This document shows, piece by piece, positions 1-64,000 of a DNA stretch of 64,000 nucleotides. The DNA comes from Rhizoclosmatium globosum (Eukaryota > Chytridiomycota > Chytridiomycetes > Chytridiales > Chytriomycetaceae), in contig MCGO01000087.1 of NCBI GenBank assembly GCA_002104985.1, positions 104,807-168,806 of the forward strand, written 5' to 3'. The notes below the pieces were generated by a model. That model searched no databases. It was given only the letters and a program-made list of their open reading frames with translations, and was not told the origin of the DNA. The translations under genes and the position numbers were made by a program. Position 1 is the stretch's first letter. Every line of letters starts with the position of its first letter.

Positions 1-1115
1 GTCTATGAACTTCATACTGGAGCTTTCTTGAACGATATCGAAATGCCATCTGGGTCAATCATCAAAGGAATGTCTGGAAACAGGGTTCGTCTTTTGTTTC
101 CATTTCAATCCATCGACTAACGGTAGTATAGAAAGACACTGAAATGTTTTACTCTTTTGGGTCGTTTGTTTCCCCAGGAATCACTCGACGTTACGAGTTT
201 GCATCTCGCAAAGATTCTATTTTCAGAGAAACAAGTGTTAAGGGATTTAACTCTTCGATTTTTGAAGTGAAACAAGTCTTTTACTCCTCTGAAGATGGTA
301 CCAAGATTCCTATGTACATCATTCACAAGAAAGGACTGTCATTGAATGGCAATAATCCTGCCTTACTCTATGCTTATGGAGGTTTCAACATCTCGATTCT
401 TCCCTCTTTTTCTGTAAGTCATCTTAACTCAGAAACTTAATTTAATCAAACGTGTTAGGTTGGCTGGCTCACATTTGTCGAAAAATTCAATGGAGTCGTT
501 GCTGTGGCTAACATTCGCGGTGGAGCAGAGTATGGTCAGGAATGGTACGACAGTGGTCGTCTCAAAAAGAAGCAAAACTGTTTCACGGACTTTCAGTATG
601 CTGCCCGTTTCTTGGTTTCGGAAAAGTATACGAAACCTGAAAGACTCGCAATCAACGGAGGATCGAATGGAGGACTTCTCGTTGGCGCGTGTGTGAACCA
701 AACGCCCGAACTTTTCGGTCTTGGTATTGCCGAAGTTGGTGTCATGGATTTGCTCCGTTTCCACAAGTTCACTATTGGAAGCGCATGGACAAGCGATTAT
801 GGTAATCCAGATGTTAAGGAGGACTTTGACTACGCGCTTAAAATTTCTCCATTGCACAATGTGGACCGCAATAAGAAATATCCCGCTGTACTGTTGATCA
901 CGGGTGACCACGATGATCGTGTCGTCCCCTTGCATTCTTTGAAGTTGGGAGCCACACTTCAGTATGAGTTGAGCGAAAGCGAGAAGCCAATCATGATGAG
1001 AATCAACACAAAAGCCGGTCATGGAGCTGGAAAAAGTATGCAACAAATTATTGAAGAGGCTAGCGACAAATACACATACTTGGCTTGTGTGTTGAACGCA
1101 AACTACTCTGATTAA
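1..1115 (+). CDS. PREP: Prolyl oligopeptidase, C-terminal part (5' end outside window)
   Basis: Serine peptidase of family S9A that cleaves after proline in short peptides in the cytosol. Three exons are visible: 1-84, 132-413 and 459-1115, joined by introns of 47 and 45 bp with GT..AG ends; about 340 residues are present. The last exon carries the nucleophile motif GGSNGG (active serine), the Asp loop near DHDDRVVP and the His in KAGHGAGK, so the catalytic triad is complete. The propeller-to-hydrolase transition (FYSF.SF..PG, YGGFNIS) matches the family. The gene starts upstream of the window. A polyadenylation-like AATAAA lies about 20 bp after the stop. The family assignment is secure. Confidence 0.95.
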
Positions 1116-1149
1116 TTGCGAGATTTGAAAATGAAATAAACGATTTTGT

Positions 1150-2003
1150 TTATTCATTTGTTCCATAAGAGGAGGCTAAAGGCTGAGATGAATGTTTTAT
1201 CATCGGGGCTTCAGTGTCGTTCTCCAAAACTAAAGTCCCCCCCGTCGTTTTCCTTCTTTGTTTATACAACCAAACACCAAGAGCTACTAGAAAGCTGAGA
1301 AGAAATGCGCTTGTCATACAAGCAGCTACAATGACTACTTCCCTTCCTCGGTTTACCGGCGCCCTGTGTTGGTCTTCTTCAAATAGAATGGTTGAAGTAA
1401 CTTTTGGAACTGTAGCTGAGTTTCTGGACTCTGAAAAACTCTCCACGGATTGAGGAATTTAGTATTCTTGACCATTCAGCCCAATAATTGTGATTTCTCC
1501 TCGAACTTCATTAAAATTAAATCTGTAGGTATTTGCGATAGACTCATGGTCGTCAGAAATACTGTCGCAAGTGTAGGCAGTTTGTTGAAGCTGCGATTGA
1601 GAATATTTATTTAGAATATATGGGATATTTCTTAAACTATACTCACAATGGGAATCATAATGGAAAGTTTTGGGTCTTTCTGGCTTGTGTTGGATGATTC
1701 GAGACAACAAGCACATGGAAACAATTGACCAGAGTCAAAGCGGATGTCTTGGACTCGCAGAACATTTGCAGTGAGGACGAAGTAAAAGGCTGATAGTCAT
1801 TTGCCTTGAAATAGCACACTTTGCCACATTGAGGGGCATTTCCGATCAGCTGGTTCAGAGTTATAGCGAGGACACCGGCTTGACGATGCAACGAAGCAGT
1901 CGAATTGCCTACTTTTTGGAAGTTCATAATACTTGTAAGTTCGCACAATTGCTTGCCGTGGCTGTGAAAGATCGAAAGATCGGAAAAGTTGAACACTTTT
2001 TTC
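1150..2003 (-). pseudogene. Decayed copy of the CFEM-like membrane protein
   Basis: Paralogue of the adjacent gene at 2035-2964. Recognisable blocks in the same order: a Cys block (APQCGKVC, then MFCES), an intron with the same position and donor after MIPI (intron about 1590-1645), a TICDS-like block (AYTCDSIS), and a C-terminal single transmembrane segment (about residues 40-60 of the last ORF) with a basic stop-transfer. Against the intact copy it has a net 14-bp length difference near 1655-1720, which shifts the frame, and an in-frame TAA at 1459-1461 where the paralogue has a sense codon. No convincing signal peptide is left. It could instead be a sequencing artefact or a truncated secreted form, but two separate lesions favour decay. 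Coordinates are approximate at the 5' end. Confidence 0.6.
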
Positions 2004-2034
2004 ATTAAAAGATATATGTCTAGACTACGTTTAT

Positions 2035-2964
2035 TCAATATGTGCCATATTTTAACGAAATCTTTGGCTCTGAAAACGTGGTAGGTGCTGATTCATCCTC
2101 TTCAATCATTTCTGCAATCATCTTTCGCTTTTTGTTTCTTCGACACAAGCAAACACCAACGGCTACTAAAAAACAGAGAAGGAATAATCCCACTAATATG
2201 GCTCCAGCAATAATGGCTCCTCTTTTGTTGTCACCTGTTGGAGTTTTCGATTTCGTGGAACTACTGTTGCTTCACGGCGACGGCGGATCTGACCCGAATT
2301 CTTAGGTAGACTGCTTTAGGATGGTTTCGGCCGCCCGGTGCACGCTTAACAACCGACTCAGAACTGGTACGGACAAGGGGAATCTGACTGTCGGGGCCGA
2401 TTTGTCTGGTGCACCTTCTCCTCCTTTTGTTGCTCTAGAGCCCTCTGTTTCCATCGATTTATTTGGATCAGTCGGTGGTCCGACTGTGGGAGGGATGAAG
2501 AATTCTTTTCCATCCCGGTCAATTATTGTTATTGCGGCCGCATCTCGATTTAAGTTAAATTTGTAGCCTTCGTTTTCGTTTTCGTTTGTGATGGAATTAC
2601 AGATGGTGACTGTGCTTTGTAACTGCAGTAATGCAATCCAATTAATAATTATTATTGTTATCAAAGAACTCACAATAGGAATCATAGCCGACAAATCTTT
2701 GAGGTTATCGGATTTCGAGCACTTTGAGTTAAGGCATCTGAGAAGTTCAAGGCCTGTTGTCTCGGATTTGCAAAATTGCTGAAGGGAGTCTACAGCGAAA
2801 GTACTCTGCTTCGATAATTCTATAAAACAAGATTGGCCACATGTTGGCGCGGTTTTAAGAAGCTTGTTTAGAGAATCTGTTGAAGATTGAGCAGGACTGT
2901 TGGATGTAGCCACACAGGCTACTATTTGGAAGGCCAACACAATTAAGACAAAACACGCGTTCAT
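2035..2964 (-). CDS. CFEM-like secreted-type I membrane protein
   Basis: Predicted 276-residue surface protein in three exons: 2674-2964, 2312-2622 and 2035-2263. The start MNACFVLIVLAF gives a clean signal peptide; the Met 24 bp upstream is less good. A Cys-patterned domain follows (TCGQSC, QFCKS, RCLNSKC, TIC), resembling a CFEM domain with fewer cysteines, then a Ser/Thr/Pro-rich stalk, one transmembrane helix and a short basic-acidic tail ending KYGTY. The last intron is 48 bp, a multiple of three, and contains two in-frame stops, so splicing is required to reach the membrane anchor. CFEM membership is inferred from cysteine spacing only. AATAAA overlaps the stop region. It sits in tandem with a decayed copy. 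Confidence 0.65.
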
Positions 2965-3129
2965 AGTGGATTTTTGAATGTTCTTCAATGTGTTCGATTT
3001 TTGAACGTGAGTAGAAGAACCACAAAAAAATGTGGAACATCATTTTTGGTAGAACTTCATTCAAGTGATTGAATTCAACAAGCTTCTGACATCACTGTCA
3101 CTTTTAAAGCATTTTATTACATTTATTCA

Positions 3130-4259
3130 CTACGCTGCGCGTTCATACCAAACAGCACTGCAATAACTTTCCTCCACTGTCCTCCTCCAAAACTGGTAGG
3201 GATGTTTCACCAAACTATCTCGACAAGACTCGGGGTTCGGAATAAACTGCTGAACAAATCCATTTTGATTGAGCATGTGGCAAAGTTCACCGTTGGGATC
3301 ACTTGGGTCACCACCCTCTTGACAAGGGTGGCAAATGCGCAGGAATTTGAGCATTTTACAGCTTGAAACAAGAGTTTTAAGAGTTGAACACGAAACATTG
3401 AGAGGCGGGAGGTGAATATTATCCTGTCCAAAAGTCAACTGTTCGAGGTTGGGACAGTATTTGACAAGCGCAAGCAGGACGTCGTCTGTAACGGACTCGT
3501 GTGCACCAATTAAATTCAAGACTCGAAGCGAAGGATTTCTGGATATGCAGTCAATCAAGTCTTTCGGTAAGCAAGCAGTAAGTATGAATGGCAAAACGAT
3601 GTTTTCCTTTCCAGAGGTCGATTGGAGACATTCTTGAGTTGTATTTGTACCAGGAAGAATCGAGAACGTTTTTGGTCCTTTGTGGAGAGCCGTGTTTGTC
3701 ATTTCCGCTTTGAGAACACAGAACTCGCCCTCAAGATATCCTGCCGTGATTCGTGCCGTCCTTTGATTGCATCCAGTCTCAACTCGAATCTCTTGTATCG
3801 TTTCATAAGATTTAGAGTCGCTTTCAGTAACTCAAGCGACAACAAACCTTCAATGCGAGCGGCCATCTCAGGCCATTGCACCATAGCAAACGCATCCACA
3901 AGCGAATAACCAAAATTAACAAACGCCACTGATTCACGGTTTGCTGTCCTCAAGTAGCCCACCAAAAGCTGCCGTATATTTGCCTCCTGATGATCCAAGC
4001 TTTCCGGCACGGTCATCTCTTCCACTTTCAGTCCTGTGTACGTATTATGTTTCGTCAAGAGCGGGTGAGATCCTCGAGATTGTTTAATCCCGGTTTGTTC
4101 AAGCTGTTGAGCCAGGTTTGCAATCTCTTTGCATTGACGTTTGTGACCGCCCTCTTTCCAATCAGACCTTTGACAGTCTTTTGAGCAATATGACCGCGAT
4201 TGACAGCCGGCGCACACTTGTGTTGGCCCTTTGGTCTCGCACACGCAGCATTTGCCCAT
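3130..4259 (-). CDS. MYND zinc-finger protein with C-terminal leucine-rich region (frame broken)
   Basis: The N-terminus is a full MYND zinc finger: CCVCETKG, CAGCQSRSYCSKDCQ and HKRQC, giving the C-x2-C...C-x2-C...C-x3-C...H-x3-C ligand pattern. MYND domains bind proline-containing partner motifs. After about 185 residues the frame closes at 3699-3701, and a second reading frame begins with the overlapping ATGA. That second frame (to 3130) contains RNI/LRR-like text such as LRVLNLIG and LEQLTF. The other frame upstream of 3702 also reads protein-like (GYLEGEFCVLKAE), so I infer one gene of about 375 residues with a one-base indel near 3700-3800, not two coupled genes. The exact indel site is not resolved. 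Confidence 0.6.
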
Positions 4260-4421
4260 CTTCGAGAGAAAAGTATTCAAAAACAGTGTCACGACTCTTT
4301 TGTCGAATCGATATAATAAATTAGTGAAAATAAAAGGTATTGAGAGGTAGGGCGTAAGTATTAAGATGACTATGACGTTAACAAGAAAAAGGTGCTCACC
4401 GTTTCCCTCCCAGCGAACCAC

Positions 4422-4493
4422 GACTCCTTGGCGCAACGGTAGCGCGTTCGTCTCCAAAGCGAAAGGTTGCGCGTTCAAATCGCGTAGGGGTCA
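4422..4493 (+). tRNA. tRNA-Trp (anticodon CCA)
   Basis: A 72-base cloverleaf folds completely by eye: acceptor stem GACTCCT/AGGGGTC, D arm GCGC..GCGC, anticodon stem TTCGT/GCGAA with loop CTCCAAA giving anticodon CCA, T arm GCGCG-TTCAAAT-CGCGT, and discriminator A. There is no intron and no encoded CCA tail, as expected for a nuclear tRNA. It lies in the gap between the MYND gene and the ankyrin gene. Confidence 0.96.
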
Positions 4494-4726
4494 CACATCG
4501 TTTTGCTTCTGTCGGTCGAGAAAAGAAACTGGGGTGAATCCATTCAACGCCCCTTTTGGTCGTTGCTCACCAATCACAAAAGAACAGCCACGGCATATAT
4601 ACCAATGAAAATGTCGCACATTCGCAGATCCTCTCGTTTCAAACGAGCATTCCTTTTCCGACTCAACGGCACAACACAACAAATAACAACACGCCTCCCA
4701 CTTCTCCTCCATCTTCCTACAAAATG

Positions 4727-4798
4727 GGGCCCAACCGGGAATTGAACCCGGGACCACTTCTACCCTAAAGAAGTATCATACTACTAGACCATTGGGCT
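4727..4798 (-). tRNA. tRNA-Pro (anticodon AGG) with an A1-C72 mismatch
   Basis: Cloverleaf on the minus strand: anticodon stem CTTCT/AGAAG with loop TTAGGGT (anticodon AGG), T arm CCGGG-TTCAATT-CCCGG, D-arm region TGGTCTAGTAGTATGAT as in eukaryotic tRNA-Pro, discriminator C. The acceptor stem pairs at six of seven positions; the terminal pair is A1 against C72 where G1-C72 is normal for tRNA-Pro. It may be a sequence error, a post-transcriptionally repaired end or a weakened gene. There is no intron. Confidence 0.88.
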
Positions 4799-5232
4799 TG
4801 TATCATCGAAGGACTCATTAATAGAAGGACCGATAATGCAGAATATATTTCACGGTTGAGATTAAAACACCGCTTTTAATACTGAAACACTGAACTTAAG
4901 GCGGCAAGTCCCAAGTTCACCTCCAGCTTATCTGGTGGCAGCGATCTCCAGACTATTATCACGACATTATCAAAATTAGCACCCCAAAGTGAATGGAAAA
5001 GATTTCATTTGATTATTGATCGACGTGGCAGCTGAGTTGATAACAGATTGTGAGTTTCAATCACAGTATTACAGCCAAGGAAACCTGTCATCTTCTTTCT
5101 TAAGTGATGCTACTTTCATTGTGCAGTGCCTTCTCGGAACGAATACCTATATCAGATGTGGAGAAAAAGGTCCGAACGAGTCCGATTTTTCACGTTGGTC
5201 TTATTTTTAGAACCCTCGGTCGAATTGGTCGA
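4799..5232. other. Intergenic, no gene seen
   Basis: The stretch between tRNA-Pro and the ankyrin gene is moderately AT-rich. Short open frames here lack family resemblance. It should hold the promoter of the ankyrin gene, but I see no recognisable element. Confidence 0.5.
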
Positions 5233-6141
5233 ATGTCAAGTCGAATGTCCACGAAGCCAATCCTTCCACTTGAGCTCATTGAGTCCATCATCTGCCTCGC
5301 TGTAGTATCTGGCATTAGAGCCGGCGACAGAGGATCGTATTCCTTGTTCTCGGTTCTGACGAGCGTGAGTCGATCAGTGCGTAATGCCGTGTTTGAGTCA
5401 GGCGTTGTTCGAGCGCGGATTCTGATTGGTGCATTTGGGATTGGCGGTGCCCTCGAAGAAGTTGTTGGTGGCGACGGCGGCAAAACGTGGCGCTCGACGG
5501 CGGCGCTGGTCCCGGCGCTGCTGCGACTCGGCGCTGATCCATCCGCCGCGGAGGCTTCGGCGCTGCGACTCGCGTGTCGCAAGAACGATGAGGACCTTGT
5601 CATTCAAGTGCTCCGGTTTGTTCCGGCGGCAGAGGCAAAGTTGCTGGTCGCTGTCAGAGATAATGAGTGTCTGCGTGAGGCTTGCAGATCTGGAAACAAG
5701 GCAATTGCTCGTGCTCTCTTGGCTGCTGGTGCGGATATTCATGCGCGTGCTGATGAAGCTCTGAGATATGCGGCATGCTTTGGAAACTCGGATATGGCAC
5801 AGTTTCTGATTGACAATGGTGCTGATGTCACAGCCTTGAACAACACTTCCCTGTTTGAATCCATCGACAAGACTCATGAACATATTGTGAGAATCCTGTT
5901 GGCTTCTGGTTCGGATCCAAACGTTACTCGTTATGGTATTCTAGGTGGCCAATCTGTTCTTCAAGCCGCCGTTGCTAAAAAGAGCCTCGAAAACATCCAG
6001 AAGCTTTTAGCGTATGGCGCCAATCCTTTGTATAATAATGGCGCTGCGAAAAGAGATGCTCTTCGTCTTGGTGCTTTGGATATTGTCAAGCTGCTTGAAA
6101 AAGCTGAATCAACAACAACCCCGTCTCCGATCCTTAATTGA
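5233..6141 (+). CDS. F-box-like/ankyrin-repeat protein
   Basis: Single-exon protein of 302 residues starting MSSRMSTK; the open frame extends upstream but that part is not protein-like. The N-terminus (PLELIESIICLAVV) resembles an F-box helix. From about residue 90 there are degenerate ankyrin units: LLRLGADPSAAEASALRLAC, REACRSGNKAIARALLAAGA, LRYAACFGNSDMAQFLIDNG, LLASGSDPNV and KLLAYGANPL. Ankyrin proteins act as protein-binding scaffolds; with an F-box this would be a ubiquitin-ligase adaptor, which is only inferred. The middle third is very GC-rich (GCGGCG-type codons) compared with the ends. Confidence 0.75.
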   Translation: MSSRMSTKPILPLELIESIICLAVVSGIRAGDRGSYSLFSVLTSVSRSVRNAVFESGVVRARILIGAFGIGGALEEVVGGDGGKTWRSTAALVPALLRLGADPSAAEASALRLACRKNDEDLVIQVLRFVPAAEAKLLVAVRDNECLREACRSGNKAIARALLAAGADIHARADEALRYAACFGNSDMAQFLIDNGADVTALNNTSLFESIDKTHEHIVRILLASGSDPNVTRYGILGGQSVLQAAVAKKSLENIQKLLAYGANPLYNNGAAKRDALRLGALDIVKLLEKAESTTTPSPILN

Positions 6142-6524
6142 TAATACCTATGAATTTTATTTCATTTTTTAGTGACGATCTCTCTTCTTTTGGACTGTTG
6201 CTCCAAGTCACATGGTGACAATTTTAATTGAAAATACTGAGTTTGTTTGTGAACAAAACTGGTGCTTCTTGCAATACGCTAGATATTAGTTTCAATAGAA
6301 AAGATCATGTTAAAATTGAAGTGAGAGAACCGTTGCCAGTTTGACCTTTGATTTTAATAAACTGATCTGAGCCCCGTTCTTTGATTGCTTTGCATTATTG
6401 GCTCAAACGAATACAATCACGGCTGGCATCTACAAACAATGATACTTAAACAAACTCTTTATTACTGTTTCGAACATAGTGACATTAATTGATACATTTC
6501 TAACTTCTAAAAGTAGCCAGATAC
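6142..6524. other. Intergenic between convergent genes
   Basis: 3' ends of the ankyrin gene (plus) and the chitinase gene (minus) face each other here. AT-rich, with AATAAA-like motifs near 6356 and 6459. No gene or RNA seen. Confidence 0.5.
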
Positions 6525-8932
6525 TTAACAAGACGCGGATGTTGGGGTACATTGCCATTGCAAGACGTTGGCACCGTTAGCAACAACATAGTTACAAATA
6601 CACGCGTTGCTGCATCCCCAGGCACCGAAAGTTGTACACGAAGCTCCGTTGGAGATCTTTCCTCCAGCAGCGGCGGTAGTGGTAATTGGAGCAACAGCAG
6701 TGGTAGTCTTTGGAGCAGCGGCAGTGGTTGTTTGTTGGACGGCAGCAGTTGTGGTCTTTGGTGCAGCGGCAGTGGTTGTTTGTTGGACGGCAGCAGTTGT
6801 GGTCTTTGGTACAGCAGTTGTAACGACTGGACCGGTTCCGCCACAAGCACCAAGGTTAGTCCATTGAGAGTATGGAGCAGAGTTAGCAGCTGGGTCGTTG
6901 TTGAGAGCGTACCAGTTCGCGACGTAGTTAAAACCTCCTTCACTGGCCTGGTCACCCTTCAAGTAAGTCTTTGTCGCGTCGTAAGGAGCAACACATGGAG
7001 TTTGACCGCTAGATGCAGAAGTGGTAGTAGTCTGAACAATGACAGCAGTGGTGGTCTTAACAGCAGCAGTGGTGGTCTGAATAACAGCAGCAGTAGTAGT
7101 CTGAATAACAGCGGCGGTAGTAGTCTGGATAACAGCGGCGGTAGTGGTTTGAACAATTGGTGCAGTGGTAGTCTGAACAACGGCAGCGGTGGTAGTCGTT
7201 TTTTGAGCAGCAGCGGTTGTAGTAGTGGTCTTTTGGACAGCAGCAGTAGTGGAAGATCCGCTTGGAGGAGGTCCAGGAGGAGTTCCAGGTCCAGTCAAAG
7301 CATTCAATAAAGTATTCTGCGTATCGTCTCCATCAATTGGCCAAACCATGAATCCACCAAGTCCCTTTTGAGCTCCATATCCAACCTTCACTGAAATTGC
7401 TTGAGCAGTGTCGTAAGTCCAGAAGACCTTGGACGTAGGAGAGTATCCATAACTTGCTTGGGCAGTTGCGTCCCAGAAGGTTTGAACGCTGGCATCAGCA
7501 GCAATGTTCACGTAGTTAGTCTTGAGGGTCGATGGTGGGGCTGAACCCGTCTGGAAGAGACCATGAGAACCACCATCTTCAACTGAACTCCACGCGTGGC
7601 CGTAGAATGGAACTCCAACAACGACTTGGTTAGCTGGGCATCCATTGTTAATGTAGTAGTTGACGGCAAAGTCGATAGAAGTTTGGGCGACTCCGTTGTT
7701 GTTTTGGTACTGAGGTGGGGTATCGTCGTACAGAGCAGCCTGGTGGTTGGTGTTGGACTCCCACTCGCCGTGCACATCGTATGCCATCAAGTCTTTTTTG
7801 TACGTTGTTAGCTACAGTCTTTGAATATCAAGAATACTTACTAATGAAGTCCAAGTTATCACAAACAGACTTGATGTCCAATTTATCCATCTTATCAGCA
7901 CCAATTCCGGCAGCCATGGAAATCAAATAGTTGGAGCCTGATGGAGTCTTTCCAGCAGCGTTGAACGCGGCACGGACTTTCGAAACCATGGCTGTGAACT
8001 TGGCTTTATCGTTGCTACGGGCTGGGTAAGCACAGGTAGTCTTGAGACAGTCTCTAGTGTCTTCCGCAGTTCCAGCGCCAGCACCTCCGGGGTTTCCAGG
8101 GATAGCTTGACCACCGTGTTCCCATCCAGGGTACTATTATCGGTTAGACTGAACCTATGAATCCGATAACAACATACCTCCCAATCAAAGTCAACTCCAT
8201 CGAATCCAAAGAACTTGACAAACTCAACAATAGAGGTAACAAACTTGTCAATGTAATTTGGCTCGGTCGCAGCAGAGAACAAGTTGGAATCGTACCAACC
8301 ACCAACAGAAATCAAAAACTTGAGGTTGGGGTTGTTCTTCTTGATCTTTTGCAGAACGTACGCGTAGTTACCACAAACAGCTGGGTTTCCAGTCGCTGGG
8401 TCGCTGTACCCGTTGTTGTTGAAGTCGAGGACAGCTTCACACTGTGGGACTCGAGCGGCACCAGGTGCACCAGATGGGTTTACGCAAGCGGTGTCAGGAC
8501 AGGCACCTGGAGCACCAATGTAGGGAACCATTGCGATTTTTCCGGTTGCACAAGTCTTCGCCGCTGGAACAGGGATACACTCGGTTGGGCAAGAAGTTCC
8601 AACACAGGCTTGGTAGTCGGCATAAGCGTCAGTGAAACCAATGTAGTATTGATCAGACTTAGTGTGGTAGGCGACAGTTGCGAAGGCATAGTTGATGTGT
8701 GTGTACTTGCTTCCAACTTGTGGAGTGATCTGGAATGGCTGGTTTCCATTGTCATAGAAGTACCAGGACTCTGTTTATCGTATTAGATGTGAGTTAGACA
8801 GCGAAGGAAAGATGTTTCGATTGGTGGCTAACCGTGGTATCCAATGATCCTGTTTGTGTTGGCACGGGGAGTTGGAGCAGCCTTGACCGCGGCAAGGCCG
8901 GCAAGCACAGTGGCAATGGTTGAGATTTGCAT
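6525..8932 (-). CDS. Secreted modular chitinase, GH18 plus two carbohydrate-binding modules
   Basis: Endo- or exochitinase for wall remodelling or for digesting chitinous substrate. Four exons: 8833-8932, 8178-8770, 7842-8133 and 6525-7792, giving 750 residues in one uninterrupted frame. There is a signal peptide MQISTIATVLAGLAAVKA. The GH18 barrel carries FLISVGGW and the catalytic FDGVDFDWE (Glu is the acid/base), with INLMAYDVHG and FMVWPIDGDD after it. A Thr/Ala/Val linker of repeats follows, then a CBM5/12-type chitin-binding module (YLKGDQASEGGFNYVANWYA), a second Thr-rich linker and a six-cysteine C-terminal module (SCTTFGAWGCSNACICNY) like a fungal carbohydrate-binding domain. Faces HDHD2 across a 452-bp divergent promoter region. 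Confidence 0.95.
6690..7250 (-). repeat. Thr-rich linker repeats inside the chitinase
   Basis: Two repeat tracts flank the CBM5/12 module. The first (about 7020-7250) repeats a unit encoding AAVIQTTT with near-perfect copies; the second (about 6690-6830) repeats a longer unit encoding AAPKTTTAAVQQTTT. They encode O-glycosylatable linkers and are likely to vary in length between strains. Confidence 0.85.
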
Positions 8933-9384
8933 AGATATTATTTGCTATCTGGGTTGTCCCCCAGATGTCTCCCGTTTTAATATCCACGTCCACGAAAGCC
9001 ATCTTAAAATTTTGCCAGCAACGTGACCAGTCACACGTCGGCAAGCCTGTCAACATGTGATTAGTGCCTCCCTTGGTCTTTCCCAAATTTAATTATTGAA
9101 GTATTGTTTTGACCTGTTGTCTAGCGATACTCTGTTCTACATACTTGCAACAATTATATAAGGAGTCTTGAACCGTATCATCGTAATTGTCAGTGCACCG
9201 AAAGAGCAGAAGTGAATGAAACATTCGATAAGATCATATGCTCTCGCTCTTGACCTCTGTCAGACGAACTTTTGAAACAAGACAGGTTACTCTCAAGCCC
9301 TAAGATTTTAACTCAATAATTCGAAACGTCATTCATAATTAAGCTTATTTGTGTGATGTGAGTGGGCAACGAAAAGTGTTGCTA
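8933..9384. promoter_or_regulatory. Divergent promoter region, chitinase / HDHD2
   Basis: 452 bp between two divergent start codons. Contains an AT-rich ATATAAGG element (about 9154-9161) oriented as a possible TATA box. No open frame with family similarity. Function inferred from position. Confidence 0.45.
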
Positions 9385-10245
9385 ATGAAGGCCATCCGAG
9401 GAGTGTGTATTGACCTGTCAGGAACACTGCACATTGAGGACACACTGACTCCTGGCGCACTTGAGGCACTTACCCAACTTCGAAGCCACGAATCGCAGCT
9501 TCAGGTGCAGTGATGGCTCTGAAGCCCCTCGTATCTAAACAACACTTTGTGCAACCAGATCCGATTTGTCAGCAACACCTCAAAAGACTCGTCGGCCTCG
9601 CTCGTGGCCCGACTCCGCCGCCTTGGATTCACGGACGCGCTTGTTCCCGCGGCGGCCGTGTTCACGTCGCTGTCAGCCGCGGCGAAGAAGGCTGCGATCG
9701 AGAAACGGACGCCGCTGCTTCTCGTTGCGAACGAGGCAAAGGCCGACTTTGAAACTCCGACAAAAGGCGCTGTGTTTGATGCTGTCGTGGTTGGACTGGC
9801 CCCGCACGCGTTTGAGTACGAATCCCTGTCGCTCGCTATGAATGTGCTGCTTGAGGCGAAGGCGGGGAACAAGAATTCGATGCTCATTGCGACTCATAAG
9901 GGGCGATACTTTCAGCGGAAGGACGGACTTGCGATGGGTCCTGGACCATTTGTCGCGGCATTGGAGTATGCTACTGGAATTGAGGCTCAGGTTGTTGGAA
10001 AGCCTGAACCTGCCTTCTTCAAATTGGCATTAGATGATATGGGGCTTCAGCCAGATGAATGTGTGCATATTGGGGATGACGTGCGAGATGACGTAGGAGG
10101 TGCGATGGCTGTTGGAATGAGGGGAATCCTTGTTCGCACGGGCAAATATCGTCCTGGCGATGAAACTACACATGGAATCACGCCATCTTCCACAGTCCAA
10201 GATTTTAGTGCTGCTGTGGATTTGATTTTGAGGGGTTTGGTGTAA
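9385..10245 (+). CDS. HDHD2: HAD-superfamily hydrolase HDHD2-type
   Basis: Two exons, 9385-9504 and 9559-10245, 268 residues. The match to animal HDHD2 is near end to end. Motif I reads DLSGTLH, with Ser in place of the usual second Asp, as is typical of this subfamily. Motif II is FVSNTSK, then KGRYFQRKDGLAMGPGPFV, motif III Lys in VGKPEPAFF, and motif IV GDDVRDDVGGA. Likely a phosphatase or phosphotransferase with an undefined substrate; the altered acid/base Asp means phosphatase activity may be weak. The cap region (about 60-150) is GC-rich. Confidence 0.93.
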
Positions 10246-10275
10246 AATGAAGTGACAATTCCAACTTTGACAATC

Positions 10276-11271
10276 ATGCCTGTCGAGAAGGCTCTTCCTC
10301 CACCCATCAAAGCCCAACTATCTGATGGTTACGTCTTCTTATCCATTTTCTCTCTCCTGCTCCTAGCCATATTCCTCTACTTTGCCCTCTACGCCGAGAT
10401 CTTTGCTCGCAAGAAGCCACTCTCCAAGCAAAACCTCTTCACTCCTTTCAACATCAGCCTCTTTTTCATCAATTTCTCTCTTTCTATCTATACCATATGC
10501 AATGCCATCAAACTTCGCTCTGAATCCAAACAGCAAATAGACACACTCGAATTTCTCAAACAGCAAATATACACACTCGAATTTCTCATTGATCTATGCC
10601 AAGCCACGTTCGACATCTGTTACCTCTGGTTCAGCTTCAAACGCAGCGCGAACCAACTAAGAGTCTTATATCCCTCCCTCTTCCCCGTCATCCAAACCGC
10701 GTTCCTAATTTCCCCAGCGCCTCTCCTCCTCCCAGCCCTCCTCGCTCTCATAAAAATTATTTCCCCATCTATATTCCTGAATCTGTCTGAATTCTTTTGG
10801 TATCAATGCTCCGAGATCCTTTGCACAGTCATCATCCTTGCGTTTGACGGCCTCCTCATCACCACATTTATCCAATACCTCCAACGAACGCGTGTCAGTG
10901 AAGAATCCGTTGACTTGAAGTTCTTGATCATTGCGCGCTTCGGTGTTGTGGCGTGTTCAATCTGTGGAGTTATGATTCTGCTTTGGGTGGGGAATATTTG
11001 GGCATATTTTGCCATGCCTGCTGGAGAAACGTACGCCACTGTGAATGCGGCAGTCACAATCGTGTATAGTGTGTGTATGTGTTTGATTGCGACGGTGTTG
11101 GTTGGGATGAAGGTTGCGCTTCATTGGCAGCGTTGTGAAGAAGTGAGAATGGAGGAAAAGAGGTTGAGTGGCTGGAATTTGAAGCAAGAAGTAATGAGAG
11201 AATCGGATGCCACATTGAGGATTTCAGGTGGGACATTAGGGGCTTCGCAAACATTTGGCATCGATAAATGA
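10276..11271 (+). CDS. Orphan multi-pass membrane protein, copy 1
   Basis: Single exon, 331 residues, with about seven hydrophobic helices: FLSIFSLLLLAIFLYFALYA, then LFFINFSLSIY, IDLCQATFDICYLWFSF, and AFLISPAPLLLPALLALI and others. It ends in a hydrophilic tail. No family recognised. It is a tandem paralogue of the next gene; shared signatures include TPFNISL, LCQA..ICYL.FSF.RS, EFFWYQ.S.ILCT and FLIIARFGVV. Seven helices with an out-in topology would fit a receptor-like or transport role, but that is speculation. A 30-bp tandem duplication inserts ten extra residues (KQQIDTLEFL repeated). Confidence 0.7.
   Translation: MPVEKALPPPIKAQLSDGYVFLSIFSLLLLAIFLYFALYAEIFARKKPLSKQNLFTPFNISLFFINFSLSIYTICNAIKLRSESKQQIDTLEFLKQQIYTLEFLIDLCQATFDICYLWFSFKRSANQLRVLYPSLFPVIQTAFLISPAPLLLPALLALIKIISPSIFLNLSEFFWYQCSEILCTVIILAFDGLLITTFIQYLQRTRVSEESVDLKFLIIARFGVVACSICGVMILLWVGNIWAYFAMPAGETYATVNAAVTIVYSVCMCLIATVLVGMKVALHWQRCEEVRMEEKRLSGWNLKQEVMRESDATLRISGGTLGASQTFGIDK
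10528..10587 (+). repeat. 30-bp in-frame tandem duplication
   Basis: Two adjacent 30-bp units differ by one base and encode KQQIDTLEFL then KQQIYTLEFL. The paralogue downstream has no such duplication, so it arose after the gene duplication. Confidence 0.9.
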
Positions 11272-11384
11272 GCTGGTTTAGGATGTTTTATGAGCCGCGT
11301 TATTACATTTTCTTTTCCTTTCCTTGAGTAAATCTTGGTTTGGTGTTTTCTTAAACGTAAGAGTTCCATTGTTTGCATACAATC

Positions 11385-12341
11385 ATGGTGTCTGCTTCCG
11401 ACAGTATTGAGCTCAAAGTATCCCATGTCTACTTGATTCTCGGATTATTTGCTATCGCAATGCTCCTCACGTTTCTTTACTTTGTCCTATACGTTGAGAC
11501 ATATTCACATAAGAAACTGTTCTCACGCGAAAACTTGATGACACCGTTCAATATATCATTGCTCGTAGGAATACTATCGTTGATTGGTTATGATTTCGGT
11601 CAATATGCCTTGAACAAGTTCAGTGGCGGGGCGTTGTCGCAACAGCAACAAGCTTTAATCGAAACCGTTATGGACCTTTGTCAAGCCTTATGGGGAATAT
11701 GTTATCTCTCGTTTTCATTTGTTCGATCGTCAACTCAACTGCAGTTTTCATTTCCGAGAACGTTTTCTTCAATCAAAATGGCGTGGATGTTGTCACCTGT
11801 TATTCTGTTGATTCCGGCGTTTTTGGCTCTCATAAAGCTCATACGCCTTGATGCTTTCGTGGCGTCAGGTCATAGCGAGTTCTTTTGGTATCAAATTAGT
11901 CAGATTTTATGTACGATTCTGTTGGCCGCTTTTGATATCATATTCCTTCGCTGCTTCATCCTTTATTTACGGCAAACGCAAGTAGACGACTCAACTCCAA
12001 TTGATATGCGCTTTTTGATAATTTCTCGTTATGGCGTAGTGTCTTCAGGATTGTGTGTGGTAATGATTCCGCTTTGGGTTTCAAACTTCACAACCTACTT
12101 TACCATGTCTCCTGGAGATGAAGACTTTTGGCCAAATTATGTAATCGTAACAACTTCTTACAGTTGTCTTATGAACTTTGTCTTTATGATACTCTTCGCC
12201 ATGAAGATATCTTTGCGAATACTGTATGACAAGACCGGAGGTACTGATTGTAGGCCGTCGACTTTACCGCGAGTAAAGCTGCCCACAAAAGAGTCTACCG
12301 TGCGAGTGTCAGATTCGAAAGATACGATCGGCAATAATTGA
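11385..12341 (+). CDS. Orphan multi-pass membrane protein, copy 2
   Basis: Single exon, 318 residues, ATG at 11385. About seven transmembrane segments, first LILGLFAIAMLLTFLYFVLY. It shares with copy 1 the spacing of all helices and blocks such as TPFNISLL, DLCQALWGICYLSFSFVRS, EFFWYQISQILCTILL and RFLIISRYGVV. The C-terminal tail is polar, Thr/Lys-rich. No characterised family recognised. The two copies are same-strand, 113 bp apart, and diverged well beyond recent duplication, so both are probably kept by selection. Confidence 0.7.
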   Translation: MVSASDSIELKVSHVYLILGLFAIAMLLTFLYFVLYVETYSHKKLFSRENLMTPFNISLLVGILSLIGYDFGQYALNKFSGGALSQQQQALIETVMDLCQALWGICYLSFSFVRSSTQLQFSFPRTFSSIKMAWMLSPVILLIPAFLALIKLIRLDAFVASGHSEFFWYQISQILCTILLAAFDIIFLRCFILYLRQTQVDDSTPIDMRFLIISRYGVVSSGLCVVMIPLWVSNFTTYFTMSPGDEDFWPNYVIVTTSYSCLMNFVFMILFAMKISLRILYDKTGGTDCRPSTLPRVKLPTKESTVRVSDSKDTIGNN

Positions 12342-12419
12342 CCGTCAGTTTTGAATTTTAGAAATAAAGTATGACGATAGTAAACTCATTCGAGTTGCGA
12401 CTGGTATTTACTATAGTCG

Positions 12420-14342
12420 TCAAGAGTGAAGTTTCCAAAACAGCCTCCACGACTCCTCAGTCCGTCCCCTCCATCGAACACCTCTACCAACCGACAATCC
12501 AAGCAGTCCCAAAAACCCATAAGGATCTTCAACCACTGATTCGCGTTTCTCCCAACTCCCTCCTAACGACATTACTGTCATACCCAACTCAAGCTCTTCC
12601 ACCTCCTCATCATCCATATCGTCCTTCAGCTCTTTTACCATCGCTCGCATGCACTGAACTTGCGGTAGATATACGGTATCAGCTTCTCCCGCGCGGTTCA
12701 ACTCTGCAGCAACAATCTCAACAAACCGCTCAATGATGTATAGAGCTCGTTGTTTATCCACCAATAGCACTGCTGGAATCAACTCTCGCCATTCATCGCG
12801 CATTCGACATGCAACGAACCAAAATACGATCGCTGCCTCGAACACTGCGAAGGAAAAGTAACCGATTGGGAATACCTTTGTCTCTTTCATATACTCTGAG
12901 ATTTTGGTAATGCGATGGGCTGATTCAAGGCACCGATGGATGGCGTTGAGGATAATTGATAAAGTCTGACGACATATTAAGGTAGGGCTATATCCTTTCA
13001 GCATGGTGACAAATAATTGAGGGCGGTATAAAATTGATATGCTGGCTAGATAGTATCCCGTGCAATCATAACAGTCTCCTGGATGTTCCCATGCAAGTTG
13101 GACGCGGAACCGGGCAATATCTTCACAAGTCAGCATTTCTGCGTGTTCTGAAAGCAAAACTACATCGGTTGAAAATGTGGTATATAGATCGATTCCTTTT
13201 GAATTCAAAGCGAGTGAAGCCTCAGATGCAATCAAGTCTTGAACTTTGGTTGGAGGTACAGAATAAGCTTGTTTCACGACTCCAATAAAATAGCATATTT
13301 TCGATATCCATTTCGTGTAATCTGATTTCTTGAAGTATATTATTGAGGCGGGATCTTGTCCTGGGCCTTTGATTCTGTCACTGTTCAGTTTCATATCAAC
13401 GCTGTTTGGAGCAATCGCTTTTTCGGTTGCGTAGTATTTAAAGCATCCCCAAAACGCTCTTCTGCGTTCCTCCTTTTGTCTTGAAGTCAGGTGCGACAGC
13501 CATGGTGAGTCGTCAGGGTCAATGTCGAGTTTCAGTTCTCGAATCATGCTAAGTGCAGCTGCCAAGAATCTTCGACCTACTGCTGGTTGGCCTTTCGCTG
13601 TCTCAGCTGTTAGTTCGAGTAAGGCAAGAAAACGAATCAAAACTTACAAATTGAGAAGATGTGAAGATAATAGTATGCAAGAATCAGCTCTAATGATGCC
13701 CCGGTTCCATATCGATTCAACGCCTTTATCGCCCTCTTATAATATGAATATTGAATCTGTTCGGGATATGGATTCCGACACATTCCTGTCCCAACCAGGC
13801 ACATCACAAGCCTGACAAATGTTATGACGTCAGCAATAGGACACTCATCCAGCTGAAAATGTGGAAAGCACTCACCGCAATGCTGGAGATAAGCTCGTAA
13901 ACTCTCGCACTACTCGCTCAAAGTCAACCACAAACCCCGTTCGATCAAGAAGATAGTTTTCGTAGCATATCAGCCAGTCGTTGTATGTAGGTATCAAGTC
14001 TATGTCTTCAATTGTTCCTTGTGGTTCTTCTTTATCGACTAGGGGCGTATCCATTTCGTTGATGATGTGATCCAAGATCTCTGAGGCAAGGTAGTTGCGC
14101 TGCCAAGGTTGCTGTATCTGATGATTCCAATCTGCATGCATAGTTTCCATCGGAATTACTGAAGGTGGGACAAGCGGGGCTGAGATTGAGTCTGGAGCTG
14201 CAGTCTGAGGTTTTGCAGCTGATTCAAAGACACAGTCAGCTTCGATGCCTTGATGCACACATCGCTCGCAAGCTATTTCGCCTGGAAAGCACTTTCGCTT
14301 GGCTGTCCTGCAGGGCTTGCAGGCGTAGGACGGTTTGACCAT
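12420..14342 (-). CDS. Zn2Cys6 binuclear-cluster transcription factor
   Basis: Three exons: 13876-14342, 13648-13811 and 12420-13606, total 605 residues in one frame. The N-terminus has the six-cysteine Zn cluster (ACKPCRTAKRKC, then ACERCVHQGIEADC), the hallmark of fungal Gal4-type regulators. The middle part is the fungal_trans region (LVGTGMCRNPYPEQIQYSYY, FLAAALSMIRELKLDIDP, RRRAFWGCFKYYATE). It ends with an acidic stretch (DDMDDEEVEELELG). Such proteins bind CGG-type sites as dimers in the nucleus. The target pathway cannot be read from context: neighbours are orphan membrane proteins and a CoA-pathway enzyme. Confidence 0.92.
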
Positions 14343-14601
14343 TGTTGTTTCAAGTATGGGTATTTTTAGAGGTCAGGGGAAAAGCCAAAATCGTTCATTA
14401 CATAATGTCAGAAAATTCAATGAGTCGGAGATGAGAATTCGAAATTCAGTGGATCTTTGTAGTCAACATAATCTAAACGTTGGAAGGGGATCATAATTGA
14501 TAACAGTTAACTATCATAATGTGAAAAGCCTCCACAATCAAATTCCACTTAATCACATTTCTGGAACTGCAACTTCAACTCTTTATTCTAGAAGGCATTC
14601 T

Positions 14602-15956
14602 CTACTTTTCGACAGCAGCAGCAGCAGCAACCCATCGATCTTGCCTCTCAATCAACTCATGAATAAACGATCCTTCAATCTCAACCCCAAGATCCTGTTC
14701 CTCTTTTGTCAATCGGATATCCTTTTCCTCTTGATTCGTAATGAGAATCACATGGTGTTTACGCGTGGACAGAATGTTTCCAATCACGGCTTGGTGGCCG
14801 TACCGAGCGAGGGCAGTTTTAGCTTTCGAGATTAAGATGGATGGGTCTGTTTCGAGCTGTTATGTGTTTTGTTTTAGAGGTGAGACTGAAAGAAAGGGGT
14901 GTTTGGAGGGGTCTTTTGGGTACCTTGAAAGAAACTACAAACGCTCGGGGAGCCCACTCTTTAACGAGAGGTGAAAGGATTTTGGGACTTGGTCAAGTTC
15001 AAGGTGAAGTGCTCCTTCGCCTGATTGAATCTTGTGTTGGACCTGAAAAGGACTTTAGTATAAGGTCAGAGCTGACAAACAAACGCACCATCTTTCCCAT
15101 CGGAATATAAAAATCGCTCACGGCAGCGGCCAAATAAAACATGGCGCGTTCCTGGATTTTAGCGAGGCTGCAGGAGATTTCTCGAAGCAGGAAAAGGTAT
15201 TCATTCACGTCAACGAAGGAGACAAGTTCGAGAAGACCTTGTTGCTTCACTGAATTGTATTTTTCGAGTACCTGGAGCATAGCAGGTGTGTATTGAGGTG
15301 CGACTAAATGGTGAGAGATTATTACAACGTTGGTTCAGGGATGGATGGAAGAATGGAGCACGGTCGGCCGTAGAACATCATCAATCCTTTTTCACTCAAG
15401 GTCCTATATGAATACTCGCGTTCATGTAGTCTCTAACCCCACTCATCAAACACTTGAAAGGAAACACGAACCAGTGATGCCACCGTTTCCGTCAGGCTTC
15501 ATGAAATCAAGGAAACAGTTTTTAGAGTGTGAGTAATGTCTGGAGTAAGGTAGGAGGGAGTATTGGCGATGCAGAAAGATGACAGCATATCCATGTTCCA
15601 AAAAGTACTCTGTTGAGATGGAGCCACGAGTGCCGGCCGAGAAGTTGTCGATAAAACGAACAGTTTGTGCTTCGAGAGGGACTGTAGTTCCACCAGACTG
15701 GTGGGATGTTAGAGATATAACCATGGCGTGATGTCATTGCATATAAAGCTGCCAGGGACGCACCGTTACGAGGACGATGCGACGACCAGGGACTTTTGCA
15801 TGTTTCTCCACGAATGAATTGATCTTTGTTTTGATGTCTTGCAAGTTGGCAGGAGGTTGCTGAGAGTCAAAAAACCTGATTGAAAGGTGTTCAGCTTGCG
15901 GTTCAGAGACAGTGGACAGAACGCAACTGACTGGGTCTGATGCGCATGCTTTCCAT
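14602..15956 (-). CDS. CAB2: Phosphopantothenate-cysteine ligase (one-base frameshift)
   Basis: Second step of CoA synthesis from 4'-phosphopantothenate, cytosolic. Exons inferred: 15928-15956 ([10 protein letters not shown]), about 15764-15875, 15472-15697, 15089-15303, 14924-15042 and 14602-14856. Signature blocks: [68 protein letters not shown] and ANIL-like GNILSTR. The exon 14924-15042 is 119 bp and must be 120: an A is missing in the AAAA run at 14980-14983, between VPK and ILSPLV. Because the enzyme is essential and both flanks are well conserved, I take this as a consensus error. The intron 15304-15471 is unusually long (168 bp). Confidence 0.9.
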
Positions 15957-15995
15957 TCTCACTGGATTCTCTGAAAGTGACAAGTATAAAAGCGG
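15957..15995. promoter_or_regulatory. 39-bp divergent spacer, PPCS / ASCC3
   Basis: Only 39 bp separate the inferred PPCS start codon (minus) from the ASCC3 start codon (plus). Any promoter must overlap the 5' ends of both transcripts. The PPCS start depends on a 29-bp first exon that I inferred from splice signals. Confidence 0.4.
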
Positions 15996-18900
15996 ATGGA
16001 GGAGGACGTGGCGGAGTTTCTTGCTAACTTTCTTTCTCACAAACCACTCATGTTCCGCATCAAACAGCGGACGCCCCACGAGGCACACGCACACGCCGCC
16101 TTTACCGCCTTTTCGCAACACTGGAGCGTCGAAGTTCTCGCGTCGTTCCGGCGTCGCTGTGCCGAATCCGCCGAATCCACCGAAACAAACGATTCGACGT
16201 TGAACGAACTCGACGAATTCGGACGGGACATTCCCTTTGTCGATCCATTCAAAGGCGAAAAAAGAACTCGGAAGAACAACGCCGAACTTGGACTTGCGCC
16301 GGACTCGGACTCGGATGCGGACACGGTCTCAGAAGAGGACGACGACGACGACTTTGATCCCGTTGCAAAAGAACTCCAGAGACAGTTTGATCAGGAACAA
16401 CTCGGCGCAACAAACTCTCAAATTGTGGCGGCGAGTAGTGGCTCTGGGACTGGGACTGGGACTGGGACTGGGGGCTCGGGTAGCGCGAGCTTTGACAGAG
16501 ACTGGTTGCTGAGGTGAGAGTGTTCACGTAGAAAGCTTAACCACAGCTACAGCTAACCTTGATCCACCGTAACAGTCAATGCGAAAAGCATCTTCAGTCG
16601 TTCGCTGACTCGGATGGCCTGTCTCCCTTGGCTCTGTGCACCCAAATCTTTACAACCCTTCGTGGTCCCCAAGGAGGTGCGTTTTCTTCCTCTCAACTAC
16701 AAGTTGACTCAAACGGCTTTCACTACTATCTAGATGATGAAATTCAAAGTGCCTTACTCGATTCACTTGGATATGGCAACATGGAATTTGTTTCTGAACT
16801 CTTGTTGCATCGCAAAGACATCATCGCAAACATTGTCGCGAATGTATGAGTTGACTTCTTTCATGAACTATTCTCTAACGTCGGTAGCAGAGTCAATCGG
16901 ATCCACATGGTGGAGCAGCAAAACAACCAACATCTTCAAAACCCCAATTCAGACCTCAATATGGAGCACAAGTTACTGTCATGTCTGCCTCCGAAAAGGA
17001 GGAACTTAAACGTCAGCGTAAGGAACAAAAGAAGCGTGCGAAAATGACAGATGGAGAGAATACCGCTGCTGAATCGGCCAACTTGCTTGGATTCGACGTT
17101 GAGCACTTGAAGAGAGCTCGAGAGGAGCAGTTATTGAGCAATGCATCTAGTACAGGCATTTCTAATCCTGTGAGTCTTCAAATCTTTCCATTTCACAACA
17201 ACTTACCGTTAACACCTAGACTTTTACTTCGGCGCCCGTAATCAAATACCCACACGTATACCAATCTACGGAAACCTCATCCTCGGCAGCATCTGTATTT
17301 GGAGCACGCACAGCCCTCCCGATAGGCTCCACCCGTGAAGAATTCCAAGAATACGAAATCATCAGTATCCCCGCTGCCAAACGCGCCGCGAAACGTGCAG
17401 AAGAAGCTCTCATTTCCGTAACAACCTTTGAACCATGGGCCCAAAAAGCCTATAAAGGATACAAATCCCTCAACAGAGTCCAATCGATCGTCTACCCCGT
17501 TGCATACGAAACCAACGAAAACATGCTTGTATGCGCTCCAACCGGTGCCGGTAAAACAGACGTGGCAATGCTTACCATCCTTCGATGTATCGGCCAACAC
17601 CGAAAGAACGGTTTCATTATGAAGAACGAGTTCAAGATTGTCTACGTTGCGCCAATGAAGGCTCTAGCTGCTGAAGTTGTGGCCAAGTTTTCGAAGCGTT
17701 TGGGTGGGAGTGAAGCGGAAGGTGGGCTTGGATTGACGGTCAAGGAATTGACTGGAGATATGCAGCTTACGAAAGCTGAGATTGCGGCGACTCAAATGAT
17801 TGTCACAACTCCTGAAAAGTGGGATGTTGTCACGCGTAAGGGGACTGGGGACACGGAACTTGCGCAGAAGGTCAAATTGTTGATTATTGATGAAGTGCAT
17901 TTGTTGCATGAAGATCGTGGAAGTGTTATTGAGAGTATTGTGGCGAGAACTCAGCGACAAGTGGAGACTACGCAGAGTATGATTCGTATCGTTGGTTTGT
18001 CTGCAACGTTGCCCAACTACGTCGATGTTGCTCAGTTCCTGGGGTAAGTTCCTTTCTCCCCTCGCATTCGAAATACTAATATTACTTGGTAGCGTCAATC
18101 CTTTCCAAGGTCTCTTCTACTTTGACTCTGGATTCCGTCCTGTCCCTCTCGAACAAAACTTTATTGGAGCCAAAGGTCGTCCTGGTTCCGCCTCATCCAA
18201 GGCAAACATGGACAAAGTCTGTTACGAGCAGCTTATCAAGCTCGTCAAGGACGGTCACCAAGTCATGGTCTTTGTACACTCCCGCAAAGATACTGTCAAA
18301 ACAGCCATGATGCTCCGTGACGAAGCAATGACAGACGGCGTTGCTGGCTTATTTGATGCAAGTCAGGAACCAAACTACGCCAACGCTGTCAAAGAAATGG
18401 CGAAAACGCGAAACAAGGAACTCAAGGAACTTTTTGGATCTGGATTCGGAATTCACCACGCTGGAATGCTGCGTAGCGACCGTTCCATGGTTGAAAAGTT
18501 TTTCGAGAAGGGATATATGCGTGTACTCTGTTGTACTGCTACCCTCGCTTGGGGAGTCAACTTACCAGCATACGCCGTTATTATCAAGGGAACCCAACTG
18601 TATGACTCTCAGAAGGGTTCGTTTATTGACTTGTCTATTCTTGATGTGCTTCAAATCTTTGGTCGTGCCGGTCGTCCTCAATACGAAGACCAAGGTGTTG
18701 GATACATTATTACTAGTCACGATAAACTCGCGCACTATGTCAGTGCCATGACCATGCAACATCCAATCGAGTCTCGATTCGCTCAGCATTTGACGGATAA
18801 CTTGAACGCCGAAATTTCTCTGGGAACTGTGACAACAGTAGACGAAGCCATCAAATGGCTCAGTTATTCATACCTCTTTGTACGTATGCGAAAGAACCCG

Positions 18901-21900
18901 TTCCATTATGGGTTGGATTGGAAGGTACTCGAAGACGACCCAAATCTTGGAAAGCGATGTGGAGAACTTGTTACGATCGCTGCCACGCAACTTCATAAGG
19001 CTCAAATGATTGTGTTTGACGAACGGAACGGGTTCTTGACTCCTAAAGATTTGTGTCGTATCTCGAGTAACTACTATATTCGCAGTTCTACGATTGAAGT
19101 TTTTAACGAAATGATGAGGCCGACTATGACGGAAGCGGATGTCTTGAGTATGTTGAGTCGAGCCACTGAGTTTGAAAACATCAAGTTGAGGGAGGAGGAA
19201 GTGGTCGAGCTGAAGTTGTTGCTCAAGAATAGCTGTTATTGTGATGTCAAGGTTCGTCTACATTTGACCTTCCAATTTCAAGAAATTGACTTTGTTTCAT
19301 AGGGAGGCACCGATACTGCTTATGGGAAGACCAACATCCTTCTCCAAGCTTACATTTCTCGGGCTCAGTTGAACGACTTTGCTTTGGTCTCCGACTGTGC
19401 ATACGTCGCTCAGAATGCAGCCAGAATCCTTCGTGCTCTCTTTGAAATTTGCTTGTCTCGCAACTGGGGTCCAACTGCAAGTGTTATCATCTCTCTTTGC
19501 AAATCCGTCGACCGTCGTATGTGGTCATTTGAGCACCCTCTCTCTCAATTTGACCTTCCATTTGAAATTATCGAGAAACTGAATCGCTCGAATATGGGCA
19601 TTGAGGAGCTTAGGTTTATGGATGTCAAGGAAGTTGGTAGTGTTGTGAGACATATGAAGATGGGAGGGTCAGTCGCAAAGTGTGTTGAGCAGTTCCCTGC
19701 TCTGCACTTGGAAGCTGAAATTGCTCCTATCACTCAAAGTGTCATTCGCATCACTTTGTATGTAACAGCTGACTTTTACTGGAATGACCGCGTTCATGGC
19801 TCTGTGGAGCCATTCTGGATTTGGGTTGAAGACTCTGAGAGTGTTGGAATTTTGCATTCAGAGTACTTCCTTCTCAACAAGAAGACAGCCTTGGAACCAC
19901 AAAAGCTAGTATTCACGATTCCGATTCCTCGAACTGATTCCACATCTGACGAGTTACCTCCACAAATCTTTGTTCGGGCGTTGAGTGACAAATGGATTGG
20001 ATCGGAAACGGTGGAAGCCATTTCATTCAAGCATTTGATTTTACCGTCCATGAAGCGATCTCCGCATACGGATTTGTTGAATTTGCAGCCGTTGCCTGTG
20101 TCGGCTTTGCAGAACCCAGTGTTGGAGGAAATTTGTGGAAAGAGGTTCAGTTATTTTAACCCTGTTCAGACTCAGATCTTCCATACATTATATCGAACAA
20201 ACAATAATGCTTTGATTGGTGCTCCAACGGGTTCTGGAAAGACTGTTGCAGCTGAGCTGGCCTTATGGTTTGTTGTTGACGTGCACAATATAGGTTTCTC
20301 ATCACTTCTATGTTTCTAGGGCGGCTTTCAGAGACTTTCCTAAGTCTAAGGTCGTTTATATTGCTCCACTGAAGGCTCTGGTTCGTGAGCGAGTCTCCGA
20401 CTGGCGAGCGCGTTTGACCAATCAAATGGGACGCAAACTTGTCGAGTTAACTGGAGATGTGACACCAGACCTGAAAACCATTCAAACCGCAGACATCATC
20501 ATCACAACTCCTGAGAAATGGGACGGAATCAGTCGTAACTGGCAAACGCGTAAATACGTCACAGATGTTTCGCTTGTCATTATTGATGAAATTCATTTGC
20601 TTGGTGGAGACCGTGGACCGATTTTGGAAGTTATTGTGTCAAGAATGAATTACATCAGTGCACAGACGGGGAAGAAGATTCGAATTGTTGGGTTGAGTAC
20701 AGCTCTTGCGAATGCAACTGATTTGGGAGATTGGTTGCACATTGAAAACGAAGGATTGTTTAACTTTAGACATTCTGTGAGACCAGTTCCTTTGGAAGTT
20801 TATATCGATGGGTTTGCTGGAAAGCATTGTATGTAGTTCTTGGCATATGTCATTTTGTTTCTCTCACATAACTTCATAGATTGTCCACGTATGATGTCGA
20901 TGAATAAGCCAACGTATGCTGCTATTTTGACACACTCTCCAACGAAACCAGTCATTGTCTTTGTTTCATCACGTCGTCAAACTCGTTTAACTGCACAAGA
21001 TCTGATTGCATTCTGTGGACTTGAAGACAACCCAAAACGTTTCCTTCATATGCCAGAGTATGAGCTTGAACTCCTCGTCGAGAACGTCAAAGATCAAAGT
21101 TTGAAGTTGTCATTGCAATTTGGAATCGGTTTACACCACGCTGGTTTGATTGAAGCTGATCGTAAACTGAGTGAAGAACTTTTCGTGAACGGCAAGATTC
21201 AAATCTTGATTGCCACAAGCACTTTGGCTTGGGGAGTCAACTATCCCGCTCACTTGGTTGTAGTCAAGGGAACTGAGTTCTACGATGCGAAGACCAAGGG
21301 ATACGTTGATTTCCCCATCACAGATGTCCTTCAAATGATGGGAAGAGCTGGCAGACCGCAGTTCGACGATTCTGGAGTTGCTCGTATTTTGGTACAGGAC
21401 ACAAAAAAGAACTTTTACAAAAAGTTCTTGCACGAGCCTTTCCCTGTTGAGTCTTCGTTGCATAACTGCATTCACGATCACATGAATGCCGAGGTTGTTG
21501 GTGGAACCATCAAATCGAAGCAGGATGCTATGGATTACTTGACTTGGACTTACTTTTACAGAAGGTTGCAGATGGTATGTTTTGCTAATAATTATCGATG
21601 TTGTTTTTTTTCTTACAAGCTTCAATCAGAATCCTACATATTACGGCGTGCAAGATATCACTCCTGAAGGAATCAATCGATACTTGTCGGAACTCATCGA
21701 AGTCACGTTCACTGACCTTGCGAACGCGTTTTGTATTCAAATTGATCAAGGTTTCTATGTGAAGCCAACTGTCTACGGAAAGATTGCATCATACTACTAC
21801 TTGTCTTACAAAACTGTTGGACTCGTTATGCGCCGTCTCACAAAGGATTACAAACCCATTGGTGACGCAGAAAAAGGGGAGCGTCCGGACGGAGATTTCG

Positions 21901-22907
21901 CCCACCTCCTTAGAATCTTGTCTGATGTCCCAGAATTCAACGAGCTTCCAGTTCGTCACAACGAAGACAAAATGAATCAAACCCTAGAAGATTTGCTGCC
22001 AGTACCTGTAATGATTTTCTGGAAGCCTGGAATGGAACTCTTTGGAGGAGTTCCTGAGAACTTGGGTTATGAAGATCCACACGTTAAGGCGTTCCTGCTT
22101 CTCCAAGCGCACTTGACTAGAGTTAAGACTCTACCGTGCTCTGATTACAACACCGATACGACAAGTGTTTTGGATCAGTCGATTCGTGTTATGCAGGCAA
22201 TGGTAGATATATCCGCGGATAAAGGAATTCTTGGCACTACTTTGGGTGTGGTGAAGATGATGCAAGCTATTAAGCAAGCGCGATGGCCATCTGACTCTGA
22301 TTTGCTGACGCTACCACATGTCACCGAGGAGAACGTGGAAGCTTTGAAAACTCACAAGACCAAACCAATCACATCTTTGTTGGATCTGTGTAAAATGCCA
22401 AACATGGATGTGGTTCGTTTGTTCTCCACTTTGCCTGGTGTTCGATCAAACCATGCTCAGGAAATCGCAACAGTCATTGGCAATATGCCGTTGATGGAAG
22501 TTACTGCGACTGTAGAGGGAAGCCGAAACAAGAATGGTGTTTGGGAGGTTGATTGCGGTAAGGAGTATGAGCTCAAAGTCCAGCTTAAGCGTACTCGTTT
22601 GCCAACCAATACCAGAGGTGTCAAGGAACTAAGAATTCATTCTCCAAAGTTTCCTAAGGCCCAATACGAGGGTTGGTTTGTGATTCTCGGTAAAGAGGAC
22701 AAGGATGAACTTGTTGCTTTGAAGAGAGTAGCCGCAAGCGGGGATGCCTCGAATAGTGGTAATATCACTGATCTGCGCTGCAGCATGAAGTTTAGTGTAT
22801 CAATGGACCCAGGACCTATGGATCTTGTCGTTGTTGTTAACAGTGATGGTTATCTCGGACTCGATCAACGTATTACAGTGCGCCTTCTTGCATCTTTTAA
22901 GGCGTAA
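15996..22907 (+). CDS. SLH1: ASCC3/Slh1-type dual-cassette Ski2-like RNA/DNA helicase
   Basis: Nine exons: 15996-16513, 16576-16843, 16891-17169, 17220-18043, 18093-19251, 19303-20267, 20320-20828, 20880-21574 and 21630-22907. All junctions keep frame, giving 2164 residues, close to the animal protein. Two helicase cassettes: the first with [21 protein letters not shown] and GRAGRPQ; the second with [20 protein letters not shown] and GRAGRPQ. Each is followed by a Sec63 unit. The N-terminal region ([26 protein letters not shown]) fits ASCC3/Slh1, not the spliceosomal Brr2. It splits collided ribosomes and supports alkylation repair in other organisms. A GGGACT hexanucleotide repeat (about 16446-16471) encodes a GTGTGTG linker. 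In the second cassette motif III reads GLSTALAN in place of SAT. Confidence 0.95.
16446..16471 (+). repeat. GGGACT hexanucleotide repeat
   Basis: Four tandem copies of a hexamer inside exon 1 of the ASCC3 gene, encoding alternating Gly-Thr. Probably length-variable. Confidence 0.85.
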
Positions 22908-23065
22908 CGCCTTTTTTCCAGAATGGGTTCGTATTTTGAACTTAAAGTTTGGCAATAAACATGGATTTTAAGATGAGACATGTTTGCGTTGACTAAAATA
23001 TATATTCAACCACGGAAGGGAAGGGAAGAGAATGAGTCCAAAACGAAAACAAAATAGCCTCAATA

Positions 23066-24301
<1,236 letters not shown>

Positions 24302-24690
24302 TGTTTTTTGGGTGATGGTTTTCGGACGTGCATCGACTTGCCCACCTCTCACAGAAATCTACATCTACAAATTAAATAATATTTTCTTTGGAAAAGACAA
24401 AGATTTTCTTTCAGAATGAAATGTAAGCGTTCGAGGCTTTAAAATTGGATAAATCCGTCGTCTTCCAGAACCATTTCATTATGGACAGAATATCAATGAA
24501 GAAAAGGGTTTTACAAAACAAAGTAGTAAGCGGGAAAGCAAGGCCATTAAAAGGATGAAAACGTTCTATTCAGATACATTGAAGAGCAACCTTCTGAGAT
24601 TGAATTCTAGTGATACTTCCAAGAAAATCAAGAAAATATCGGCGTCTGAAAGACAACTTTAGATATTTATTCAAAGACAAAACATTAAAA
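24302..24690. other. Intergenic, TS promoter side and SDR 3' side
   Basis: AT-rich. It holds the 5' flank of thymidylate synthase and the 3' flank of the SDR gene. No gene seen. Confidence 0.45.
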
Positions 24691-25672
24691 TCAAACAGAG
24701 AAACCTCCAGCTCCACCATTCGACAAAAGATTTGCTCCTGTCACCCAAGCACCCGATCTCGGCACTGCGAAAAATGCGGCAGCCTCCGCAATATCTTCTG
24801 GACTTCCTAAACGCTTGAACAAGGACGCCTCAACACCTTGCTTCGCCAACGCATCTCCCACACTACGAAGCATATCAGAATCCGTAAATCCAGGCGAAAT
24901 TGCATTCACACGGATGTTACGTGGTGCAAGCTCAACAGCCAACGCACGGGTGAATCCCTCCACAGCACCTTTACTCAAAGTGTACACAGAAACACCAGGG
25001 AATGGGCTCTTGGTAACAACAGAAGAAAGGTTAATGATAGTTCCATGCTCCTGGATATGTGGAACAGCAGCACGTGTGACAAAGAAGGTTCCATCCACGT
25101 TAATCGCCATGATTTTACGATACTGCTCAGTTGTTTCCACATGAACAGGGTTTCCCAAAAAGACTCCCGCGTTATTCACGAGCACGTCGATTTTCTTAAA
25201 GTGGGCAAGAGTCTCGTTGATGAGACGGTTAGCGTCTTGTTCGTTTGACACGTCGGCTTGGATGGCGATGGCTTGAGCACCGAGAGCGTGGATAGAAGCA
25301 ACAACCTCGTCGGCGGCGGATTTATTCCCGGCGTAGTTCACGACGACGTTGGCGCCAAGGGAGGCAAACTTGATGGCGATTGCACGTCCGATTCCACGAG
25401 AGGCTCCAGTTACGATTGCAACCTTGTTCTTGAGGTCGCTTTGGAGAGCAGCGAGAGGAGCAGCAGCGGTAGTCATTTTGATGTTTAAAAGATGTTTTTG
25501 TATGATGGGTTGGCAGCCAGCGCTTGGTCTTCTTATACTGTTGGATTTCATATCCAAACCCAATCGAATTTCGAATTTTTTGTGGATTGCATTTGATATC
25601 CCCAAATGACGCGAACATGATTTCGAATATGAAACTCTGTCGCACAATTTTGATTTCGTCACCTGAATACAA
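24689..25672. repeat. Segmental duplication, copy A
   Basis: About 1 kb covering the whole SDR coding region plus about 190 bp of its promoter. It matches 30463-31461 in direct orientation with only scattered differences. Similarity continues weakly upstream of the promoter block. Confidence 0.92.
24691..25476 (-). CDS. Short-chain dehydrogenase/reductase, intact copy
   Basis: NAD(P)-dependent oxidoreductase of 261 residues, single exon, start MTTAAAP. Classical SDR features: cofactor loop TGASRGIG, NNAGVF, catalytic Ser in INLSSV, YTLSK (Tyr and Lys), and the PG motif ISPGFTDSDM. Residue N in NYAGNKS after the second strand suggests preference for NADPH, an inference. Substrate unknown; the closest look is to the glucose/3-ketoacyl reductase type. 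A second, frameshifted copy lies 5.8 kb away. The upstream in-frame extension to 25662 is the promoter duplicated with the gene, not coding. Confidence 0.93.
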   Translation of the reverse strand: MTTAAAPLAALQSDLKNKVAIVTGASRGIGRAIAIKFASLGANVVVNYAGNKSAADEVVASIHALGAQAIAIQADVSNEQDANRLINETLAHFKKIDVLVNNAGVFLGNPVHVETTEQYRKIMAINVDGTFFVTRAAVPHIQEHGTIINLSSVVTKSPFPGVSVYTLSKGAVEGFTRALAVELAPRNIRVNAISPGFTDSDMLRSVGDALAKQGVEASLFKRLGSPEDIAEAAAFFAVPRSGAWVTGANLLSNGGAGGFSV

Positions 25673-26070
25673 GTACAGTGAATGCTAATTCAGCTTCACA
25701 CCCCATTTTTAAAACCAAGTACTATGTTTTCAGCAAGTCGCTTGTAATGGAAAATGAAAAGAGCATCGTACTGACCGCTTTTGCCCTCTCGTTTTTTATT
25801 TCTCTTCGTGAACAATTGACTGCAAACCCATTCTCATCGAGAACATGCTCATCACAAATTTTGCAACGAAGAACAAATTAAATGTTCTTCATTTTGTTGG
25901 ATCCGAATTATTTAATTCGAGATGCCGATAATGAAAGAAAGAGAAAGAAATTACAGGAGGTAAAGAAAGAGAAAACACGGTCAGTCTGTGGTCCTTTTCC
26001 ATAACTGACAATGTAAAAATGATCTATACACAAACCCAATAATCTATTCACAAAGAAAGAACTAAAAACA
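25477..26070. other. Intergenic, SDR promoter side
   Basis: Includes the duplicated SDR promoter (to about 25672), then AT-rich sequence that forms the 3' flank of the minus-strand gene ending at 26071. No gene seen. Confidence 0.45.
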
Positions 26071-27673
26071 TCAAACATGCCTAACACGAAACAACCCTTG
26101 TCTTCCATCACTACTAACCCACTCCCCAATAAGCTGTCCACCACCAATCCGTCCTCTATAAAACACTTGAACCTCCTTCCCATCCGCATCCACACACGTC
26201 TCCCCAAAATCAACATGATGCCCATCCTCCGTCACAACCCCATTCACATCCAACGAATCAACAACATTCACGCCTTCAAACGCGAACGCATTGAACTTGA
26301 AGTCAAACTTCATGGGGTATCGTGCAACGACGCAGACACCTTGTTGTCCGCCGCGATCGTCTTTTTCGAATTGAGAGATGTGGAGTTTTTGTTTGAGGTT
26401 TTCGAGTTGGATGTCTTCGTCCGGGTCGATTTCGTCGACGACTACGATTTCGGTTTCTTCACCGATACCGGTCCAGAGGCCGGAGAAGTGGGCCGTGTTT
26501 GTTGGGGTGGTGGTGGTGGTGGTGGCGGCGGTGGTGGTTGTGGTGGAAGAAGAGGAGGATGGGGAAGGATTGGAGATGTAGAGACCGGACGCGTCAAGTG
26601 ATCTTTCTGAAGTGGTTTTCTTGGTCAACACGTTGGTGGCAATACCCTTGACGGTGGAAACAGCAGTAACTGCACCTTTAAGGAGTGTTTGGGTGCGGGA
26701 GAGGGGTTTTGAGGACGAAGAAGATGTTGGTCTAGACTGAATGGGCTGTTGTTGTGGGTCATAAACGTAGCTTGGTGGTGGGGCAGAGTAAGATGAATTA
26801 TCCACCCAATCTGGTTGCTGCCACTGAGAGTTTGCAGATTGAGCTGCTGAATGGCTTGTTGTAGCTTGATTCACAATCTGGCTGGTAGACTGGCTGCTTG
26901 ATTGACCGACCGTTTGACTTAGGGGCTGACGAGGAGGAAGACTGACAGGAGCTTGTGGAGAATCAGAAAATTCAGCGTTATCGGCATTGGAAGTAGCAGA
27001 TGTAGCACTGGCGCCCCTATTCTTCTTTGGTGCATTGAAGCCGGGGACTTTGACGTTTGCACGGGCAAGAATATCAGCGAATGTATTCTCCGTGGCGTTC
27101 TCAACAACCGCCTCCGTCAGCTTCTCGGTCATTTTCTCTACTGCGATTCCTCCAAAGTAAGTAAAGACTGGCTCAATGACAGTTTCGGCAACCTATGTTT
27201 TGAATTAAATTGGTTGTGTGAATTAGCCAACCCCCGCTTACATGAGCGCCCACTTTATGCCCTACGGCGACAGCAACCAACTGACCGGCGATCATGACAT
27301 AGATATTTTCGTCAGGAGCCTGTAAAGTTGTATGTGGTTAGATGAGGAATACGAGAGACAGAGGAGACACAAGACACAGACACACCTGAGCTAGCGGTAC
27401 CAAGCCCCTCCGCTGCACCTCCTTAAGCACTTCGGCATGTTCAAAGTAGGTGCCCTTCGCGGCCAAACCCGATCGCGCAATCGACACGGCGGCAACAGGG
27501 CTCTTGTAAATGAACTTTGACGACGAGCCAACCGCCTTCGCAATCGCCTTTTTGTGGTTCTTGCGCGCCGCCTGTTCAAGCGAAAGAAGCGTCGCGTCGT
27601 CGATTCGGGCGAGATTCGTGGGCGATGTCGAAATTGGTTTGGCCTTGGGTGCGTTGCGTTTCCAGAGCGGCAT
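26071..27673 (-). CDS. Orphan protein with helical N-terminus and disordered middle
   Basis: Three exons: 27386-27673, 27242-27319 and 26071-27192, 495 residues. The first about 190 residues are helical and Ala-rich with moderately hydrophobic stretches (KFIYKSPVAAVSIARSG, IYVMIAGQLVAVAVGHKVG, VFTYFGGIAVEKMTEKL). The middle is a Ser/Gln/Thr-rich linker with poly-Thr. The C-terminus is a compact beta-rich block (FSGLWTGIGEE, VVARYPMKFDFKFNAFAFEG, GQLIGEWVSSDGRQGLF). No family recognised. Its start lies 37 bp from the divergent LRR gene. A GTG/GGT-rich repeat (about 26503-26560) encodes the Thr run. Confidence 0.7.
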
Positions 27674-27710
27674 TTGGAGAGAGTTTTAAAACTTACTCAA
27701 AAGAAGAAAC
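27674..27710. promoter_or_regulatory. 37-bp divergent spacer
   Basis: Two divergent start codons are separated by 37 bp, so the two genes probably share one promoter. No element recognised. Confidence 0.35.
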
Positions 27711-29169
27711 ATGTCTGAAACAAGAACATCTACACTTGCGGACCGGAGTAGACAACTCTTCAAGGGCTCAACTGGAAGATGGATTGTCATTGGTCTCGTC
27801 TTTGGTGTCACTCTCATGAGCATCTACCTTACTTACAAGTACTGGTACGGAGACGACCTGCCTGCCTTGGACGGCTGCTACGACTCTGCCGGAAACATCT
27901 ACTCTCTATTAGACAGCTATGGACGAACTGTTGATTCGACTGGATCGCAATGCAAGGTGAGCAGTGCATCAAGCGTCTTCGACTCTTTCCATCACGGCTC
28001 ATTCGGAGTCGAACCGTTCTTTACAAATCATCTTCATACAGGCCGTCCTCAGTCTTGCCACTGCATTTGGATTCCCTGCTGCCTCATCATGCCTCAAAAA
28101 TGTAAGCGTATACCTCTCGATTTGAACTGAAACTGATGGGCGCCTCTCCAACCCCTCCAACCTGCAGACAACCATTACAAGCCCAACAGATTCAAACTCC
28201 TACATTTCTGCGCAATTCTGTGACACAAATACTGTTTACAAACTTACTGTGCGAAACCCTCCAACTCCACTTGCTCAAGTTCCAATCACTGGTGGTCTTG
28301 GTTCACTGGTGAACCTTGCCGGCGTTGGATTCCATCATGCATTCTATGGAAGCAATATCCTCGAACCTCTTTTCAATGCTCTTCAGACTCCACGATACTT
28401 TATGATGCTGTAAGATCAAACTCCTTACTATTCCAAACCATTCAACTGAAGTTTTCGAACTATCAGCAACATGACGGGAGACATTGGCGTCACAGACCCA
28501 AAAAGAATACTGAATGGATCACTCCCGCAACTTACCCCTGTCCTCGCCGACCCAAAAGGACGTTTCTTTGGTATTGGTCTCAGCAACAACAACCTCTCCG
28601 GTTCCATTCCCGCAAACTTTGGAGACTCCCTCGGCCACTTCAACGTCTCCAACAACCCCCTTCTCTCCGGACCTCTTCCTCAGTCAGTCACAAACTCTAT
28701 CGGTCAATGGACGGGAACCCGTGTCTGTCGTCTTGAAAATACTCAACTATGTGTCCCAGCGACATGGGCTCACGAACCATCGTGTATTCGTGACACGGCA
28801 CTTGCACTCCCCGTTTGTGGCGGAACCACACCTCTTTCCATTGACCCATCAGACCCAAACGCTCCCGCCTCCCGTGGATGGTGGATCTTCAACGGCAGTT
28901 TCAACCAGATTGTTGGAATTACGTTCCTCTTTGCGTTCATTGTCATGCTGATGTGGGGTCTTGTGTTATGGAGACGTCGTAATTTGGCGATGCGATCAAG
29001 AGAGGAATCGGATTACACTTCTCCACAGAGACCTGAAGATATTGAATTGAATGCTCGGAGGGCGGATGAATTGAATCTTCCAATGTATGAGCCCCCTGCT
29101 CCTGCATATGCTGAAGGTTCCACTGTGGCCGCTGCCGCTGCGGAAGCAAAGAAAGATGATCAGAAGTAA
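27711..29169 (+). CDS. Two-pass/type-I-like LRR membrane protein
   Basis: Four exons: 27711-27956, 28042-28101, 28168-28409 and 28467-29169; 416 residues. A first transmembrane helix (WIVIGLVFGVTLMSIYLTY) follows a short basic N-terminus. The extracellular part has cysteines and plant-type leucine-rich repeats (GLSNNNLSGSIPANFGD, NNPLLSGPLP), and a second helix (IVGITFLFAFIVMLMWGLVLW) precedes a cytosolic tail with a PPAPAY motif. This LxGxIP repeat type is common in plant receptors and in zoosporic fungi. It is probably a surface sensor or adhesion protein. No kinase domain. Confidence 0.8.
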
Positions 29170-29238
29170 TGCAGGTGACCATATGTATTCAAGAAAGTAA
29201 TAAAATCTCATTTTATAATTGACTTTTGAAATTTCACT

Positions 29239-30248
29239 ATGGAGGAATTGCATGGACTCGCGTCCTCGCTGACACTGTAAATCCCCAGACCTATAATACC
29301 CTCGCTTATAATATTCATAGTGTTGATGAATCAGAACTGGAAACGCGAACCATATCAAAGAATCCTGTTCGTCTTCCAAACGATGTCATCATCCAAATAC
29401 TGAGCTGGATCCATCCAAACAAAGTTCTAAAGTACAGAAGGCTAAACCGAGACAGCAATAAAATAGTGCTGTCAAAGCATTTTGCGCTATTGAATAAGTC
29501 AAGATGTAATGTGAATTCTAATGACAATATCTACACCTTTGCTTCCTCATGGTTTCACTGGCCACAGCTTTATCAAATCACTCATATGGGATCAATATCA
29601 CATATCACATATCTGGATTTAAGTATGCGAAATTTGAAAGGCCCATTCCCAGTAATTCTGTGTACCCACCTCACAAAACTCACCAGCCTCAACTTGTCAA
29701 ACAACAGAATCTCAGGAGAGATTCCAGGCGAAATCAAAAACTTGAAAAATCTCGAATCTTTATTCTTGGAAATGAACCAACTCACGGGCGAGATCCCAAC
29801 CGACATATGTCACCTCCCATACCTCGAAACCCTAGCCTTAAACAACAACACCCTTTCCGGCCCCATCCCCAAAGATATAGGAAACCTCCAACTGCTCCTC
29901 TACCTGTTTCTCCAAAACAACAACCTCTCAGGCCCCATACCCGACAGCATAGGAACTCTCGGCTGCCTAAACCAACTAAATCTCTCAAACAACAATCTCT
30001 CCGGTGCGATCCCAGACGCGTTGGGTGATCTGCCGTATGTCCAGGAAATTGATTTGAGTAATAACGCGTTGAAAGGAGATATTCCGTTGTCAGTGTATAT
30101 TAAAATGGAGGAGGAAGGACTTCGGTTGAATTCGTTGCATTTGTTTGGGAATCGGTTGAATCGTGTTCCACCACAAATGGCGCATTTTGAGGTGGAACGG
30201 GGGTCGTTTACTTTTGCTAGTTTGTACACTGGTTCGTTGGGGTATTAG
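29239..30248 (+). CDS. F-box-like protein with plant-type leucine-rich repeats
   Basis: Exons 29239-29276 and 29321-30248; 321 residues. The large open frame has no ATG upstream of its conserved part; splicing a 44-bp intron to the ATG at 29239 (MEELHGLASS) solves this. After the N-terminus comes an F-box-like segment (RLPNDVIIQILSWIHPNKVL), then about six 24-residue LRRs of the type GPIPDSIGTLGCLNQLNLS. There is no signal peptide or membrane helix, so it is probably cytosolic, perhaps a substrate adaptor. Lies in tandem after an LRR membrane protein with the same repeat type; a shared origin of the repeats is possible. Confidence 0.78.
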
Positions 30249-30462
30249 ATATGGGCGGAGAAAACGGATGAAATGGAAGTCTTTCCGATTTTTCTGGTAC
30301 CTATATATCTGAGTCAATGAATTATAAGCGGCGACTTTATTCAGAACTCTGTTTCTGATTATTTTTCAATACCCAGGTCCTTAAACGGGTATTCCGGATT
30401 TGTGTGTTCCGCCAAATGGCAATTCAAACGTGTCAGTTCAATCACGGATTTATTTTAAAATA

Positions 30463-31461
30463 TTAATCAAACAGAGAAACCTCCAGCTCCACCATTCGAC
30501 AAAAGATTTGCCCCTGTCACCCAAGCACCTGATCTCGGTACTGCGTAAAACGCGGCAGCCTCCGCAATATCTTCTGGACTTCCTAAACGCTTGAACAAGG
30601 ACGCCTCAACTCCTTGCTTCGCCAACGCATCACCCCCACTACGAAGCATATCAGAATCCGTAAATCCAGGCGAAATTGTATTCACACGGATATTGCGCGG
30701 TGCAAGCTCAACAGCCAACGCGCGGGTGAATCCCTCCACAGCACCTTTACTCAAAGTGTACACAGAAACACCAGGGAATGGGCTCTTGGTAACAACAGAA
30801 GAAAGGTTAATGATAGTTCCATGCTCCTGGATATGTGGAACAGCAGCACTGTGACAAAGAAGGTTCCATCCACGTTAATCGCCATGATTTTACGATACTG
30901 TTCAGTTGTTTCCGCATGAACAGGGTTTCCCAAGAAGACTCCCGCGTTATTCACAAGCACGTCGATTTTCTTAAAGTGCGCAAGAGTCTCGTTGATGAGA
31001 CGGTTAGCGTCTTGTTCGTTTGATACGTCAGCTTGGATGGCGATGGCTTGAGCACCGAGAGCGTGGATAGAAGCAACAACCTCGTCGGCGGCGGATTTAT
31101 TCCCAGCGTAGTTCACGACGACGTTGGCGCCAAGAGAGGCAAAATTGATGGCGATTGCACGTCCGATTCCACGAGAGGCTCCAGTTACGATTGCAACCTT
31201 GTTCTTGAGGTCGCTTTGGAGAGCAGAGAGAGGAGCAGCAGCGGTAGTCATTTTGATGTTTAAAAGATGTTTTTGTATGATGGGTTGGCAGCCAGCGCTT
31301 GGTCTTCTTATACTGTTGGATTTGATATCCAAACCCAATCGAATTTCGAATTTTTTGTGGATTGCATTTGATATCCCCGCGAACATGATTTCGAATATAA
31401 AGTTATGCCATAGAAGAGTAAATTCAAATATATTTATTGATTTCGTCACCTTATTACAAGA
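30463..31461. repeat. Segmental duplication, copy B
   Basis: Direct-orientation copy of 24689-25672. It includes the SDR reading frame and its promoter, has one coding-frame base lost at about 30849, and about 20 bp of extra sequence near 31395-31440. Confidence 0.92.
30467..31251 (-). pseudogene. SDR gene, frameshifted copy
   Basis: Second copy of the SDR at 24691-25476. The ATG, TGASRGIG, NNAGVF, YTLSK and ISPGFTDSDM blocks are all present, but one G is missing at 30849/30850 (CACTGTG against CACGTGTG in copy A), which shifts the frame after TFFVT, just before the catalytic Ser. Substitutions between copies include conservative changes (A/S, K/N, V/A, A/T, F/Y). It may be a young pseudogene or an intact gene with a consensus error. 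Confidence 0.8.
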
Positions 31462-31715
31462 ATAGTGTACATTAATTCAGATTCACTCTGCATCTTGGCC
31501 ACCCACAATGACAGCATAGCTTCAGCTAATTGCTTGATGCGCAAAGGGAGGAACTACTTATTGACTGCTTTAGCCCTCACATTTCATTTCCTCTCACTGT
31601 GTGAATAATTGATAAATTTACATGAAAATTTAGAATTGGCGGATTATTCTGGCGGAATAATGTAATTTTCCGCTTCAAGAAAGTGGCTTTTGGGGTGGCT
31701 ACCATTCTCCACAAA
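31252..31715. other. Intergenic, duplicated SDR promoter and P450 5' flank
   Basis: The first half is part of the segmental duplication; the rest is AT-rich and precedes the P450 start. No gene seen. Confidence 0.45.
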
Positions 31716-33425
31716 ATGAACGACAGAATCGAGCTCGTGGTACCTATAACAGCGGCCAGCGTCTTCGCTGGTCTCTTGACTTATGTATATCGTGAAGACC
31801 CGTTATTTGCCGTTGGGAACACAAGCCAAAAGCACATCCATCGTATTGGTGGCAGTATCCCCTTTCTCGGAGATACGTTGGTTGTGTCGACAAAGTTGGA
31901 CGGAATCCATGACTACATTCTAGGTAAGAAGGCTTGCCATATTATGGAGTGCCGAGTGGGGTCAATTTGACCCTTTCACTGTAGAGATGTTTGAAAAACA
32001 CGGCAACGAGCCATGGATGGTCAAGCTCCCCTTCAGTCCTGTTATGGTTGTTGTGAATGATCCTGCAGCTGTCGAGTGTGTATTGAAGACCAAGTTTTCA
32101 GTGTTCGATAAAGTATGTGTGATATCACTGAAATATGAATTGATATTTCTCTCTCACAGGGTCCACGTTTTCAAGCAGCTTTTCATGATTTGCTGGGACA
32201 CGGAATCTTCAACGCTGATGGTGAGGAATGGAAGTCTCAACGCAAACTCGCAGCAAATATCTTCAACGTGAAGGTAATGTGCCAATTGAACAAAAAACAG
32301 CCCTTCTCAAAAATCTTCAACAGAATTTCAAAGACTATGTTCGTAATGTCTTCTCCGCCGAAATGCAAGCCTTCTCTGAGATTCTGGATGGTTACGCTGA
32401 AACTGGAAAACCTTTCGACCTTCAGGAGTACTTTTTCCGTTTTACGTTTGACTCCTTCACTCGAATTGGGTTTGGTGTGGAAGTCGACACTATTTCTGAT
32501 GTATCATCAACAATCCCGTTTATGGCGGCGTTTGATACAGTTCAAAAGCGCATTTCAAGACGAATTTTTACTCCGCTCTGGCAATACATTGAGTATTTGA
32601 GTGGAGAAGCGAAGGAAAACGAAGCCCAAATCAAACTCATTCGTGATTTTGGACACTCAATCATTCAAAAAAAGAAGGAATCAGGCTTCGCATCTGAAAG
32701 TGACTTGTTGGCTTTATTGATGAACGTTAAAGGAGACGACGGAAGCCCTCCTTCTGATGAGACACTCGTTGACTATGCCTTGAATTTCTTGCTTGCAGGT
32801 TTGATATCCACCACAAAGAATTTGCGCAACCTAAATTTCATTGCCAACAGGACGCGACACAACGGCTTGTGCACTCTCCTGGGCAGTCTTTCTCCTTCAC
32901 AAAAACCCTAAAGCCCTGGCATCCCTTATGAACGAAATCCATGCCGTTACAAATAACGCGGCTCCAACGTACGATCAGATCAAGAACGATATGCCATACG
33001 CCAACGCCGTCTTCCACGAAACACTTCGCCTGTACCCTTCCGTTCCAGCAAACGTCAAACAGGCCAACGCAGATGTCACGTTACCTGATGGAACATTCAT
33101 TCCAAAGGGATGCTGTGTCACGTGGAGTCCATACGCGATGGGAAGGACTCCTGCGATTTGGGGTGACGACGCAAAGGAATTCAAGCCGGAGCGCTGGCTC
33201 TCGATGGAGAAACAGCCATCTCCGTTTGATTATCCTGCATTTCAGGGAGGTCCAAGAATCTGTCTTGGAAAGAGTATGGCTGAACTTGAAGGAGTGTATG
33301 TTTTAGTTGAGCTAATGCGTCGTTACAAGATTGAGGTTGTGAATGAATCTGAAGTCGGGTATGCGTTTAGTGTATTGCTCCCAATGAAAAATGGACTGAC
33401 TGTCAAGTGCTCATTGAGAGAATAA
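31716..33425 (+). CDS. Cytochrome P450 monooxygenase
   Basis: Five exons: 31716-31923, 31985-32112, 32160-32273, 32324-32798 and 32851-33425; 499 residues, a normal P450 length. A hydrophobic N-terminal anchor (LVVPITAASVFAGLLTYVY) places it at the ER. Motifs: C-helix WKSQRKLAANIF, I-helix AGRDTT (split by the fourth intron inside the Gly codon), ExxR in HETLRLYP, PERW, and the haem loop FQGGPRICLGKSMAELE with the axial Cys. It resembles CYP52/CYP86-like fatty-acid or alkane hydroxylases; the substrate is inferred only. Confidence 0.94.
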
Positions 33426-33514
33426 GTGAGGTGTAGATTTTGGCGGAGGAGAGTGTAATCATTGAATTAAATCAGTTTTGTAGTACAAACTTGATGTAAT
33501 TGACATCATGCTAT

Positions 33515-34660
33515 TCATTCTTCGTAAGCATAAAAATCAAACAATTCATAAAAGTCCATAAACACGTCGAATCCAACACCGTCCTTCGGAATGTCCATCC
33601 CAAATTCATCCAAAAACACGTTTTCCAGCGCTTTCTTTTCCGCATCCTTCTCCTCCTCTCCTTTCCCCTCTAAATCTAAAGCTAGTCCCGCATTATAACC
33701 AATACTCCAATTTGCGCACCCCAAATCAAGTCTACGGTCTCCATATCCACTGTCACCCAAATCAAGTACTCCAGAGACAACCCATTCCTTGGTGTCCGCA
33801 TCTCGTTTGAACAAAAAGTTGGGAAGCATGCAATCCCCGTGAGCAAAAACAATTTGAGAGTTGACACCCGTCCAGAATTCATCAGTATCCTCAAGTTTCA
33901 AAATACGGTCCAAGTTTTCCATCCACTCCAGGGCTTCAATAGCGCCTTTATCGCCTTCCTCGGCTAGCTTTGTTGTGCGTGGCAGGATTCTGGGACGATA
34001 TACTGTTTCCATGACTGCATGCAACCACTTCTTTGTGTTATCGAAAGTCTTGACGTCGGAACTGGAATTTATGCCATTGAATTGTTCATCCAATCTCAAA
34101 TAGGGATAATTGGATCCAGGATTCCACGCGTGAACCTTCTTCACGGCCCGTGCAAAAGCACGGATAAGTGATTCACGGTCTTGAGAATCATTGCATTGTT
34201 TCATGGCTTCTGCTCCATTGATTCCAGTCAAGCAGGTGACAACATGGTGATGTTGCGTGTGGTTTGCGCTGGCTTCGTCCGAAAGATCCGCAGTTGAAGA
34301 AACTAATGGACCCAATGGACGAGGAATGATTAAATCATCAAGATTGAAATCAGAGTCAGGGCTGGAAGATCGTTCCAACAGGTAGCCAAGTTTGCGGTGT
34401 TCTCTGATAACAGCCTTATGAGAGTATGGGTTTGTTGTGTGCTTGATAACAAGGGAGGGCTCATTGAAGGCAGAGTGTTTGGCAACAAAGACAGTACTGT
34501 TCAGACCGGTCTTGTCGATGGAGATATCCCAAGATCCTGACTTGTTTTCGAAACTGGTACCAAAGGAGTCAAGGAGGGTCTTGACGCGGGCAGAGACTTC
34601 CGTGTCAGTTGCAGTAGAAGGGAAGCTCGGGTCAATGGATTGCAGCAAATCAAGCGACAT
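33515..34660 (-). CDS. APH-fold phosphotransferase (fungal kinase-like protein)
   Basis: Single exon, 381 residues. C-lobe motifs of the aminoglycoside-phosphotransferase/choline-kinase fold: VFAHGDCMLPNFLF (catalytic Asp and Asn) and VLDLGDSGYGDRRLDLG (metal-binding Asp). The N-lobe has TVFVAKHS and LVIKH as a likely nucleotide-binding Lys. Such APH-family proteins are numerous in fungi and mostly unassigned; the name does not imply antibiotic resistance. 3' end converges on the P450. Confidence 0.85.
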   Translation of the reverse strand: MSLDLLQSIDPSFPSTATDTEVSARVKTLLDSFGTSFENKSGSWDISIDKTGLNSTVFVAKHSAFNEPSLVIKHTTNPYSHKAVIREHRKLGYLLERSSSPDSDFNLDDLIIPRPLGPLVSSTADLSDEASANHTQHHHVVTCLTGINGAEAMKQCNDSQDRESLIRAFARAVKKVHAWNPGSNYPYLRLDEQFNGINSSSDVKTFDNTKKWLHAVMETVYRPRILPRTTKLAEEGDKGAIEALEWMENLDRILKLEDTDEFWTGVNSQIVFAHGDCMLPNFLFKRDADTKEWVVSGVLDLGDSGYGDRRLDLGCANWSIGYNAGLALDLEGKGEEEKDAEKKALENVFLDEFGMDIPKDGVGFDVFMDFYELFDFYAYEE

Positions 34661-34865
34661 TTTTGGCCCGCTGTGTGTGTGGTTGAGTTTCCAAGCCTAT
34701 CACTTAAAGGTTCACTTCGCCACAACTTAATTGCAAATTCAATAAGTAGGTTTTAATAGGTTGTAAGCTGGTTTAAACGCCAATCAGAAGTGCAGATCTT
34801 TACAGATTTCCAAAGCTTCTCTACCAACACCCACCTCCCACACCAACCATTCAACCATCAGTCCC

Positions 34866-36590
34866 ATGAACGTCATCACACTTCCCCTCGCACAAATCCC
34901 TCAAACACCGCTCCAAACAACATCATCAACAAGGTTCCGACCCGCCTCAACAAAGCCACTCGGAATCAACCCCCTCCTTCCAACACGCCCACCCTCGCGC
35001 AAGTCCAACCATCCTTCCCAATCGCCCGTCGCCGCGTCCGGATGCCGCCTCGCCGAACGGCCAAAGTCGTCCTCAAACTCTGAAATCGCAAACTCGGTGT
35101 CACGCCCGCCAAAGCCGGAAAAGGCGAAGCGCATCGGATCGGCGACGGTTCGACGGCGGAATCCAAAGAAAGCCGAGGAAGGCGGCGCGGCGGATGCCAA
35201 CGATTCCGACGCAGACGATGTTCAACTGGAGGTCGTGCACTTTGACGTGGTGTTGAAGCCGCAGCGCGTCGACTTGGACGCGTTGAATCTCGGTGGCGCG
35301 CTTGGTGGGCTTGGTGGGCTTGGCGGGCTTGGTGCGGGCATTTCGGCGTGGGGCGAAGTTGATGAAGTGCCGCCGTTGGGCGCGACTCTTGCCGCGGAAA
35401 ACTCGTATCTCGTTCCTGACCCATGCATCAAATTGAATATGGACGATGCGTTGGATTCGGTGTCTCAGTATCCTGCTTCCCTGCGCTCTCAACAGATAAA
35501 ACCTCGAAAACCTCAGCAAGCATCACTGACTGTTGTTTATAAACCCGAGAATAATGACTCCGAACCAGAGGAGGAGCAGCACATACCACAACCTCAGCCT
35601 CCTCGTCCCCCTTCTGCCAAATCTTCAGCAACGCGGCCCTTATCGAGTAAATCACGCATCTCAAATGCCACCAAAACATGTACAGCCACAATTACTAGCA
35701 AGCAGAATGCCGCTGAAAGTGATCAAGAATCTCAGGATGCATGGTCTCGATTCCTTGATCCTCATGGTCCTGTCCTCCGTATTCCAGTTAAAACAAACAA
35801 CTCATCCACCTCCAAAACTGCAACGCGTCTCTCAACTCGCCAACGCCAACTGTCAATGCTCGCCCTTGAAAAATCGATCCGAAGTTCAATCTCGACTGGA
35901 CCAACTCCAACAACTCCCCAGTACCAACAACATATTCCAGTCAGTTTTTCCAAAGCACTTCTTTCGTCATCATCACCCAGTATTCCTTCTAATGATCCCG
36001 GGAAATTCCACAATCCCTTGAATGCCATTGTTTCCAAACGATACAGTAATACGAAAAGCGATCTTACGGCATTGCAACCCACATCACCCTCTATTCATAC
36101 TTTCAACTCCGCGGCTTCCTCTTCAACGCTTTTACCATCTGACAGAATCGTTTCGGTTCTCACTCATCAACCTATCGAAGATCCGACTTGGAAATACCTG
36201 AAACAAAGGCGCGCTGTTCCACCAACGATCCTGACGCCACAGTCATCAACGTCCTCACTATCCTCTCAAACTTCAATTTCAAAGGTCTCAAATTCTCAAA
36301 GTACACGTTCTAATCAATCCATCGCATCTCTTATGGAACCTCGATCTTCTTCGTTACACTTTCGCCGTCCATCGTCAAGCTTCCCTCTCATTTCTACAAG
36401 CACACAAGTAATTTCATCGGTTGCGGATATGAGCCAGCCACGGTATGAGTCTTTAACTATGCGTGCTTCCTATTCAGAGTACTTGTTTGGAAATAGTGTG
36501 AAGGCTGCTGAAGGATCTAATCACGGTGGGAGTAGTGCAAATAGTGGATTTACAGGACGAAGGAGCAAGACATCGCTCAGTCACTACTGA
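34866..36590 (+). CDS. Disordered Ser/Pro-rich orphan protein
   Basis: Single exon, 574 residues. Nearly all low complexity: N-terminal Pro/Arg-rich and very GC-rich, a GLGGLGGLG run encoded by a 9-bp repeat (about 35305-35340), then Ser/Thr/Gln-rich text. Short conserved-looking islands: LEVVHFDVVLKPQRVDLDAL, AWSRFLDPHGPVL, LSTRQRQLSMLALE, EDPTWKYLKQRRAVPPTIL and ASYSEYLFG. No domain recognised. The islands with bulky residues suggest linear interaction motifs, e.g. of a cytoskeletal or signalling scaffold. Start choice is uncertain. Confidence 0.65.
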   Translation: MNVITLPLAQIPQTPLQTTSSTRFRPASTKPLGINPLLPTRPPSRKSNHPSQSPVAASGCRLAERPKSSSNSEIANSVSRPPKPEKAKRIGSATVRRRNPKKAEEGGAADANDSDADDVQLEVVHFDVVLKPQRVDLDALNLGGALGGLGGLGGLGAGISAWGEVDEVPPLGATLAAENSYLVPDPCIKLNMDDALDSVSQYPASLRSQQIKPRKPQQASLTVVYKPENNDSEPEEEQHIPQPQPPRPPSAKSSATRPLSSKSRISNATKTCTATITSKQNAAESDQESQDAWSRFLDPHGPVLRIPVKTNNSSTSKTATRLSTRQRQLSMLALEKSIRSSISTGPTPTTPQYQQHIPVSFSKALLSSSSPSIPSNDPGKFHNPLNAIVSKRYSNTKSDLTALQPTSPSIHTFNSAASSSTLLPSDRIVSVLTHQPIEDPTWKYLKQRRAVPPTILTPQSSTSSLSSQTSISKVSNSQSTRSNQSIASLMEPRSSSLHFRRPSSSFPLISTSTQVISSVADMSQPRYESLTMRASYSEYLFGNSVKAAEGSNHGGSSANSGFTGRRSKTSLSHY

Positions 36591-36636
36591 TTCTTCAGAA
36601 AATAATCAATAAAACTTTTGAAAAAGTTGGCTATGT

Positions 36637-37479
36637 TTATTTGAGAGGCAACCACATGCGGTAACAGTGAACAGTCTCTCGAACTTCTAAATCCCCGACA
36701 TCATCAGGGAACATGGCTGTTGCCTTCACTTTATCAAACTGTTCAACACAGAATCCAAATTCTTCCTCTTTTGCAATCTCGAAAAACGCAAGATCCTTGT
36801 GAGCCCACTTGACAACGTGACTTGAAAAGTAGACATACATTGCAGATTGTGGTCCAGGTTCCAAGGCAGCTTTACAAGTTGTCAAAAGTGCACGATGCTC
36901 AGTGTGGTTGAAGATGAGATCGGCCAGGTAAATAACATCAAACTTTCTTGTTGTATCTGGCAAGGCAGCAATGACCTCCTGAACTTCATGTCCCCACTGA
37001 TGCGGCACAAGCTTCAAAGTTCCATTCTTCCACTGTTCAGGACAGTTTGTCTCCAAGTTCCTCGCAATTGTCTTCATAAGGACCGGGTTTGGGTAATCAG
37101 TAGCGACCACGCATTCAGCGCCGTTGATAGCAGACAACATCGAGGGAATAGCAGCTGCGCATCCGAGTTCAAGAACCCGCTTCCCTTGTGTCTTTGTCTT
37201 GTCGCAATCGAGATGTTCAGCGAGGACGAGGGATCCGTTCCAGACGCGGTGAGCCCAGAGCGAGTCGCGGGCGCCCATCTTTTGAATGTCGAGTGTTTGT
37301 GGTGTGTTTTGTTGGACATTTGAAGGGTTTCTGGTGTAGGTTTCGTAGGTTGGTGGTGGAGTTGATGGCCGGAAGCCTTCGGGTTCCTCAAAGAGGTTCG
37401 TGTCAAAGAGATCTTCGTCGTCTTCGTCTTCGGTTGATGTGGTGGTTGGAGCGAGGGTCGTCTGTTCTGCGGCGGACAT
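36637..37479 (-). CDS. EFM7: EFM7-type eEF1A N-terminal/lysine methyltransferase, paralogue A
   Basis: Single exon, 280 residues. Class I SAM-dependent methyltransferase: post-motif LFEEPEGFRPSTPPPTYETY at the N-terminus (typical of EFM7/Nnt1), LWAHRVWNGSLVLAEHL, motif I VLELGCAAAIPS, acidic motif VVATDYPNP, and FDVIYLADLIFNHTEH. In yeast the enzyme methylates the N-terminus and Lys of eEF1A. Paralogue B lies 2.2 kb away on the same strand beyond a sulfatase gene. Motif I has Cys-Ala in place of the usual Gly-Ala-Gly, so SAM binding may differ. Confidence 0.85.
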   Translation of the reverse strand: MSAAEQTTLAPTTTSTEDEDDEDLFDTNLFEEPEGFRPSTPPPTYETYTRNPSNVQQNTPQTLDIQKMGARDSLWAHRVWNGSLVLAEHLDCDKTKTQGKRVLELGCAAAIPSMLSAINGAECVVATDYPNPVLMKTIARNLETNCPEQWKNGTLKLVPHQWGHEVQEVIAALPDTTRKFDVIYLADLIFNHTEHRALLTTCKAALEPGPQSAMYVYFSSHVVKWAHKDLAFFEIAKEEEFGFCVEQFDKVKATAMFPDDVGDLEVRETVHCYRMWLPLK

Positions 37480-37719
37480 TGGTTGGTTGGTTGTTTTGAG
37501 AACAAGAAGAAAGAAAGAAGAAAAAAGGGGAGATCTGAAACACGCATAACATTTAATTAAAGGCCTTGGATCGGCATTTATTCTTAAAGTTCTTATGAGG
37601 GTATTGCAAGACTTTTCTGGAGTTTGGTATTTGGCTTGCACCATAGCCCGTGCAGGTGACGCAATCTGGTTGTATACCAGCGAAACAAGTTGAGCATTCC
37701 ACAATTTGATAATCCTACC

Positions 37720-39647
37720 ATGAAACTCCCTCTTCTCCTCGCGGCGACTTTATCCGCGCTTAATTCCGTCCAAGCCGGCAGTTGCTTCTCTGGACCTATT
37801 CTCCCACCAACGGTTCAAGGTTCATCCTCTTCTGGTCGCAATGCCACCTCTGGCAGTCAGTCAAACACACATATCCAACTTGACATCAAGTTCCCAGATT
37901 CTCGTACTGAAACTGCATCAAAGGATGCACCAAAACGTCCCAACATCATTTTCCTCCTAACTGATGATCAAGATAAGCATATGGGATCTTTGGAGTACAT
38001 GCCATTTGTCAAGAAGCATTTGATCGAGAAAGGAACTGTGTTTGAGAACCATTTCGTTACAAGCGCAATCTGTTGTCCTTCGCGCGTCAGTGTTCTCAAG
38101 GGCCAGTTTGCTCACAACACCGGATTCACGGACGTTCATGGAAAGTTTGGTGGTTATGACAAGTTCTTGCGTGAGGGTATGGATAACGAATACCTTCCAA
38201 AATGGCTGCAAGATGCTGGATACTCTACGTATTACATTGGAAAGTTGTTGAATGGATACGGTGTGCACAATCACGAACAGATTCCAAAAGGATGGACTGA
38301 CTTTGATGCACTTGTCCATCCATATATTTACGACAACTTCCACCCTGTGTTTGCCAAGAATGGTGAGATTCGTGATTATGAGGGTACTTTCCAAGTCGAT
38401 GTTGTTCGTGACAAGGGTACGTGTCTTTTTGAAATCTTATTTTAGTCTGCTGACCATTTATCTGTACATTAGCTCTTGAAGTATTGTCTGGGGCACTCAA
38501 AGTCGTGGACGAGAAGCCATTCTTCCTCTACCTCGCACCCACCGCTCCACACACTGAAATGCTGTACAACTCGGCAAAGAAGGTGGAGCAAGTTCCTGGC
38601 TCCAAACCATATTCCAAAGAAGGCAGATTCACTGAAGCTGTTCCAGCAACAAGACATGCGAACCTCTTTTCGGACGTGAAAGTACCCCGTCGCGAGAATT
38701 TCAATACTGCCGATGTGTCTGGAAAGCCAAGATACATTCAAGAGCTCCCATTGTTGAACGATGAAGAAGTCGAGACCTTGGATCACTGGCACCGTCAACG
38801 TTTGCGGGCTTTGCAATCTGTCGATGAGCTTTTGGACTCTGTTGTGCAAGCTGTTGAAGCTGCTGGACAAGGCGATAACACTTACATCTTCTATTCCTCG
38901 GACAATGGATTCCACCTTGGATTACATCGATTAAATGCGGGAAAGACGACGCCATATGAGGACGACATTAATGTGCCTTTTATTGTCAGGTTCGTTACCA
39001 TTGACTATATATAATCACCAAACTAATTCATTTAACAGAGGACCTGGTGTTGCCAAAGGAGCCGTCCGAAAAGAATCCACAACCCACACAGACATCGCCC
39101 AACCTTCCTTAAGCTCGCCGGCGCTCAAAACAAAGCGTACGCATTCGACGGAACCCCAATCCCTATTTTCACTCAAGACTCCCCACAACCAAACCGCGAA
39201 TCATTCGCTGTCGAGTTCTGGCGTCCATATGTATCCGAGCTCTTTGATATTCAAAATATTAATGAGAACGTGTACCGATCCGTTCGTATCGTCTCCGAAG
39301 ACTATTCTTACTTGTACACTGTCTGGTGCACTGACCACTACGAGTTATATGACTTGAAGAAGGACCCACAGCAGTTGAAGAACGTGTACAAGAGCTCGAA
39401 TGTTCCGCTTGTGAACCGATTGGACGCGTTGCTGGTTGCACTGAAAGATTGCGTTGGAAAGGAATGCCAGTCGCCTTGGATCAAGTTGCATCCAGACGGA
39501 AGTGTCAAGAATTTTGGACAAGCACTGGATGCAAAGTATGATAGTCTCTATCAGAATACTGAGCGGTTATATATTTCGGAATGCTTGAACGGATTCTATC
39601 CTGAAAATGAAAAGCTCATTGGTGCTCTTCGTGCTCACGAGAACTGA
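37720..39647 (+). CDS. Secreted sulfatase (one-base frameshift)
   Basis: Exons 37720-38416, 38473-38989 and 39039-39647. Signal peptide MKLPLLLAATLSALNSVQA. Sulfatase core: PNIIFLLTDDQD (metal-binding Asp pair), CCPSRVSVLKGQFAHNTG (Cys to be converted to formylglycine), YYIGKLLNGYG, FFLYLAPTAPH and FYSSDNGFHLGLH. It resembles arylsulfatase/N-acetylglucosamine-6-sulfatase types. In exon 3 the conserved THTDIAPTFLKLAG is broken: a C is missing from the CCC run at 39098-39100, after which the correct frame continues to the stop. Probably a consensus error. The enzyme would act outside the cell or in vacuoles on sulfated polymers. Confidence 0.9.
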
Positions 39648-39701
39648 TGATAATAAAGAAATTTGTTTGGAAGTAATATCGGTCTTCAGTAGAGATTAAA
39701 T

Positions 39702-40523
39702 CTATTTCATCCACATATTGTAACAATTCACAGTCTCTCGTACTTTCAAGTCCCCAACATCATCTGGGAACATAGCACTTGCTTTCACGTCAGGCAGTTG
39801 CTCATACGCAAACCCAAATTCCCTCTCCGCAAGTTGAAAAAAGCTCAAATCCCGATCCGCAAACTTCACCACATGGCTCGTGAAATAGACGTAGCACATT
39901 CCTCCTTCCGCTAAAGCTAATTGACAAGTCTTCAACAGATTTCGATGTTCAGTAAAGAATACTGGAACAACATCCGCCAAGAAGATGACATCAAACTTCC
40001 TGACAGCATCTGGCAGTGCAGCAAACACTTCAGAAAGGTCTTGGCCCCATTGGTATCCTACAGCCTTCAGCTTCCCTTCTTGAACAAGCTCTGGGAAGTT
40101 AACTCTACAGTTCCGATCAATACTTCGAATCAAATGTGGGTCCGGGTAATCCGTTGCAACCGCACATTCAGCGCCATTGATTGCAGCCAGGAAAGAAGGA
40201 AGAGAAGCACCGCCTCCGAGTTCCAGGCATCGCTTTCCGTTGACAATGTTCTTGTCGGCGTCAATGTGGCGGGCAAGAACCATTCCAGCGTTCCAGATTT
40301 TGTGGGCCCAGAGAGTGTGGTGGCCAATCATTTGGAGGTCTAGTTTGGAGGGAGTTCCTGGTTGGACGTGGGTTGGGTCTCGTTCGTACTCTTGCATTGA
40401 GCCTTGTGGTGTTGGAGGCCGGAAGCCTTCGGGCTCTTCAAACATGGCTGCATCGTATGCTAGATCGTCATCGTCTTCTTCTGATGCAGTCACTGGGTTC
40501 AAGGTCTGTTCAGTTGTTGACAT
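39702..40523 (-). CDS. EFM7-type methyltransferase, paralogue B
   Basis: Single exon, 273 residues, colinear with paralogue A: FEEPEGFRPPTP, LWAHKIWNAGMVLARHID, motif I LELGGGASLPS (closer to the canonical glycine-rich loop than copy A), VATDYPDPHLI, FDVIFLADVVPVFFTEH and the shared C-terminus MFPDDVGDL.VRETV.CY.MW. Presumably methylates eEF1A or another translation factor. The pair was separated by, or arose around, the oppositely oriented sulfatase gene. Confidence 0.82.
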   Translation of the reverse strand: MSTTEQTLNPVTASEEDDDDLAYDAAMFEEPEGFRPPTPQGSMQEYERDPTHVQPGTPSKLDLQMIGHHTLWAHKIWNAGMVLARHIDADKNIVNGKRCLELGGGASLPSFLAAINGAECAVATDYPDPHLIRSIDRNCRVNFPELVQEGKLKAVGYQWGQDLSEVFAALPDAVRKFDVIFLADVVPVFFTEHRNLLKTCQLALAEGGMCYVYFTSHVVKFADRDLSFFQLAEREFGFAYEQLPDVKASAMFPDDVGDLKVRETVNCYNMWMK

Positions 40524-40572
40524 AGTTGGTTTTCTCAGAAAGAAAAAAGAATGGAGTTGATGGAAGTAACTA

Positions 40573-41664
40573 TTATTCTTTATTTCGAGAAGGGTAAACA
40601 AGAACAAGCTTCCCAGCGAGAGAATGAGTCAGTATTCCCTCCCGATTCGGTAAAACGTATCCCTCATCTGTACTCCCCTCCTTCGCATCGATCTCGTAAT
40701 CATCTCGATCCATAGCATTCAAAGATTCCTGGTTGGAACCAACTCCAGCTCCATGCAGCACAGCATCATTAACACATTCCAAGTTCCACGAACTTTCAAA
40801 CAACGTAGAATATGACCAGACAGCTTGATGCAGAGATTTTCCATGCGTGCATAAAACTATATCTGGTATATTCGATGTACTCGTTCGTCTAACGATATTG
40901 CCGTCGAGATTCCATTCCACTGTTCCCAACTGATCATCTGTTTTCCATCCGACACCTGCAACCAAATCATTTAATCAGCTTCCACCCGCAAATAAACTTT
41001 TCCAATACCATTGATTAATGCCCAATGCGCCTTTGCTCCCTTTTTGCAACATGGTTCATGATTTCCGTCCTTGTCATAAGCTACAAGAACAACTCCTCCG
41101 TTTCTGAGACAATCAACGACTACAGAATCTGAAATTTTCCAGTCTTTACTATTGCGTCAAGTCCAAAATGACTGATGGCAAGGTCTGCAAGATGTTGGCT
41201 GTGAAGATTTCCCCTTTGCTGAGTACTTCCGATCTTGCGCACGTGCTAAAGCTGATCTACAGCCCGAGTAAAGGCATTTGAATTCATTGTATCAGCGAAC
41301 ATTTTTGAGGCAGCTTGAGTAGGAGGCGGAGGAGGTGGCGGAGGACGATGGGATGGGCCAACGACGTTGTCAGGTGTAGATACGATTGTCACATTTCTAA
41401 CTGAGAAGACCATAGCATCCTCATTATGGGTTGGATTGGGTATGGCGTTGAATTTGGTAGCTGCGATCGTGAGAGCAACGAGACCGCATCTGTTGAACCG
41501 TCAATAATGTCAATTTCAAGCTTACCAACCTACGTTGGGCCCTTCTGTAACCTAGGTGTAACTTGTGAAACATTGATGATCCAGCTGCAGCTACATAGCA
41601 CTGACTGCTGAGCACATGAGGAACATGATCGTCGAATTGAAGTCTCGATTCTCTCCAGATTCAT
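40573..41664 (-). CDS. ACTMAP: Actin maturation protease homologue (frame broken)
   Basis: Homologue of the cysteine protease that trims the acetylated N-terminal residue of actin. The active-site block LQKGPTCGLVALTIAA is restored by a 44-bp intron between Pro-Thr and Cys. Other matches: ADLAISHFGL, RNGGVVLVAYDKDGNHEPC, KGAKAHWALINGI, GKSLHQAVWSY and the C-terminal LVLVYP. An intron (40956-41008) joins IN to GVGW. One A is missing in the run at 41135-41138, after VKTGK. A polyproline stretch (about 41325-41350) lies after the catalytic Cys; in animals a proline-rich part precedes it. Whether this stretch is exon or intron is unresolved. The 5' exon is inferred. Confidence 0.75.
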
Positions 41665-41737
41665 TTTGAGACGAACAGAAAGATAACAATGTATTTAATA
41701 ATAATCCAAGCTTTCATCCTAATAGAACCCCCAACGC

Positions 41738-42863
41738 TCAAGATCTCTGCTTGTTCTTGGCCAATTCTGCACTCAGAATCAAGTTGTCGTAACCATAACC
41801 ATTGAGAGCAGCAATACATCTCTCAGCATCAAACTTATCGTAGAATGTGACATAACCGAATCCTTTGCATGTGTTGGTGTCTCTGTCGCGAGCAACGAAC
41901 TGCAGGCAAAATGTTAAGGCAATCCTCCAGAAAACACCAAGAAAACAGCTTACCACACGAGCAGTGTGTCCGAAACGAGCAATCAAGTCTCTCACGTCAT
42001 TCTCAGTAGTGTCCTCAGACAAGTTGGAAATACGAACAGTCGGCAGATCGTCTCTGTCTCCATCCATTCTGGCACCGCGAGACTGGTCTCCACCAGCTCC
42101 GCCACGCATTCCAGGGGCACGTATTTTCCAGTGGTTCCAACAGCTGGTCCTGCAGCATCCGTCTTGGATCGTGAAAGTCCAGCGAGGGTCTCGTCTCCAC
42201 CACCACCTCCACCAGCCAATATATGTTGATGCGAGTCCTTGAATGGACACTTTGCAGTGAAGTGATCTCCTTTACAGATTCTACACGAGATTTTGGCGCT
42301 GGAAAGTTTCTCCTTGATGATTTTTTCGTCTTCTGGGTTGGGGGCATCCAAGTCGGCGGCTTTGGCAGAGGCAGCGAGCTTCAGTGAACGATTTCTCCGA
42401 ATGATGTTGAATCAGTGTCTGGCCTGGGGAGAATATGTCAGTTGATTTGACTGACCGAAATCATCCCTTTCATTACCCTGCTTCAATCCAGTACAGTCAC
42501 CAAACTTTCTCAAATTCCTTCTTCTTGCAATTGCTGGGTTTACTTGTGAAGTAACAGTCTTTGTACGAATTTTGGAGGTGACCTAAAGCCGATGTTTTAG
42601 GCCTGGCAACTTCGCAATCCATTCAAGCACCTTCACTTTCTTTCCATCATCATTGATTCGAATGTCAATAACAGTCTTTGTTCCGTCGTCGTTCATAATG
42701 ACTTTTGGGAAGGTCTCCTCTGTTTGGGTCAAAGTCAGTTGGCAGCTTGGAAAGTCTCAATTATCAAACCATCATCGATATCGTCTCCCCATTGACTGTA
42801 TTACAAGAGTTGAGTTGGGTCAGATGGCAAGGTACACAATGTGAAATGGCCTTACGCTGGCAT
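41738..42863 (-). CDS. EIF3G: Translation initiation factor eIF3 subunit G (several one-base gaps)
   Basis: Subunit of eIF3 that helps scanning. Pieces in order: start MPA in an 8-bp first exon, WGDDIDDG, IMNDDGTKTVI..INDDGKKVKV, KIRTKTVTSQVNPAIARR, a GEN.SLKLAAS block, zinc knuckle CRICKGDHFTAKCPFKD, GKYVP, then an RRM (LPTVRISNLSEDTTENDVRDLI and CKGFGYVTFYDKFDAERCI) ending AELAKNKQRS. The frame is lost at 42114-42117 (CCCC needs five C) and 42392-42394 (AAA needs four), and probably at two more sites in the N-terminal third. An essential gene with several gaps argues for sequence errors. Confidence 0.88.
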
Positions 42864-42972
42864 CTTCGAAGTTGGTTGTTGAAAAAAAGAAGACAAAGAA
42901 AACAAACTCCTCCACGTCTTCCACATCAGAGAATTCATCTACAAAATAATATAACAAATGATATACAAGGGG

Positions 42973-43977
42973 CTACTCTATCGTTCGGTCACAATCTTGA
43001 GTTTCGTGTAGTTTCCCAGTTCTTAGTTGATTGATTTCATTTACAATTGAGGCAATGGCCTCTTTCTTTTCTTTGGTCAAAACCTTCAGGCTCAAGATGT
43101 GCTTGCAGCCTAAGGTGTACAAAATTGAGTTTTCCAACATTTACATACTCTACACTTCCGTACCTCGAGCCAAAAGCTGAGCGCAGATTGATTGCTCCGG
43201 TTTAGTGTGGTTCTTCTCTTGTTTCAGGCCTTCAGAATTAGGTATTTAGGGGAAATCGTATACTCAGTGGGACAGAATGATTTTGGCTCGTTTGTAGAAT
43301 CAAATTCAATATTTCTGTATGCTAAAGCTGCTGAATCATTCCGTTCATGTCCTTGAGGGGGTTTTGATTTTGGTAAATCCAGTTCAGGTTCAAGTTGCAA
43401 AAGTTGTGAAGGCGTCAATCGTTCTTATCATCACTATTTCTGCTGCTCGAACTCAATTACTGCCACTACTTGTTGGCGAGCCATGTTGTTGATGGATCTT
43501 CAGCAAATCTGAAGGCGTGATCCGATTCACTGAGTTTGCAATCACAGGTGTCGATGGCTTTCCAATCTTGAAGAAGTTTGTGGCATGGATTTTGTGTAAA
43601 TGGCCATGTGTTTGTTTCTGGTTCCGATCGGAGGAAGTATGTGCTTGGTTGGGAAAACCATCAGAACGCTGCACTGGTCCAACGAGCTGCTGATATGTAG
43701 CTAAAGGCTTTGAAACAAAAGGATAATACTCCGACAGTTGAAGATTCTGAAGTGAAGCAAAACCAAGTTGGAATGGTATATTGAAGTTGTTGTAGTCCCA
43801 TGGGTTAAAAGAGACATTGTGCACATCTTGAAGCGATGAGTAAATTGGGTTGTTTGCTTCAACACTGGAGGGAACCAGAGGAGGGACTACCGACAGGAGT
43901 GATATCAGAGGATCCGTAAATCCCTCCGCCTCATCCGGCTCTCTCAATGAAGGAAGTTCGATAGTGTGTGGGAACAT
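42973..43977 (-). CDS. Divergent member of the bHLH cluster lacking a visible bHLH
   Basis: First (most 3') gene of the array. The 174-residue N-terminal ORF (43453-43977) is disordered and ends in the cluster motif NRITPSDLLKIH; a second frame (43224-43418) has another copy, LTPSQLLQLEPEL. Downstream pieces read KNHTKPEQSICAQLLARG, then after a 60-bp intron CKHILSLKVLTKEKKEAIASIV, to a stop at 42973. No basic region or helix-loop-helix is seen. Either the C-terminus was replaced, or the downstream part belongs to another gene. At least one frame break is needed to join the parts. The function is unknown. Confidence 0.45.
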
Positions 43978-44082
43978 GAACTTTGCGAGATGGTTCTGAT
44001 AGCTTAGTTATTTCCGGGAAATAGAGTTGGTGCCCCCAGTGCCCCAATCGATAATAAGGCAGTTGTCCTCAATATTAATTTA

Positions 44083-45771
44083 TTACAAACCCATCTGCTT
44101 CTTCAACGTATTAACTTCATTTTCTAATGTCGACAAGAGCTGCGACTTTTCTTGTTCCATTCGTTGAAGTTCAGCAATATAATTCAAAGCACCTTCAAGC
44201 ATTTGCTCCTTTGACGCATTCTTGACAGGATTCCCGGTAAGATCTTTGATTTGGGCGTAATTCGACCTCATCAAATCTCGTCGATTCTTTTCTGCCTCTT
44301 TCCGGTATTCTCTGCGATCCACTTCAGGTTTGGGTTTTCTATAGTGCAGATGTATGAGCAATACTATTGATTTAGAAGAAGTTTACACACCGGCCACGTT
44401 TTCGTGGTGCTAGAATTGGTATAGTGCCTGAACCGATCTTTCCATTCTCAGAGATACCATCATTGGGAGACGCAGTTGTTTCCGTATAATTATGCGCAGC
44501 TGAAGTTGCATCGGGTGAAGACCGTACTTCTGAAGACTGCCTTGGAGCCTGTATGGTCACCACTTCGAGCGATTGTGACGGTGGTGTTTGAGTTGCCGCA
44601 ATCGGTTCTGATATACTCTGAGGAATTGGAAATTGGGCCGACTGGGATTCCAAGAAATTCGGTTTGGGTGAGGAATATTGAGGATGGGGTTTGAAATTTT
44701 GAAATTGCATTGGCTTTACGTTTACAATAGGCGGATTATATACTGCCGAAATAGGGCCGTTTGATGAAATTAGATTGTCAGGCAATAATTGACCGTGTGC
44801 TCCATTATCATCCTCAATTCCAGAGCTTGTTGCAAGGGGGTGAACACCAACGCCAGGCATCGATAATGACTTCCGAGGAACCGTAAATTGACTTTGTGGA
44901 TATTGCGACTGATAAGGAGAGGGGTTCACTCTCGGCGATGCAGGCGAAGACTGAACGATATGGGAATTATGGTTATAGAACGGATTCGGAGACTTGGGTT
45001 TGAATTGAATTGGATTTGGCGCGAATTAAGAGGCTGAGATGGAGTCATTAAAGTGTTCATAATTTGTGTTGGAGTTGCCCTGTTCATCATTGGGCTTGGA
45101 GGTGCCGCCGTTGTTTGCTGGTTGTTTCGCAAGTATGGATATGGTATCGGGCTTGATAAAATAGCTGCAGCTTCTTCCGAAGTATACACTGGAGTAAACT
45201 GAGGACCAATCAAAGGAGTGAATGGGTTGTTTCCAAAAATTTGAGGAGAGAATCCCATGATATCGGCTTGAAGCTGATTATTGACGACAGGACTCGATAG
45301 AATGTTTGATAAAGCGAAAGTTTGCGGAGTTGGTTGTTCGACACGAGTTGCGATTGGACTGAAGAGCGGGTCGAATGACGAATCGTGGTTATCGGATGAA
45401 TAGGCACTGGCCCGCTGTCTCGGCGAACAGAGAAGCTGCGATGGAGTAATCCGACTGAAGGCTTTCGGCATCGGCTTTGCGATGGCGGGATTTGTGATGC
45501 GGCGAAGCGATGGATCGGCGGGAGGCATCGCGGGATTCGTGGCTGACGAGACGGATATCGACGATGGCAAGATGTTCGGAGCAGCAAAGTTTGAATACTG
45601 ATTGCTGTTCATGCTGAGGAGGGTTGGTGTATCTTGAGTGCCTGACCCTGACCACTGTCGTTGTGGTACCGAACCAAATCGACTCAGGTTTTGGTTTGAA
45701 CTTCCGATCTGTCCCAGCGACTGAAGGAAGAAGTCGTCCACGGCAGCGGATGACAGACTCTGTTCTGCCAT
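44083..45771 (-). CDS. Cluster bHLH transcription factor 2
   Basis: About 560 residues. The N-terminus starts MAEQSLSSAAVDDFFLQSL; long disordered Ser/Pro/Gln region; two motif copies, SRITPSQLLCSP and RATPTQIMNTL. The C-terminal bHLH is uninterrupted: REYRKEAEKNRRDLMRSNY (basic region and helix 1), KNASKEQMLEGALNYIAELQ (helix 2), then a coiled-coil extension rich in Glu/Leu. E-x-x-R-R of the basic region predicts E-box binding. One intron (about 44336-44390) joins the nuclear-localisation-like PRKRGR to KPKPEVD. The frame shifts by one base near 45000-45015 (FNS to KPKSPNPF). Confidence 0.8.
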
Positions 45772-45811
45772 TTTTAGAAATTTCCGAAAATGCGTGCCCC
45801 CTGTGTTTGTT

Positions 45812-47334
45812 TTATTGGTTTTCCTTGGTCTGGCCCAACCTGTCCCTTAATATACTGATCTCTGCCTCTAGTGCTTTTGCTTCAGTCTCCTTCTCCTTCT
45901 CGGCCTGCTGTAATTCAGTGATATGATCGAAGGCTGGGACACTAGTCAGGACAATGTTTCATATACAAGCTCCAACTCACCGAGCTCCAGAAGACGTTCC
46001 TTCGAAGCTTGCTTGACTGGAATCTTTACCAATTCCTTAATAGTGTCAAAACCTGTCTTCAGCATATTTCGGCGCTGCTTTTCGGCTTCTTTCCGGTATT
46101 CTCGCCTTTTCTCAGCTTGATCATTCGGCTTTCGTCGTCTAAATCAATCAAGTAAGCATGACGAAGACAAAGAACGAAATACGAACTCAGTGTTGGTTGT
46201 TGGCTTTCGTTTGGGAGATGGTGGATAGGGAGTCAGGAAATTTGAAGAGTCAACACCAACAGCTGTGTTTAGCAGCTCCATTGGAGTCATTCTCTGAGAT
46301 TGGTTGAAATTTGAATCGGCTATCATAGACACATTTGTGGCAGGAAGCAGAGTTTTCATGGCAGAAGATTGTGGTGTGATGGATGTTTGATTTATCGTAG
46401 GAGTTGGAACTGGCGCAGACATAGGACTGAAAAGCTGTGCAGGATCCAAAATAGTAGTAATCGCATCAGGAGGCTGGTGTCCAAAAACGCTATTTCCTGT
46501 CCCTGCCATTGAAGACGAAGAAAGTGATGATGGAGTTTGTAGCAATCCAGGAGGAGAATAATTGAGCATGGAGGGTGATGAGAGCGTCCGTTGATTCGAA
46601 AGAGGGTCTTGCATAGTCCCAAACATATCATTCGCTGATACTGATGGTTGCTGAAAGTTCTGTTGGAAAACTGGTTCAGACGATGGAATTGGAAACATGA
46701 TCTGCGAAGGCGTTACGCGAGTATCTTTCGCAATCATGGGATTTCTTATACTTCGCAGATGGTTTTGCGGTTTCGGGGAGTTCGTGGTGGAATGTGCAGA
46801 GCCAGCGGAGAACGAGTGAAAGAATGGAGTAGGCGGTGGAGGAGGTATATATACGGGACTAGATAGAAGCTGCTGGTGAGGCAATCCAGAAAACTCTGAA
46901 GGGTTTGTTGGAGCATAGATGTCCAGAAAGCGAAACTGTTGTGTGGGAGTCTGTGGTTGAGGCTGTTGCTGAAAGTTGTTCTGATAATCCAAAGATTCTT
47001 GATAATATGGAGCGTTAGGGAAGGAAGAGAAGGCATCAAGAGCAGATGACTGGAACGTCGAAGTCTCGCCCTTCAAGTTCAAAGAATCGGAATGGGCCTC
47101 TGCTACAGATGGATACGAATAAGAATCGGTCCAAAGCGATTGATCGAGGCTATTTTGTTCAAGATTCTGATCGAAAGACAAGTCCGTGTGAGCAGATTGT
47201 TGAAGTGGTTGCTGCGAGAAACAACCAGGATCCATCAGCATATCCGCAAAGATATCAATGAATTCGGCATTCTCGTTTGTTAGGGATATGGAGGAAAGTG
47301 ACTGTAGCTTCCGATCAGAGCCAGTTGGTTCCAT
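45812..47334 (-). CDS. Cluster bHLH transcription factor 3
   Basis: Start MEPTGSDRK. Near the N-terminus an acidic-hydrophobic patch EFIDIFADMLMDPG looks like an activation motif. Gln-rich and Pro-rich middle; motif copies DTRVTPSQIMFPI and QRMTPMELLNTA. The last exons encode KRREYRKEAEKQRRNMLK, IKELVKIPVKQASKERLLEL, and, after a phase-1 intron, FDHITELQQAEKEKE with an acidic coiled coil. The intron splits an Ala codon (G|CC) exactly at the start of helix 2. Only 40 bp separate its stop from the start of the next gene downstream. Confidence 0.82.
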
Positions 47335-47421
47335 CCTTGCTTGGCGTGTGCAGCCAAAAAATTTGATAAACACAAAAAACGTGCTTTTCCTTCTCGTCTT
47401 CGTTTCTTTATTCTGTTACTG

Positions 47422-48374
47422 CTACAGCAAAGAATTCTGAAGCTTTATTCGTAGTTGCTCCGTTTCGTGCTCGAGGAAGTGTATGATGTCGGTCTTTTCC
47501 TTCTCTTTCTGAAGTAATTCAATGATGTACTCCCGTGCTAAATAATCGTATAAAGGAAGGCTCAGGAATCAAAAGATTTAAGTAGCTTACCAATCGTGAG
47601 TACTTTCTCCTTCGGTGCTCCTTTTCCATAGAATGGCAGCAACTCTTTCAGTTTTTGGAAATACGCTCGAAGGATTGCACGGCGACGACTCTCGGCTTCT
47701 TTTCTGTACAATCGTCGCTTTTCACTGGGTTTTTTCTTGCTGTTCACTCTACCGTAAGTACTTTAGTCATAGCTCTTTCAATATAAGTGATTTGGTGATT
47801 TAAACCTTGGCTTTTTGCCTTTAATTGATGTCTTGTTATCGTCTTGAGTTTGATTTGGAACGGCAGCTGTATCGAATGATGTGATGGAAAATGAATTGCA
47901 AGGCACAGTCGGCTTCAAAACTTCTGATGGAGGGGCACTTTGATGCTCAAACAAAGTGGTTTGGGAAGAACAAGAAGCCAGAAATCCACTGTATGGTCCG
48001 ATTGTAAATTTGGAATCTTGATTCTTAAAACCAGTTACATTCTGCTCTATCATTGTTCCATGTGGTCCTTGTGATAAGGCTGAAGGAACATAACTGAATC
48101 TTGTATTGTCCTTGTCGCAGAAACTGTTGAGATCCAGAATTTGTGACGGAGTTATTCGTTCTGACATCAGCATACTGTTGTCACCAGATTCTGGTTGATC
48201 ATGAGGCAGAGCTTCGCATTCCATCAGCATATGAGTTGGGATAAGTATTTCGTCAGCGAATGAGTTGAAATACTCGAGTTCATCCGCTGATAACTGGAGG
48301 TCGGACAGTTTGAAAGCATTCGTAGTTCCAGCAACCGTTGTAACCGAACAAGGCTGAGAGTAATTCTGGTCCAT
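47422..48374 (-). CDS. Cluster bHLH transcription factor 4
   Basis: Compact member, about 275 residues in three exons. Start MDQNYSQPCS; patch ELEYFNSFADEILIP; one motif copy SERITPSQILDL. bHLH: KRRLYRKEAESRRRAILRAY, LKELLPFYGKGAPKEKVLTI, then phase-1 intron (G|CA) and REYIIELLQKEKEKTDII. Basic residues KGKKPRFKSP precede the second intron and may act as a nuclear signal. I see no frame break in this gene, which shows that the family is functional as written. Confidence 0.85.
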
Positions 48375-48519
48375 TTGATCTAGAACGCTTCAGGAGTTTT
48401 TTCTGTTTATAATAGGAAACGTTGGTTTAATTGGTCCATTCAGTGTTCTAGAAGATTGAACTTCAGAAGTAAGTATGAAAATTGATTTACTTTATATAAA
48501 TATGTAGATATATATCAAA

Positions 48520-49876
48520 CTATTTCTTCATAAGCTCCTTCTTCATCGCTTCAATTTCCTTCTCTAAATCGTCTATCATGTTCGCCTTCTCACTTTCGGT
48601 CCTTTGTAACTCGGCAATATATTCAGCAGCTAGTAGATTAATATTAGCGAGAGATATTTGGTGAAATGACTTTGGTTTCATACCTTTTTCCAAGACACGC
48701 TCTTTTGATGCAACACTGTCCAAATTCGACGAACTTGGCAAGACCCTTCGTATTTCATGTAAACTTTGTCGCACCAGTTCGCGTCGTCGTCGCTCGGCTT
48801 CCCGTCTGAACTCGCGTCGACGTTGTTCCGATGTGTTTCACTTTAAGAATTTTCAAAAAAGTTAATCCAAAACAAAGCAAAACTGCGTGGAAACCTTACA
48901 CTGCTGAATTCCGCCTTGGTCCCTCAATACCCTCCAATAAGTCCAGCACGGCATCCCCTCCTGTAACTGTCGTTGGTCGAAGCGGATCACTTCCCTTCGA
49001 AGACGAACGTTCTGGGGAGCTATTTGAATCACTCAACGACGCAGACGATGTTCTTGATGAGTTTTCAGATGTGACGTAGAGAGGCGCATTGGAATAATTG
49101 AACTGCATAACGTCGATGGAAGTATTGATCACGGTCGGGTTATTATTCAATACATTGAATTGATGAGGCTGCAGTTCCATGATTTGTGCCGGGGTAAGTC
49201 GCACTGAAGTGTCAGAATGTATACTTCCAGTGACAGATCGTGAGCGAGAGCCACGTTCTGATGACAATGGACTGGATCTGCGAGTTTCATTCCGTCTACT
49301 TGATGGAATGCTTTCAGATACGGGAGATGATATGTGCACGGAGCTGCGAGCTGAAGTCTGGTGTTGTGGTTGTGGAATGGGGCTTTGAAAGAGGAATGGT
49401 GGCGCGGACACGTCATTTGTGTAAACTTGGCTGGCAAGAGGAGATGCGGCGACAATTCGAGAAAATACAGGTGTTGGAGGTGGTACTGAACGAGGCTGTA
49501 GAGCCGACGGTGGTGTATCCAAATGGCCCCATTCCATGCCTCCTTCATGTTGCTCAATACCACCATTAGGTTGGAATGGATCAAAGTGATTGAAGAACGG
49601 TGTAAGCCCTGACGATGTTCCTCCAATTGAAGGACTCATCTCGGGTCCTATTCGGTTTCGGAGAGCTGCTGCTGAATCAAACTGGAGGGATGTGATCAAA
49701 TTGACCTCCTCCTGAGTCATAATGGAGGGAGAACGCTCGTGAGTACTTCTATGGCTTCTACTGCTCTCAGACATCTGGAGATGCTGTACTTTGAAACAGG
49801 TTTTGGTTGGGTTTGTTGGCGGCCAACTTTTTCGGAAAATTCTTGGATAGGACTCATCGGAGAATTTGCGTTGCAT
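48520..49876 (-). CDS. Cluster bHLH transcription factor 5
   Basis: Start at 49876, or 49774 (MSESSRSHRS), which is more natural. Disordered Pro/Ser-rich body; motif SVRLTPAQIMELQP; Ser-rich stretch. The bHLH follows a 60-bp intron: RRREFRREAERRRRELV, SLHEIRRVLPSSS, SKERVLEK, phase-1 intron (G|CT), AEYIAELQRTESEKANM, and a Lys/Glu coiled coil ending ELMKK. Joining the first intron to the basic region needs one extra base near 48815. 26 bp separate it from the stop of the upstream neighbour. Confidence 0.78.
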
Positions 49877-49902
49877 GCTCCCACAAAACTTCTAATTTCT
49901 AT

Positions 49903-51047
49903 TTACTCTAGTATTTGTCTAACAACTTCAAGCTCTGCTTCAAGCTGTAAAATTTCTGCTCGTTTTGCCTTCTCTGCTTCTTGCAGCTCAAGAATGTGTT
50001 TCATGGCTGAAGGTATTTGTAAGCGATTAAACAAGACAATCCCACAATTACCATTAGCTAAAAGGACATCTTTCGTCTGTTTTTTTCCCGATCGAGGTGC
50101 AGGTAATAAGGATTCCAGCGTTTGAAACGACACTTTCAAGTCATCTCGCCGTTGCTGTTCTGCTGTTTTCCGTTTCAATCGAACTAATTTGGCGTATTCT
50201 GTAGGTCTGCAAAATTATATTTAATTAATTATAATAATATAGCAATAGTTCCCACTCACGATAAGTGACTCTGCGGAATTGCTGGTGTGGATTCAGTTGC
50301 AGTATATTCACTCAAGATACGTTCGAGTTTCTCATTGAATTCCTTTCGTTTTGCTTCTATGCTGACAATGTTTGGAGCATCAAAATGAAGCCGTCGAGGT
50401 TGAGGGCTCAACGGGGTCGGTACGGGAGGAGGTAATAGAATGACATCGTTCGAAGTATTGGACAAAGGAGGAGGGCCGTAATGGTTATAGATTTGTGGGT
50501 ATTGGTAATTTGAAGGATTTGTATAGTGGGATGAGGACGACGAAGGGCTGTGCTGTTCAAATGTAGGGTATATTGGCTCCTCGGCCACAGAATTGTATTG
50601 ATATTGTCTATTTGTGTATGGCTTTGACCAGCTGTTATCGCGGCTGGCAGGGGGTGTTTGAAGCTGAACAAGACTCATTGAACAGGCTTCTACGGAACGG
50701 ATCTCTGACTCCAGCCGTCTGAAGTGTACAGAAGGCGGTGTGAACTCGACAGTGGTGAGAGCTTTGAAGGAGGTGGTTGATTGTGTCTGTGATTCAGAGG
50801 CTGAGGGGGCGCTTTGCTCTTGATAACGAGCCCATTTGAAAGCACCCGATTCAGCCTGTATCTCCGCTATTCCATCTTGATCATCATTCTTTATGCCGTA
50901 GGTGGTTGGTGTATTCGTTGTGGGATACTCTGTGAAGTGTCTGGAGAGACGATCATCTGACGATGCTGACGTTGACAGGCCATACGACGACCCACTGCTT
51001 GAGCGTGATGGATTGTACTGATCACTGCGTTCCCCAAGGCCGTCCAT
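49903..51047 (-). CDS. Cluster bHLH transcription factor 6 (canonical)
   Basis: Start MDGLGERSDQ; 263-residue Ser/Tyr/Pro-rich first exon; then an intron (about 50202-50256) into PTEYAKLVRLKRKTAEQQRR, FQTLESLLPAPRSGKKQTKDVLL, phase-1 intron (G|CC), and MKHILELQEAEKAKRAEI. It fits the general bHLH consensus best. It lacks a clear copy of the R-x-T-P-S-Q motif (nearest FTPPSVHF). All junctions keep frame. Its position inside the array and the conserved intron show it belongs to the family. Confidence 0.83.
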
Positions 51048-51335
51048 CTTTCACTTGTAACTAATCAATTTGATGCCAATTTGTGGAACGGAAAAAGAGC
51101 GTGCAAGACGGCATGATGCGTGGCCATTTTTCCATGAACTGGCGACCTCGGCGCGTGCCCATCAATTTTGCAACCCAACAATCGAGTTTGCCACACGGCG
51201 AAAAGACGATATTCGATACAGAAATATATGCTTAAATTCTTTAGTGTCGATGTTTGTAAGAGAAAACATTATTGACATCTTTACTATAATTATCGACATC
51301 TTGTAATAGAAAGCAGCAAATTATAAAGAAATTAA

Positions 51336-52551
51336 TTACATATTCTTTAGAGCACGAATAGAAGCTTCGAGCTCGTATAATTCTTGTTCCTTCTGCTCTT
51401 CTTGGCGCTGCAGATCCCCAATGTATTCAATCACTGCGGGAATCATCAGTCACGGATTAAAGAGCGTTCAAAATCTCACCTTTCTCCAAGATTTGAGTCT
51501 GGTTTGGAGCCTTGTTTACGCATTCGTTGTTTCTTGTGGCAAAAGCTCCCTCATTTGTGCAAACCCTTCTCTCATTGAATCTCTCCGTGCCTTTTCAGTT
51601 TCTTTGCGGAAAGCACGCTCTTTCAATTCGACTTCAGTGAGGTTGGTGCTATACGCAAATTGGAAGTTGGATTAGCAAGGGTTCGGCGTTATGCAAGGAT
51701 GAACAACTTACAACGACTGCTTTCGGCTTCCAGATCTGGAGTTCTTCCGACTGCTAGGTCGGCTCTTTCTTGACTCTGAGGCTTCGACAGGTCCCAATAG
51801 TGGAGAACCCAGGCCACTGTTGCAAAGACGCTCAACTTGCGTGCCGATGAAATGCTTCCCGATCTTCCCAAGGCGAGAGCAGGTGTTGTCATGGGCGACG
51901 AAGTGAAACTAGTTCTTCTCGACCCCGTTGTTGATTGTGGCTGATCTACCGATCGAATTCGTCAGCAATTGGGAACTTGTATTCATTTGCAGAATAAGTG
52001 TGAGTATTGGTGCGAGGATATGACTTGGGGTAAGTCGGGATGGATCCCGGGAATATGGCGTTTGTTTGAGTGAAGGGCGACGGAAATTGAATAGCTGAAC
52101 TGGTTCTCTTTGTTCTTGCATAATGTGTAATTGACGAGCAGAGTCGTTATGGAGAAGAGAAGCTGGAGTCGCTGGAGGGGCATTGAGGTGAAATATATTG
52201 GTTCGGCTCGGAGTTGGTGGGCATGGGTGTCTCAGTTCCGAAAGAGACAGGATACGTGGGTTCTTGTGTATTCAGGAATGTTACTTGAGATGTAGAGGCA
52301 TAGGCAACAGGATCCCAGGAGAGCTGATTGCCCTGAAGGATGGAGCCTGAGAACTGTGCCATCAAGTCTACAGTTTCGGGGGACAGAAATGTCGGCTCGC
52401 CCTTCATATCTGCATTCGATTGCATAAGATCCGTGGCGTCAGGAAAGAGATACGATGGCCAAGGGACGTCCATTTCGCAAATCGTTTTTCCTTCCCGAAC
52501 AACGTGCACGCTCAATTTTATGGGCTTGGTGCCATTTCGGCTGTCATCCAA
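51336..52551 (-). CDS. Cluster bHLH transcription factor 7 (frame broken)
   Basis: Start MDDSRNGTKPIKLSVHVV. N-terminal part with PETVDLMAQFSGSIL; motif PSRLTPSHILAP lies in another frame downstream, so one base is missing near 52130-52160. Basic Ser/Arg-rich stretch (SRPSSRKNSRSGSRKQS), intron, then RAFRKETEKARRDSMREGF, MRELLP, a one-base loss near 51545, NQTQILEK, phase-1 intron (G|TG), and IEYIGDLQRQEEQKEQ. 288 bp separate it from gene 6. Confidence 0.72.
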
Positions 52552-52760
52552 CTTAGCGCCATACTGTTCCTATTGTAACCTATCTACAAGAATGAAATGA
52601 GGAGCGGTTTATATCTTGCCATTCTGTTCATTCTCCCGATATCCGTGGGAAGTGAGCACGCAATTCTTTCAATCTCCATCCCCACATTTTTTTTGAATGT
52701 TACTGTCGGTTATCTCTATCAGTTCCCAATCATATATTTATTATTATCTATACATCAAAT

Positions 52761-53964
52761 TCATTCTGCATCTTGTAGCGCCTTCTTAACCGCTTCGATT
52801 TCGCTTTCTAGCTCCTTAATAGTTGCCTCCTTCTCCTTTTCTTCCTTCTGAAGATCGGCTACGTATTCATACACAATTTCTAACAAGAGTTGTTGACTGG
52901 GAGGCCGTCCTGGAATTCGAGACTGTGGTAAAACTGTTCGCAGCTCTTCTAATCCCTCTTGATGGCATCTCGTCGTTGCTTTTCGGCTTCTTTTCGATTG
53001 TGCTTGAGTTTGGCGTCTTCTTCTGGTGTTCTAAGAGAGAAAAGTAAGGACAATTGGCTTACGAGCATTGATTGGTCAGACACTCACAAATTGGGTTTAG
53101 ACCGTTTGCGAATAGATTTCTTTTGACCAACTCATGTAGTTTGCGGTGTTCTGTTGGGGTGCTTTGCAGCTTGTGGAAGCGGAGAAAGGCTGCTACTGGA
53201 ACTTCGCTCCGCTAATGTTCGGTTGGGACCCAAAGCTGAAGGCGAAGAAATTTGCGGATTAATCATTGGACTATTTCGGATCTTGGGTTGTTGTGATTGC
53301 GGCCATGATGAACTTGGAAGCATTGGAGGTGAGAAGAGGAAAGCTGGGTTGGCTCGGTTGGAGTTTGAGCATAAGATGGCCCTAAGGCTGGGGAAACTAA
53401 TAGCTGAGAAAAGAAACTTGGATTCAATTGGACTGAAGACATTGTGGCAGCGAGTCCTGATGATGCCGTGTTTGCAGTTGCAGATAAATTGGTGTATTAT
53501 TGAGGAAGGGGCGGCTGATGGGAATGGAATGGAGAGGCATTGATTTGGGGCGGAAACAGAGGAGAATCGCAGAATACAGAATTTGAGCGATGCTGGGTGA
53601 AGTTTAACTCGTTTTGGGGGAACAATGACTGAGTTGACACATCATTGTGAGACAGGCCCATCTGCTGCATCATAATCTGAGACGGAGTAATACGATTCAG
53701 GTTTTCAGTATCGGTAGAATCCAGAGACCAATTGATCGTATCTGATGGGTTGATAGACTGTTGTGATAGAATTGAAGCGAACGAGGGCGAGTTGAGCAGA
53801 TTGTTTCCTGCCAGTGCGGACCCATGAGTTTGATCGAACAGCGTTGCCGCCGTCGGAGGTTCAGAGTGGCGGCATTTGCATCGGACAAGACAGTGGTGTC
53901 CGTGTCCGTGTTCGCCCGTTGTCCACATTTCCATCAACTCGGCCGTGTTGTCCAAGTTGTCCAA
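52761..53964 (-). CDS. Cluster bHLH transcription factor 8 (frame broken)
   Basis: Outermost gene of the array. Start MDNLDNTAELMEMWTTGEHG; motif LNRITPSQIMMQQM at about 53670-53700; then Gln/Ser/Pro-rich text spread over different frames between 53130 and 53540, so several bases are missing or gained. Basic KSIRKRSKPN, intron, KHNRKEAEKQRRDAI, a one-base gap at 52959-52960, GLEELRTVLPQ, and EYVADLQKEEKEKEATI ending in an acidic-basic coiled coil. No intron at the helix-2 position, as in gene 2. Confidence 0.7.
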
Positions 53965-54278
53965 ATCGGTGTTCGAGGACGCCCAATCGCCGCCTGGCCA
54001 GCCAAAGCAAAGCCAGAGCCAAACAAAGTTGTCTCCGAATCAAGTTTCACACTGGTTGAAGGTGCACTGTCAGAGCCAGTGCCGTGAGTGTGAGTCCCTG
54101 TCACCCGTCGAAGGAGCTCGTCTACTCGAATGCATTGCCGGGCTGCAGGTCCATATTAAGGCGAGGGGGCGTTACAGGGCAAGACTTGAACAAAAGGGAC
54201 AAAAGAAAGAGGGTTTCTATTTATCCACGTGATTTGGGTTTTGGGGGTGAAACAATTATCAATCCAAACACACGTCAA

Positions 54279-56204
54279 ATGCAACAGAAGCGAGAGAGTA
54301 GTGCTACCCTGTTTTCCCGTGCTTCAAAGGTACCCGTGATGCAGGAGATTGAGCAGCTATGGCCCCATTCAGTCATTCAGGCTGAGAAGGTGCCTTTGGC
54401 TCAACAACGCCTGAATGCGTGGCGTCACATTGTGGAGGTACGTTGGACCTCCCAACTTAGCTTCAACCTCATAACATTTGCGATTAGGAATTGCTTCAAT
54501 TTGTCGTTGTGATCCAGTCTATCGAAAAAGAATATGCACGCGAATACGATAAGTTTGCTGCGCGCCTCGCTAAATTAGGAACCACGCCACAGAATCCTGT
54601 ATCATTCGGTAAGTAATTTAGTTCTTGTTATTTTCTGACAGCGATACAGAGGAATCAACCGGAATTCCCGTTGAAACCGTTCAAAAGTCTCTGTCAAAAC
54701 TCTCAGACGAGCATCTAAACTTTGAAAGATCCATCAACGACACATGTTACAAGCTTTTATTGGAACTGAAAGCTGAAATCACTCGTCGAAGCAAAGACTT
54801 CAAAGCTGACACGGATTCATTGACGAAAACAGTGACAAAGTCGCGCTCTGCCACAATCAACATGATTTCACTGCATGAAAAAGTAAAGGCGCGTCGCGTC
54901 AGTAACACTCGAGCGAATGACAACTCTTTTGTCGACCTATGGCTCACGGAGCGTGTGCTTTATAAGCACTTGCGCGAAATGATTCACACTGAAAACAAAT
55001 ATCAAGAGAATATGCTTCAATTGTTGAATGGAATACAAGAATTTGACGAAAAAGTGGTAACTAGCGTGAAATACGTCCTTGGGGACTTTTTCCTCGCACG
55101 CGAACATCAACATGATACCATAAACGTAAGTATCTCTCTTCTATATTCATAGACACTTACTTCTCTACTTAGGCTCTTCTTCAAACGCAAGGACTCATGT
55201 AAATGCCCTAGAATCCAGCTCCCCTTTCTCAACATTCGCTTCCACCACAACCATTTTCGACGAATCTGCATGGAAAACATCCCGCAGCTTACAAACCTTC
55301 CCCTACGAAATCCAAGAAATCCAAATCCTGAAACAAAGCGTCATGTCTCGCCAAGACTTTTGGTCGCGAAGTGGTTGGACGCAGGCTTTGTTTGTTATTA
55401 CGGAGAGTGGATATTTGCATTGCTTCAAACGTGTGCATGGGCGGGCACGAGGAGATGAAGTTCGGAAACGTGCTTTGGATAAGAAACCTGTTTTTGGGTG
55501 GGGTCTTGGGAAGAAGAATGTTGGGTTGCCTGTTGTTCCTCCCAGTGTTGAGATTTTGGAGGCGGAGATGCATGAAACTCCAGCGTATAATGACTTGGAT
55601 ACACCAGCGACTTATTATAGGTGCAGGATGACTAGGTTTATGAATTTATGGTTCCTAAATCGAATGTTTTAGTATTTGCTTGAGCAACTCCGGCCGAATT
55701 GCTGTCAACGTGATTCCCGAAAAACCATGTGTCTTTTCCATTGAGCTCTTTAAAAGTCCAAGAGATCCTATCGCCGTAAAGCGTTATGAAATCAAGGCCA
55801 ACAGCGAATCCGAGATGATTGAGTGGGTTTCGTTCTTGAAAGAGAAAATCGAGTTGAGTTTCCGGATTGCATCATATCTTCTCACTAACTGTATCCTTTT
55901 TGAAAAGGTCATATTTGCCTCAGGGACCCCTGAGCCTCTCTTCCTCCCTGAACATGAGATTCTCGACCGTGTCGAAACTGCTGTGAGACGTCCACCGCCT
56001 CCTGTTCCAGTCAAGAAGCCTGTTGCAACTCAAGAGTCCGAATTTACCGTAATCGAGGATGAAATCAATGTGGAGCCCACAACTTCCGCTGACTCGATCA
56101 AAATGATTCCTCAGCAGGGAGTCGGTGAAATCACAGGACGCACATTTACTCTGTCTTCCACTTCTAAAGTCGTCAGAAAAGCCCCAGAGCCGTTGTTGGC
56201 GTGA
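54279..56204 (+). CDS. BAR-PH domain protein, Slm1/Slm2-like (one frame break)
   Basis: Exons 54279-54437, 54488-54608, 54650-55125, 55173-55620 and 55673-56204. The first three encode a long helical BAR/F-BAR-like unit (QRLNAWRHIVE, LLQFVVVIQSIEKEYAREYDKFA, LWLTERVLYKHLREMIH). Exons 4 and 5 encode a PH domain (SGWTQALFVITESGYLHCF, IAVNVIPEKPCVFSIELF, EMIEWVSFLKEKIE). In yeast such proteins bind PI(4,5)P2 at the plasma membrane in TORC2 signalling. Exon 4 needs a one-base correction near 55190 (QTQG to THVNALESSS). A 66-bp intron, multiple of three and without stops (about 55854-55919), may be retained in the long frame. Confidence 0.75.
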
Positions 56205-56306
56205 GAATGGTCGTGTAGATTGGAATTACTTTACTACAGCTTTTACTTTATTTTGATGTGCTTGTTTTTTGAATTTACTTGTTCTTTTTCCGAAAATAGT
56301 CGGCTG

Positions 56307-56810
56307 TTATTTTCGAGTATTGGCTGGTTAGAAGGACTTTTTTAGGCTCATGGAGAACATACCTAATTTCTCAACAGCTTCTGCACAAACACTTGCAAAC
56401 ATGGTGCCATCATAGGTGGATACGATGTAATGGCCATGTGTTTTTGCGACGATGATTCCAGATTTATCCTAATTTCGTATCAAAGGTGCATGAAAAGAAG
56501 GGAATAACTCACGTTTTTTGCGTATAGGGACAAGTTATCTGCCCGAACCGCTCTGTACGCCATGTCCATCAACGTTATAGCTGCTTCACCTGTTCGAACA
56601 TCTCTAGGCGATTCAAACGCGATAAGGATCTTTGTGTAGTCCATTGGTGTAATCTGTATGTGATCCTGTTTCATTCCTGTTTGCGCTGGTTCAAGATCAT
56701 ACCTCAAACAGTGGAGACTTTGCTTTTATAGATCCATCTTTCCGTTTGATGATAGCTGCGTGTTGGACGTGGTGTGTTGAAAGTAGGGCTTCTTGGAGAA
56801 GTTGGTTCAT
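56307..56810 (-). CDS. PFN4: Profilin-4-like protein
   Basis: Four exons: 56703-56810, 56513-56653, 56363-56468 and 56307-56323; 123 residues, a normal profilin length. Matches profilin-4 more than conventional profilin: HHVQHAAIIKR, ITPMDY, YRAVRADNLSLYAKN, SGIIVAKTHGHYIVSTYDG and ASVCAEAVEKL. Profilin-4 is tied to flagellated sperm in animals and lacks strong actin binding. Its presence here fits a zoosporic fungus. The 17-bp last exon rests on splice consensus; reading in another frame would give a longer tail. Confidence 0.85.
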
Positions 56811-56902
56811 TTCTAGAGATTGTCGCGTTTTATGGAAACGAAGAAGGAAGTAAATTTACAAGTCGCCGAGCACAGATTTTATTCAACGTTTCCGTCCAAC
56901 TA

Positions 56903-58424
56903 TTACTTCTTCTTCATAAAGCTTCCACCCTTCTTCTTGGCTGGACCGCTGGCTGCCTTCGCGTCGGGCTGAACAAATTGTAAGATTAATGAAGCAATCA
57001 AGAAAAGTATTACCTTGCGCTTCACACCGGCAGCGCTACCAGCAGGCTTGTCAACAGGCTTGAAGTAATCCGCCAATCGGCCCTGTGTGGTACCCGTCCT
57101 TGTTTTGATGAGCTTTTGAATAGCAGAGCGGACACGGTCCTCACTAAAAAGTGGAATCAGTAAACGATGGAGATTTGAAAAGACAAGATCTCACTTGAAC
57201 CCTTTCTCTCCAACGAGATACTTGACAACACCCTCTTCATCTGGTGCCTCCCATTTGACATCTAACTCAGCAGCATCCGTGACACTCGGCGTCTTGAACA
57301 ACTCCCGCGCTTCCTTATACGGCCAATCCTCTGGAATCGCGTACTTTTTCGTATCAATGTGCTTCAAGATTGTTTCAATGTTCTTGTGCTCCTTAATCAA
57401 GGAGACTGCACGCGTTGGACCGATTCCTTTGATCGAGTCGCAGTAATCACATCCGAGAAGGATACACATGTCAATGAACTGATCCATAGTCATGCCAAGT
57501 CCTTCGAGGACTTTTGGGAGCTCGATTTCCATGACGGGCATTTTACGGGCTTCGGAGAAGGTTAAATGACGCATAAGGACGGGTGTTCCAAAAGTGAGGG
57601 TGTCCATGTCTTCGGAGCCTGCTGCGTATACTTTTCCTGACTTTGCGAGTGATGCGCATTGGGCTTCGGCCTCACATGGGGCCTAAGATAGTTAATGAGT
57701 ATTTGTGTGGGGATGAAGGAATGGGCATACCTCAATGTAAGGCACTCCCATTAATTTAAGCAGCCTTCTGCATTCTTCATTATGCTCTTTTGTAACTTTG
57801 ACTGTACGTCGACTGAACTTATCAAAGTTCTCAGCATCACCTGCAAAGTCCGAAAATGAGTCCCCAACAACAGCAACCCAGAACCAAACGCACCAGCTTC
57901 TTCTGCAGCTGCGGCAGCCTTCTCAGCTCCTTCTCTCTTTTCGCCACGTTTCTTGAGTTCGTTGCTCTTCATGTCCGGTGGCTTTCCGTCAAAGACATAG
58001 ACTGGTTTAATCCCATTTTCAAACATTCTGACTGTTCGATAGAGCATTCCCATCAAGTGACTGAGTGGTTGAATTGAAGCAGAATTGAAGAAGTTTAGAA
58101 GGTCTTCTTGTCTTGGAAGACAGAACTCACCTTGTTGTTTCGCCGGCCTCGTTCGTCAACTGCATTCCATCCTGCTGTCTGACTGCAATCAAAAACTGGT
58201 AGATGGACATGGATGCATCGATTGCGACCTGGTTTAAACGAGTGTGAGTGTGAGTGCGTGAAGTGTATTGAATATGAACTGGTTTTACTTTGCGACCGAA
58301 GCAGTTTGAAATGGGCAGTTCTTTGATGGCTCCTGGTGCATGTTCGGCAATGACTTTGCTGAGTCCGTGAATACCTGAGAACGAGTGAGTGAGGGAACAG
58401 GCAGCAGTTTGAATACGCACCCAT
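56903..58424 (-). CDS. FEN1: Flap endonuclease 1
   Basis: Structure-specific nuclease for Okazaki-fragment flaps and long-patch base-excision repair. A tiny first exon (58421-58424, ATGG) is spliced to [20 protein letters not shown]-domain: [17 protein letters not shown] and [19 protein letters not shown]-domain: [27 protein letters not shown], then [21 protein letters not shown] (helix-hairpin-helix). The C-terminus has a PIP box [12 protein letters not shown] for PCNA and a Lys-rich tail ending MKKK. All key Asp/Glu metal ligands are visible, and I found no frame break. Divergent from TAD1 across 103 bp. Confidence 0.96.
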
Positions 58425-58527
58425 TTTGATAAAGTTTCTTTCTGTCCGTGAATCTGTACAAGAAGTTACTTGGAAGCGATAATAATTCTATTCATTCATT
58501 TTCTCTCTCTATCCGCTATTTAAATAT

Positions 58528-60022
58528 ATGTCAAGTTCATTTCCTTTTCTTCTCCAAATGGATCAGTTGGTTGTGGACAAACTCCTCAGTCTCAAGAAGC
58601 CAGAAGCTACCGGGAAATGGACAGTAGCAGCAGGAATTGTCATGAACGGCGATACAGTTGTGGCGATTGGGTGTGTTTACTGTTTGATCAACAGCACAAC
58701 TCATCAGTTCTTGACAGAACAGGCGTCAAATGCCTCAGCCACTCACTCGCAACTGAAGGAAGAAACAAAGTTGTAGCCGATGGTCATGCAGAAGTGCTCT
58801 GTCGACGGGCGTTCATTCGGTAAACCTGACATCGTAAACTTGCTCCTGTTCCTCTTAACCAACCCCAAAGGTTCCTCCTTCACCAAATGATTCTTGCATT
58901 CAAAAACGAAAAGAGTATCTTTACTGGCACACCCCCAGGATCTCAGTATCCCCTCATCCTAAGTGTCCCAACCACAACATTCCACATGTACATCTCCCAA
59001 TCGCCTTGTGGCGACGCGTCAATGACCTCATTAGATGAAACTCAAACTGAAGATGAACGTTCGCAGAATGAATCAAAGCGACGGAAATTCTTGGATGGGT
59101 CGTCGTCACATTCACAAGAAAGTCCAACGGATCCTGATGCATTCACGAAAGCTAAACAAAGAGGATTGGTCGCTCGTGGTCGAAATGATTATTCATTACT
59201 TGGGGTATTGCGTACGAAGCCAGGACGAAGTGATAGTGAAATGAGTTACAGCATGTCGTGCTCAGACAAAATTGCGAAATGGGGAGTTGTGGGAATCTCT
59301 GGAGCTTTGATTTCTCTTTTTGTGAAGGAGCCTGTGTATTTGGATTCTGTCAGTGTTGGGGATTTGTTTGAAAAGGAGGGCTTGAATCGAGCTTTGGTCA
59401 AAAGAATCGAGGGCGTGAAAGGTAAGCCCTTGTATGATTGCTGTGAATTTTATTTATCTGAATCTTGATTGGCGTTCAGGATTGCCGGAACATTTCCAAA
59501 TCAAGAAGCTTGACATACAGCAGTCCAAGGTTGACTTCCCATATAGCAAGTCATTCCTCGAATCTAAACATACTGACAAACCGTCACCTACCACGTCTGA
59601 TGTTTGTGAGTTCCTGCTCAGCTGATTCCAATCGTCATCCTAATACTTCTGCGAAAGGTCTTGGATGGACGAAAGGTGTCCCACACAATCCCCTCGAGGT
59701 CCTCAGCAGTAATGGACGCAAACAAGGACACGCGAAACGTAAAGGAGAGTGGCATGAAAAGTCGGAGTCTGAACTGTGCAACAATCGATTACGTCTCTTA
59801 TTCCTTGAGCTGATAGACGCAGCTCGTGCCGCAGATGCTCTTCCTGCTTGCTTAAAGTAAAGTGTTGATCCTGTTACCCAGATGCTAATCGTGATTAGGG
59901 ACGTGAATCTTGTAAACGCAACATATCAGGAAATTAAATTGCATGCAAAAGAGTACAATGATGCCAAGAAAGCGTTATTAGATAACGAGACATTCAGAGG
60001 ATGGGTTGTGAAAGAGACCTGA
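58528..60022 (+). CDS. TAD1: tRNA-specific adenosine deaminase 1 (A37 of tRNA-Ala)
   Basis: Exons 58528-58670, 58718-58819, 58871-59421, 59480-about 59600, about 59610-59858 and 59900-60022. ADAR-like deaminase with KWTVAAGIVM, the zinc/proton-shuttle motif DGHAEVLCRRAF, SPCGDAS (first Cys ligand), KPGRSD, and MSCSDKIAKWGVVGISGALIS (second Cys ligand). Near 59600-59620 the frame changes by one base (SDVC to SADSNRHP); either a very short intron or a consensus error. The C-terminal NGRKQGHAKRKGEWHEKSES block fits the family. Nuclear or cytosolic tRNA modification. Confidence 0.9.
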
Positions 60023-60161
60023 GTACAATAATAAATGTTCTCGTATGGTAATTGTATTGCATGCAATTCTGTGCAAATTCAAAGACGACCATGGAGAACC
60101 TTTTAAGTGAATTAAGCTATACTTCTTGTACTTATTCACACGAAATAAGAACTTTCTTCAA

Positions 60162-60810
60162 ATGGTTGAGCTGAACGCGGAATTGTTAGACCAAGTTGAT
60201 GCATACCTTCAGCTTCAATCAGAGATCGGCCAACTCCTCAGAAAGGTTTGATACCAGCCAACTCGTCCTTGCATGGGGCTAACATGCGGTTAGGGCTTTA
60301 TGCATCTAGCAGAAGCAAAGTACGTTCTTGGACCTTTAAAGCTCTCGCAACACTCATACTCACGCAAAATGGAAGCAACCGCGTTCTGGTGAGTATTTGA
60401 ATTTGTATATGATTCACAGTCGTCCTGACCGTCATGTACTTTAAAGCCTTCAAATCGCTTCAGCTGCCGAACCAACGGACATTGCCGAACAGATCGAATC
60501 CCTCACTGTCCAAGAAGAAACAAGCACGATTCGAAGGAGGAAGAAGGAGACAAAGGAGGAAGAACAAAGTGTGGAGGGTGAAGTTGAACTGACCGAGGAA
60601 GAGAAGGAAGCTCAACGGGAGAAGGAAATAGAAGAGCAGAAGAAGATGGAAAGGGCTGAGAGACTCAAGAACCCTCTTTATATGCTTGGAGGTGCTCTGC
60701 CGCCTCGTGCATTGAGAGAAGCTCAAACTGCTTTCAAAGAGGCTTTGGGGAAGATGGTGGAAGCCAAAGATATGTATGTTGTGTCTTCAACCTTTAGCAA
60801 TGTGGAGTAA
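60162..60810 (+). CDS. VMA22: V-ATPase assembly factor VMA22/CCDC115-like
   Basis: Three exons: 60162-60245, 60294-60388 and 60447-60810; 180 residues. N-terminal helix ELLDQVDAYLQLQSEIGQLL, then GFMHLAEAKYVLGPLKLS, a Glu/Lys-rich charged stretch, and the conserved C-terminal block NPLYMLGGALPPRALREAQT that marks this family. Works in the ER to assemble the V0 sector. All exon joins keep frame. Confidence 0.82.
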
Positions 60811-60947
60811 TTAGAAGTTAATATTTGCTGTGTTTTTGTTGTTGTTCTACATTTGTTCCATACTCTTTCACAACTGGATAATAATACTCTATCCAAAATC
60901 TTTGGGAAGGGCAACCTCAACAGCCCCTCGCAACACACACCCCGACA

Positions 60948-61834
60948 ATGGAAGAATGGAAGAGCATCCTTCAACGCCTGAAGACTCTTGAAGAGTGCCG
61001 CAAGTCTGGCGACCTCGTCCTCAAAAAGATGAACAAGATTCACGGGAAAGTACTCGCCAAAGACAAGATGAACAGCAAAGTCGCGAAAACGCTTTTGGAT
61101 GTGTATACTGAGACCAATGTGACTGCGAGCTTGGAGAAGAGGTTTGCTGATTGTTCTGTGTGGAAAGCAGGGTTGATGAAGTATCTGCAACTTGCGTAGA
61201 CTGCTGCCTACTCTGATTGATGACCTTGAAAAATTGGAGCGTAGTATGGAGAAGAAGCGCAAGGGGGATGAAAAGAGTGGATCCGTCCCAAAGAAACAGA
61301 GACCGTGAGTTCTTGACCATCACTCCAAAAGCTCATAATCTAAAATGATGCATTTTCATTCTTGGGGTTTCATTAAGTAGTGACGACGAGCCAATTGTCA
61401 CGGTGGGTGCCCAAGTCGTGGTGAAACCAGGAAACGACTTTATTCTCGCGAACGTGATTCGGTACCGCCCTGATAAAGAGAAATGGGAAGTGGAAGATGT
61501 AGATGAAGACGATGGCTTCAATGCAAAAAAGTATGTGTATTACTATTCATTCGCAACCACTTACCATCTGTCAATAAGAAAATACCTCTCAACTATGAAA
61601 CAAATTATTGTCCTACCGAAACCAAACGACCCCAACATCCGTGAATTCCCTGAAGGTCACACAGTACTTGCGCTGTATCCTGGAACAACGTGTTTCTACA
61701 AAGGAATCGTGATGATGAAAGCGAGTGCGAATCCAATGAAGGAATATCTTGTGCGGTTTGAGGATGATGGGGATCAGGATCGGCCTGTCAAGGTGCAGCA
61801 TTGTTTGGATTATCCGAAGCAGAAGAAGGGATGA
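60948..61834 (+). CDS. SGF29: SAGA-associated factor 29, tandem Tudor (frame broken once)
   Basis: Reader of H3K4me2/3 in the SAGA complex. The N-terminal helical part starts MEEWKSILQRLKTLEECRK. The frame ends at 61197-61199, but LLPTLIDDLEKLERSMEKK continues in another frame, so an indel lies near 61185-61200. After an intron come the Tudor modules: VTVGAQVVVKPGNDFILANVIRYRP.KEKWEVEDVDEDD and, after a further intron, TVLALYPGTTCFYKGIVMM and EYLVRFEDDGDQ.RPVKVQHCLDYP. Tyr/Phe cage residues are visible. Confidence 0.88.
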
Positions 61835-61985
61835 TAACTGTGGAGCTCTGATGACTATTAGTTAGGGCGTACAGTGAGAGTGTGAGAGTTTTTGTGGAAT
61901 ACAATTGTGATATAGTGATATACCATTCGTGTGATTATGGGACGATTCATTTTTGTTTTTCTCATCACAAACAAGCGACAAACAC

Positions 61986-63178
61986 ATGGGCAAGTTCCAA
62001 CGACCCAAGAAGATGCCTGCTGGACTGTACCGGGTTTCCCTGAATACAGCAGTAAGTACTTTAAGTGGCTCATGTGGCCATAACTGATGTCATCAACAAC
62101 AGAACTCCATCCCGGAAGCATTCGAATTGCTCCGTCATCAAGTTGAAGACGACCCAGACAGCAACGGCCACGTCGCACTTAAACAAGGCACAATCCTCTA
62201 CTCAAACCTCTTTGGAAACGCAACACTTCCTGAGAAACTGCAACTCCTGGAACTGATGATTAAAGCTGCGAAATTGGGAGAGTCGGCGGAGACACCGAGA
62301 CCCCCGGAGCTCTGTGACGCACTTCAGGATTTCATTCTGACGACGAGTGTGGACCATCCCCTTGTCCGGGCGGTGGGACTGTACCTGGCTGCGGAAGTGA
62401 CAAGGAAAGAGGACTTTTTGTATGGTGTCAAGGCAGCGCTTGAGGAATGCACGGCGGGAGATGCAGCGGCGGGATTAGATGAGTATTCTGAAGGAGTCTT
62501 GAAAAAGTTTGGGTGTGAAGTGGATACGGCTCTGTTTTGGTGTGACGAGGGGCTAGGAAGGCGAGTGACCTTTGGGAGCGGGGACAAATCAAGCAACTGC
62601 GAAACTTTTCAATGAGTCGGATACGGACATTGCCGCCTGGATTGAATTATTACTTGGAGTATTACTTGGGCATGTATATGAGGACATTTCATATTGATTT
62701 TGAGGAGGGATGCCCCACGACGGTGCAAGATGAGGAGTTTATTGTGGAATTTGCGAGGGATAGTCGGCACCATATGTTCCATCGTGCAATTGCTGGATTC
62801 TGTGCGTGGAAAATATCCATCTTGTTGAACAGTCCTGTGCCGAAACGACTTGCGACGGCACTTGAGCGGTTCAAGAGTATTCCGCGGGAAGAATTACAGA
62901 GCACGATATGGGGTTATATGGATGTGATCGAAACGCTGGATTCAGCCATCTATGGAAAGACTGTTGGATGGGTTGTGTTGATTGAGAGTGCAGCAAAGAG
63001 CCCAAGCATTCAAGAAAACTGGAGTGGCCACAGCTGTGCAGGATGTTCGACACACAGTATTCATTCTACGGAGGGATCATTTAAAAAGTGTTCCAAATGT
63101 CAAGGGCGGTATTATTGCTCGAGCAGTTGCCAGTTGAAGGATTGGAAGGCAGGACACAAGTACTCTTGCATGTCTTGA
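61986..63178 (+). CDS. MYND zinc-finger protein with C-terminal MYND (frame broken)
   Basis: Exon 1 61986-62051 (MGKFQRPKKMPAG), exon 2 from 62103. A helical Leu/Ala-rich body (KLQLLELMIKAAKLGES, VRAVGLYLAAEVTRKED) is followed near 62570-62660 by frame changes: the text TAKLFNESDTDIAAWIELLL is protein-like in a third frame. It then reads TVQDEEFIVEFARDSRHHMF to the C-terminal MYND finger (CAGC, FKKCSKCQGRYYCSSSCQ, HKYSC). No enzymatic domain seen. The MYND sits at the opposite end compared with the protein at 3130-4259. Confidence 0.65.
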
Positions 63179-63290
63179 TTCTCTTTGTTTGAGTTTGTGC
63201 ATCATTTTTAGTCTTAGAGTTTTCAGTTCACGAATGTATTTACGTTATTTGGTTATTTGGTTGTTTTGATTTCTGTCTGAGTTGGTTGAA

Positions 63291-64000
63291 ATGCGGCGAT
63301 TCAGCACCACTGCAACTGGCAGGCCACCACTAGTACAAAGCAAGTTGGATTCAACTACTCCGAGTACTTGTACTGATGTATAAGCAGACGCCCGCGCCAC
63401 GCACGAACGCCGTGTCGATCCAGATGCTTCCCCCGTTTCTCCACTCGCAACTCTTCCCGTCGCCCTCGCCGCCGCCACCCGAATTCGCGGCGTCTCTTTC
63501 GAAGCGGCTTCTTTCCGCGTTTGAACTTCTCGAAAACAGGAACCGCCAATCAACGACGTTGCCCTGGCCCTGCCTCAACTCGCGTCAAACTCGCTCGAAT
63601 CGCACTTTCGCGTAATTGGAAAAGACGCCGCAGAGCCATTCAGAACACTCACGTCGCACTTGGCCGCCGCGTCGTTGCCCGCGCGTCCGAAAACTTGGTC
63701 AAAGTCTGCTGGCTGGACACGCTACAATTCAGATGCATCTGCGACAAACGTGCCCTTTCCTGAATGCAAGGCCCTCGTATTTGATATTGAAAACATGTGG
63801 GCGGTGTCGCCATTTGCTATCATGGCTGTTGCTGCATCTGAAACTTTGGTATTCTTGGGTCTCACCTGAACTCGCTGACCTCGTCTCTCCTCCGAATCAA
63901 ATAAGAGAAGGACAAAGATTGCTGCGTCTCCAAGTCAGTGATTCGTCGAATTCAAAACTCTGATTCCTCTTGGCCTCAATGACTCCACACCACGCGTTAT
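63291..64000 (+). CDS. MIP1: Mitochondrial DNA polymerase gamma, N-terminal part (runs off window; frame broken)
   Basis: Catalytic subunit replicating mitochondrial DNA. Starts MRRFSTTATGRPPLVQSK, a classic mitochondrial presequence. Then family text PRTNAVSIQMLPPFLHSQLF, SLESHFRVIGKDAAEPFR, LPARPKTWSKSAGWTRY, and the exonuclease motif I region CKALVFDIENM (Asp/Glu metal ligands; normally D-V/I-E), followed by WYSWVSPELADL. Frame changes are needed near 63375, at the AAAA run of 63533-63538 (one A missing), and near 63845 (one T extra, ACTTTGG for ACTTGG). The polymerase domain lies outside. Confidence 0.88.

Follow-up and report, generated by a model that had tools for sequence, protein, structure and literature searches.

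An array of eight tandem genes was found in a 64-kb window (the whole stretch of DNA analysed) of the aquatic chytrid Rhizoclosmatium globosum (Chytridiomycota). Judging from sequence comparisons, it is somewhat probable that these are MAX-like (group B) basic helix-loop-helix (bHLH) zipper factors in an old tandem array, which would bind E-boxes as exchangeable sibling dimers. Within the comparisons made here, the array genes are set apart from the other bHLH genes by a tail motif, by arginine as residue 5 of the basic region and by a zipper core that contains a Glu/Lys pair; the latter two signatures are new here, as is a second array of three genes in the same genome.

Layout of the array and comparison of its alleles

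The tandem, same-strand array of eight genes proposed by a first-pass annotation of this DNA proved to be real: all eight genes (G1 to G8) lie on the minus strand and span 11.2 kb (Table 1). Its limits, previously given as 53964 to 42973, were corrected to about 54154 (the G1 ATG) and 42989 (the end of G8). Intact protein models were taken from the second allele, contig C257, which is open through all eight genes, the window contig being frame-broken in five. On C257, the distances from a stop codon to the next ATG ranged from 40 to 292 bp. The shortest, between G6 and G7, was 40 bp and not 26 bp, the low end of the 26-40 bp spacing proposed earlier; the remaining gaps measured 292, 286, 134, 155, 87 and 114 bp.

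Compared with C257, the window contig carried frame-breaking single-base gaps in G1, G2, G4, G7 and G8, and its G8 copy had in addition a 10-base gap and a stop. Between 42.3 and 54.3 kb, 33 of the 35 single-base gaps separating the two alleles fell on the window side, in genic as well as intergenic DNA, and these window-side gaps resemble assembly errors. The bHLH domains of G1 to G7 showed the mark of purifying selection in their codon changes between alleles (3 nonsynonymous versus 33 synonymous, summed over genes).

G8 differed from its neighbours in several respects. The basic glutamate is gone (ARNKRR), and helix 1 and the loop are shorter, with helix 2 and the coil retained. Its protein matched no Pfam family at E values up to 1. 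The copy on C153 has a one-base insertion, and the C153 and C257 copies differed by 11 nonsynonymous versus 6 synonymous codon changes. The eighth gene had been described as sharing only the other motif of the array; the motif is present, but the restriction does not hold, since the G8 C-terminus also scored 20.7 bits against a profile of G1 to G7, with shuffled sequences reaching at most 8.4 bits (299 of 300, those reported). G8 is, as its sequence reads, a decayed relative of G1 to G7 in the process of loss.

Table 1. Genes of the array and a candidate upstream E-box (positions in the window)
Feature	Span	Strand	Length (aa)	Exons	Tail motif	Basic region	Pfam HLH (bits)	Remarks
CACGTG E-box, candidate	54226..54231	.						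about 70 bp before G1 start
G1 bHLH-zipper	52761..54154	-	456 (on C257)	54154-53088, 53030-52761	RITPSQIM	EKQRR	30.9	window copy frame-broken by single-base gaps
G2 bHLH-zipper	51336..52473	-	344	52473-51712, 51648-51480, 51433-51336	RLTPSHIL	EKARR	40.5	window copy frame-broken by single-base gaps
G3 bHLH-zipper	49903..51047	-	348	51047-50260, 50206-50052, 50006-49903	none	EQQRR	35.6	
G4 bHLH-zipper	48520..49774	-	380	49774-48900, 48840-48684, 48629-48520	RLTPAQIM	ERRRR	31.6	window copy: exon 2 single-base gap at 48836
G5 bHLH-zipper	47422..48374	-	280	48374-47806, 47748-47591, 47537-47422	RITPSQIL	ESRRR	28.8	model equals deposited BCR33DRAFT_351729
G6 bHLH-zipper	45812..47334	-	473	47334-46187, 46138-45981, 45933-45812	RVTPSQIM, RMTPMELL	EKQRR	29.1	
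G7 bHLH-zipper	44083..45771	-	545	45771-44391, 44338-44083	RITPSQLL, RATPTQIM	EKNRR	28.6	one single-base gap in window copy
G8 degenerate paralogue	42989..43977	-	315 (on C257)	43977-43164, 43109-42989	RITPSDLL (RIMPSDLL on C257), RLTPSQLL		no Pfam HLH	

bHLH domains and DNA-contact residues

Seven of the eight proteins, all except G8, scored above the curated cut-off of the Pfam HLH family (PF00010; 20.7 bits), as did the domains of the second array (H2a, H2b and H2m), and the seven basic-region E-x-x-R-R signatures were exactly those listed by the first-pass annotation. A search of the PDB with a profile of the seven returned MAX first (1hlo, E 4.9e-11), and G7 alone also retrieved MAX, weakly (best E 0.0072). 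A single-sequence model of the G7 domain had the expected two helices (mean pLDDT 81, pTM 0.44); as in bHLH-zipper proteins, the coil runs on from helix 2 in one helix (residues 43-81) and has a heptad core. Foldseek with this model against the PDB gave no bHLH match and one irrelevant match (E 8.4). Among the array proteins, bHLH_INO2 reached at most 16.0 bits (cut-off 23.4) and bHLH_INO4 was listed for none. No Orange domain was present in the Pfam scan of the eight array proteins, and the C-terminal WRPW that E(spl)/HES proteins carry was absent from the ends of all eight.

Residues were compared between ten array genes (those of both arrays, G8 left out) and 12 other bHLH genes. All ten retained Glu9, Arg12 and Arg13, and so the Arg13 and Glu9 of group B. 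Basic position 5 was Arg in all ten, departing from the His5 of group B, a residue that is frequent there and not invariant; the 12 other genes had His (10), Gln (1) or Arg (1). In the part of PMC8431614 that was available, group B proteins are described as having an invariant Arg at position 13 and 'frequently' His at position 5. The E-box contacts given in the available text of PMC4859532 are Arg39, Glu43 and Arg47 of CLOCK and His77, Glu81 and Arg85 of BMAL1; by that numbering, CLOCK Arg39 takes the position of BMAL1 His77, four residues before the Glu.

Zipper core and tail motif

The residues Asn78 and His81 of MAX occupy zipper core positions a and d, according to the portion of PMC7226237 at hand. 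At these columns, a Glu/Lys pair was present in eight of the ten array genes (G1 to G7 and H2b) and in none of the 12 other bHLH genes. H2a and H2m have His/Lys and Ala/Arg, and the pair is evidently not fixed across the whole array family. Four zipper columns were invariant in G1 to G7 (Glu at a, Lys at d, Leu at d and Glu at e), and simple g/e' charge scores barely separated heterodimers (mean -0.90) from homodimers (mean -0.57), with G2 disfavoured with itself (+2) and G1-G5 favoured (-3) as single pairs. Because of these invariant columns and the poor separation by charge, pairing among G1 to G7 is predicted to be interchangeable rather than selective, and the partner choice among siblings proposed earlier is weakened.

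The tail motif, N-terminal in these proteins, follows the pattern R-[hydrophobic]-T-P-x-[Q/H/E]-[hydrophobic]-[M/L], which was written after viewing the sequences; it occurred 12 times in 12 tails, whereas 1000 shuffles gave 0.003 on average. All 10 matches of a six-frame search of the window lay inside the array, and 15 of the 17 matches to a DNA pattern of the motif in the genome fell in the two arrays, versus 3 for a reversed-pattern control. The motif is missing from G3 and H2m. Matches on C98 and C90 were rejected as extra family members, their frames being without a bHLH domain.

Origin and relatives

The array genes agree in intron position and phase (phase 2 for intron 1 in all seven of G1 to G7, phase 1 for intron 2 in the six that have it), their bHLH domains share 28-46% identity, and similarity between the tails is confined to the surroundings of the motif. 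On these grounds, the array genes are read as old paralogues of common origin, which agrees with the old local expansion and the strong divergence outside the domain noticed at first. In the tree, the second array and C413_1, from a third locus, fell among the members of the present array, with 82/86 support for the ten array genes plus C413_1. The phylogeny therefore upholds a common origin, but this array alone was not recovered as a clade, a grouping that the AU test (p 0.11) did not reject either; support was low in general, with 1 of 20 inner branches starred.

Among non-array R. globosum proteins, the nearest to the array profile was C377_16 (66.7 bits, its far coil joined by hand), whose gene, read by eye, seems to be interrupted where the array genes carry intron 2. 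One protein database search returned G7 alone, deposited as BCR33DRAFT_719120 (equal length, 100% identity over the residues 440-545 searched). Another returned G2 of R. hyalinum (HDU99_006563; equal length to ours, 97% identity), together with G5 and G3 of R. globosum and a single protein from Calcarisporiella; the deposited BCR33DRAFT_351760 matches our G3 model as far as intron 2 and then reads into the intron. A further search with E up to 1 gave no match, not even the array genes. Few outside relatives thus came up. Since the second search missed G7, although this is deposited and falls inside the length range used, and the last one missed every array gene, the absence of matches says little about other chytrids and is no guide to the age or distribution of the array.

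DNA between and before the genes

CACGTG occurs four times in the window, once before G1, and the C257 counterpart of the latter is the sole one in 20 kb. CANNTG was not enriched between the array genes (7 versus 6.75 expected). AATAAA, sought by eye, was present in three of the seven intergenic gaps. GGCAC occurred between the genes 7 times on the coding strand (0.68 expected) and 0 times on the other; as a word picked after looking, it was set aside.

Discussion

If the array encodes exchangeable sibling dimers, G1 to G7 are predicted to bind CACGTG-type E-boxes, with Glu9, Arg12 and Arg13 kept and Arg5 replacing His5 as in CLOCK. Siblings would pair with themselves and with one another because the polar core is common to G1 to G7, and dimers with other bHLH factors would be disfavoured because those factors are without the Glu/Lys pair. 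The RxTPxQ motif might form a short helix capped by T-P and recruit one shared cofactor or kinase, the diverged tails would give every member a different output, and the sibling pool, its composition set by the genes switched on, could tune a single set of E-box targets. The eight genes may function as one interlocking set. A more far-reaching version, in which up to seven siblings sharing the Glu/Lys core pair freely with one another in a closed set shielded from other bHLH factors, are driven together from one E-box head promoter that they bind themselves, grade output through their tails and control steps in the life cycle of the chytrid, seems unlikely as a whole.

The array proteins might instead be independent homodimeric factors, old tandem duplicates with split roles and their own targets or stage, whose proximity is a relic of origin. 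Tandem duplicates frequently persist without need of joint function, and the tails alike only near the motif, the low domain identity and the constraint on every domain would fit; the four zipper columns invariant in all seven and the g/e' charges, which show no homodimer preference, speak against it, and we consider it possible rather than probable. MAX and INO4 both act as hubs of known networks, and 'MYC-like' array proteins could likewise each join one outside hub, such as the INO4-like C377_16 or C413_1, with no sibling pairing. The rank of C377_16 next to the array profile and its INO4/MAX-like appearance favour such a hub, but C377_16 has Val/Ala and C413_1 Lys/Arg at the Glu/Lys positions, so that the shared polar pair is absent; even though the Lys/Arg of C413_1 could attract Glu, we regard a hub as quite unlikely.

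An operon-like unit, with several genes in one transcript from the promoter at the G1 E-box, would be compatible with any of these readings. The 40- and 87-bp gaps leave scant space for a terminator and a promoter, and a single CACGTG stands ahead of the first gene; short gaps alone do not establish co-transcription, however, AATAAA occurs in three of the seven gaps, and every gene comes with an ATG and introns of its own, which makes such a unit very unlikely. That several array members are pseudogenes in a decaying relic is extremely improbable: the frame breaks of the window contig and the changes in G8 invite this reading, but the single-base gaps look mostly like assembly errors, C257 is intact in all eight genes and the G1 to G7 domains are constrained, so that it applies to G8 only.

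Exchangeable MAX-like dimers invite comparison with several known systems. The array resembles MAX and the MYC-MAX-MXD network (group B) in the zipper directly after the bHLH domain, in Glu9, Arg12 and Arg13, in polar first zipper-core positions and in its best PDB matches. It differs in Arg5 in place of His5, Glu/Lys in place of Asn78/His81, eight linked genes, the RxTPxQ motif and the lack of an identified obligate hub. INO4-type proteins come close too, C377_16 and Calcarisporiella P0005 (bHLH_INO4 score 26.6 bits, just below the cut-off of 27.5) ranking next to the array profile after H2b and H2a, but these two have His5 and no Glu/Lys core.

Basidiomycete mating-type loci contain tandem arrays of homeodomain genes, which are likewise fungal, tandem and paralogous and encode dimerising transcription factors; the chytrid array has a different fold and no sign of allele-specific recognition. 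That its allele diversity, which peaks at G5, serves self/non-self recognition as in the mushroom arrays is an analogy with little behind it. Balancing selection, considered for the 9.8% peak of allele divergence over G5, was dropped, this being a single 500-bp window with dN/dS <1.

No fungal bHLH cluster of like size appeared in the article listings and abstract openings searched, mostly outside subscription journals. The main text of the R. globosum developmental atlas (PMC8887899) uses none of the words bHLH, helix-loop-helix, transcription factor, tandem or diploid. Nor does bHLH or HLH occur in the accessible text of a study that surveyed family expansions among early-diverging fungi (PMC8778642). 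The Glu/Lys core gives a directly testable prediction of partners. In animals, bHLH gene complexes comprise duplicated pairing factors in developmental switches, and an array in a single-celled fungus of an early-diverging lineage, told apart by its signatures from the other bHLH genes found in that genome, would offer an independent example of a network arising through local duplication. The Drosophila Enhancer of split complex, as outlined in the accessible text of two reports, holds 11 bHLH and Bearded genes (PMC3261227), often under Notch (PMC4575448). As far as those texts describe it, it is likewise a local complex of related bHLH genes, alike in arrangement and not in kinship: its animal bHLH-orange genes have Bearded-class neighbours, whereas the chytrid array consists of a single class of fungal bHLH-zipper genes without Orange.

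bHLH identity of the array genes

The first-pass annotation had described the minus-strand array (cluster 1) as a row of bHLH genes, and the Pfam HLH profile bore this out, with seven of the eight genes (G1-G7) scoring above the cut-off. Sequence and intron positions point to a common origin. Domain identity among these seven is 28-46% (21 pairs). All seven have a phase 2 intron 16-19 residues upstream of the basic Glu; a second one, in phase 1, falls where helix 2 begins in G2-G6 and in G8, and is absent from G1 and G7. G8, the degenerate paralogue, has lost the basic Glu and parts of helix 1 and the loop, and has retained helix 2 and the coil. Against a profile of its siblings it scored 20.7 bits, compared with at most 8.4 bits for the 299 of 300 shuffles reported.

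When the eight N-terminal tails were compared by BLASTP (E up to 1), 10 alignments in 9 pairs were obtained, all around one motif, the piece common to G6 and G7 being slightly longer than the motif. This motif, R-[ILVMA]-T-P-x-[QHTLEDKS]-[ILM]-[MLF], is carried by G1, G2, G4-G8 and by H2a and H2b of a second array (cluster 2); a pattern scan of 12 tails did not find it in G3, in H2m of the second array or in C413_1, a bHLH gene on contig C413. The pattern, drawn up after inspection of the sequences, occurred 12 times in the 12 tails, and 1000 shuffles gave a mean of 0.003 and a maximum of 1. All 10 occurrences in a six-frame scan of the whole window fell inside the array, and none was found in 11 other stretches around bHLH matches. 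Genome-wide, the corresponding DNA pattern gave 17 matches, 13 in the three versions of the G1-G8 array and 2 in the second array, and its reversed control gave 3; the 2 remaining matches were discarded, as they lie in frames without bHLH.

Allelic versions, gene models and constraint

The assembly comprises 56.9 Mb in 420 contigs, and the window comes from contig C407. Contig C257 carries the region a second time, with 96.2% identity across window positions 41613-59653. In a hand count over 42300-54300, 33 of 35 single-base gaps in the alignment were on the window side, where they break frames and occur in coding and non-coding DNA alike; they are likely assembly errors, of the kind that uncorrected long reads would leave in one haplotype contig. 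For this reason the genes were modelled on C257, and the models were then transferred to window coordinates. The G5 model is identical to the deposited protein BCR33DRAFT_351729, that of G7 has the length of Rhizoclosmatium globosum BCR33DRAFT_719120 and 100% identity over residues 440-545 (the part searched), and R. hyalinum HDU99_006563 matches G2 in length, with 97% identity. The deposited G3 protein, BCR33DRAFT_351760, reads into intron 2 and stops there, so that helix 2 and the zipper, encoded in the last exon, are missing from it (affected stretch, window 49903-50052). Window positions 40654-45041 exist in a third version on contig C153, 96.8% identical to the window and 97.8% to C257; three versions alike at 96-98% pairwise would mean either that haplotypes number more than two or that a contig is mosaic.

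Codons without gaps were compared between C257 and the window: the bHLH-coil parts of G1-G7 show 3 nonsynonymous against 33 synonymous changes, and their tails about 94 against about 118. The scarcity of nonsynonymous changes in the bHLH-coil parts indicates that G1-G7 are constrained in the domain. For G8, comparison of C257 with the window (4 nonsynonymous, 0 synonymous, plus a stop) and with C153 (11 nonsynonymous and 6 synonymous codons, and a one-base insertion in C153) gave no sign of constraint. Among the 500-bp windows compared, allelic mismatch was highest (9.8%) at window positions 48001-48500, over the 5' portion of G5; in the others it ranged from 0.4 to 5.9%.

Residues marking the family and predicted pairing

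A genome search with Pfam HLH returned at least 28 matches at E up to 0.001. Excluding the two arrays, and taking near-identical matches on paired contigs as one, gave 12 genes for comparison, some of them represented by hand-trimmed or hand-spliced rows. At basic position 5 (MAX columns), the array genes compared, ten in number (G1-G7, H2a, H2b and H2m), all carry Arg; among the 12 others, His occurs in 10, Gln in 1 and Arg in 1 (C413_2, the second C413 gene). The columns of MAX Asn78 and His81 hold Glu/Lys in the seven G genes and H2b, His/Lys in H2a, Ala/Arg in H2m and Thr/Lys in G8; Glu/Lys is absent from all 12 others, among which C365 has Glu/Arg. In MAX these residues sit in the core, at positions a and d, and buried Glu of MYC is an interaction partner of His81 (PMC7226237). 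Over the 21-residue zipper stretch, four columns are invariant in G1-G7: the two of the core pair (Glu and Lys), one Leu, and the Glu that comes next.

Judged from these residues, the common Glu/Lys polar pair may permit pairing among siblings and work against other partners. Partner choice among siblings, as proposed in the first-pass annotation, was not borne out: simple g/e' charges, which average -0.57 in homodimers and -0.90 in heterodimers (the latter spanning -3 to +1), show little preference, so that loose rather than selective pairing would be expected.

Second array and surroundings

Three further genes of the family, H2b, H2m and H2a, lie in a row with their domains within about 3.4 kb.

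Location of features inside and outside the window
Feature	Position	Strand	Remark
Second array, three same-family bHLH genes	C386:112.6-116.0 kb; counterpart C419:35.5-38.8 kb	one strand	
Two adjacent bHLH genes	C413:111763-113347		about 1.4 kb apart
RRM gene	window 41738-42268	minus	one flank of array
Frames with BAR-like match and PH match below its cut-off	window 54625-56201	plus	other flank of array

H2m resembles G3 in that both are without the motif and have similar basic regions (AEQNRR vs AEQQRR), and the two group in the tree at 68/32 only. In this tree of 23 domains, with one of 20 inner branches starred, the ten array genes and C413_1 came together (82/86); C413_1 grouped with G2 (95/81), and the other C413 gene is very diverged. 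Neither array was recovered as its own clade, and constraining cluster 1 (p 0.11), cluster 2 (0.193) or both arrays (0.325) to group together was not rejected; on these grounds the second array may stem from an older array, as a portion of it that either split off or was copied.

Neither flank gave a hint of a pathway. In both alleles, one CACGTG is located some 70 bp upstream of G1. Within the intergenic gaps, GGCAC words, picked after looking, are over-represented on the coding strand (7 vs 0.68 expected).

Comparison with known systems

By E9/R13, the array family is classed as group B bHLH; HES membership was ruled out, as was, by profile, that of INO2/INO4. Among the titles and abstract openings searched, no fungal bHLH array was described, and chytrid sequences were absent from the model set used in a 2012 bHLH-domain study (PMC3502508). 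The apparent likeness of the array to MAX-type bHLH-zipper factors is one of build, and its layout resembles that of the Enhancer of split complex.
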